Below are positions 1 through 39,109 of a DNA stretch of 39,109 bases, one piece after another. Both the position numbers and the translations under genes were made by a program. Position 1 is the first letter of the stretch. Each line of letters starts with the position of its first letter. This DNA comes from Bdellovibrionota bacterium (GTDB lineage: Bacteria; Bdellovibrionota_G; JALEGL01; DATDPG01), in NCBI GenBank assembly GCA_035292885.1, contig DATDPG010000081.1, positions 1 through 39,109 on the forward strand. Direction: 5' to 3'. The notes under the pieces were generated by a model. The model did not search any database, had not been told where the DNA came from, and saw nothing but the letters and a program-made list of their open reading frames with translations.

Positions 1-1
1 C

Positions 2-1192
2 GTTCGTCCGGAGGTGGTGGACCTGATGGTGGAGATGCTCAATCGCGACATCGTGCCGGTTGTCCCTTGCCAAGGTTCGGTGGGGGCCAGCGGGGACCTC
101 GCTCCACTAGCCCATATGGCTCTTGCGATGATCGGCGAAGGAACCGTGGAATGGAACGGGGAGCGTGTTCCCTCCAAAAAAGCATTCGCGGACGCCTCAC
201 TCAAGCCCTTAACCCCTGCGGCAAAGGAGGGTCTGGCCCTCTTGAACGGCACGCAGATGATGACGGCGATGGGGGGGCTGGCGCTCCTGCGCGGAGAAAA
301 CGCTCTCCGTCATGTGGACGTTGCCGCCGCGATGACGTTGGAGGCGGTTCTCGGCACGCCGAAAGCCTATGACGAACGGGTGCACAAGCTTCGTCCACAC
401 CCGGGCCAGACCGATGCTGCCTATAACCTCCGGCTCTTGACGGCCGGCAGCGAAATTTCAACGTCGCACCGCGATTGCGATCGCGTACAGGATGCCTACT
501 CGGTTCGGTGCGCTCCTCAGGTCCACGGCGCCGGTCGGGATGCGCTGACGTATGTCCGCTCTGTTTTAGAGCGAGAAATGAACAGCGTGACCGACAACCC
601 GATTTTGTTCCCCGGCGAAAAAGATCCGATCGCCTCGGCGGGGAATTTTCACGGTCAACCCGTCGCCGTGGCTCTCGACACGATGGCGCTCGCATTGACC
701 GGCGTGGCATCGATCAGCGAGCGACGGATATTCCGTCTCCTAGATCCGAAGCTCTCCGAACTTCCGGCCGGGCTGACGTCGGACGCCGGATTGAAGTCGG
801 GATTGATGATGGCGCAGGTGACGGCCGCTTCACTGGTGAGCGAGTGCAAGACGCTCTCTCATCCGGCAAGTGTTGATTCGATTCCGACCTGGGCCGATCA
901 AGAAGATCACGTCAGCATGGGAGCGTTCGCCGCCCGAAAGGCGGAGCAGATTGTGGACGCGTTCGAAAAGGTCATTGCGATCGAATTGATATGCGCCGCC
1001 CAGGGACTCGAATACCGAAAACCTCTCCGTCCTTCGAAAGGCGTCGAGGCGGCCGTTAAAGCGCTTCGTACCGTCGTGCCTTCGGTGACCGAAGATCGGC
1101 AATTGACGCCCGATTTCGAAGTGGCCGTGGGCCTGATTCGAAGTCGAACTCTTCTGGAGGCAGTTCAAGACGTCGTCGGAGAGCTCAAATGA
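2..1192 (+). CDS. hutH: Histidine ammonia-lyase (histidase), 5' truncated by window edge
   Basis: HutH removes ammonia from L-histidine to give trans-urocanate, the first step of cytosolic histidine degradation. The reading frame is open from base 2, so the start lies outside the window; about 396 residues are visible of roughly 510 in the family, so the N-terminal 110 or so are missing. The Ala-Ser-Gly triad that cyclises to the MIO electrophile is at 86-94 in the context [16 protein letters not shown], which is diagnostic. Family blocks such as [38 protein letters not shown] and QEDHVSMG follow in the expected order. The stop overlaps the hutU start (ATGA), indicating translational coupling. 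Identity is secure; phenylalanine or tyrosine ammonia-lyase is unlikely because hutU and hutI follow. Confidence 0.97.
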
Positions 1193-2838
1193 GCGGCGCT
1201 AGAACGATCCGCGCTCCTCGAGGACTCTCGATCACCTGCAAGGGTTGGGGACAAGAAGCTGCCATGCGGATGCTCATGAACAACCTCGATCCCGACGTGG
1301 CCGAGAAGCCGGACGAACTCATCATTTACGGCGGGACAGGAAAGGCGGCGAGAAGCTGGGAGGATTTCGACCGGATTGTGGCGACGCTCAAACGGCTGAA
1401 GAACGATGAAACGATGTTGGTTCAGTCGGGCCGAGCCGTGGGTGTCGTGCAAACGCACGAGGAGGCGCCGCGCGTTTTAATTTCGAACGCCATGTTGGTT
1501 CCGGCGTGGGCGACCTGGGAAAACTTTTGGGAGCTGGAACGCAAGGGACTCACGATGTTCGGCCAGATGACGGCCGGAAGCTGGATTTATATTGGGACGC
1601 AGGGAATTTTGCAGGGGACGTACGAAACGTTCGGCGAGGCGGCGCGAAAACATTTCAATTCGTCGTTGAAAGGGAGGTGGGTGCTCTCCGGCGGACTCGG
1701 CGGGATGGGAGGCGCGCAGCCGCTAGCGGTTACCATGAATGACGGAGTTTTTCTCGGTGTCGAAGTTGATCCCGCTCGTATCGAGCGGCGGCTCAAGACA
1801 CGCTATCTCGACGAAAAAGCCGAGAATCTGGACGACGCACTCCGTCGGGTTCAACGGGCCGTTCAAGAAAAGAGAGCACTTTCCGTGGCCGTCGTGGCGA
1901 ACGCCGCGGACGTATTCGGCGAACTCGTCCGGAGAAAAATCGTGCCGGACTTGGCGACCGATCAGACTTCGGCGCACGATCCGCTCAACGGATATGTTCC
2001 CCAGAACCTAACGCTCGCGGAAGCTGCGGATTTACGGCGGAAAAACCCGGAAGATTATGTCCGGCGAAGCCAGGCTTCCATGGCCGTCCAGGTTCGGGCG
2101 ATGCTTTCGATGCAGAAGTCGGGCGCTGCCGTGTTTGATTACGGCAACAACATTCGCGGTCAGGCGAAGATTGCCGGTGTCGAAAATGCATTCGATTTTC
2201 CCGGTTTCGTCCCCGCGTATATCCGGCCGCTCTTTTGCGAAGGAAAGGGGCCGTTTCGGTGGGCGGCGCTCTCCGGCGACCCGAAGGACTTGGCGCGCAC
2301 CGACCGGGCGATCCTCGAACTCTTTCCGAAGAACGAGGGTTTGCATCGCTGGATTCGCTTGGCGAGTGAGCGGGTCGCGTTTCAGGGTCTTCCGGCGCGA
2401 ATTTGCTGGCTCGGTTACGGCGAACGGGCGAAAGCGGGACTTCGGTTCAACGAGCTGGTGGCCAACGGAGAAATTTCGGCGCCGATCGTCATCGGCCGCG
2501 ATCATCTCGACTGCGGCTCCGTAGCGTCTCCGAATCGGGAGACCGAAGGGATGAAAGACGGCAGCGACGCGATCGCCGACTGGCCGATCTTAAACGCCAT
2601 GGCGAACGTGGCGAGCGGAGCCTCATGGGTGTCGGTTCATCATGGAGGGGGTGTGGGGATCGGCTATTCGATCCATGCGGGAATGGTGGCGGTGGCGGAC
2701 GGGACACCGATGGCTGCGCGGCGTTTGCAGCGCGTCTTGACGACCGATCCTGCCACGGGCGTCATCCGACATGCCGACGCCGGATACGAAAAAGCCATTG
2801 CTGTTGCCAAAGAGCGAGGGGTAGATCTCGCTCGATGA
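1189..2838 (+). CDS. hutU: Urocanate hydratase (urocanase)
   Basis: HutU adds water to urocanate to form 4-imidazolone-5-propionate using tightly bound NAD+ as an electrophile. The protein is 549 residues, the normal family length. The glycine-rich NAD-binding stretch [13 protein letters not shown] follows the first third, and the conserved block [12 protein letters not shown] near residue 405 carries the active-site cysteine. The N-terminal [23 protein letters not shown] block and the C-terminal [16 protein letters not shown] block are typical of urocanase. The ATG overlaps the hutH stop and is preceded by a GGAGAG ribosome binding site. The stop overlaps the hutI start in the same ATGA arrangement, so hutH, hutU and hutI form one tightly coupled operon. 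Confidence 0.98.
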
Positions 2839-4085
2839 AGTCCAATCCGGCGACAACGATCCTTGTCGGAAACATTGGCCAATGCCTGACGCTTGATTCG
2901 GCTCAAAACGGCAACCCGCTTGGATTGATTTCAAACTCCGCCGTCGCGATTGCAGGCGAGAAAATTCTTTGGGTGGGCCCGGAAAAGAGTTTGCCCAAGG
3001 AATATCGCGAGGCCCGGACGATCGACGCAGAAGGAGCGCTGGTCACGCCCGGATTGATCGACTGCCACACGCATCTTCTGTTCGGCGGTTCGCGGGCGGA
3101 TGAATTCTTCGCCCGCCTCCAAGGCGAGACGTACGAGTCGATTGCGAAAAAGGGGGGCGGAATCCAGAAAACGGTGGCGGCCACCGAGAAGGCAACGGAT
3201 CGAGAATTGTTGGATACCGCTCGAAAGCGGCTGGACCGTTTTCTTTCGTACGGCGTGACGACGGTGGAAGTCAAGAGCGGATACGGCCTTTCGACCGAGA
3301 GCGAATTGCGAATTCTGCGGTTGCTTCGAAAACTGGAACATCCGGCGAATGTCATTCCGACATTTCTAGGAGCGCATATCGTGCCCAACGCGTATTCGAA
3401 AAAACGGGGAGAGTACGTGCGCCTCGTATGCGAAGAGATGCTGCCCAAAGTGAACGAAGGGAAACTATCGAACATCTGCGATGTTTTTTGTGAAGAGGGC
3501 GCGTTCACGGTGGACGAGAGCCGGGCCATTTTATCGGCGGCGAAAGAATTGGGGATGAAAGTAAAAATCCATGCGGATCAATTGTCGTGCACGGGTGCGG
3601 CGGAACTCGCGGCGGAGATGAACGCGCTGTCGGCCGATCATTTGGAGCATGCGAGCGATGCAGGAATTCGTGCGATGGCAAAGGGCGGCGTGGTGGGCGT
3701 ACTTCTTCCGGGAGCGGTATTCTCGCTCGGAAAGCGAACGTATCCGCCGGCGAGAAAACTGCTGGATGCCGGCGTTTCGGTTGCCATTTCGACCGACTGC
3801 AATCCGGGGACGTCGAACACGGAAAACCTTCCTTTGATGATGTCGCTCGCGGCGGTGGAACTGCGAATGACGCTCGGAGAGATTTGGTTGGCTGTGACCA
3901 GAAATGCTGCGCGAGCTCTGGGACTCTCAGACCGAGGATCAATTCGAAAAGGTCTTCGCGCCGATTTCGTGATCTGGGACGCGGTCGACGCGATGGAAGT
4001 GCCCTACCGTTACGGTGCCGCCCGTCCCCGGACGACCATTACCGGCGGCAATAAGTGTCAGGCGCCTGCTGACAATTGCACCTGA
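2835..4085 (+). CDS. hutI: Imidazolonepropionase with altered C-terminus
   Basis: HutI hydrolyses 4-imidazolone-5-propionate to N-formimino-L-glutamate, the third step of histidine degradation. It is an amidohydrolase-fold metalloenzyme of 416 residues here. The HxH metal motif is in [18 protein letters not shown], further ligands lie in KIHADQLS and SADHLEHAS, and the late aspartate in [10 protein letters not shown]. The start at 2835 overlaps the hutU stop (ATGA); the frame stays open upstream to 2403, but that part is out-of-frame reading of hutU. The last dozen residues (after TTITGGN) do not look like a HutI C-terminus and are encoded by the left arm of a palindrome at 4055-4119. No hutF or hutG follows, so formiminoglutamate disposal is encoded elsewhere. 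Confidence 0.96.
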
Positions 4086-4119
4086 CGGTTAAAGTTGTCA
4101 GTTTCGGTGTACCTGACAC
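4055..4119. repeat. REP-like imperfect palindrome overlapping the hutI 3' end
   Basis: GTGTCAGG at 4055-4062 is mirrored by CCTGACAC at 4112-4119, and CTGACAA at 4069-4075 by TTGTCAG at 4095-4101, sharing nearly the same centre (about 4085-4087). The hutI stop codon is inside it. Short GTGTCAGG-type palindromes of this size resemble REP sequences mobilised by Y1 (REP-associated) transposases, but that assignment is inference; no transposase is present here. It may also act as a transcript-end hairpin for the hut mRNA, although no U-tract follows. Confidence 0.7.
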
Positions 4120-4139
4120 CCCTATCGTGCTTGAATCAC

Positions 4140-4156
4140 CTGGCATACGAGTTGCT
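4140..4156 (+). promoter_or_regulatory. Candidate sigma-54 (-24/-12) promoter
   Basis: CTGGCA (4140-4145) and TTGCT (4152-4156) match the sigma-54 consensus YTGGCAC-N5-TTGC, with the invariant GG (4142-4143) and GC (4154-4155) separated by exactly ten bases and a T-run after the -12 element. Counting from the GC dinucleotide puts the transcript start near 4167, only about six bases before the ATG at 4173. No enhancer-binding protein site was identified. The cognate sigma factor gene rpoN is in this window. Confidence 0.55.
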
Positions 4157-4172
4157 TTTTTGATCGATCATC

Positions 4173-4643
4173 ATGACCACAAAACAAAAAATAGAGGTTG
4201 CCGTTGTTATAGGGTTTGCCGTCCTCTTTAACGCAAACACCTATGCCGAAGAATCAATCCCAAAGCCTAAATCGGTCGGTGTCGCGTTGGCTCTTGGACT
4301 CGATCCAATTCCGGGCGATTCCCTGATATATTCGGGGCGTCCGGTGCAAGCATTAGGGTCCTTTCTTCTGGGTGCGGCCGGAGCAGGTCTTATCGGGCTT
4401 GGCGTTGGTTTGAATGCAGGCAGCCCAAGTGCCGAACAGCAAAGCGCGGGCACATGGATTGCTCTTGGTGTGATGTTGTATGCTCCAGCATACGCCTGGG
4501 ATCTCATTGGAGGCGTGGCTTTTGCCAAAAGACACAACGCGGAGATCGAGAAGCGAAAGAGAACCAGTTTCTTACAAACGCTGCAACCCACGCTGGCGGT
4601 GACACCGGACGGTGCTCTCGCCGGTGCCCGGTTCGATTTTTGA
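4173..4643 (+). CDS. Envelope protein of unknown function with signal peptide
   Basis: I do not recognise this 156-residue protein as a named family. It begins with a basic n-region and a hydrophobic stretch (residues about 8-24) ending ANTYA-EES, a plausible Sec signal peptide with cleavage near residue 25. The mature part holds two hydrophobic segments rich in Gly and Ala (about residues 62-82 and 92-112) with the motif DPIPGDSLIYSGRP before the first, then a basic linker and an end GARFDF with a terminal phenylalanine, as in many outer-membrane barrel strands. There is no clear Shine-Dalgarno sequence, which fits the predicted very short leader from the sigma-54-type promoter. A lipoprotein gene follows within about 16-37 bases, so the two are probably co-transcribed. 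The DNA looks more A+T-rich than the hut operon. Confidence 0.65.
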   Translation: MTTKQKIEVAVVIGFAVLFNANTYAEESIPKPKSVGVALALGLDPIPGDSLIYSGRPVQALGSFLLGAAGAGLIGLGVGLNAGSPSAEQQSAGTWIALGVMLYAPAYAWDLIGGVAFAKRHNAEIEKRKRTSFLQTLQPTLAVTPDGALAGARFDF

Positions 4644-4679
4644 GACGGAGGAGACCCCACGCAAAGGAACTCCAAAATT

Positions 4680-5252
4680 TTGATCTTCAGCCTGGTTTCA
4701 ACTCTCGCGTCGTGCGGCGGTTCGGCCGTGGAGGTGGGAACAGGTGATCCTTTCTCGTCTCTCGATACACAACCCACGGGATTTGAACTCGCAACAATCA
4801 TCACAGGCCTGGATTCCTATTTTGTGACAGCGGAGGAATTCCCTTTTGGTTCTGAAGTAACAAAGGACTGCCCGTCAGGTGGGACATTTACCGAAAACGT
4901 TCAGGTCAGCGAAACGGAGAATGGCGCAACCCTAACAGGAGACGTCTCGGTCTCGGCATGCTCAGTATCCTTTTTTATTGACGGTCAGGCACGTGAAGAA
5001 TCTCTCACCGGAACCATTCATGTGAGGAGCGACTTGACTCAAACTGATGAGATTGTTCAATTCTCCGTCGCTCTCTCAGTAAGTGGCGACCTGGGATTTT
5101 CAATGGAATGCGACGTTCAGTTTCGTCATTCCAACACGGACTTCTCCCATACAGGCTCAGGCCAATGTGTTTTTCACGATCAAGAAGGGACGACCGTCAC
5201 AGTGTCCGGTGATGAGTTGGTTGGACTTAGGTCGCAAACGCCGATCATATAG
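4680..5252 (+). CDS. Putative lipoprotein of unknown function; true start possibly ACG at 4659
   Basis: The product is a secreted lipoprotein with lipobox LASC followed by Gly-Gly. The first conventional start is TTG at 4680, giving 190 residues with a signal peptide lacking any basic residue. The frame is open upstream to the stop at 4641, and there a GGAGGA ribosome binding site (4647-4652) lies six bases before ACG at 4659. Starting at ACG would give an ideal lipoprotein signal peptide: a basic n-region (QRNSK), hydrophobic core and lipobox. The mature protein is rich in Ser, Thr, Val and acidic residues with alternating beta-like patterns and no recognised domain. It has cysteines at the lipid site and in pairs later (KDCPSGG, VSACSVS, MECDVQ, GQCVFH), suggesting disulfides in the periplasm. 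It probably shares the operon of the gene ending at 4643. Confidence 0.65.
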   Translation: MIFSLVSTLASCGGSAVEVGTGDPFSSLDTQPTGFELATIITGLDSYFVTAEEFPFGSEVTKDCPSGGTFTENVQVSETENGATLTGDVSVSACSVSFFIDGQAREESLTGTIHVRSDLTQTDEIVQFSVALSVSGDLGFSMECDVQFRHSNTDFSHTGSGQCVFHDQEGTTVTVSGDELVGLRSQTPII

Positions 5253-5273
5253 ACTCGGGGTCAAGCCGACCCG
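5253..5273. other. Weak stem-loop between convergent genes
   Basis: CGGGGTC and GACCCG pair around a short loop with one bulge directly after the lipoprotein stop. There is no T-tract on either strand, so it is at most a poor terminator between the convergent lipoprotein and toxin genes. Confidence 0.25.
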
Positions 5274-5315
5274 AATAGTTCAAAGCCATTACAAACGGTC
5301 TTTAAAAGCGGCCGG

Positions 5316-5630
5316 CTATTCCAGCCCTAGGGCGAAACGAAGCGCTTCGTCGATGCCCTGCATTTTCGTCGACGGCAGCAGGCAAACTCTGGCGGAAAGA
5401 GACCTCTTCGGGATCGTGGTTACCGTGTCGAGATTTGCGACGCACGGTCGAGGTAGTCCTTCGCTTTTCCCTAAAGGGACTTCGACAGGCAGATCTCGAA
5501 TCCGCGTCGTAATCGGAGCGACGGTTACAAGATCTCTGACTTGATATGCCTCGTCCCGGGATAGAAGAACGACCGGCCTACGCCCCGCTGGTTTAGAGAC
5601 TTCCGCCCACCATACTTCCCCCCGTTTCAT
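5316..5630 (-). CDS. MazF/PemK-type mRNA interferase toxin
   Basis: This 104-residue protein has the hallmark N-terminus of the MazF/PemK/Kid family (MKRGEVWWAEV, then RRPVVLLSRDEAY), followed by the strand VTVAPITT and the block VANLDTVTTIPKRSL. These toxins are single-strand ribonucleases that cleave mRNA and arrest growth when unopposed. Length and motif order are complete, so it is probably functional. The ATG overlaps the stop of the upstream antitoxin gene by four bases (ATGA), the usual coupling that keeps antitoxin in excess. The pair is convergent with the lipoprotein gene and divergent from rplM. The cleavage site cannot be predicted from sequence. Confidence 0.92.
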   Translation of the reverse strand: MKRGEVWWAEVSKPAGRRPVVLLSRDEAYQVRDLVTVAPITTRIRDLPVEVPLGKSEGLPRPCVANLDTVTTIPKRSLSARVCLLPSTKMQGIDEALRFALGLE

Positions 5631-5899
5631 TCCCAGGATTCCTCGGCGAGCAGGTACGTAGCGGCCTCTTCGGCCGCCTTGATTTCATCTGCGGTTTCCG
5701 GATTTTTTGAATAACCCACAATATACTGTTCAATTTTCTTTCTTCGTGTCTGACTCTCCATAAATGAACGGATCGCCCGCTGAATAAATGAACTTCGAGA
5801 TTCCCCCGAGTTCTTCCGAAATTTTTCCATTTGCCGAAGCAGCGCGTGTGGCAAACTGATGGCCAGCTTCTCGCACAGGTCGTTCGAACTTCTCGACAT
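5627..5899 (-). CDS. Ribbon-helix-helix antitoxin of the MazF pair
   Basis: This 90-residue protein has an N-terminal ribbon-helix-helix pattern (about residues 10-50: KLAISLPHALLRQMEKF, then SRSSFIQRAIRSFM), the CopG/MetJ-like DNA-binding fold used by many MazE-class antitoxins. The polar, charged C-terminal part (ADEIKAAEEAATYLLAEESWE) is the likely toxin-binding tail. It precedes and overlaps the mazF-like gene, as expected for an antitoxin. A 13-base inverted repeat sits eight bases upstream of its start and is a natural autoregulatory operator. Assignment rests on fold pattern plus gene pairing. Confidence 0.88.
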   Translation of the reverse strand: MSRSSNDLCEKLAISLPHALLRQMEKFRKNSGESRSSFIQRAIRSFMESQTRRKKIEQYIVGYSKNPETADEIKAAEEAATYLLAEESWE

Positions 5900-5906
5900 A
5901 CTAAAG

Positions 5907-5919
5907 GAATACCATATTC
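5907..5919 (-). promoter_or_regulatory. Operator-like inverted repeat before the toxin-antitoxin operon
   Basis: GAATA-CCA-TATTC is a perfect 5-bp inverted repeat with a 3-base spacer, located 8 bases upstream of the antitoxin ATG. Ribbon-helix-helix antitoxins bind short palindromes at this position to repress their own operon. The surrounding DNA (5900-5945) is A+T-rich and probably contains the promoter. Confidence 0.45.
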
Positions 5920-6096
5920 ATACCGCGAATAAAAGTTTCTATCGGACCGCGGGGGCGGCGGGCGCATCGCCCTGTCGGAGCCTGTCGATATCGAGCGAAC
6001 TCTCCCGGCCGTCGCTCGCAGGGTCACGTTGATCGATGAAAAAGGCCAGGGTTGAGCGGAGTTAACGAGCGAACCAGGAAATCACTCCCTCTCTAC

Positions 6097-6125
6097 TTGA
6101 CATTACCCGCCTATCCCATTAAAAA
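6097..6125 (+). promoter_or_regulatory. Sigma-70 promoter of rplM-rpsI
   Basis: A perfect -35 TTGACA (6097-6102) is followed after 17 bases by TAAAAA (6120-6125). The predicted transcript starts near 6132, giving a leader of about 20 bases before the rplM ATG at 6151. Confidence 0.6.
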
Positions 6126-6150
6126 GACGCGTTTTTTAAGCTCGTCGGAA

Positions 6151-6585
6151 ATGAAAACCTATTCACAGAAAACAGCCGAAGTGGAACGGAATTGGCGCAT
6201 CGTGGATGCGCAGGACAAGGTTCTGGGGCGCTTGGCCTCGCAGATCGCCGTGACGCTGCGGGGAAAAGACAAGGCGACGTTTACGCCGCACATCGACGGC
6301 GGGGACTTCGTGATCGTCGTCAACGCCGAGAAGGTTCATCTCACCGGCGCCAAAGAGGACGGAAAGATTTATTACCAGCACACTCGGTTTCGAGGCGGCC
6401 TCAAATCCTGGCCGGCGAGACGGATGCGTGAAATACACCCCGAAGAGATGATCCGCCGGGCGGTCTGGGGAATGCTCCCCAAAGGTCCGCTGGGAAGGGA
6501 AATGATTAAGAAACTCAAGGTCTACAAGGGGTCGGCCCACCCGCACGTAGCGCAGCAGCCTAAGCCGCTTGCGATCGCAAAATAA
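6151..6585 (+). CDS. rplM: Ribosomal protein uL13
   Basis: uL13 is an early-assembling protein of the 50S subunit that binds 23S rRNA. The 144-residue product matches the family in length and has its landmarks: an N-terminal [16 protein letters not shown], then [19 protein letters not shown], the [12 protein letters not shown] block, and [22 protein letters not shown] near the end. The frame is open upstream to 6052, but that start would add a 33-residue tail unknown in the family; ATG 6151 follows GTCGGAA and lies just downstream of the promoter. rpsI follows after 12 bases, the conserved bacterial rplM-rpsI pair. Confidence 0.98.
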
Positions 6586-6597
6586 GGAACAGATTCC

Positions 6598-6996
6598 ATG
6601 CCGAAAGCGTTTTACAAGTTTGCCAGTGTTGGAAAGAGAAAGACGGCGGTGGCCCGCGTTTACATGAATCCAGGAAAAGGAAACTGGGAAATCAATGAGC
6701 GCGGGCTCGAAGACTATTTTCCAACGAGGTCTTTGCAGACGACCGTAAATGAGGCGTTTGAAACGACCGGCACGGCGGGACAATTCGATGTCAAAATCCG
6801 CGTTGTGGGCGGGGGAGTCACAGGCCAGGCCGATGCAGTGAGGCACGGCATCGCTCGTGCGTTGCTTCGTGCCGATGTGGCGCACCGGCCGAAATTAAAA
6901 ACGGCGGGTCTGTTGACACGAGATTCGAGAAAGAAGGAACGGAAGAAATATGGACAGCCGGGAGCGCGGAAGCGTTTCCAATACTCGAAGCGATAA
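6598..6996 (+). CDS. rpsI: Ribosomal protein uS9
   Basis: uS9 is a 30S head protein whose C-terminal tail reaches the P-site tRNA. The 132-residue product has the family N-terminus (FASVGKRKTAVARVYMNPGKG), the central VRVVGGG-like block (KIRVVGGGVTGQADAVRHGIARAL) and the strictly conserved basic tail ending in QYSKR. It is the second gene of the rplM-rpsI operon, with an AAGGA ribosome binding site, and is followed by a strong intrinsic terminator. Confidence 0.98.
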   Translation: MPKAFYKFASVGKRKTAVARVYMNPGKGNWEINERGLEDYFPTRSLQTTVNEAFETTGTAGQFDVKIRVVGGGVTGQADAVRHGIARALLRADVAHRPKLKTAGLLTRDSRKKERKKYGQPGARKRFQYSKR

Positions 6997-7028
6997 ATCG
7001 ATTTTCCGAAACGTACGGGGTGCAACGG

Positions 7029-7055
7029 AAAAAAGGGGCTTTTGCCCCTTTTTTT
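7029..7055 (+). terminator. Intrinsic terminator of rplM-rpsI
   Basis: AAAAAAGGGGC (7029-7039), loop TTTT, GCCCC (7044-7048) and a run of seven T form a compact GC hairpin with a U-tract. The A-run on the 5' side extends the stem. It ends the ribosomal operon 33 bases after rpsI and just before pyrG. Confidence 0.93.
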
Positions 7056-7059
7056 ATGA

Positions 7060-8688
<1,629 letters not shown>

Positions 8689-8739
8689 GAAGCCAATTTT
8701 ATTGAGCTAAATCAGCTTCCATGTTACCTGTGTAAGACC

Positions 8740-9756
8740 GTGTCCATTCCGCTGAAACAAGCCATGCGCGTCGGCGCATACGTGATGAAGCAGAAGATGA
8801 AGGGGACGAAGCGGTTTCCGCTGGTTCTCATGCTCGAACCGCTCTATCGCTGTAACCTCGCGTGTGCTGGGTGTGGAAAGATTCAACACCCTGAAGAGAT
8901 CCTAAAGCGAAACCTCACGCCGGACGAATGTTTCCATGCGACGGAAGAGTGTGGGGTGCCGGTGGTGTCGATCGCCGGCGGTGAGCCGCTGATTCATCCG
9001 CAGATCGATGAGATCGCCAACGGTCTCGTGTTCCGGAAAAAGTTCGTCTACCTCTGCACGAACGCCATTTTATTGGAAAAGAATCTCCATCGCTTCACGC
9101 CGTCTTCTTACTTCACGTTCAGCGTTCACATGGACGGGCTCGAAAAACGTCACGACGAACTGGTTTGTAAAGACGGCGTCTTTAAGAAGGCCGTGGCCGG
9201 AATTAAAGCGGCCAAGAATAAAGGATTTCGAATCACGACGAACACGACGGTGTTCGAGGGGGAAAACCCGGAGGAACTGGCCGACCTTTTTGATTTCCTG
9301 ACCGACCTGGGAGTCGACGGAATGATGATTTCCCCCGGGTATGCGTATCAAAAGGCTCCGGACCAGGATCACTTCCTAAAACGCGGGCGGACGACCCAAC
9401 TTTTCCAGAAGATTTTTGACATCGGACGGCGTCGAGGTCGGAAATGGCCGTTCAATCACTCTCCTTTCTTTCTCGACTTTCTCGCGGGAAAAATCGACTA
9501 CGAGTGCACGCCGTGGGGCAATCCGAACTTTTCGGTTCTCGGATGGCAACGCCCCTGTTATCTCTTGGGTGAGGGATACGTCAAAAGCTTCGACGAATTG
9601 ATGAACGATACCGCTTGGGAGAATTACGGGCGAAAGAGCGGCAACCCCAAGTGCGCCGATTGCATGGTCCACTGTGGATATGAACCGACCGCGGTCACCG
9701 ATTCCACACGCACGATTCCGAATACAATTCGGTCCCTTCGCTCCGTGCTGGCATAA
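8740..9756 (+). CDS. hpnH: Radical SAM adenosyl-hopene transferase HpnH
   Basis: HpnH joins the 5'-deoxyadenosyl group of S-adenosylmethionine to diploptene, giving adenosylhopane, the first step to C35 extended hopanoids. The 338-residue protein has the 4Fe-4S motif CX3CX2C at Cys38, Cys42 and Cys45 in [12 protein letters not shown], typical of HpnH, then [11 protein letters not shown] (the SAM-binding GGE motif) and a C-terminal domain with cysteines in [12 protein letters not shown], like the DUF3463 domain of this family. The start is GTG at 8740; the leader shows no strong ribosome binding site. It stands alone: no squalene-hopene cyclase or other hpn gene is nearby. A related radical SAM enzyme cannot be excluded, but the motif context is close to HpnH. 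Confidence 0.88.
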
Positions 9757-9763
9757 TTCCTGC
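9748..9763 (+). promoter_or_regulatory. Possible sigma-54 promoter ahead of rpoN
   Basis: CTGGCA (9748-9753) and CTGC (9760-9763) have the sigma-54 GG-N10-GC spacing (GG 9750-9751, GC 9762-9763) and differ from the -12 consensus TTGC by one base. The site overlaps the hpnH stop codon and lies about 175 bases upstream of the rpoN start. A housekeeping-type TTGACC at 9776 with a weak -10 is also present. The match could be chance. Confidence 0.35.
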
Positions 9764-9774
9764 GCAATGCAGGA
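9758..9774 (+). terminator. Weak hairpin after hpnH
   Basis: TCCTGC and GCAGGA form a 6-bp stem with loop GCAAT, followed by only three T. It is placed right after the hpnH stop, so it may be a weak or attenuating terminator before rpoN. It overlaps the possible sigma-54 promoter. Confidence 0.35.
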
Positions 9775-9936
9775 TTTGACCCAAGCGTGTTATTCCAAAA
9801 ATATGCCAATATAAGCCGTTGAAACAAAACAGAAAATAGCCGCCATCAGAATTCTCGCATTTACAGGGATGAAGCCGAGGTGTTATCGTAATTACGTCTG
9901 CGGGAGCAAGAGAAGGTAGGCGCTCCCCTCCAACGC

Positions 9937-11382
9937 ATGGCACTCGAACTGAAGCAGAGTCTTCGTTTAAGCCAGCAGCTGGTCATGACCCCGCAGCTGC
10001 AGCAAGCCATTAAATTGCTGCAGCTCAATCGCCTGGAACTCGCGGAACATGTGATGGGCGAACTTCTGGAAAATCCGATCCTCGAAGAATACGCCGAAAA
10101 CGCCGACGAAGAGGACGTCAAGGAGACCAAGCAAGACAAAATCGAAAAAGTCGAAGACGCCAAGACCAAAGAGGTCGATCCCCAAAAAGGGGAAGGTTCG
10201 GACGACATCAATTGGGAAAATTATCTCAACAGCCAGCCGTACACACCCTCGTACGGCGGGGCGGCCCGAGACATCGACCCGGATCTTCCGTCATTTGAAG
10301 CTACGCTCACGCGAGCCGATTCTTTGGCGGAACATTTGATGAGCCAACTCCATCTCACGCGCATGAGCGATCACGAAATGAACATCGGCGCCGTCGTCAT
10401 CGGAAACCTCGATGACAACGGCTATCTCGTGTCGTCGCTGGAAGATATGGCGCGCAAGACCAGGACGACGCCGGAAGAAGTGGAAAAAGTCCTTAAGAAA
10501 ATCCAGGAGTTCGATCCCATCGGTGTCGGCGCGCGGGATCTTCGGGAATGCTTGCTGATTCAGGCGAAACAGATTCCCCACAACGACCTCATTCGAAAGA
10601 TCATTGAAAATCATTTGCACGATCTCGAGCGAAAAGCGTATCCCGCGATCTCGAAAGCCTGTGGCGTGCCTCCGGACCAGGTGATCGCAGCGGTAAAGGA
10701 GATCACGAAGCTGGAACCCAAGCCGGGAAGGCCGTTCTACGACGAAAGTTCCCAGTACATCACGCCCGATATCTATGTGTACAAAGTCGGCGACGAGTAC
10801 GTCATCGTGCAAAACGAAGACGGGCTTCCAAAGCTTCGCATTTCCAATTTTTATCAGAGCGTTCTGCGCGGAAACCATTCGTCATCGATGACGAAGGAAT
10901 ACATCAACGACAAACTCCGTTCGGCGGTCTGGTTGATTCGATCGATTCACCAGCGGCAGCGGACGATTTACAAGGTCACGGAATCGATTGTGAAGATTCA
11001 GCGCGATTTTCTCGAGAGGGGGATCTCCGCGCTCAAGCCAATGGTCCTTCGGGATGTCGCGGAAGACATCGGCATGCACGAATCGACCGTCAGCCGCGTG
11101 ACGGCCAACAAATACATTCACACGCCCCAGGGTGTGTATGAGCTGAAGTTTTTCTTCAACTCCAGCATCAAGCGGGTGGAAGGGGCCGACGTCGCGTCCG
11201 AGGTCGTCAAAGAGAAAATCAAAACGATCGTGGTGGCGGAAGATCCTCGGCGCCCCTACAGCGACCAGGAGTTGGTTGAACTCTTACGGCAATTGAACAT
11301 CGACATCGCCCGCCGAACGGTGGCCAAATACCGCGAGATGCTCGGGATTTTGTCTTCCTCAAAACGTAAGCGGTTATTTTAG
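9937..11382 (+). CDS. rpoN: RNA polymerase sigma-54 factor
   Basis: RpoN directs RNA polymerase to -24/-12 promoters that need an AAA+ activator. The 481-residue protein has the Gln/Leu-rich region I (LKQSLRLSQQLVMTPQLQQAIKLLQLNRLEL), an acidic linker (residues about 50-90), the core-binding region, a helix-turn-helix part (ALKPMVLRDVAEDIGMHESTVSRVTANKYI) and the RpoN box ARRTVAKYRE at residues 458-467, which reads the -24 element. All functional parts are present. The ATG follows a GGTAGG-like site. hpf follows after 16 bases, then a lipoprotein and PTS genes, the usual rpoN neighbourhood in proteobacteria. Confidence 0.98.
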   Translation: MALELKQSLRLSQQLVMTPQLQQAIKLLQLNRLELAEHVMGELLENPILEEYAENADEEDVKETKQDKIEKVEDAKTKEVDPQKGEGSDDINWENYLNSQPYTPSYGGAARDIDPDLPSFEATLTRADSLAEHLMSQLHLTRMSDHEMNIGAVVIGNLDDNGYLVSSLEDMARKTRTTPEEVEKVLKKIQEFDPIGVGARDLRECLLIQAKQIPHNDLIRKIIENHLHDLERKAYPAISKACGVPPDQVIAAVKEITKLEPKPGRPFYDESSQYITPDIYVYKVGDEYVIVQNEDGLPKLRISNFYQSVLRGNHSSSMTKEYINDKLRSAVWLIRSIHQRQRTIYKVTESIVKIQRDFLERGISALKPMVLRDVAEDIGMHESTVSRVTANKYIHTPQGVYELKFFFNSSIKRVEGADVASEVVKEKIKTIVVAEDPRRPYSDQELVELLRQLNIDIARRTVAKYREMLGILSSSKRKRLF

Positions 11383-11398
11383 CGAACAGGAGGCAGAA

Positions 11399-11719
11399 AT
11401 GAAATCGATGATTACATTCCGGCACATGGCCGCAAGCCCCGCCGTGAAAGAATTTGTCACCGAGCGCCTCGAGAAGCTCGACCGTTTCGGGAACAAAGGC
11501 AAAGAGGCGCACGTCATTCTCGAGACTGAAAAATATATGCATCACGCCGAAGTCGTATTGTCGTCCAAGAATTTTAAGGCCCGGGGAAAGGCCTCGACGG
11601 GGGACATGTACGCCTCCATCGAAGAAGCCATCACGAAGGTGGAGAAAAGCCTCCGTAAGCACCATGACAAGAGTGTAAAAGCCAAGAACCACGCCGGCCG
11701 GGCTGCGGAAGCCGCATAG
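11399..11719 (+). CDS. hpf: Ribosome hibernation promoting factor, short form
   Basis: HPF (RaiA/YfiA family, formerly sigma-54 modulation protein) binds the 30S decoding channel and stops translation in stationary phase. The 106-residue product is the short form, lacking the C-terminal dimerisation domain of long HPF. The beta-alpha-beta pattern is clear: MITFRHMAASPAVKEFVTERLEKLDRF, then HVILETEKYMHHAEVVL and DMYASIEEAITKVEKSLRKHHDK. It follows rpoN with an AGGAGG ribosome binding site, as is common in proteobacteria. The tail (KSVKAKNHAGRAAEAA) is basic and low in complexity. Confidence 0.93.
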   Translation: MKSMITFRHMAASPAVKEFVTERLEKLDRFGNKGKEAHVILETEKYMHHAEVVLSSKNFKARGKASTGDMYASIEEAITKVEKSLRKHHDKSVKAKNHAGRAAEAA

Positions 11720-11764
11720 TTACTCTATCGTTGTCGGAATTCCCGGCGCGGGTATGCTTTTCCC

Positions 11765-12220
11765 ATGCGCCGCTCATTCGTGTGCCTCTTTTTAGGTTTC
11801 GTGTTTCTCGGCTGCGACAAGCCGAAATCTCTCATCAATGAATTTGATGTAGACGAAGCTCCCCGAAACACATTCACCAAACTGGTGACTTCGATCTCCG
11901 GAAAGGGATTCGTCGTCAGTTCCGTCGACATGGCCGGAATGACGCTTGCTACGAACTGGAAGGAAATTGAGACCGACAATCTGAAAAAATTCGCGTTGCT
12001 TTCAGGTGACGTGCTTCATTACGATAAGGGCCGCGTGCGCTGTTCCATTGCGGTGACGGATCGTAATGGAAATGCCCACATTAAAATCGACGCGCAAGTG
12101 GAAGGGCTCTTCCACGGCAAACAGGCGGGGACGAGCGGGACGGGCAGTTCGGGTTGGTCGGCCGAGCGGAGTACCGGCGAATTCGAGAAGTCGCTGGTCA
12201 AAGAGGTTTCCGGCGGTTAG
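11765..12220 (+). CDS. Small lipoprotein of unknown function
   Basis: The 151-residue product starts with a short signal peptide (MRRSFVCLFLGFVFLGC) whose lipobox FLGC places the lipidated cysteine at residue 17; the next residues are DK, and Asp at +2 may favour inner-membrane retention. The rest is an alpha/beta-like sequence without a recognised domain, followed by a Gly/Ser-rich linker (GTSGTGSSGWSAERS). It sits between hpf and ptsN, where this cluster normally has no lipoprotein, and is separated from ptsN by a large palindrome. I cannot assign a function. Confidence 0.75.
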   Translation: MRRSFVCLFLGFVFLGCDKPKSLINEFDVDEAPRNTFTKLVTSISGKGFVVSSVDMAGMTLATNWKEIETDNLKKFALLSGDVLHYDKGRVRCSIAVTDRNGNAHIKIDAQVEGLFHGKQAGTSGTGSSGWSAERSTGEFEKSLVKEVSGG

Positions 12221-12267
12221 CGGTTTTCTCGTACAGACGGGACAGGCTTCTTTTTTCCAGGGACTTA

Positions 12268-12430
12268 GTGCTTCGATCCGTAAATACGGTGAGGCATCGA
12301 GGTTGTCGATGCGCCGCGTTCTTGGTGCCCGGCGACGGAGGCGTACCCGGAAAGTACGGCGAAGGAGACGGGTGCCAAGAACGGGGATGCAGCGACGACC
12401 GAATGCCATCGTATTTACGGATCGAGGCAC
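12268..12430. repeat. 163-bp concentric imperfect palindrome upstream of ptsN
   Basis: Outer arms of 21 bases (12268-12288 and 12410-12430) are inverted copies with one mismatch. Inside them, 15-base arms at 12317-12331 and 12369-12383 match at 13 positions, and CGTAC (12342-12346) mirrors GTACG (12354-12358). All share a centre at about 12350, so the whole segment can fold into one long hairpin. It lies between the lipoprotein stop and the ptsN start, 20 bases from the ATG. A non-autonomous MITE-like insertion or a processed RNA duplex are both possible. Confidence 0.85.
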
Positions 12431-12450
12431 TTAAGGTAGCTTCGGCGCCC

Positions 12451-12912
12451 ATGAGGCTCAAGGACATGATCCAAGAGTCGCTGATTTTTCCGGAACTTCC
12501 GATGGAAGACAAAGCGGCCACACTCCGGCACATGGTGGACGGAGTGGCTCGGGTATTCCCGGAGCTCAAGGCCGAGGAATTGCTTGCGGTGATTATGGAC
12601 CGGGAACGTTTGAGCTCCACGGGGATCGGCAGCGGAATAGCGATTCCTCATGCAAAATTAAGCTCGTGTCGCAGCCATATCGCGGCATTCGGGCGCAGCC
12701 GCGCCGGCATTTCCTTTGATTCGATCGACGGCAAACCGGTGCATCTGATTTTCCTGATCGCCGGGCCCGTCGGCGCGAACGAAGCGCATCTCAAAGCTCT
12801 GGCTCGCATTTCAAAGTTTTTGCACGACACGACGTTCCGGGACCGCTTGATGGTCGCAGAGAGCGCTCAACTGATTTATGAGGCGATTGCCGAGAAGGAC
12901 GCTCAATATTAA
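12451..12912 (+). CDS. ptsN: Nitrogen-regulatory PTS EIIA component
   Basis: EIIA-Ntr accepts phosphate from HPr in the regulatory, non-transporting PTS and controls target proteins by its phosphorylation state. The 153-residue protein has the PTS EIIA type-2 fold; the phosphorylated residue is His67 in STGIGSGIAIPHAKL, the family signature. KPVHLIFLIAGP and HLKALARISKFLHD are further conserved blocks. The frame is open upstream to 12154, but that part runs through the palindrome and has no homology pattern; ATG 12451 gives the normal N-terminus (MRLKDMIQESLIFPEL). The ribosome binding site is weak. rapZ, HPr and EI genes follow. Confidence 0.94.
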   Translation: MRLKDMIQESLIFPELPMEDKAATLRHMVDGVARVFPELKAEELLAVIMDRERLSSTGIGSGIAIPHAKLSSCRSHIAAFGRSRAGISFDSIDGKPVHLIFLIAGPVGANEAHLKALARISKFLHDTTFRDRLMVAESAQLIYEAIAEKDAQY

Positions 12913-12942
12913 ATCATCTTTTCGCCAGCTTGGGGGGGTGAG

Positions 12943-13800
12943 ATGAGGGCTGTGGTGATTTCCGGCCTCTCCGGCTCCGGGAAATCCTCCGCCGTGAAGG
13001 CCCTTGAGGATGCCGGTTACTTTTGCGTCGACAACCTCCCCGTGCCGGTTCTAGCGGCCTTTTTCGAACTTTCGGCTCAATCTTCCGAAGGGATTCAGAA
13101 ACTCGCATTTGTGATCGATGCCCGGGACAAAAAGCATATCGGTAAGCTCCCCACAGCCCTGGATCAGTTGACGAAAAAGGGCCACATGTTCGAACTCGTG
13201 TTTTTGGAAGCTTCGGACGAAATTCTGGCCCGGCGATTCAGTGAGACCCGGCGGAGGCACCCCCTTTCCCCGGACGGGTCGGTGGCCGAGGGCGTTGCGA
13301 TCGAGAAAAAACTGCTCGCGCCTCTTCGAAAAATCGCGAGCCACGTGATCGATACATCGGAACTGAATCCGAGGGATTTGCGGCAGAAGATGTTGCAGAG
13401 CGTACAGGCACCCAAGGAAGAAAACGCACTGGCGGTTCAGGTGACTTCCTTTGGTTTTAAGTACGGCCTTCCGGTGAACGCCGATATGGTTATGGATGTC
13501 CGCTTTCTCCCGAATCCGTTTTTTAAAGAAGAGCTAAAAGACCGAAGAGGAACCGATTCACGGGTGGTGGACTTCGTGCTCGCCCAAAAGGACACGATGG
13601 AGCTATTGGCTCTTTTCGAAAAGATGTTGAAATTTCTGCTTCCCCGTTTCGATCGGGAAGGAAAAAGTTATCTCCACCTGGCCGTCGGATGTACCGGAGG
13701 CCGGCATCGATCGGTTGTCATTGCAGGTCGGCTGGCGATGTCGATGGAAAAAATGGGCTATCACGTCACGCTTTCCCACAGGGATCTGGACCGTGATTGA
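12943..13800 (+). CDS. rapZ: RNase adapter protein RapZ / YvcJ family nucleotide-binding protein
   Basis: RapZ-family proteins are P-loop NTP-binding proteins; in Escherichia coli RapZ guides RNase E to the sRNA GlmZ and controls glucosamine-6-phosphate synthesis. The 285-residue protein has the Walker A motif GLSGSGKS at residues 8-15, the family block DNLPVPVL, the SETRRRHPLS block, and the C-terminal domain with VMDVRFLPNPFF and CTGGRHRSV, which define the family. A GGGGGGG ribosome binding site precedes the ATG. The gene overlaps the start of the HPr gene by eight bases. Whether it acts on a GlmZ-like RNA here is unknown. Confidence 0.95.
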   Translation: MRAVVISGLSGSGKSSAVKALEDAGYFCVDNLPVPVLAAFFELSAQSSEGIQKLAFVIDARDKKHIGKLPTALDQLTKKGHMFELVFLEASDEILARRFSETRRRHPLSPDGSVAEGVAIEKKLLAPLRKIASHVIDTSELNPRDLRQKMLQSVQAPKEENALAVQVTSFGFKYGLPVNADMVMDVRFLPNPFFKEELKDRRGTDSRVVDFVLAQKDTMELLALFEKMLKFLLPRFDREGKSYLHLAVGCTGGRHRSVVIAGRLAMSMEKMGYHVTLSHRDLDRD

Positions 13801-14104
13801 ACAGGAATCCCACAGTACCGATGAAGGCGTCTTGGAAGGAGAGGTCGTGATCGTCAATGAGCTTGGTTTGCACACGCGAACCGCCACGATTCTGGTGCAG
13901 TCGGCGCGCAAATTTGCGTCTTCGATCGAAGTGTCGATGGAGGGTGCCAGTGCCGACGGAAAGAGCCTTTTGGAACTTCTGACGTTGGGAGCGGGGAGAG
14001 GCAAGGTGCTTCGGCTCCGGGTCGCGGGTCCCGACCGGGACGAAGCATTTCAGACGCTCGCCCGTTTGATCGAACGCGGTTTTCAGGAAGAAGAGGTCCA
14101 GTGA
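13793..14104 (+). CDS. HPr phosphocarrier protein (regulatory PTS)
   Basis: HPr carries phosphate from enzyme I to EIIA. The 103-residue product from GTG 13793 has the active-site His27 in ELGLHTRTATILVQSA and the regulatory-site segment SADGKSLLELLTLGA with the serine used by HPr kinase in other lineages. The residue after the active-site arginine is Thr rather than the usual Pro or Ala. The N-terminus is about 12 residues longer than typical; a TTG at 13832 would give a standard length, so the start is uncertain. It overlaps rapZ by eight bases and the ptsI start by four (GTGA). No HPr kinase gene is adjacent. Confidence 0.92.
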   Translation: MIEQESHSTDEGVLEGEVVIVNELGLHTRTATILVQSARKFASSIEVSMEGASADGKSLLELLTLGAGRGKVLRLRVAGPDRDEAFQTLARLIERGFQEEEVQ

Positions 14105-15861
14105 GCGAAGCCGAACGCACGGTTCGGGGAATCGCCGCTTCACCCGGGATCGCACTCGGATTTGCCCACGTGCTCGACCAGGGGAAACTGACGATTCCCC
14201 ATCGAACGTTGCCTCGAAAGGAAGTGGAAGGAGAGGTCGCGCGCTTCGACGAAACGCTCCGGTCCGTCAAAGAGCAGCTTCGCTATCTTCGAAAACGGGT
14301 CAACGATGAGCAGGGGGAAGAGCATGTCTATCTCGTGGACGCCCAAGTGTTGATGCTCGAAGACAAGAGCTTGACCGACGACACGCGCGAATTGATTCGG
14401 AGCCAACAAATCAACGTCGAATGGGCGCTTCAGAAAGCTCTCGAAAGATTCAAGACCTCGTTCGACAAGATCGACGACGAATATTTTCGGGATCGACGGA
14501 GCGATATCGATTACGTCGAGGAACGGCTTTTGCGCGCGCTTCTCGGGACGAAAGAACATCGTTACCTCTCCATCCAGCAGCAGACGGTCTTGATCGCGGC
14601 GGACCTGACGCCTTCCGATCTGACGAAGATCAACCGCGAGAATCTTGTCGCGATTCTCACCGACGTCGGAGGGCGGACATCGCACACGGCGATCATCGCG
14701 AGGTCTTTGGAGATCCCGTTCGTGACCGGATTCGGGGATCTATCCGTGCAGGTTCAGAACGGCGGCCGCGTGATTGTGGACGGCAACGAAGGGACGGCCG
14801 TCGTTCACCCCGCAACGAAGACGTGGTCCGCGTATCAGGAAAAAAAACAGCGATACATAGCCACGCGAAAAGAATTGTTGAAGAACCGGCACCACAAAGC
14901 GGAAACGAAAGATCAGTTTTCGGTTCACTTGAAAGCGAATATCGATCTGCTGGAGGAGCTTCCTTCCATGGTGGAGAACGGAGCCGAAGGGATAGGGATG
15001 TTGCGGACGGAGCATCTGTTTCTGGGCGGCTCGGTTCCGGTCTCCGAGGACGAACAGTTTGAAAAATACAAAGAAGCGGTTCTCAAAGCCAAACCGCATG
15101 AGGCCGTAATACGGCTCCTGGACCTACCGGGAGATGAACTCTTCTATCCACCCAGCTCCGGACCTTCCCTTCATAAGAATCCCGCGTTGGGGTTACGCGG
15201 GGTTCGGTTTCTTCTGCATGAAAAAGAAATCTTCAGCGTTCAGGTGCGGGCGATATTGCGCGCGAGTGCGTTCGGAAAAGCGGCTGTCCTGTACCCGATG
15301 GTTTCCACCGTAGGAGAAGTCCGGCTGGCGAATCAATGGCTGGCCGAAATCATGCAGGATCTGAAAGCGCGGAATATTCCGTTTGATCCGGACCTTCGAA
15401 TCGGCGCCATGATCGAAGTTCCTTCGGCGGCGCTATGCGCGGAAAAATTGGCGCAGGAAGTGGATTTCTTTTCCATCGGGACGAACGACCTCGTCCAATA
15501 CGCCATGGGTGTCGACCGTTCCAACGAACTGGTGGCCGATCTGTATGATCCGTTCCACAGCGCGGTGATCCAATTGCTTCGGTCGATCATCGAAAAAGGG
15601 CACAAAGCGGGGATCGAAGTCGGCGTTTGCGGAGAAGTAGCTTGTGAACCGCTCTATGTTCCGCTCTTGGTGGCGATGGAGTGCAATTTTCTCTCCATGA
15701 ACACCGCCGCGATCCCGTTCATCAAGGAGATCGTGCGGGAACTAACGATCGGCGAGGCGAAGCAGTGGCTGGCCGAGGTGGCCGATCTGGACCGGCCGGC
15801 GGATGTCCGCCGGCAGATTTCGGACCGGCTTTCCGGGCGTCTTCGGACACTTGCTTCTTGA
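14101..15861 (+). CDS. ptsI: Phosphoenolpyruvate-protein phosphotransferase (PTS enzyme I)
   Basis: Enzyme I takes phosphate from phosphoenolpyruvate and passes it to HPr. The 586-residue protein has the HPr-binding and phosphohistidine domains first, with His195 in GGRTSHTAIIARSLEIPFV, then the PEP-binding TIM barrel (GIGMLRTEHLF; MIEVPSAAL; DFFSIGTNDLVQYAMGVDR) and the catalytic cysteine region (GVCGEVACEP). The N-terminus RGIAASPGIALGFA is standard, and there is no GAF domain as in EI-Ntr (PtsP). The start is GTG 14101, overlapping the HPr stop. With ptsN in the same cluster and no EIIB/EIIC permease, it probably feeds a regulatory phosphorelay. Confidence 0.95.
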   Translation: MSEAERTVRGIAASPGIALGFAHVLDQGKLTIPHRTLPRKEVEGEVARFDETLRSVKEQLRYLRKRVNDEQGEEHVYLVDAQVLMLEDKSLTDDTRELIRSQQINVEWALQKALERFKTSFDKIDDEYFRDRRSDIDYVEERLLRALLGTKEHRYLSIQQQTVLIAADLTPSDLTKINRENLVAILTDVGGRTSHTAIIARSLEIPFVTGFGDLSVQVQNGGRVIVDGNEGTAVVHPATKTWSAYQEKKQRYIATRKELLKNRHHKAETKDQFSVHLKANIDLLEELPSMVENGAEGIGMLRTEHLFLGGSVPVSEDEQFEKYKEAVLKAKPHEAVIRLLDLPGDELFYPPSSGPSLHKNPALGLRGVRFLLHEKEIFSVQVRAILRASAFGKAAVLYPMVSTVGEVRLANQWLAEIMQDLKARNIPFDPDLRIGAMIEVPSAALCAEKLAQEVDFFSIGTNDLVQYAMGVDRSNELVADLYDPFHSAVIQLLRSIIEKGHKAGIEVGVCGEVACEPLYVPLLVAMECNFLSMNTAAIPFIKEIVRELTIGEAKQWLAEVADLDRPADVRRQISDRLSGRLRTLAS

Positions 15862-15939
15862 CGGGTTTGAAAAGTGGGTGTTAGAGGAAGCAGTTTTTCT
15901 CGGATTCGACGCAGGAAACCCCGAACCAAGGAGAAAGCC

Positions 15940-17106
15940 ATGTACGCAGGAAAGTTCTTATTCACTTCCGAGTCCGTCACCGAAGGGCATCCGGATAAAA
16001 TCTGCGATCAGATTTCGGACGCCGTTCTGGATACGTTGATTTCCCAAGATCCGGGCAGCCGTGTGGCGTGCGAGGCCATGATCGGAACGGGCTTTATCCA
16101 TGTGGCCGGCGAAATCACGACCAAAGGATGGGCGAATTTCGACGAGATCGCGCGCAACGTCACACGGGAAATCGGATATACCCACTCGGACATCGGATTC
16201 GACGCCGACAACTGCGCGATCATGCTGTCGATCAACAAGCAGTCCGGAGACATTTCGCAAGGGGTCACCGAGGGCGAGGGGCTCTACAAGGAACAAGGGG
16301 CCGGCGATCAGGGAATGATGTTCGGATACGCCTGCAACGAAAACGAAGACTACATGCCCTCGCCGATTTATTACGCTCACAAACTCACCCGACGTTTGGC
16401 GGAAACGCGCCGCCAGGGAACTCTCAATTTCCTTCGCCCCGACGGCAAATCTCAAGTGACCGTGGAATACGTGAACGGAAAGCCGACTCGAATCGACGCG
16501 GTGATCATCTCGGCGCAACATTCCCCCGACGTGACGTACGAAAAAATCCGCGAATCGATTCTGGATCAGGTGGTTAAGCCTTCGTTGCCGGCTCAGCTGT
16601 TGGATTCAAAAACCAAGTATTTCATCAATCCCACGGGGCGTTTTGTGGTGGGGGGACCCCACGGGGACTGCGGCTTGACGGGAAGAAAGATTATCGTGGA
16701 CACCTACGGCGGCTGGGGCCGGCACGGCGGCGGATCGTTCTCGGGGAAGGACCCGTCCAAAGTCGATCGAAGCGCCTCGTATATGGCTCGATACGTGGCC
16801 AAGAACGTCGTCGCGGCCGGTCTCGCGGAACACTGCGAGATTCAGGTGGCATATGCCATCGGTGTGGCCGAGCCGGTCTCCGTAATGGTGAATTCCTTCG
16901 GAACCGGAAAAATCTCGGATGAGAAATTAGGAGCGGTCGTGCGAGAAATCTTTACGTTTAAACCGAAGTCGATCATCCAAAAGCTTCAGCTCCTTCGGCC
17001 GATCTATCGCAAGACGGCTTCGTACGGCCACTTTGGTCGTGCGAGCGACGGATTCAGCTGGGAGCAGACCGATATGGTCGACGCCGTTCGAAAGGCTGCC
17101 GGGTAA
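15940..17106 (+). CDS. metK: S-adenosylmethionine synthetase
   Basis: MetK makes S-adenosylmethionine from methionine and ATP. The 388-residue protein starts with [26 protein letters not shown], has the signature [12 protein letters not shown], and the P-loop-like block [20 protein letters not shown] followed by [20 protein letters not shown] 15940 is chosen because it gives the family N-terminus and follows AAGGAGAAAG; the frame is open upstream to 15874 without homology pattern. The 78-base gap after ptsI shows no SAM riboswitch fold. Its product feeds hpnH, and ahcY for the by-product S-adenosylhomocysteine lies later in the window. Confidence 0.98.
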
Positions 17107-17139
17107 GCTCTCGGCCGCGGCAACGCCGCTCCATTATTC

Positions 17140-19380
17140 ATGGCAGTCAGCCGCGTAGAAATTGTCGACCAAAATTTTCGCCGGTTTGTAACCAACTGGA
17201 AAGCAAGGGCCTCACGATCGGATCGGTCCCAGCCGATTCGAGAAGGAAGCCGGCTGACCGGGGAAGTGGCGCTGGAACTTTTTGAATCGCAGGTACAGTC
17301 CCGCCAACTCGATTTTGAATCGAGGCGTCTGCGCGCGAAAGATCAAGGTTTCTACACCATCGGAAGCTCGGGCCACGAGGGCAACGTTGTGTTGGGCCGT
17401 CTTCTCCGCACGTCCGACCCGACGCTGCTTCACTATCGCAGCGGAGCGTTGGCGTTGGAACGCTCCCGCCATCTCAAGAGCGGGGATGCTCTTTACGACA
17501 TCTTGCTTTCTTTTTGTGCCTCGTCCGAGGATCCGGTTGCGGGCGGACGACACAAGATTTGGGGGAGCAAGGCTCTTTGGATTCCCCCGCAGACCAGCAC
17601 AATCGCTTCGCACCTTCCCAAAGCCATCGGGATGGCCATGGTCATCGAACGGGCCAAACCTTTGAAACTCGACCTGCCGATTCCGAAAGACTCGATCGTC
17701 TGCTGCTCGTTCGGAGACGCGAGCGTCAACCACTCCGTGGCCTTGGGTGCGTTTAACGCCGCATCGTGGATGTCTCATCAACATTTGCGCGTTCCGATTC
17801 TTTTTGTCTGCGAAGACAACGGCATCGGGATTTCGGTTCGGACACCCTCGCGGTGGATTGAAACGAAATTTTCAAACTACCCGGGTTTTGAATACGTAGC
17901 CGGGAACGGCCTCGATATCGTTTCCGCTTATGACGCCGCCTGGGACGCGGTGGAGCGATGCCGATCGCGCCGCGCACCCGTTTTTCTCCATCTTCAAACG
18001 GTCCGGCTTTTGGGACACGCCGGGAGCGACGTGGAAACCGAATACCTGACCAAAGAGGAGATCGAGGCGAACGAGGCGAAAGATCCGTTGATCCGTTCCG
18101 CTCAGATTCTTTTGGAAGGCGGCGTGGCTACGGCCGACGAACTTTTGTCTAAGTACGAATCGGCCGCTCGAAGCGTAGACGAGGCATCCAAAAAAGCGGT
18201 GACCCGGCCGAAACTTCGGTCGGTCGAGGAAATTGTCGCGCCCCTCGCCCCGTTCAGCGCGAAAGCGGTCGAAAAAGAGGCCCGACGGACGGACTATGCG
18301 GAACGTCGGCTCCAGGCATTCGGTGGAAAGGAATCGCTCCCAGAGCTACAAAAGCCAAGGCATTTGGCCGCGATTCTCAATCTGGCGTTGGCGGACCTCT
18401 TGGCGAAGTATCCGCAGATGCTGATCTTCGGGGAGGACGTCGCGAAGAAGGGGGGCGTGTACCACGTTACGGCCGGCCTCACGGACAAGTTCGGCGTCGG
18501 CCGTGTCTTCAATACACTCTTGGACGAGACGACGATCCTCGGATTGGGAATCGGGGCGGCGCATTTGGGCTTCCTTCCCGTTCCCGAGATCCAGTACCTG
18601 GCGTACTACCACAACGCGGAAGATCAGATTCGGGGTGAAGCCGGATCGCTTCAATTCTTTTCGAACGGGCAGTTTCGAAACCCGATGGTCGTCCGAATCA
18701 ATTCCTTCGGCTATCAGAAAGGTTTCGGCGGCCATTTTCACAACGACAATTCAATCGCCGCGCTTCGGGATGTCCCCGGCATCGTGATTGCCGCGCCCGC
18801 GCGGGGGGACGACGCCGTAGGAATGCTTCGTACGGTTCTGGCGATGGCGCAAGTCGACGGCCGGGTGGTTCTGTTCTTGGAGCCGATCGCGCTTTACATG
18901 ACCAAGGATCTGTATGAACCGGGGGATGGACAATGGCTCTGCGCTTTTCCTCCGCCGGGCGAGGCGGTTTCGTTCGGTGAGGGAAGAGTCTACAACGAGA
19001 AAGCAAACGATTTGACAATCGTTACGTATGCAAACGGCCTTCATCTTTCACTTCGAGCGGCAAAAATCTTGAAGGAGAAATACAAAATCCAGGCCCGGAT
19101 TCTGGATGTGAGATGGCTGGCGCCGCTTCCGTTCAATCAAATTTTGGAGGAAGCTGGAAAGAGTGGAAAAGTACTCGTGGTCGATGAGTGCCGATTTTCC
19201 GGGGGGATGGCGGAGCCGATCCTCGCGTTCTTAGCGGAATCCAAACTCGCGCCAAGACTTAAGCTGGCTCGCCTGAGTGCGGTCGACACGTATGTCCCCC
19301 TGGGCCCATCCGCCAACCTCGTCCTACCGTCCGAACAGCAGGTAGTTGAAGCGGCGCAGCGACTCGTCGAGAAGTCTTGA
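17140..19380 (+). CDS. Fused E1 alpha-beta 2-oxoacid dehydrogenase (branched-chain type)
   Basis: This 746-residue protein joins both halves of a thiamine-diphosphate-dependent E1. Residues about 30-370 are the alpha part, with the TPP motif GDASVNHSVALGAFNAASW...EDNGIGIS; residues about 400-746 are the beta part, with FGEDVAKKGGVYHVTAGL, FNTLLDETTILGLGIGAA and the C-terminal transketolase-like domain (VVDECRFSGGMAEPI). E1 decarboxylates a 2-oxoacid and passes the acyl group to lipoyl-E2. Single-chain alpha-beta fusions of this type are usually annotated as branched-chain 2-oxoacid (2-oxoisovalerate) dehydrogenase, but pyruvate or acetoin cannot be excluded from sequence alone. No E2 or E3 gene is adjacent. 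The leader lacks an obvious ribosome binding site. Confidence 0.9.
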   Translation: MAVSRVEIVDQNFRRFVTNWKARASRSDRSQPIREGSRLTGEVALELFESQVQSRQLDFESRRLRAKDQGFYTIGSSGHEGNVVLGRLLRTSDPTLLHYRSGALALERSRHLKSGDALYDILLSFCASSEDPVAGGRHKIWGSKALWIPPQTSTIASHLPKAIGMAMVIERAKPLKLDLPIPKDSIVCCSFGDASVNHSVALGAFNAASWMSHQHLRVPILFVCEDNGIGISVRTPSRWIETKFSNYPGFEYVAGNGLDIVSAYDAAWDAVERCRSRRAPVFLHLQTVRLLGHAGSDVETEYLTKEEIEANEAKDPLIRSAQILLEGGVATADELLSKYESAARSVDEASKKAVTRPKLRSVEEIVAPLAPFSAKAVEKEARRTDYAERRLQAFGGKESLPELQKPRHLAAILNLALADLLAKYPQMLIFGEDVAKKGGVYHVTAGLTDKFGVGRVFNTLLDETTILGLGIGAAHLGFLPVPEIQYLAYYHNAEDQIRGEAGSLQFFSNGQFRNPMVVRINSFGYQKGFGGHFHNDNSIAALRDVPGIVIAAPARGDDAVGMLRTVLAMAQVDGRVVLFLEPIALYMTKDLYEPGDGQWLCAFPPPGEAVSFGEGRVYNEKANDLTIVTYANGLHLSLRAAKILKEKYKIQARILDVRWLAPLPFNQILEEAGKSGKVLVVDECRFSGGMAEPILAFLAESKLAPRLKLARLSAVDTYVPLGPSANLVLPSEQQVVEAAQRLVEKS

Positions 19381-19405
19381 AGTCTTAAGGAGTTAGTGGT
19401 AGGGT
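19377..19405 (+). promoter_or_regulatory. Possible sigma-70 promoter of rpsU-dnaG-rpoD
   Basis: TTGAAG (19377-19382) and TAGGGT (19400-19405) are 17 bases apart, starting at the stop codon of the preceding gene and about 70 bases before the rpsU ATG. Confidence 0.4.
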
Positions 19406-19475
19406 TTCGCGCTTTTTAAGGGACACGTAAGTCCTCGATATTTTAGACTTTTATTGGGCAGGAAGTGAACCAAGA

Positions 19476-19670
19476 ATGACCGCAATTCGGGTAAGAGACG
19501 GAGAATCGTTCGAGAGCGCGGTCCGGCGCTTTAAAAAACAGTGCGAAAAGGCGGGGATCCTTGCGGAACTCCGCAAGCGGGAGCATTACGAGAAGCCGAG
19601 CGTCAGGAAAAAGCGGAAGTCGCTTTTGGCGAAAAAACGGGCTCAAAAAAGAAGCTTTCCACCGCGGTAA
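19476..19670 (+). CDS. rpsU: Ribosomal protein bS21
   Basis: bS21 is a small basic 30S protein needed for efficient initiation. The 64-residue product matches the family: an N-terminal [24 protein letters not shown], then [21 protein letters not shown] and a strongly basic tail. It has a good AGGAAGTGA ribosome binding site. It is the first gene of the macromolecular synthesis operon, followed by dnaG and rpoD, as in many proteobacteria. Confidence 0.97.
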
Positions 19671-19718
19671 ATCCGGTTGAAGCCTCGGTTCATTTCCGCC
19701 GGTTCGTAAGGGTGGATT

Positions 19719-21557
19719 TTGGTACCACGTGACGTCATCGATGAGATCCGCAATCGGGTCGATATTGTTCGCCTGATTGGCGAAGCGGTTCCCCTCAAGA
19801 AATCAGGTCGCAACTATCTGGGGATCTGCCCCTTCCACAAAGAAAAAAGTCCGTCGTTCAACGTCAGCGAGCAAAAACAGCTTTATCATTGCTTCGGCTG
19901 CGCCGAAGGCGGAACGGTCATCACGTTTCTCATGAAGTTTCATCGTTTGAACTTTCCGGAAGCCCTCGAACGATTGGCCTCGGTCGCCGGAGTGGATCTC
20001 AGCAAGTACAAAGGGAACACGGCGGAGAGCGCCGCACGTCAGGAAGAACGGAAGCGTCTTCTTCGCATCGTGTCCTACGCACGGGATGTATACCACCGCT
20101 CATTCACGGAAGCGGAAAACGCCGAGGGGGCTCGAACGTATGCGTCCTCTCGGGGGATCTCCTTCGCGGCAGCGAAACGATTGCGCCTGGGCTACGCTCC
20201 CGAAGGTTGGGATACGCTCGTTCGCGCCCTGGAACGGGACCGGCAATCGTTGGAGGAAGCGCTCCTGGCCGGCGTCATCGGCAAACGCCAAAGCTCCAAA
20301 GGATATTTTGATCTCTTTCGAAATCGTCTTCTTTTTCCTATCAGCGATCCTCAAGGGCAGACCGTTGGTTTCGGCGGCCGAATTCTCGGGAAAGATCCTC
20401 GGGGAGATGCCTTGGCCCCGAAGTATCTCAATTCCCCTCAAACGCCGATTTTCGACAAGGGCCGGTTGCTCTACGGCATCCACGAAGCTTCCGAATCGAT
20501 TCGCGCGGAGAAAAAAGCGATTGTGGTGGAAGGGTACATGGACCAGGTTGCACTGGTGGAAGCCGGCATTTCGAACGTGGTGGCCACGCTCGGGACGGCT
20601 CTGACATTCGCCCACGCGCGGCTCCTCCGCCAATATGCGGATGAAGTGATCGTTCTGTTCGACGGAGATACGGCCGGACTGAAAGCCTCGCGCCGGTCGA
20701 TTCGGCCGCTTTTGTCCGAAGGAGTGAAGGCGTTCGTCGGGATTCTTCCCGAGGGCGTGGATCCGGACGTGTTCGTCCGAAAAAATGGGAAAGAAGCCCT
20801 CGCAAATTTGATTCGAGAGGCCGCGCCGATTCTCGATTTCTTTATTGAGCGGTTCTATCAAGGCGCCGCGAATCTTCAGGAAAAAGCGGCGGCCATCGAA
20901 GAGCTTGCGGGGACGATTAAAGAAACGAACAGCGTGTATCTGAAGGAAGCGCTGATCGATGAGGCGGCGAAAAAGACCGGACTCGATCGTGAAATTTTGC
21001 GCGGCGAGCGGCGGATGGCGGTGCCTGCACCTCAGCGATCGACGGTTCCGGCTAAGCCGATTTCGCCGTCGCCCAGGGCCCAAAAGGAAGAATTGATCCT
21101 TCTTCGCTTGGCGGCCGAAGTGGGCAAAGCGCGCGAACGATTCGTGGCGGAAAGCGTCTTGTCGATGCTCTCCTCCCCGGAGTTGGGAGAAACGGCGCAG
21201 CGCTGGTTGGCGAAAGTTTCCGAACTCGAGGGTTCCGACAACCCGGCGGCGCAGTGGGTGGATTCCTGGGACGACGAAGAGACCCGGCCTCTTCTGGCGG
21301 GCGCGTTCTTGGAGGGAATCGACGTTGATGCCGATTGGGAGAGAGTCTGGAACGATTGCCTCCGGAAAGTGATCCGCCGGGCGATTTCAAAATTAACACA
21401 GCAGATTCCGTCGGCGGAGCGGGCGGCGGAATCCGGCGTCGGAATGAACGATGTTCGTATGGATGAACTCAATCGGAAAATCTTTGAACTGAAACAAATG
21501 GAGCAGGCGGTCAATCGCCCGCCTCGAATCGAGACGGCAACGCAGGGGAGGTTGTAA
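19719..21557 (+). CDS. dnaG: DNA primase
   Basis: DnaG makes RNA primers at the replication fork with DnaB helicase. The 612-residue protein has the N-terminal zinc domain (Cys37, His40, Cys58, Cys61 in [13 protein letters not shown]...YHCFGC), the RNA polymerase core, and the TOPRIM motifs ([15 protein letters not shown] and [23 protein letters not shown]). The C-terminal 170 residues are the helicase-binding part and are variable. The chosen start is TTG 19719 because it yields the family N-terminus ([16 protein letters not shown]) and has an AAGGGTGGA site; no ATG is close. The stop overlaps the rpoD ATG by one base (TAATG). Confidence 0.97.
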
Positions 21558-23317
21558 TGAAAGAGGAAGAAAAGGACATCGAATCGATTAAACACCTCAT
21601 CGATACGGGAAAAGAGAAGGGGTATCTCACGTACGAAGAGGTGAACGAGGTCCTTCCAAAGGACGCCATCAACTCCGAACAACTCGACGACATTATGATC
21701 ATGTTCGGCGAGATGGATATCGCCATCGTCGACAATGAAAAAGAAGGGCGGGCCCTGCGGGACCGGATGCGCGCGGAACACCCGGACGAAGAAGGAGAAG
21801 AAGGCGAAGGGGCGGATGCCGAAGCCGCGCGTTCGAACGATCCGGTTCGGATGTATCTCAAGAAAATGGGGGCGGTTTCGCTCCTGACCCGCGAAGGCGA
21901 GGTCGAGATCGCGAAGCGGATCGAGGAGGGGGAAAACGAAGTCCTGGAAATCCTTCTCCGTTCAACCGTCGGGGTGAAGGAGATCTTGACGATCGGCGAA
22001 AAGCTCAAGAAGGGAACGGTCCGGGTCAAAGATCTCGTGCGTGGCGTGGAGGAAGACGACGAGAACTTCGACGAAAAAGGGCTGACGCAGACGGTCCTGA
22101 CTCAGGTCGACAAGATCCGCCGGCTGGATCGCCAGAACATGAAAATGACCGAGGACCGCCGCATTTACGCGAAGTCCAACTTGAAAAAGCGTCAACTGAC
22201 CGAAAAGATCGAGCGGAGTCATCGGAAGATGTTCGAGACGCTCAAAGAAATCAACCTGAACCGAAAGTGGATCAACCGGATCGTTTCGCGTCTCAAAAGC
22301 ATGATTCTCAAGATTGAACGAGCCGAACAGAATTACGCGGACGCCGAGCAGAAGACCGGCAAGCCGATGCGCGAGCTGAAAACGCTGTTCCGAGACGCCA
22401 AGAAAGGGCGTTTGGAAGCCAAGCGCGTTCAGAAAAGGCTCAAGGCCGTGTCGCTGGAAGAGCTGGTCGAGATCGAAAAGATCGTGAAAGGCGCCGAAAA
22501 GAGAATCCACAAGATCGAAGAAGAGGCGGGAATGTCCTGTTCTCAGATCAAGGAAACGTACAAGCGCCTCAATCACGGCGAGGAAATGGCCGACATTGCT
22601 AAAACAGAGCTGATCGAGGCCAACCTGCGTCTCGTCGTTTCCATCGCGAAGAAGTACACCAACCGCGGTCTTCAATTCCTGGATCTCATTCAAGAAGGAA
22701 ACATCGGCCTCATGAAAGCGGTGGACAAGTTCGAATACCGTCGAGGGTACAAATTCTCGACGTACGCCACGTGGTGGATCCGGCAGGCCATTACCCGGGC
22801 GATCGCCGATCAGGCGAGAACGATCCGGATTCCCGTACATATGATCGAAACGATCAACAAGCTGGTCCGCACGTCGCGATATCTCGTTCAGGAACTTGGA
22901 CGGGAACCCACGCCCGAAGAGATCGCGGCGAAGATGGAACTGCCGCTCGACAAGGTCCGAAAGGTACTCAAAATCGCGAAGGAACCGATCTCGCTCGAGA
23001 CGCCGATCGGCGAGGAGGAAGACTCACATCTGGGCGATTTCATCGAGGACAAGAACGCCGTCAATCCGTCCGAGGCCGTGGTGGGAATGAATCTCTCGGA
23101 ACAGACGCGAAAAGTGTTGGCGACGTTGACTCCGCGCGAAGAGAAAGTTCTTCGGATGCGGTTCGGCATCGGCGAGAAATCGGATCATACGTTGGAGGAA
23201 GTGGGGCAGGATTTCGAAGTGACGCGCGAACGTATCCGGCAAATTGAAGCCAAAGCGCTCCGCAAGCTCCGCCATCCCTCCCGCGCCAAACGCTTGAAGA
23301 GTTTTATTGATAGCTAA
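21557..23317 (+). CDS. rpoD: Primary RNA polymerase sigma factor sigma-70
   Basis: RpoD directs RNA polymerase to housekeeping promoters. The 586-residue protein has region 1.1 (residues 1-80), region 1.2 ([32 protein letters not shown]), a long non-conserved region, regions 2.1-2.4 ([58 protein letters not shown]), region 3 and the 4.2 helix-turn-helix ([29 protein letters not shown]). The long acidic non-conserved region marks a primary rather than an alternative sigma factor. It is coupled to dnaG by a one-base overlap and has a GGGAGG ribosome binding site. No clear intrinsic terminator follows; a large palindrome begins 23 bases downstream. Confidence 0.98.
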
Positions 23318-23340
23318 TCGGAGGATGATGCGGATCTGCA

Positions 23341-23523
23341 CACAGGGAATCGGTTTCGCTCCTCGGGCTTCGTCCGCTCCGTTTGTTACGGTCACTCCGG
23401 CGGGGGCCCCTCGGAGCTTCCGCGGCGCGTCACTTCGTGACCGCACCGCGTATCCGTTTCCCCTCGTCTCCGTTCCCAAGACAAACGGGCGGACTCCGCA
23501 TGTCGCGAAACCGATTCCCTGTG
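23341..23523. repeat. 183-bp concentric palindrome downstream of rpoD
   Basis: The outer arms are perfect 19-base inverted copies (23341-23359 and 23505-23523). Further in, GTCCGCTCCGTTTGT is mirrored by ACAAACGGGCGGAC with one base of difference in length, and the centre holds GTCAC-TTC-GTGAC (23429-23441) extended by GCGG/CCGC pairs. Outer and inner centres agree at about 23432-23435. The segment begins 23 bases after the rpoD stop. Open frames through it on both strands are by-products of its GC-rich symmetry. Confidence 0.85.
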
Positions 23524-23629
23524 TTCCGACAGGAACAACTTTGTCTGAGCGTGGGATTTTTCGTGTTTCACTAGGCCGCAGCGCCGAGCGAACCGGAGCA
23601 ATTTGTCGAGGGTATGGAAGGCGACGTAA

Positions 23630-23729
23630 TTTTTTCGCTTCGTTAGGCGGAAGGCGGCGAGGAACCGGAGCGTACCTAGTAAGGTACGTGAGGATTCCGA
23701 GCTGCCGACAACAAAGCGAAGCGAAAAAA
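23630..23729. repeat. 100-bp concentric palindrome upstream of the tRNA
   Basis: The outer 13-base arms TTTTTTCGCTTCG (23630-23642) and CGAAGCGAAAAAA (23717-23729) are perfect inverted copies. The inner CGTACCT-AGTA-AGGTACG (23671-23688) is a perfect 7-bp hairpin, and the intervening arms match at about two thirds of positions. All parts share a centre near 23680. It ends 12 bases before the tRNA, so it may sit between the tRNA and its promoter or shape the precursor. Confidence 0.85.
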
Positions 23730-23741
23730 GGACGAGCCGAC

Positions 23742-23814
23742 GGGCCCTTAGCTCAGCGGTTAGAGCCACCGGCTCATAACCGGCAGGTCCCAGGTTCGAA
23801 TCCTGGAGGGCCCA
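23742..23814 (+). tRNA. tRNA with CAU anticodon, probably tRNA-Ile2 (lysidine)
   Basis: A complete 73-base cloverleaf: acceptor stem GGGCCCU/AGGGCCC, D-stem GCUC/GAGC, anticodon loop CUCAUAA with anticodon CAU at 23775-23777, T-arm CCAGG-UUCGAAU-CCUGG and discriminator A. No CCA is encoded. A CAU tRNA can be Met or Ile2. The acceptor stem has C4-G69 and C5-G68, the pairs TilS uses to recognise Ile2 in Escherichia coli, and the body resembles known Ile2 sequences more than elongator Met; it lacks initiator features. The first anticodon-stem pair is an A27-C43 mismatch, leaving four good pairs. Confidence 0.9.
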
Positions 23815-24099
23815 CTTTCCCGCCTTTCTCGTCTCGGCGGAAACGCTTCTTTCGCCGCAGCTCTGCGTTGGCCCCCTGCGCGCGGTCCTCATTTACGTTT
23901 TCAGTAAACTCCGGTCCGTGCTCGGTGGCCGCCTTGATCTGCGGTGAAATCGAGCGTTTCGGTGTGCTCCGCTCGTTCGCGATCCTCACGGCGCGGTTCA
24001 GGCCGCTCCGGTCGCTCGCTCGCGGCCGCCTCGCAACTGAGACCTTTTTGAACAGCCTGCAAAATCCGATATTTAAGAAAGCAAGAGAAGGTAATTTTA
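23815..24099. other. Non-coding, GC-rich stretch after the tRNA
   Basis: No gene is supported here. The DNA is GC-rich with small symmetric pieces, such as GAGCG...CGCTC near 23955 and TTTAC...GTAAA near 23895, that recall the palindromes upstream of the tRNA but do not form one clear concentric unit. Minus-strand frames crossing the tRNA translate its T-arm and are artefacts. The last 40 bases turn A+T-rich and probably hold the leader of the next gene. Confidence 0.5.
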
Positions 24100-24831
24100 A
24101 TGGGTGAGGGAATGGTGGAAAAACTATTGAGACTGCAGCGGCTGGATCACGAGATCGACGTTTTGCGGCGGGAACACAGTGTTCATCCGGAACGGCTCGC
24201 TCGCGTCCGAAATGACGAGTCCCAAAAAAGAAAAGTCGTAGAGGTCTTGACTGCACAACTCGAAACGCAGGAGCGAGAACGACGGGATATGGAAGGGACG
24301 CTCAAACTGGAAGAAGAGCGGCTCAAGAAAAGCAAGGCGAAGGTCGGCCAAATCAAGAAAGATTATGAATTCCACGCCATGCAGCGTGAAATAGAATCGA
24401 CGAAACGGAGCAATTCGCTCCTCGAGGAACAGGTGATCGCCAAGATCGATGAAATCGAGAAAACGAAGAAGGCCATCGAAGAAGCGACGAATCTGTGGAG
24501 ACAAAGCGCGACGGAGTTAGCCAACGTCGAAGGCGAGGTACACGCCAAGACGAGCGAATTTGGCGGAATCCTCAGCGTGAAGGAGGCGGAACTTCGTTCG
24601 GCGGAGGCGGGAATCGACAAGCCGCTCTTGTCCAAATACCGACTGATCCGACAACGGCGGCACACCGACGTTCTTGTCAAGGTGTCTAACTACGCTTGCC
24701 AGGGATGTTTCATGAACATTCCGCCGCAAACCGTGAATGAGATGATGCGGCACAAGACGATTCAGAGCTGCCCGAACTGTCATCGTCTCGTTTATATTGA
24801 GTTCGAACCCCCCGGCCCCGACGCCGCTTGA
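24100..24831 (+). CDS. Coiled-coil protein with C-terminal C4 zinc ribbon
   Basis: This 243-residue protein has a long coiled coil over about residues 5-180 (heptad-rich, with many Glu, Lys and Arg) and a C-terminal C4 zinc ribbon with CQGC and CPNC pairs in YACQGCFMNIPPQTVNEM...CPNCHRLVYIE. This is the architecture of the conserved bacterial zinc-ribbon family (DUF164/CT398-like), often encoded next to RNase H or rpoD-dnaG genes; its role is not established, though CT398 relatives interact with sigma-54 and flagellar proteins in Chlamydia. The start at 24100 has AAGG at a fair distance; ATG 24112 is an alternative. RNase HI follows after 12 bases, so the two are probably an operon. Confidence 0.88.
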   Translation: MGEGMVEKLLRLQRLDHEIDVLRREHSVHPERLARVRNDESQKRKVVEVLTAQLETQERERRDMEGTLKLEEERLKKSKAKVGQIKKDYEFHAMQREIESTKRSNSLLEEQVIAKIDEIEKTKKAIEEATNLWRQSATELANVEGEVHAKTSEFGGILSVKEAELRSAEAGIDKPLLSKYRLIRQRRHTDVLVKVSNYACQGCFMNIPPQTVNEMMRHKTIQSCPNCHRLVYIEFEPPGPDAA

Positions 24832-24843
24832 TCGTCATTGTGA

Positions 24844-25245
24844 ATGCCTAAATGCATCCTTTACGTGGACGGCGCCTCCCGCGGCAATCCCGGTCCGGCG
24901 GCGATCGGAGCATCGCTGCAAAACGCGGAAGGCGAGGAAATCGATTCCGTTTCCGAATTCATTGGCGAGACGACGAACAATCAGGCGGAATATTGTGCTC
25001 TCATTGAAGGCCTAAAGCTCGCGAAGAAACGCGGATTCGATGATATCGAAGTTCGAGCGGACTCCGAGCTCATCGTCCGGCAAGTGAAGGGCGAGTATCG
25101 AGTGAAAGATCAAAGGCTCAAACTGCGCCACTCGGAAGTCACGGAGCTTTTGCAAAGCTTTAGAAGTTTCAAGATCCGCCACGTTCCGCGGGAAGAGAAC
25201 GCCCGCGCCGACGAACTCGCCAACGCCGCCCTCGACCGCCAATAA
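24844..25245 (+). CDS. Ribonuclease HI family protein
   Basis: RNase HI cuts the RNA strand of RNA-DNA hybrids, removing primers and R-loops. The 133-residue protein has all four acidic catalytic residues in order: Asp in LYVDGASRGNPG, Glu in NNQAEYCAL, Asp in VRADSELIVRQV and the last Asp in ENARADELANAAL. It lacks the basic protrusion of Escherichia coli RNase HI, so it belongs to the shorter RNase HI-like branch (YpdQ-like). It lies just after the zinc-ribbon gene. Confidence 0.95.
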   Translation: MPKCILYVDGASRGNPGPAAIGASLQNAEGEEIDSVSEFIGETTNNQAEYCALIEGLKLAKKRGFDDIEVRADSELIVRQVKGEYRVKDQRLKLRHSEVTELLQSFRSFKIRHVPREENARADELANAALDRQ

Positions 25246-25256
25246 AATAAGGACAA

Positions 25257-25285
25257 TTGAATCTACGAATCCTTTGTTTTATGTT
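25257..25285 (+). promoter_or_regulatory. Possible sigma-70 promoter before the DUF4160/DUF2442 pair
   Basis: TTGAAT (25257-25262) and TATGTT (25280-25285) are 17 bases apart in an A+T-rich leader, about 50 bases before the ATG at 25334. Confidence 0.4.
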
Positions 25286-25333
25286 TGAGGCACCTTGAAT
25301 CGTGAAACGAGTCTTTTGGAAGTTGAGGTCTAG

Positions 25334-25453
25334 ATGCCTGAAATTTCTAGGTTTTTTGGAGTTGTGATCGCAATTTTCTATAACGACCACTCGCCTGCTC
25401 ACTTTCATGTCCGGTATGAGGAACCGCTGGTACCGATTGCGCCCTTGGAGTAG
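25334..25453 (+). pseudogene. DUF4160 gene with internal in-frame deletion
   Basis: This short frame encodes 39 residues. The first 27 (MPEISRFFGVVIAIFYNDH, then SPAHFHVRY) are a clear DUF4160 N-terminus, and the end EPLVPIAPLE looks like the last residues of a full-length DUF4160 protein. The family is normally about 80-90 residues, so roughly 45 central codons are missing without a frame change. A GAGG ribosome binding site is present, so a micro-protein could still be made. DUF4160 and DUF2442 genes commonly occur as adjacent pairs, considered candidate toxin-antitoxin-like modules. The protein as it stands probably cannot fold. Confidence 0.75.
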
Positions 25454-25465
25454 AGAGGAAGACAA

Positions 25466-25720
25466 ATGATTTGGGTCAGGAACGCACGGCATATCAAAGA
25501 TTTTCAGGTGGAGGTTTCCTTCAATGAAGGAACCACTTTCCGTATAGATTTGAAGAATGAGCTGACGGGCGAGATTTTTCGACCTCTTCGTGATGCCAAG
25601 GAATTTTCAAAATTTAAAGTGCATCCCGAGCTGGAAACGCTGGTGTGGGAGAATGGAGCCGATTTTTCTCCCGAATATTTGTACGAGCTGGGTAAGACGC
25701 AAAATCGACAGCGGGCTTGA
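25466..25720 (+). CDS. DUF2442 family protein
   Basis: This 84-residue protein has the DUF2442 layout: an N-terminal strand-rich part (VRNARHIKDFQVEVSFNEGTTFRIDLKNELTGEIF), then the block RPLRDAKEFSKFKVHPELETLVWENGADFSPEYLYEL, which is the most recognisable part of the family. It has an excellent ribosome binding site (AGAGGAAG). It is the second gene of a DUF4160/DUF2442 pair whose first gene is internally deleted. The biochemical role is unknown; a toxin-antitoxin role is proposed from pairing only. Confidence 0.88.
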   Translation: MIWVRNARHIKDFQVEVSFNEGTTFRIDLKNELTGEIFRPLRDAKEFSKFKVHPELETLVWENGADFSPEYLYELGKTQNRQRA

Positions 25721-25820
25721 TCTCGCGCGAACGACGTATTTGCCGATCTCCAAATTTGCTTAACGATTGTCGCATCAGATCTACGGAAAAGTACACGCGG
25801 TGCTTGGTGATAATGCGGGA

Positions 25821-25849
25821 TTGTATGTTGAAAACCGCCATGCTACTTT
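25821..25849 (+). promoter_or_regulatory. Sigma-70 promoter of the RNase P RNA
   Basis: TTGTAT (25821-25826) and an extended -10 TGC-TACTTT (25841-25849) are separated by 17 bases. The predicted start, near 25856, agrees with the 5' end of the RNase P RNA deduced from its P1 helix. Confidence 0.6.
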
Positions 25850-25857
25850 GCACCATG

Positions 25858-26248
25858 CGTGAGCCGGGCGATCGCCGCGGGAGCAATCCCGGGGAGGAAA
25901 GTCCGAGCACCGAAGAGCAGGATGCTGGGTAACGCCCAGGGCGGGCGACCGCCGGAAAGTGCAACAGAAAGAAAACCGCCGACGGCGGTCTGGGTTTCTC
26001 CGGAGGCGCAGACCGATCGGGCAAGGATGAAACGGGGAGGTAAGAGCTCCCCCACGAGAGCCGTGCAAGCGGCCGTGCGGTAAACCCCATCCGGTGCAAG
26101 ACCAAATAGAGTGACGTTACGAGAGCGGCTCGCTCCAGGTCACCGGGTAGGTCGCTCGAGTTTGCCAGCAATGGCAAGCCTAGAGGAATGATTGCCGCCC
26201 GACACCCGCCTAGGACGTCGGGTACAGAACTCGGCTTATAGGCTCACG
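25858..26248 (+). ncRNA. rnpB: RNase P RNA (bacterial type A)
   Basis: RNase P RNA is the catalytic subunit that trims tRNA 5' leaders. The ends pair as helix P1 (CGTGAGCC at 25858-25865 with GGCTCACG at 26241-26248). The universally conserved core is present: GAGGAAAGTCCG near 25897, CAACAGAAA near 25962, and ACAGAACTCGGCTTATAG before the 3' end (the P4 partner). The length of about 390 bases and the P6-P18-like insertions fit the ancestral type A. A promoter lies directly upstream and an intrinsic terminator directly downstream. Confidence 0.95.
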
Positions 26249-26253
26249 GAAAA

Positions 26254-26284
26254 GCCCCCGGACTTAACATCCGGGGGTTTTTTT
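26254..26284 (+). terminator. Intrinsic terminator of rnpB, probably bidirectional
   Basis: CCCCCGGA (26255-26262), loop CTTAACA and TCCGGGGG (26270-26277) form a perfect 8-bp GC stem followed by seven T. On the minus strand the same stem is followed by a short T-run, so it may also end the convergent Cys-rich gene that stops at 26295. Confidence 0.93.
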
Positions 26285-26294
26285 ATTTTGGGTT

Positions 26295-26657
26295 TTAGGG
26301 GTTTTTCGGCCCTTCTTTTTTCTTGGCCTCTTCCTCGAGTTCCTTTTTGGCTTTTTTCACCGGATCCTCGGTCATGCACGTCTTCCCGTTCCAAAAATAT
26401 CCGCAAGTTTTGCATCGAGATTCTTCCGATGTGGTCGAGCACGTGTTGTTCTCATCGGCGAATGAAGTGCAGGCGGTGAAGCCGCGGTCCGTCCTCTTCC
26501 CCTTCGAGCATTCACTTGGCGACATCACGCTGGCAGAGGTGTCCACGCCTTTGTTCACGACCTTGGCCATGACGCAGCAAACGTCCGCCTGCGCCCAGGC
26601 GTGGGAAGAAGAAAACAACACGACAAAGGATGACCATAAAATCCATCGATAAATCAT
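26295..26657 (-). CDS. Small secreted cysteine-rich protein of unknown function
   Basis: The 120-residue product has a clear Sec signal peptide (MIYRWILWSSFVVLFSSSHAWA-QAD, cleavage near residue 22). The mature part contains eight cysteines, including an adjacent pair (ADVCCVM), spaced as for a small disulfide-bonded domain, and ends in a charged, Lys/Glu-rich helix (DPVKKAKKELEEEAKKKEGPKNP). No family is recognised. It converges on rnpB and appears to share its terminator; the epimerase gene diverges upstream. Confidence 0.7.
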   Translation of the reverse strand: MIYRWILWSSFVVLFSSSHAWAQADVCCVMAKVVNKGVDTSASVMSPSECSKGKRTDRGFTACTSFADENNTCSTTSEESRCKTCGYFWNGKTCMTEDPVKKAKKELEEEAKKKEGPKNP

Positions 26658-26751
26658 GACGGAATCGTAGCAGCAGTCATTTCTTCAGGCAACGGTCGTT
26701 CCGTCCGTCCTTGTTGAGGCTGGCGGCGAGAATGGTAGGATGGCTCCCTTC

Positions 26752-27699
26752 ATGAGTCGTTATCTGGTGACCGGCGGTGCGGGATTTATCGGCTCGCACA
26801 TTGTCGAAACGCTCGCCCGCAAAGGGCACGACGTGATCGTCCTGGACGATCTTTCGACAGGCAAGAAGGAAAACGTCTCCTTTGGCTCGGATCTGGCGGA
26901 TCGAGTCCGTCTTATTGAAGGGAGCGTGTCCGATCCGAGGGCGGCCGCGCATGCGGCTCAAGGTGTGGATGTGGTTTTTCATGAGGCGGCCTTGGGATCG
27001 GTACCCAAATCCGTGGCCGATCCAATGAGATCGCATGAAGCCAATATTACCGGCACACTCACGATGTTGATTGCGGCTCGAGACGCGAAGGTAAAGCGCT
27101 TCGTGAACGCCGCATCTTCTTCCGCGTACGGGGACACGCCGGAGCTTCCCAAACGAGAAACGATGCCGCCAAATCCTTTCTCGCCCTATGCCGCGACGAA
27201 ACTGGCGCAGGAACAATATTGCCGCGCGTTCTCCGTGTCGTATGGGATGGAAACGATTTCGCTTCGATATTTCAATGTATACGGTGCTCGGCAGGATCCA
27301 CGCTCCGAATATGCGGCCGTGATCCCGCGATTCTTTCAAGCCTATTTGAAAGGGGATTCGCCGGCCATCTATGGAGACGGCGAGCAGACGCGAGATTTCA
27401 CCTATGTGGCCGACGTGGTGCGGGCGAATCTGCTTGCCGCCGAAATCCAAGGGGCGAAGGGAGAAATCGTAAATATTGCCGGAGGGAAGGCGATTTCAAT
27501 CAATGAGCTTGCCTCAATGATCGGGGCGTTGGTCGGCGGCAAACAAAAACCCAAACACGAGGCCGCTCGTCCGGGCGATATCAAACATTCCCTGGCCGAT
27601 GTCCGCTTCTCCAAAGAACTTCTCGGCTGGCAACCGACGACATCTCTCGACGCGGGTCTGCGTCTTGCCTACCCCTGGTACCGCGCGCATATAAAATAG
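26752..27699 (+). CDS. NAD-dependent sugar-nucleotide epimerase/dehydratase
   Basis: This is an extended short-chain dehydrogenase of 315 residues. The Rossmann motif TGGAGFIGSHI is at residues 7-17, NAASSSAYGDT provides the catalytic Ser/Thr region, and the Tyr-X3-Lys pair lies in SPYAATKLAQEQY. Blocks such as RYFNVYGARQDP and DGEQTRDFTYVADVV are typical of UDP-glucose or UDP-N-acetylglucosamine 4-epimerases (WbpP/GalE-like), which supply sugars for surface polysaccharides. The exact substrate cannot be read from the sequence. Start 26752 gives the family N-terminus (MSRYLVTGG); ATG 26740 is possible. No other polysaccharide gene is adjacent. Confidence 0.9.
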   Translation: MSRYLVTGGAGFIGSHIVETLARKGHDVIVLDDLSTGKKENVSFGSDLADRVRLIEGSVSDPRAAAHAAQGVDVVFHEAALGSVPKSVADPMRSHEANITGTLTMLIAARDAKVKRFVNAASSSAYGDTPELPKRETMPPNPFSPYAATKLAQEQYCRAFSVSYGMETISLRYFNVYGARQDPRSEYAAVIPRFFQAYLKGDSPAIYGDGEQTRDFTYVADVVRANLLAAEIQGAKGEIVNIAGGKAISINELASMIGALVGGKQKPKHEAARPGDIKHSLADVRFSKELLGWQPTTSLDAGLRLAYPWYRAHIK

Positions 27700-27748
27700 G
27701 GCGCGAAATCCCTTGGGTTCCGGGAAGGTTTCTGTAACGATCGCTGGA

Positions 27749-29002
27749 CTATGTTCCGGCGGAATAGTCGGTCGAATAGGCCTGTTGCTCTTTGGTGAGC
27801 CGATCGATCTGGATGCCCATGGTTTCCAGTTTCAGACGTGCGATCTCCTCGTCTTGCTCCTTCGGCAACACATAGACCTTTTTTTCCATCTTCTTGCCTT
27901 CACGCGCAAGATGAAGCAGAGCGAGAAATTGATTCGCGAACGACATGTCCATGACTTCCGACGGATGTCCCTCGGCGGCGACGAGATTGACGAGGCGCCC
28001 TTTGGCGAGAACGTAAATTCGCCGGCCGTTGCGCAATTTGTATTCTTCGTTGTGCGGTCGAATTTCCGTCACGCTCGCTGACAACGCCTGGAGGTCGTTC
28101 AGATTCAGCTCGCAGTCGTAATGGCCGGTGTTGCAAATGACCGCGCCGTCTTTCAGCTTTTCAAAGTGCGGTTTGATCATCACGTCTTTCATGCCGGTGG
28201 CCGTGATGAAAATATCGCCGATCGGAGCGGCTTCCGCCATCGTCATCACGCGATGGCCCTCGAGCGTGGCTCGAAGGGCCGCGATCGGGTTGATCTCGGT
28301 GATAATGGTGTTGGCACCCAGACCCTTCGCGCGCAGCGCGACGCCGCGGCCGCAGTGACCGTACCCGCCGACGACGAAATTCTTTCCGGCAACTAGGATG
28401 CCCGTCGCCCGCAAAATACCGTCCAGAGAGGATTGGCCCGTGCCGTACACATTGTCGAAATCCCACTTGGTTTCCGCATCGTTCACGGCATAAATCGGGT
28501 ACTTCAAAACGCCGTCGTTGGCCATGGCGCGCAATCGATGCACACCGGTCGTCGTTTCTTCCGTTCCGCCGATGATGTCCTTCGCTCGCTCCGGATGTTT
28601 GTTGTGCACCGTGAAAATAAGGTCGGCGCCGTCGTCGAGCGTAAGGTTCGGCTTGAATTCGAGCGTTCGGTCGATGCAGGCGTAGAAGTCATCTTTGCTG
28701 AGACCATACCAGGCAAAGATCGGCACGCCGTCCGCGGCCAGGGCCGCTGCGACGTCGTCTTGTGTGGAAAGAGGATTGCACCCGGACCAAGAAACTTCGG
28801 CTCCGGCGGCCAGCAACGTTCGGATGAGCACGGCGGTTTCGCGCGTGACATGCAGGCAGCCGGCGATTCGAAATCCTTTAAACGGCTTGGGGGTCGAGTA
28901 TCGGTCTCTCAGCGCCATGAGAACCGGCATTCGGCTTTCCGCCCAGGCGATCTTTTTGTGTCCTTGGGGTGCGAGCTGTAAATCCGCAACTTTGTGGGCC
29001 AT
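27749..29002 (-). CDS. ahcY: S-adenosylhomocysteine hydrolase
   Basis: AhcY splits S-adenosylhomocysteine, the by-product of methylation, into homocysteine and adenosine with bound NAD. The 417-residue protein has ADLQLAPQGHKKIAWAESRMPVL at the N-terminus, HVTRETAVLIRTLLAAGAEVSW, the NAD-binding motif GYGHCGRGVALRAKGLGA, and the end block PKEQDEEIARLKLETMGIQIDRLT. The length and Gly-rich motif match the shorter form lacking the insertion of the longest homologues. It is the last gene of the minus-strand porin-fabG-ahcY operon, with GGAG before the ATG. With metK in the window it closes the methyl cycle. Confidence 0.97.
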   Translation of the reverse strand: MAHKVADLQLAPQGHKKIAWAESRMPVLMALRDRYSTPKPFKGFRIAGCLHVTRETAVLIRTLLAAGAEVSWSGCNPLSTQDDVAAALAADGVPIFAWYGLSKDDFYACIDRTLEFKPNLTLDDGADLIFTVHNKHPERAKDIIGGTEETTTGVHRLRAMANDGVLKYPIYAVNDAETKWDFDNVYGTGQSSLDGILRATGILVAGKNFVVGGYGHCGRGVALRAKGLGANTIITEINPIAALRATLEGHRVMTMAEAAPIGDIFITATGMKDVMIKPHFEKLKDGAVICNTGHYDCELNLNDLQALSASVTEIRPHNEEYKLRNGRRIYVLAKGRLVNLVAAEGHPSEVMDMSFANQFLALLHLAREGKKMEKKVYVLPKEQDEEIARLKLETMGIQIDRLTKEQQAYSTDYSAGT

Positions 29003-29014
29003 GAAATCTTCTCC

Positions 29015-29755
29015 TTACATTTGAAAGCCGCCGTTAATCCCGATGACCTCGCCTTGGATATAGCTGGAGTCGTCGCTGGCCAGGAAATGGACCAGCTGAG
29101 CGACGTCCGACGGCTCGCCGGCTCGAGCGAGAGGGATCTTGGCGATCATTTTCTCGCGGATCTCCGGTGGGATCGTGGCCGTCATATCGGTGCTGATAAA
29201 CCCCGGCGCAACGGCATTCACGTTGATGTTGTGTTTCGCAAGTTCCAGCGCCCAGGTTTTGGTCATGCCCACGACGCCGGCTTTTGCCGCGCTGTAATTT
29301 GACTGGCCGAAGTTCCCGCGCCAAGCCGAAGACGAGATATTCACGATTTTGCCGTACTTCTTTTCCACCATCACTCTTGCACAAGCCTGACCGCAAAGGA
29401 ACACGCCCTTGAGATTCACCGCAATGACGGCGTCGAAATTCTCCTCCGTCATTTTGAGCAGCGTCTGGTCCCTCACGATTCCGGCGTTGTTGACCAAGAT
29501 GTCGATCGTCCCAAAACGTCTTACGGTTTCATCGACCATCCGCAGTACTTCTTGCGGCTTGGAGATATTGGCTGTCACGGTGATGCCCTCGGCACCCCGT
29601 TTCTGAATATTTCCGAGCGTCGTTTTCAGATTGGGTTCGTCCAGGTCGACCAAGGCCAGCCTGGCTCCGTCTTCCGAAAACCTCTCGGCGATGGCCCGGC
29701 CGATCCCCCGGCCGGCGCCTGTAATAACTGCAACTTTTCCTTTTATTGGGGTCAT
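29015..29755 (-). CDS. Short-chain dehydrogenase, FabG/PhaB type
   Basis: This 246-residue classical SDR reduces a 3-oxoacyl thioester with NADPH. The cofactor motif TGAGRGIG is at residues 12-19, NNAG at 89-92, catalytic Ser near 142, and Tyr154/Lys158 in YSAAKAG. The C-terminus ASDDSSYIQGEVIGINGGFQM is characteristic of FabG (3-oxoacyl-ACP reductase) and PhaB (acetoacetyl-CoA reductase). The genome's main fabG would be expected beside acpP or fabD, so this may be a second copy. It lies 12 bases upstream of ahcY and downstream of a porin gene, an unusual trio. Confidence 0.92.
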   Translation of the reverse strand: MTPIKGKVAVITGAGRGIGRAIAERFSEDGARLALVDLDEPNLKTTLGNIQKRGAEGITVTANISKPQEVLRMVDETVRRFGTIDILVNNAGIVRDQTLLKMTEENFDAVIAVNLKGVFLCGQACARVMVEKKYGKIVNISSSAWRGNFGQSNYSAAKAGVVGMTKTWALELAKHNINVNAVAPGFISTDMTATIPPEIREKMIAKIPLARAGEPSDVAQLVHFLASDDSSYIQGEVIGINGGFQM

Positions 29756-29763
29756 AACGGCTC

Positions 29764-30957
29764 CTAAATCGTCAGTTGAAACATGAGGTCAATAAAATGA
29801 TCGTTGATTTGGTTGCCCGGGGCGGTTTCTTGGCCTTTCCACGTATACTGGAGCTGAGCTTTGTAACGGTGGTCGCCCGAGAAGTAAAGATTTGACGCGG
29901 CCGCGGCTTCCAGAACGAGATCGTCCAAGACCCCCAAGTCCGGATCCAGCCATCCGAAACGGGTTGCCAGTTCCCATTTGTTCGGCATGAGAAAAATCCC
30001 CGGTTGTATGTAAAAGCCATACGAATTAACGTCCCGCCCGACCGACCTGTTCAGCCATCGGTAGAAGAATTCACCTTGAATTGATTTGCCCGCCGATTTC
30101 CAAACGACTTCTCCTTGTGCGCTGTAGACAGGGGCGTCGGGGTCGTCGACGATACCATCCCCCCCGAAGTCGACATCCCGGCCGTCGTCATAAACAAATC
30201 CCGAAGCGAACTCGAGCTTGTGGCCTTCCGTCATTTCGACGTCTCCCTCGGAATATCCAGCACTGCCCCAAGGCATCAGCATGATGCGGGCAAGGTAAAG
30301 ATGGCCCTTTGCACCTCCGGAGGCGTCGTTCGAAACATTCGGATTGGATGTTGAAAACGCTGCCGGTTCCAAGGTGCTCCCGCCGTTAAAAATGCCGAAC
30401 GTATAGCTGAACGTGTCCTTGTCGCCGTTAAGCGTCACTCCCCGGTCTCTGCCGAGTGAAAAGAAACGCGCGGGGATCGAGCGATCCACAAATTCAAAGT
30501 TGCCGGAGTACGTCATCCACTGGCGTCCGAACGGTGTCTTGAACTGACCGAGCTTCAGACTCGTCGAATCCCATATCAGACGGACAAAAAAATCTTCCAG
30601 CCGAAAACCGCCGTCTTCCGATTCCGGCGCAGGGCCCGTTTCAAACAGGCGTGTGTTCGATGCGGAGCCCGCCTGAATGTAATACTGAACGGCCGGCCCA
30701 AAGGCGTTGCCGCCGAGATAAAGTTTGGCGTGAGCGAGATCGAAGGAGCTGAAATTATCGGACGTGTCGAGGAGGCCGTACGTGTAACCGAAGTTCAAAC
30801 GTCCTCCGATCTTGATGGAGAAACGGTTGTCGGTGGTGGAGATATAAAATCCGTCGCGATACCCTACACGGACATTCGGGATGTCTTCGGCCGACCAGGC
30901 GAATGAGCAAATTGTTGAGCAAAAGAAGACAATGAGGAAATCGGTGAGTCGCCGCAT
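29764..30957 (-). CDS. Outer-membrane porin, OprO/OprP (phosphate-selective) type
   Basis: The 397-residue product has a signal peptide (hydrophobic residues about 6-20, cleavage after FAWSA) and then the OprO/OprP porin pattern: DGFYISTTDNRFSIKIGGRLNFGYTY, LDTSDNFSSFDLAHAKLYLGGNAFGPAVQYYIQAG, and LKLGQFKTPFGRQWMTYSGNFEFVDRS. The alternating beta strands continue to a final strand (FIDLMFQLTI). Family members form trimeric 16-strand barrels, some selective for phosphate or polyphosphate; selectivity here is not predictable. ATG 30957 is chosen over TTG 30963. It heads the minus-strand operon with fabG and ahcY and diverges from a small barrel gene across only 35 bases. Confidence 0.9.
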   Translation of the reverse strand: MRRLTDFLIVFFCSTICSFAWSAEDIPNVRVGYRDGFYISTTDNRFSIKIGGRLNFGYTYGLLDTSDNFSSFDLAHAKLYLGGNAFGPAVQYYIQAGSASNTRLFETGPAPESEDGGFRLEDFFVRLIWDSTSLKLGQFKTPFGRQWMTYSGNFEFVDRSIPARFFSLGRDRGVTLNGDKDTFSYTFGIFNGGSTLEPAAFSTSNPNVSNDASGGAKGHLYLARIMLMPWGSAGYSEGDVEMTEGHKLEFASGFVYDDGRDVDFGGDGIVDDPDAPVYSAQGEVVWKSAGKSIQGEFFYRWLNRSVGRDVNSYGFYIQPGIFLMPNKWELATRFGWLDPDLGVLDDLVLEAAAASNLYFSGDHRYKAQLQYTWKGQETAPGNQINDHFIDLMFQLTI

Positions 30958-30970
30958 AGACAACGTTCGG

Positions 30971-30999
30971 TGCTTACGTTAGAGGTGAGGGGATGTCAA
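30971..30999 (-). promoter_or_regulatory. Possible promoter of the porin-fabG-ahcY operon
   Basis: On the minus strand a perfect TTGACA (30999-30994) is followed after 17 bases by a poor -10, TAAGCA (30976-30971). The -35 overlaps the first codons of the divergent gene, so the two genes may share a regulatory region despite a 35-base gap. Confidence 0.3.
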
Positions 31000-31559
31000 A
31001 CCGCCATGCTCGTTCCTGCGCGTGGACTTGGGTGTCCCCGTCGGGCCACCCAAATGTATTTCTGATTCATTTGGTTTTTGGTTTAATATTTTTTTCACTC
31101 TTTTCCCCAAGTGTTTTGCGGGCGCAAGATCGAGCGGGATCGGTAGGCGTGTCGATCATGGCGCCGGTGGAAGTCGATCCGAATTCCGGGACGAGAGGCC
31201 TCATTTACGGAATTGATATTGGGGCCTCCTTTGCCGATCAATGGGCGGGGGTCATTTCTTGGGATTTCGGCGTCAAGACCACCGAACGGATTGGATTTGG
31301 CGTGGGAATGCAATATTTTTTCACCGAACGACGGGAACTCAAGCCCTATGCTTCGTCGAGGTTTCTCTATGTCCTGGATCCGGAGAACGCGGTCGGTTGG
31401 CGGTTTAATGTGGGCGTGGAATGGGATCTTGTCCGCATGACGAAACAAAATAACCTACGACTGTACGCGGAGTCGGGCGCGTCCCAAATTTTTCCGGACG
31501 TCACGCCGACGACCTGGTTCGTCGAAATGATCCGAGCCGGCTTAGCTTGGAACTTCTAG
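30993..31559 (+). CDS. Small outer-membrane beta-barrel-like protein
   Basis: This 188-residue protein has an unusually long N-terminal signal (hydrophobic core at about residues 22-39, cleavage after VLRAQ or nearby). The mature part alternates strands with turns: GSVGVSIMAPVEV, GLIYGIDIGASFADQWAGVISWDFGVKTTERIGFGVGMQYFF, GWRFNVGVEWDLV and RAGLAWNF with terminal Phe, the usual signal for the BAM machine. About eight strands fit an OmpA/OmpX-size barrel. No named family is recognised. It has a good AGGTGAGGGG ribosome binding site, diverges from the porin gene and converges on polA. Confidence 0.75.
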   Translation: MSNRHARSCAWTWVSPSGHPNVFLIHLVFGLIFFSLFSPSVLRAQDRAGSVGVSIMAPVEVDPNSGTRGLIYGIDIGASFADQWAGVISWDFGVKTTERIGFGVGMQYFFTERRELKPYASSRFLYVLDPENAVGWRFNVGVEWDLVRMTKQNNLRLYAESGASQIFPDVTPTTWFVEMIRAGLAWNF

Positions 31560-31569
31560 AGTCCGTCTG

Positions 31570-34257
31570 TTAGTGCGCTTCGGCCCAATTCGCGCCGGCG
31601 CCTACGTCTACCACGATCGGCACGCACAGCTCGATCGCCCGTTCCATCGCCTCTTTGACCATGGCCGTAACGGACTGCAATTCGTCCTCCGGAGATTCAA
31701 AGACCAACTCGTCGTGCACCTGAAGGAGCATCCGGGTCCTGAACTTTTTCCGTTCCAGAGTTCGTGCAATTCGAACCATGGCGACTTTGATGAGATCGGC
31801 GGCGCTTCCTTGGATGGGGGTGTTGACGGCGATCCGCTCGGCGTTGGACACCAGTCGCGGATTGTTGCTGGAGATTTCCGGAATGTTGCGTCTTCTTCCC
31901 AGGAGAGTGGTGACATAGCCTTTTTTCCGGGCATCCTCCATCATGGAGTCGAGAAACGATTTAACATTTCGATACTTCGCGAAATACGCCTCGATGAAAG
32001 CCTTGGCCTCGTCCATGGAAATGCCGGTTTCTCGAGCCAAACGCTGAGGGCCCATCCCATAAATAATGCCGAAATTGATGGCCTTCGCCCGTCCGCGAAG
32101 CTCGGAAGTCACCTGATCGGCGGGCACGCAAAAGACCAGGGCGGCGGTTCGCCGGTGAATGTCCTCATTGCGCTTGAACGTCTCAATGAGAGTTTTATCT
32201 CCCGAAAGATGAGCGAGGATGCGAAGCTCGATCTGAGAGTAATCGGCGGAGAGCAATTTCCAGCCATTTTCGCCGGGAATGAACGCCTTCCGAATTTCCT
32301 TTCCGAGGTCGGTTCGGATCGGAATGTTTTGTAGGTTCGGATCCGAACTCGAAAGGCGCCCCGTGGCCGTGACGGTTTGGTTGAATGACGTGTGAATTCG
32401 GCCTGTTTTTGGATGAACGAGCAACGGAAGGTTTTCGGTATAGGTCGACTGCAGTTTGGACAGGTTCCGGTATTCCAGAAGGAGGGCCACGATCGGATGT
32501 CCGGCATACGTTTCGAGCGTATCTTGGTCCGTCGCGTATCCGGTTTTGGTTTTTTTGATTCGCTTGATCCCGACGGTCTCTTGGATTTTCAGTCTTTCGA
32601 AGAGAAGCGGACCGAGCTGTTTTGGGGAATTGATATTAAACGTCTCCCCGGCCATGGCGTAAATTTTTTCCGTAAGCTCCGTTAAACGCCCGGCGATCTT
32701 TTTGGATAACGTCTTTAGAAGGGTCACATCGACGGCCACGCCGGTGCGCTCCATATCTCCGAGGACGGCCGCCAGAGGGAGTTCTACGTCCTCGTAGAGT
32801 CGAACAAGATCTTGGGATTGAAGTCGCGGGTAGAATTTTTCGTGCAAACGCCAGGTGACGTCGGCGTCTTCGCAGGCATAGTGGGAAAGCCGGTCCAGAT
32901 CGACCTCGGCCATGGAGATCTGCCGGCTCCCTTTTCCGATCAGCTCTTGCGTTCGGATCTTCTCGATTCCGAGATGTTTCAGCGCCAGCGCGTCCAAACC
33001 GTGCTCGCCGCCGGGGTCCAGGAGATAGGACTCCAGCATGGTGTCGAAGGCGATCCCTCGCAGGCGCACGCCCGCGTTTTTGAGGACGGTGCGGTCGTAC
33101 TTGATGTTCTGGCCGCCTTTGGGGCTCCGTTCGTCCTCCAGGATCGGCCGGAGCGTTTCGAGAATTTCGCCGCGGCTCAGTTCATTCGAGTGGAGAGGGA
33201 CAAAGTAAGCCGATTTTGTTTGAAACGAGAACGAAAGGCCGATCGGCTCGGCGTCCGCGGGATGCAGGCCGGTCGTTTCGGTATCCACGGCGAACGACCG
33301 GGCCTTTTTCAAATCTTCGATGAATTGGAGGAACTTCGCTCTTGTGTTGATCAGAATATATTTTTCTTTCGAAGTGTCTGTCCGCTCGCCGCCGTGGCCC
33401 GCCAGCGTGCCGATCAGGGAATGAAAATCGAGTTCGTCATAGAGAGCTTGAAGCCGCGGCACGTCGAATCCGTTTGGGCGGAGTTCTTCCACGCCGAGAG
33501 GAACCGGGACATCCGTGTGAATCGTTACAAGGCGTTTGCTCAGTTCGGCCAGGGCGCGGTGTTCTTTCAGTGTCGTTTGTAACGAAGCGGGTTCGACTTC
33601 GTCGACGTGTCGGTACAGGTTTTCAAGGGACCCGAATTGTTGAACCAATTTGGAGGCCGTTTTTTCACCGACACCCGGGACGCCAGGGACGTTGTCGGAA
33701 CTGTCACCCATTAAGGCGAGGAGATCGGTGACGTGCCGATCCGGAATCCCCCATTTCTTTTGGGCGGCTCCCTCATCGAGAATCTCGCTCTCTTCGCCTT
33801 TCTTCGTTTGGTAAAGGTGGGTTCGCGGGCCCAAGAGTTGATAGAAATCCTTGTCCCCGCTGACCATGAATGTGTCGATCTCTTTTGTTTCCGCTCTTCG
33901 GACAAGCGTGCCGATGATGTCATCCGCTTCGAACGTCGGGACCGCGATGAACGGAATCCGCATCGCCTCGGAAATTTTCCGAATGTAGGGGATCTGGTCG
34001 GCCATTTCATCCGGCATCTTCTCGCGCGTCGCTTTGTAATCGGGGAACTCATGGTGGCGAAACGTCTTTTCCGGCGAATCGAAAATCACCGCCATGAGAT
34101 CGGGGCGCTCTTTCTCGAGAAGACGAAGGAGCGTCGTCGTAAAACCGAAAAGAGCGCCCGTATGGAGACCCTTCCGGTTCATCAAGGGGCGGGCGGAAAA
34201 AGCGAAATGGCTTCGATACGCCAGTGCCGCCCCGTCGATGAGAAAGAGTCTAATCAT
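31570..34257 (-). CDS. polA: DNA polymerase I
   Basis: PolA fills gaps and removes RNA primers during replication and repair. The 895-residue protein has all three domains. The 5' nuclease (about 1-290) includes FEADDIIGTLVRRAE, SGDKDFYQLL and LMGDSSDNVPGVPGVGEKTASKLV. The 3'-5' exonuclease (about 310-490) retains DTETTGLHP, GQNIKYDRTVL and YACEDADVTWRLHE, so proofreading is probably active. The polymerase domain has motif A DYSQIELRILAHLSGD, motif B RAKAINFGIIYG (with Phe) and motif C LLQVHDELVFE. The gene is monocistronic on the minus strand, convergent with a barrel gene and divergent from the FecR-like gene. Confidence 0.98.
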   Translation of the reverse strand: MIRLFLIDGAALAYRSHFAFSARPLMNRKGLHTGALFGFTTTLLRLLEKERPDLMAVIFDSPEKTFRHHEFPDYKATREKMPDEMADQIPYIRKISEAMRIPFIAVPTFEADDIIGTLVRRAETKEIDTFMVSGDKDFYQLLGPRTHLYQTKKGEESEILDEGAAQKKWGIPDRHVTDLLALMGDSSDNVPGVPGVGEKTASKLVQQFGSLENLYRHVDEVEPASLQTTLKEHRALAELSKRLVTIHTDVPVPLGVEELRPNGFDVPRLQALYDELDFHSLIGTLAGHGGERTDTSKEKYILINTRAKFLQFIEDLKKARSFAVDTETTGLHPADAEPIGLSFSFQTKSAYFVPLHSNELSRGEILETLRPILEDERSPKGGQNIKYDRTVLKNAGVRLRGIAFDTMLESYLLDPGGEHGLDALALKHLGIEKIRTQELIGKGSRQISMAEVDLDRLSHYACEDADVTWRLHEKFYPRLQSQDLVRLYEDVELPLAAVLGDMERTGVAVDVTLLKTLSKKIAGRLTELTEKIYAMAGETFNINSPKQLGPLLFERLKIQETVGIKRIKKTKTGYATDQDTLETYAGHPIVALLLEYRNLSKLQSTYTENLPLLVHPKTGRIHTSFNQTVTATGRLSSSDPNLQNIPIRTDLGKEIRKAFIPGENGWKLLSADYSQIELRILAHLSGDKTLIETFKRNEDIHRRTAALVFCVPADQVTSELRGRAKAINFGIIYGMGPQRLARETGISMDEAKAFIEAYFAKYRNVKSFLDSMMEDARKKGYVTTLLGRRRNIPEISSNNPRLVSNAERIAVNTPIQGSAADLIKVAMVRIARTLERKKFRTRMLLQVHDELVFESPEDELQSVTAMVKEAMERAIELCVPIVVDVGAGANWAEAH

Positions 34258-34318
34258 TTCAATTTCTTACCACGACCCTCGCAAGCCTACAAAGCCGGCG
34301 GATCAAACAGGGTGGATC

Positions 34319-34347
34319 TTGACCCAGATCAGGAAAACATTTAATAT
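34319..34347 (+). promoter_or_regulatory. Sigma-70 promoter of the FecR/lipoprotein operon
   Basis: TTGACC (34319-34324) and TAATAT (34342-34347) are 17 bases apart; TATAAT overlaps at 34345-34350 with 20-base spacing. The leader of about 70 bases before ATG 34426 contains a GC-rich segment of uncertain structure. Confidence 0.6.
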
Positions 34348-34425
34348 AATCGAGTAGTTAGATAGCGACACCCGCGGCGACAACCGCCTCGCGAACAAGG
34401 GGTCGCAAATGTTCTCAATACATTG

Positions 34426-36804
34426 ATGGATCAACCACAGGCCGAAAATCGGACCGACGTGCGGCCTGAAGAACCCTCTTCTAGACCGTCGTGGCGTGTC
34501 TATTTTAAGTATCGAAGCGTACAGCTCGTTCTGGCGCTCGTGTGCCTGTGCATCGGCGTCTATGTCTATTTCGCCCACTCCCGTCGGGCGGACATCGACC
34601 GGCAAGGGGAGGTCATCGCGAAATTGACCTTCCTGCGGGATCGGGTCGAAGTTCGGTACGCGGGCGAATTTACCTGGCGGAAAAGCGTGCCCGATCTTCC
34701 CCTCATGAACGAGGATGCCGTCAAGACATACGAGGATTCGGGTGCCATGGTGGAATTCGGCCCCCAGTCCTTTCTTAAAGTCGGGGAAGATTCTCTCGTC
34801 ATCATCCGAAAAGCGCCGGGAGAGGGGGAAGAGTTCATCGAGGTGCGGCAGGGAGAGATCGAGGGGACTTCGAATCGCCCGCTTACGGTGAAAATGGCCG
34901 ACAAGGAGACCCGATTCACGCCGGGAGAAGCGGGTGTCGGTCGGTTTGAGATTGCCCTTCAATCCGGCGGGAACGGCGAGTTGAGGCTTCTGGAAGGGAA
35001 ATCTGAAATCAAAGTGGGCGAGGCGAAAACGGAACTTAAACAGGGAGAGGTCGCCACGCTCAAGGAAGGCCAGATCGCCGGTATGACCGTGATCAAGCCG
35101 CCAAATGTCGAGGGTCCCGTCGACCGGACGACGATTGAGATCAATCCGGAAACGGGTGCAGCGCCGCTTCACCTCGCGTTCGAGGATCCAAACAAAGAAT
35201 ACCGTATCGAGATTTCTCAAGATCCCCGATTCACCCGCACCGTAATTGCGGACCAGGTAAAGGGCGGAAGTTTCGAAGCCAAGAACCTGGGAGAGGGCAC
35301 GTACTATTGGCGCGTGGCGGAAGTGAATCCGGACGGTTCTCGGAGCGTCTACACACCGGCCAACCGAATCAGTCTGGAGTTGCCGCGAGGCGGCGAGTCT
35401 TTCCCACCCGACCTTCGCTCGGCACCCCCGTCCATGGCCGTGATCGACGGAGGAGATCGAATTCGAATCGTCCGGAGCGGCCGAGAAATTGCCGTTGCGG
35501 ACGCCGGGGGGATTCTGCCGGGGGATCATGTGGGGGGCGTGGGGGGAGGGGAGACCGTCTTTCGAGTCTCTGAAAACGAACAAATTCGATTGATGGAAGA
35601 ATCTCAGGTCGTGGTGAACGACCTGCGTCGTGACGCCAAGGGGGGAATCGGGTCCAAACTTCAGCTGGAAAAGGGGAGCATTCTTCTGCGTTTGCAACGA
35701 AAAGAAGGTCAGCCTCGGGCGCAGCAGGAGATTCTGGTTGACGGCCGAAAATATCTGTTTTCCACGGACAAGATAGACGGTTCGAGTGCCGAGATTCTTT
35801 TGACACGGGACGAAAAGGGGAGCGTACAGGCACGGGTGCTGAGCGGATCGGTCTTGGCCAAGATTGGAAACGACGACGTGCGGTTGGAGGCAATGAAGAC
35901 CGCCACGATTACACGGGAAGGCCAGCTATCGGCGAAAAAGGCCGAGGAGCCCGTAGATCTCGTGCTTCATGAAGGAATGGCATCCAATGTTTTTTATTCC
36001 CCGGGTCTCACGTTGATCGCGATGGAGTGGGCGGATCGGGGAGGGAAAAGCACGTTTCAATGTGCGCGGGACGATTCGTTTCGGAAGCTGGTCAGCGAAC
36101 AGCAGGTCACCGGGGGGCGCGCGGTGATGGCGGTGCCCGGCGCAGGCGTTTTCTTCTGGCGCCACATTTCGGCGGGGCAAGCTTCTCCGCCGACCCAGAT
36201 CGGATTCTTTCCGGGCCACGATTCTCGCGCCGGCGCGTTCAAGAGTGTGGTTCGCCCGAACATCCAGAACGTCGTGTTCGGATCGCAACCGCCGGTACTG
36301 ACGTTTGAATGGAAAGGGTCGCCGGGTATCGCGCGATACCGGTTCGAAATGTACCGAGACCACGACGGCAAACAAAAACTGTTCGAAAAAGAAGTCGTGC
36401 GGACCACGTCCGTAGGCTTCTTCGCCGATTTTCTCGGCGAAGGGGATTATTATTGGCGCGTTTTCTCCTTGGATTACAAGGCGCACGTCGTCGACGAGGG
36501 GAAAATGTTCCATGTCCGGCTCGATCGGAATCCTTTGGCCCCCACCGTCGACATCGCGTACCCGGAAGAGACGCAGACGACCTCGGACCGGATCCTCGTG
36601 GCTCGAGGAATGCTCTTGTCGGACGGAGAACTGTCGATCAACGGCCAGACTCTCCGAAAAGGGAGCGCGGGGCCGTTTACCGTTCGGCTCGACCTTCAAG
36701 ATGGGACGAACTCATTGGTCTTTAAGGAAACCCGGGAAGGGCAGAAGGTTTCTTACTATCTTCGTAAAGTCGTTCTGGAAACCGGAAAGAGGTCGGCTCA
36801 GTGA
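34426..36804 (+). CDS. Membrane-anchored periplasmic protein with two FecR-like regions and Fn3-like modules
   Basis: The 792-residue product has a cytoplasmic tail of 30 residues, one transmembrane helix (about 31-50) and a large periplasmic part. Residues about 65-225 resemble a FecR domain (strand-rich; KTYEDSGAMVEFGPQSFLKVGEDSLVII, then LKQGEVATL). A fibronectin-like module ends with EGTYYWRVAEVNPDGS near residue 300. A second FecR-like region follows (GETVFRVSENEQIRLMEESQVVV...LEKGSILLRL), then another pair of Fn3-like modules with GVFFWRHIS and GDYYWRVFSLD and a C-terminal strand-rich part. FecR domains in such proteins often bind glycans or partner proteins rather than transduce iron signals; no FecA or sigma factor is adjacent. 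It heads a four-gene operon; the next start overlaps its stop (GTGA). Function is unknown. Confidence 0.8.
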   Translation: MDQPQAENRTDVRPEEPSSRPSWRVYFKYRSVQLVLALVCLCIGVYVYFAHSRRADIDRQGEVIAKLTFLRDRVEVRYAGEFTWRKSVPDLPLMNEDAVKTYEDSGAMVEFGPQSFLKVGEDSLVIIRKAPGEGEEFIEVRQGEIEGTSNRPLTVKMADKETRFTPGEAGVGRFEIALQSGGNGELRLLEGKSEIKVGEAKTELKQGEVATLKEGQIAGMTVIKPPNVEGPVDRTTIEINPETGAAPLHLAFEDPNKEYRIEISQDPRFTRTVIADQVKGGSFEAKNLGEGTYYWRVAEVNPDGSRSVYTPANRISLELPRGGESFPPDLRSAPPSMAVIDGGDRIRIVRSGREIAVADAGGILPGDHVGGVGGGETVFRVSENEQIRLMEESQVVVNDLRRDAKGGIGSKLQLEKGSILLRLQRKEGQPRAQQEILVDGRKYLFSTDKIDGSSAEILLTRDEKGSVQARVLSGSVLAKIGNDDVRLEAMKTATITREGQLSAKKAEEPVDLVLHEGMASNVFYSPGLTLIAMEWADRGGKSTFQCARDDSFRKLVSEQQVTGGRAVMAVPGAGVFFWRHISAGQASPPTQIGFFPGHDSRAGAFKSVVRPNIQNVVFGSQPPVLTFEWKGSPGIARYRFEMYRDHDGKQKLFEKEVVRTTSVGFFADFLGEGDYYWRVFSLDYKAHVVDEGKMFHVRLDRNPLAPTVDIAYPEETQTTSDRILVARGMLLSDGELSINGQTLRKGSAGPFTVRLDLQDGTNSLVFKETREGQKVSYYLRKVVLETGKRSAQ

Positions 36805-38042
36805 AGCCGCAAAAGAAATTCAATCTTGTTCTGATCGGCGGATTGTTTTGGGCCGGCACCGGATCCGCCGTCGCCCAGGAAAATGCGGTCGTGACCGAAG
36901 ACACTTTTGCGGCCGAGGTCGTTCAGACGCTCCCGTTTGAAAACGATCCTTCCGTAGATCTGAAGCGGGAATTCGATTTGCTGCTCCACCTTCTTCACCA
37001 GCGAAATTCCTTTATGCTTCTGCCGACGTCATTTTCGAAGCGCCTTCAGGGAAATACGAAAGAGGATTCCGGTCCGGGGCGGCAGAAAGGAACGGTGAAG
37101 GCGACGGATGGCGCGACATCGCTTGTGTTCCACGTACCGGTATCGGCGAAAGGACCTTACGAAATGAAGGGGACCCATTCGGGTCAGGCGCAATACTGGA
37201 CGATACAGGGAGAGCCGACCTTTTTTGTGGAAGGCGCCGATGATTCCAAACCGATCCGAATCGAAGGTTCCGCAGCCGCCGGAGGACTGAAACGGTTCAC
37301 GATCTCTCTCCCCGAAGGGGCCCGTCTCGGTCCCATTGCCATGCAGACGTCGAGCGGCCGATCGATGCTCCCGCCGGAAGGTTTGGAACGCGGACGTGTG
37401 CTTACCGAGCGTACCATGCTGGAAGTGTTCGCCCGTATCCTTGGAAAATTGGGCCGGCTTCCGAAGAAGTCCGGAGTTCAACCGTTGGCCGTGCGTGCCG
37501 CAACGCCCCAAGCGCGACTGAGTATTGCCCCGCACACGTATCGATTCGATGTTCCCCGCGCGGGGTGCTATGCCTTTCACTTAGAAGGTCGCGGCTCCTT
37601 GTTCAAACCCAAACTCGACGGCCAAGAGATCGGTTCACTCGTTCCGGGCGCGCCGGCGCCGGAGGGTGAAGAGGGCGGGAAAGCCGTTTTCTTGACACTC
37701 GAGGCCGGAGAACACGAATTCAACATCCCTGCCGGGTCGGCCGAAGAACCGACTCTAATCATCGAAGAATTGGAAGAAGGAAGAGACGCGTACAAGAAGC
37801 TGATGGCGGATATTGGATTTGAGGCGGAAAATCTGGAAACGCCGGTGACTCAAGGCCGGCTGCGCCGCGCGCTTGTTATTCTCGGAAGCCTGTTGCGGCC
37901 GCGCGTAGCTTCGGAGGACCGGATTTGGATTTTGTCGGAGGAGGAGCAGGCGAAGCAAATGGAGGCTTATCGATCCTATTGGAGCGTGCATTTCCCTTCG
38001 GTTCGACCGCCTGTCAGTCCGGTGCTGCCGCAAGGAAATTAA
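36801..38042 (+). CDS. Periplasmic protein of unknown function
   Basis: The 413-residue product starts at GTG 36801, overlapping the stop of the FecR-like gene. A signal peptide (MKPQKKFNLVLIGGLFWAGTGSAVAQ) with cleavage after AVA is clear. The mature protein has a predicted helical start (DLKREFDLLLHLLHQRNSFMLLP), a strand-rich middle that may form two beta-sandwich modules (SLVFHVPVSAKGPYEMKGTHSG..., and YRFDVPRAGCYAFHLEGRGSLFKPKLDGQEIG), and a helical C-terminal part (DAYKKLMADIGFEAEN). The middle modules recall carbohydrate-binding or Fn3-like domains, but I cannot name a family. Coupling to the FecR-like gene suggests that the two proteins work together. Confidence 0.75.
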   Translation: MKPQKKFNLVLIGGLFWAGTGSAVAQENAVVTEDTFAAEVVQTLPFENDPSVDLKREFDLLLHLLHQRNSFMLLPTSFSKRLQGNTKEDSGPGRQKGTVKATDGATSLVFHVPVSAKGPYEMKGTHSGQAQYWTIQGEPTFFVEGADDSKPIRIEGSAAAGGLKRFTISLPEGARLGPIAMQTSSGRSMLPPEGLERGRVLTERTMLEVFARILGKLGRLPKKSGVQPLAVRAATPQARLSIAPHTYRFDVPRAGCYAFHLEGRGSLFKPKLDGQEIGSLVPGAPAPEGEEGGKAVFLTLEAGEHEFNIPAGSAEEPTLIIEELEEGRDAYKKLMADIGFEAENLETPVTQGRLRRALVILGSLLRPRVASEDRIWILSEEEQAKQMEAYRSYWSVHFPSVRPPVSPVLPQGN

Positions 38043-38045
38043 ATC

Positions 38046-38657
38046 ATGCGAAAACCGCCGATGAATACAATCCTCCCAGCGATTTTCTTGTGCGCGGGAG
38101 TTGTGCTCACGTCGTCCTGTGCGAAAACGATCCAGATTGAAACTCGGGCACCGGCCGCCTCTTCGAAAGGAATACAGAAAATCGCCGTGTTTCCGCTGAC
38201 GAATTACTCCACTACAAAAGACGCCGGCAAGATTGTGGGTTCCATGTTGGCCGGTGATTGGAAGGGGCGAAATCCCGGTCAAGAAGTCGTCGATGTGGAG
38301 ACGGCGGCCCGTTTCTTGGGCGAGAAACATGTCCGGGTGCCGGAGACGATCGATCGTGTCAAAGCCGTTGAATTGGGGTCGATTTTGGGAGTCGATGCCA
38401 TATTGGCCGGGAGCGTTTTGGAATATGGAACGGTCTCGCGAGCTCGCCGCAAGGTCATCGTCCAAGAACCCGTCATCGGCATTGAAGTCATCCTCGTACG
38501 CGTGAAAGATGGTCTGGTCTTGTGGAACGGCTTTCATGCCCGCACCAGCGACAGCCTGACCGTCCCTTCACGGGACACGCCCGAAAGCGTCGCCGCCCAA
38601 GCCGTGTCGGAACTGGTCGGGAACTATCTGTCGAGGGACACGAATGCAAAAGATTGA
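38046..38657 (+). CDS. Lipoprotein with CsgG/TolB-N-like core (first of tandem pair)
   Basis: The 203-residue product has a signal peptide with lipobox LTSSC (about residue 25; a start at ATG 38061 is also possible). The mature core begins KIAVFPLTNYSTTKDAGKIVGSML and continues to LGVDAILAGSVLEYG, the alpha/beta pattern shared by CsgG, GNA1162/DUF799 and TolB-N-like proteins that assemble on the inner face of the outer membrane. It ends with the RVKDGLVLWNGFHA strand and a helix. It lies three bases after the previous stop. The next gene, a paralogue, starts inside its last codons. I infer an outer-membrane-associated assembly role, but the exact function is unknown. Confidence 0.8.
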   Translation: MRKPPMNTILPAIFLCAGVVLTSSCAKTIQIETRAPAASSKGIQKIAVFPLTNYSTTKDAGKIVGSMLAGDWKGRNPGQEVVDVETAARFLGEKHVRVPETIDRVKAVELGSILGVDAILAGSVLEYGTVSRARRKVIVQEPVIGIEVILVRVKDGLVLWNGFHARTSDSLTVPSRDTPESVAAQAVSELVGNYLSRDTNAKD

Positions 38658-39109
38658 CGGCCGGTTTCGGTGCCTGATCGCCGGAATATTGATTTTGGGT
38701 GGATGTGCGAAACTATCGACGCCGGGCACAACGGCGCCGAACGCAGCCGAAACACTCAAACAGATCAAGTGTGTGGCCGTCGTCCCTTTTGACAATCGCA
38801 CCTCCGACAAAGCCGCCGGAGATGTCATGGCAAGACTCGTCAGCATGGCCGGAATGTCTTCGGGTCGGTTTCGTGCCATGGATTCGGGAAGTGTGACCAC
38901 CTATCTCGGGTTCCAGAACGTCCAAATCGCTTCCGTCACCGATGCGCGATTCGCCGCAAATTTGGGAAAACTGCTCGACGTGGACGCGGTCCTTATGGGC
39001 AGCGTTGAGGAATACGGTTATCGGAATGCGGGCGGACGGTCGGTATCCGAACCGGCGGTGGCGATGTCCGCCCGGCTTGTCGCCGTGGGGACCGCCGAGG
39101 TGGTGTGGA
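38644..39109 (+). CDS. Paralogous lipoprotein with CsgG/TolB-N-like core, 3' truncated by window edge
   Basis: ATG 38644 overlaps the preceding gene by 14 bases in another frame, and the frame stays open to the window end (155 codons visible). The signal peptide has lipobox LGGC (Cys23). The core CVAVVPFDNRTSDKAAGDVMARL, then LGKLLDVDAVLMGSVEEYG, aligns with KIAVFPLTNYSTTKDAGKIVGSML and LGSILGVDAILAGSVLEYG of its neighbour, so the two arose by tandem duplication. Divergence is substantial, arguing for distinct roles, perhaps as hetero-oligomer subunits. Confidence 0.85.
   Translation, partial: MQKIDGRFRCLIAGILILGGCAKLSTPGTTAPNAAETLKQIKCVAVVPFDNRTSDKAAGDVMARLVSMAGMSSGRFRAMDSGSVTTYLGFQNVQIASVTDARFAANLGKLLDVDAVLMGSVEEYGYRNAGGRSVSEPAVAMSARLVAVGTAEVVW

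Follow-up and report, generated by a model that had tools for sequence, protein, structure and literature searches.

A putative polysaccharide export operon of a Bdellovibrionota bacterium that carries two PelC-like lipoproteins

What is made by four overlapping envelope-protein genes that run off the end of a Bdellovibrionota contig? The window analysed here is the whole of contig C81 (39,109 nucleotides), from a genome of 3.1 Mb that is 97% complete, and the four genes, named A, B, Lp1 and Lp2, lie at its right-hand edge (Table 1). According to the open reading frame list all are on the + strand and overlap or almost abut: start and stop codons overlap at the A/B and Lp1/Lp2 junctions, B and Lp1 are separated by 3 bases, and a divergent polA precedes gene A. 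A preliminary description, made from the letters alone, had reported at least four overlapping genes at the window edge. The genes are real, with the correction that the contig itself, and not only the window, stops at 39109 inside Lp2. The sigma-70 promoter claimed for them was not confirmed, as its match (TTGACC-17-TAATAT) fits 9/12 bases and was found once, where 1.5 are expected in shuffles.

Table 1. Features of the four-gene set at the right-hand end of the window.
Feature	Position	Strand	Basis and remarks
Promoter-like match	34319..34347	+	claimed in the preliminary description; not above chance
Gene A	34426..36804 (alternative start TTG 34423)	+	792 aa; open reading frame, FecR match, orthologue in G004
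Predicted membrane helix of A, residues 32-50	34519..34575	+	peak hydropathy of 2.4 across 19 residues
First FecR-like region of A, residues 98-161	34717..34908	+	Pfam PF04773
Gene B	36801..38042	+	413 aa; GTG start overlapping the stop of A; relatives in G004 and several other families
Conserved tail of B, VSPVLP	38013..38030	+	Ser-Pro in 11/12 B proteins
Gene Lp1	38046..38657	+	203 aa PelC-like lipoprotein, lipobox Cys25
Gene Lp2	38644..39109	+	N-terminal 155 aa of a PelC-like lipoprotein, lipobox Cys21; gene cut by contig end

The genes that lie beyond the contig end can be read from a relative. In an Oligoflexia bacterium MAG of the same phylum (G004), contig C68 carries the unbroken order A-B-Lp1-Lp2-barrel-like protein (382 aa)-OPX-Wzc, with TSP3 and OmpA domains extending Lp2; a contig scan with the OPX protein named this genome and a Vibrio locus only. 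The G004 OPX matches Poly_export (3e-18) and two SLBB domains, and its best match in the window's own genome lies at base 880 of contig C12 (43% identity, E 1.9e-60), where the OPX is likewise above the Poly_export cut-off. Both proteins end directly after the second SLBB, and Wza_C, the C-terminal outer-membrane helix, was not matched in the G004 OPX. Contig C12 starts inside a barrel-like gene and continues into OPX and Wzc, in the right orientation for a join to C81. Its Wzc has Wzz, GNVR and AAA_31 matches and a Tyr-rich tail. The putative barrel gene, of about 380 aa, is adjacent in all complete operons, with weak family matches (BBP2_2 at E 0.13; OMP_b-brl at 1e-4 in G153). No end overlaps were found between C81 and six other contigs. 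Judging by synteny with G004, the simplest reading is that C81 and C12 belong to a single operon, almost certainly interrupted by a gap in the assembly, with roughly 0.5-1.1 kb missing between them.

Two earlier expectations can be followed up here. The OmpA that extension of the sequence was predicted to reveal is present, as a domain fused to Lp2 in G004, and the suggestion of a trans-envelope complex or export channel fits orthologous operons that lead into barrel, OPX and Wzc export genes. The four genes probably make up the 5′ portion of an operon of seven genes (A, B, Lp1, Lp2, barrel, OPX, Wzc) that serves composite OPX/beta-barrel polysaccharide export. Neither the own nor the G004 operon has an adjacent glycosyltransferase, flippase or polymerase, and two other OPX loci of the own genome (C201, C189) are without these genes in the stretches read.

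The two lipoproteins had been described as diverged paralogues with an IAVFP..N core, and this was borne out: they have lipoboxes (TSSC and LGGC), both carry the IAVFP..N / VAVVPF.N motif, and they align at 35% identity (E 2e-18). The family label then given to them, CsgG/TolB-N-like, reflects weak matches that do exist (GNA1162, CsgG, TolB_N, LpoB) and is too weak to serve as a name, since the best relatives are PelC proteins. When a profile of five such lipoproteins was compared with all solved structures, PelC came first (5T11 2e-12, 5T10 3e-12, 9H80 2e-8, 5T0Z 5e-8), followed by GNA1162 (1.6e-4) and LpoB (2.7e-3). An AlphaFold model of Lp1 (mean pLDDT 75) gave the same answer in Foldseek, where the 19 best PDB matches were all PelC chains, ahead of GNA1162, FlgT, LpoB and CsgG. 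Sequence profile and predicted fold thus agree that PelC is the nearest relative of Lp1 and Lp2. Both own proteins retain the EP...W motif, and with it the position of PelC Trp149. The D-loop Asp119, which in PelC contacts PelB arginines, is replaced in both, as would be expected if the partner barrel differs from PelB. A lipobox is present in Lp1 and Lp2 of the own genome and of G004, and is not clear in Lp1 of f25, a family of another phylum, in which Lp2 is extended by LytR_C (E 6.7e-7).

Protein A is predicted to be an inner-membrane-anchored periplasmic protein that combines a pair of FecR-Fn3 units with a third Fn3-like unit and, at its C-terminus, a beta domain, which agrees with the anchor, the two FecR-like regions and the Fn3-like modules first proposed for it. 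Hydropathy places its one membrane helix near the N-terminus, at about residues 32-50. The FecR match of A (E 5.7e-5, 23.9 bits) falls just below the Pfam cut-off of 24, and that of its G004 orthologue (7e-8) is above it. That the second FecR-Fn3 unit arose by duplication within the protein is supported by hhalign (95%) and blastp (1e-6), and the third unit, marked by '(F/Y)YWR', was found by blastp at 1e-4. Compared with four other genomes of the phylum, A has a strong orthologue only in G004 (E 2e-42, 23% identity). Across 385 genomes, what a profile of A retrieved beyond G000 and G004 was FecR/Fn3 proteins of other kinds, and the loci checked contained neither OPX nor B. By these searches A is an extra specific to this phylum. 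A match to the FecR-A profile in G133 is flanked by CsgG-type proteins.

Protein B appears from its sequence to be a secreted periplasmic protein of a new family with a conserved C-terminal [VI]SPxxP tail. It had no match in Pfam or NCBIfam, nothing was found for it among solved structures, and an AlphaFold model of B made with two sequences (pLDDT 33) was left out of the fold search. Ser-Pro is kept in the tail of 11 of the 12 B sequences, and the tail is a candidate docking peptide. In three genomes (G024, G386, G389) a second copy occurs as a B-Lp1 fusion followed by Lp2, which speaks for B and Lp1 working together.

The presence in one operon of an OPX protein lacking a membrane helix, a barrel-like protein and PelC-like proteins makes a Wzc-OPX-barrel channel with a PelC-like collar the best-supported model. 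Such an operon would most likely export a sugar polymer of great length across both membranes. Wzc, an inner-membrane co-polymerase and tyrosine kinase, and the helix-less OPX would hand the polymer on to the putative outer-membrane barrel. On the periplasmic side of this barrel Lp1 and Lp2 would most likely assemble into a ring or collar, in the way that PelC sits under PelB. With its OmpA or LytR_C extension, Lp2 could tie this collar to the cell wall. B may act in the periplasm as an adaptor, binding Lp1 and perhaps also the sugar chain, and docking via its [VI]SPxxP tail, while A may be a phylum-specific inner-membrane tether that spans the periplasm with its FecR and Fn3 modules.

One possible alternative is that Lp1, Lp2, B and A carry no polymer, and instead sense the state of the envelope or peptidoglycan and control either the exporter or a wall synthase, comparable to LpoB and PBP1B. 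The weak LpoB matches of the lipoproteins point this way, as do FecR, by name a periplasmic signalling domain, and the OmpA domain on Lp2, which suggests wall binding. LpoB, however, falls far below PelC by both profile and fold, and the genes stand in line with barrel, OPX and Wzc rather than with a penicillin-binding protein, so that we consider sensing unlikely. Classical FecR signalling was rejected, because no TonB receptor or ECF sigma gene is found among the genes of the operon or its relatives. The preliminary description had also set this kind of signalling aside, which accords with the polysaccharide-export genes (barrel, OPX, Wzc) that follow in orthologous operons.

A second alternative is that the adjacency is coincidental, with the four genes and the exporter being unrelated neighbours in G004 and for that reason lying on separate contigs in the own genome. 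It bears on this that the order B-Lp1-Lp2-barrel-OPX-Wzc, identical and lacking A, recurs in five genomes of family f25 (G024, G171, G309, G389, G390). Two further families (G153, G060) have B-barrel-OPX-Wzc followed by a Wzy_C/TPR polymerase-ligase, with no adjacent Lp gene. The OPX proteins of these operons cluster together (support 88/93), apart from other OPX of G000, G001 and G004. Coincidence would sit well with the C81-C12 join not having been observed, with the absence of A outside the phylum and with the lack of adjacent Lp genes in G153 and G060. Set against these are the order shared by the five f25 genomes and G004, the gene overlaps and the clustering of the OPX proteins, and we regard coincidence as very improbable. 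The idea that relatives keep the four genes together stands for B-Lp1-Lp2, and for A within this phylum only.

The remaining alternative, a channel that secretes protein fibres, whether of the curli (CsgG) or another type, is the least credible of all: it could draw on CsgG Pfam traces in Lp2 (E 0.0065; 16.2 bits against a cut-off of 20.8, in a truncated protein) and in Lp2 of G171 (1.1e-8), but Lp1 has no match to the CsgG family, CsgG is well behind PelC by the predicted fold of Lp1 (6e-4, against 5e-9 for PelC), the five-lipoprotein profile search brought up no CsgG structure at E 1 or better, and the linked genes are those of polysaccharide export. A curli CsgG identity of the lipoproteins was rejected on these grounds. 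A type IX locus was also rejected; curli and type IX were the two kinds of known locus that the lipoproteins might have matched, and the best match was PelC. The only CsgG match above cut-off in the own genome belongs to an unrelated protein on contig C118.

Among known systems, the export backbone of the preferred seven-gene reading most resembles the EpsX/EpsY composite translocon of M. xanthus (PMC9601211; 'Class 3 OPX', PMC9603273), which likewise has a short OPX (Poly_export and two SLBB) next to a barrel, here a putative one, and a Wzc-type PCP. The pairing in M. xanthus of an OPX without a membrane helix and a separate barrel is an experimentally supported translocon, and how the polymer is handed over from the periplasmic OPX to the barrel is an open question (PMC9601211). 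The operon described here differs in adding PelC-like lipoproteins, B and A upstream; PelC, FecR, OmpA and CsgG are not mentioned in the text of PMC9601211. PelC itself forms a twelve-fold ring beneath the PelB barrel (PMC12141448). Lp1 and Lp2 resemble it in profile, fold, lipid anchor, EP..vg motif and interfacial Trp, whereas there are two paralogues here and not one, the D-loop Asp is lost, and the partner barrel stands as a short protein of its own beside OPX and Wzc. A Pel locus was rejected, since PelG had no match in the eight genomes tested. The lipoproteins LpoB, GNA1162 and CsgG have a fold family in common with Lp1 and Lp2, and were weaker than PelC in every structure comparison. 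The plan of the E. coli group 4 capsule operon, gfcABCDE-etp-etk, is the same, with overlapping genes for a lipoprotein (GfcB), a periplasmic protein (GfcC), a barrel (GfcD), an OPX and a tyrosine kinase; the products GfcB, GfcC and GfcD interact with one another, and fused GfcC-GfcD proteins exist (PMC8592465). B, Lp1 and Lp2 have no Pfam match to GfcC or other gfc families, and the two operons look analogous, not homologous.

We additionally put forward, as a tentative proposal, a hybrid translocon for polysaccharide in the outer membrane, whose Class 3 OPX/barrel channel would be clamped by the new adaptor B and by a heteromeric ring of the two PelC-like lipoproteins, fixed to the wall via Lp2. 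If this is true, PelC rings would serve polymer exporters in general as a collar and would not be peculiar to Pel. Natural operons with PelC-like lipoproteins, OPX, barrel and Wzc link two pathways and provide a testable part list, in which the new family B and the B-Lp1, Lp2-OmpA and Lp2-LytR_C fusions suggest who touches whom. The view of the locus as an undescribed system is justified for the PelC-like pair, B and A on an exporter, and not for the export backbone, which is of a known class (PMC9601211, PMC9603273). Among the open papers whose full text our search covered, none was found that describes PelC-like proteins in OPX loci.

The PelC-like profile also revealed tandem PelC-like pairs in many genomes. 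In 56 further genomes with PelC-like matches, none lies within 10 kb of an OPX gene (positions compared by eye), so the OPX link belongs to this lipoprotein lineage. Many of the pairs elsewhere adjoin CxxCH-rich proteins, multihaem cytochromes by appearance, and large barrel-like or porin genes, which indicates that sugar export is not the only context of this fold.

In the phylum, EPS loci of the other type carry, before the barrel, a protein of 173-183 aa and unknown family, whose C-terminal end is PPASPFR or PAASPFR in every case and recalls the SPxxP tail of the periplasmic protein B. In the Oligoflexia MAG G004, the OPX-Wzc genes at the second EPS locus have a single PelC-like lipoprotein about 6 kb away, adjoined by nucleotide-sugar genes.

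In several families, tandem PelC-like lipoprotein pairs also adjoin CxxCH-rich (multihaem) proteins and barrel-like proteins of large size. In the tree, the five of these that were tested form a separate clade with support of 95/96. The pairs perhaps serve as the collar of porin-cytochrome conduits.

The B operons of f25 (a family of another phylum), G153 and G291 share divergent neighbours, apparently a pentapeptide-repeat protein adjoining an FHA-like or TPR-like one, which are possible regulators. In an unrelated genome, a CsgG-type, FecR and CsgG-TPR gene trio, with no OPX gene in its surroundings, is a second association between FecR and CsgG-fold proteins.

In the genome of the window, a further OmpA protein, encoded next to a TPR protein, has a region resembling PelC at its N-terminus, and, on contig C12, a 2055-aa protein of unassigned function lies 3′ of Wzc.

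Coordinates of the features, local to each locus
Feature	Location
Pre-barrel protein	L028:5928-6479; L044:10867-11388; L045:11364-11906
Single PelC-like lipoprotein (G004)	L045:201-815
PelC-like pair with CxxCH-rich and barrel-like proteins	L130, L131, L132, L139-L144; example L140:7093-9872
Divergent neighbours of B operons	L129:4974-7940; L164:10891-14965; L165:2354-6453
CsgG-type, FecR, CsgG-TPR trio	L090:5911-9036
OmpA/PelC-like protein	L031:390-1679
2055-aa protein (C12)	L027:6016-12183
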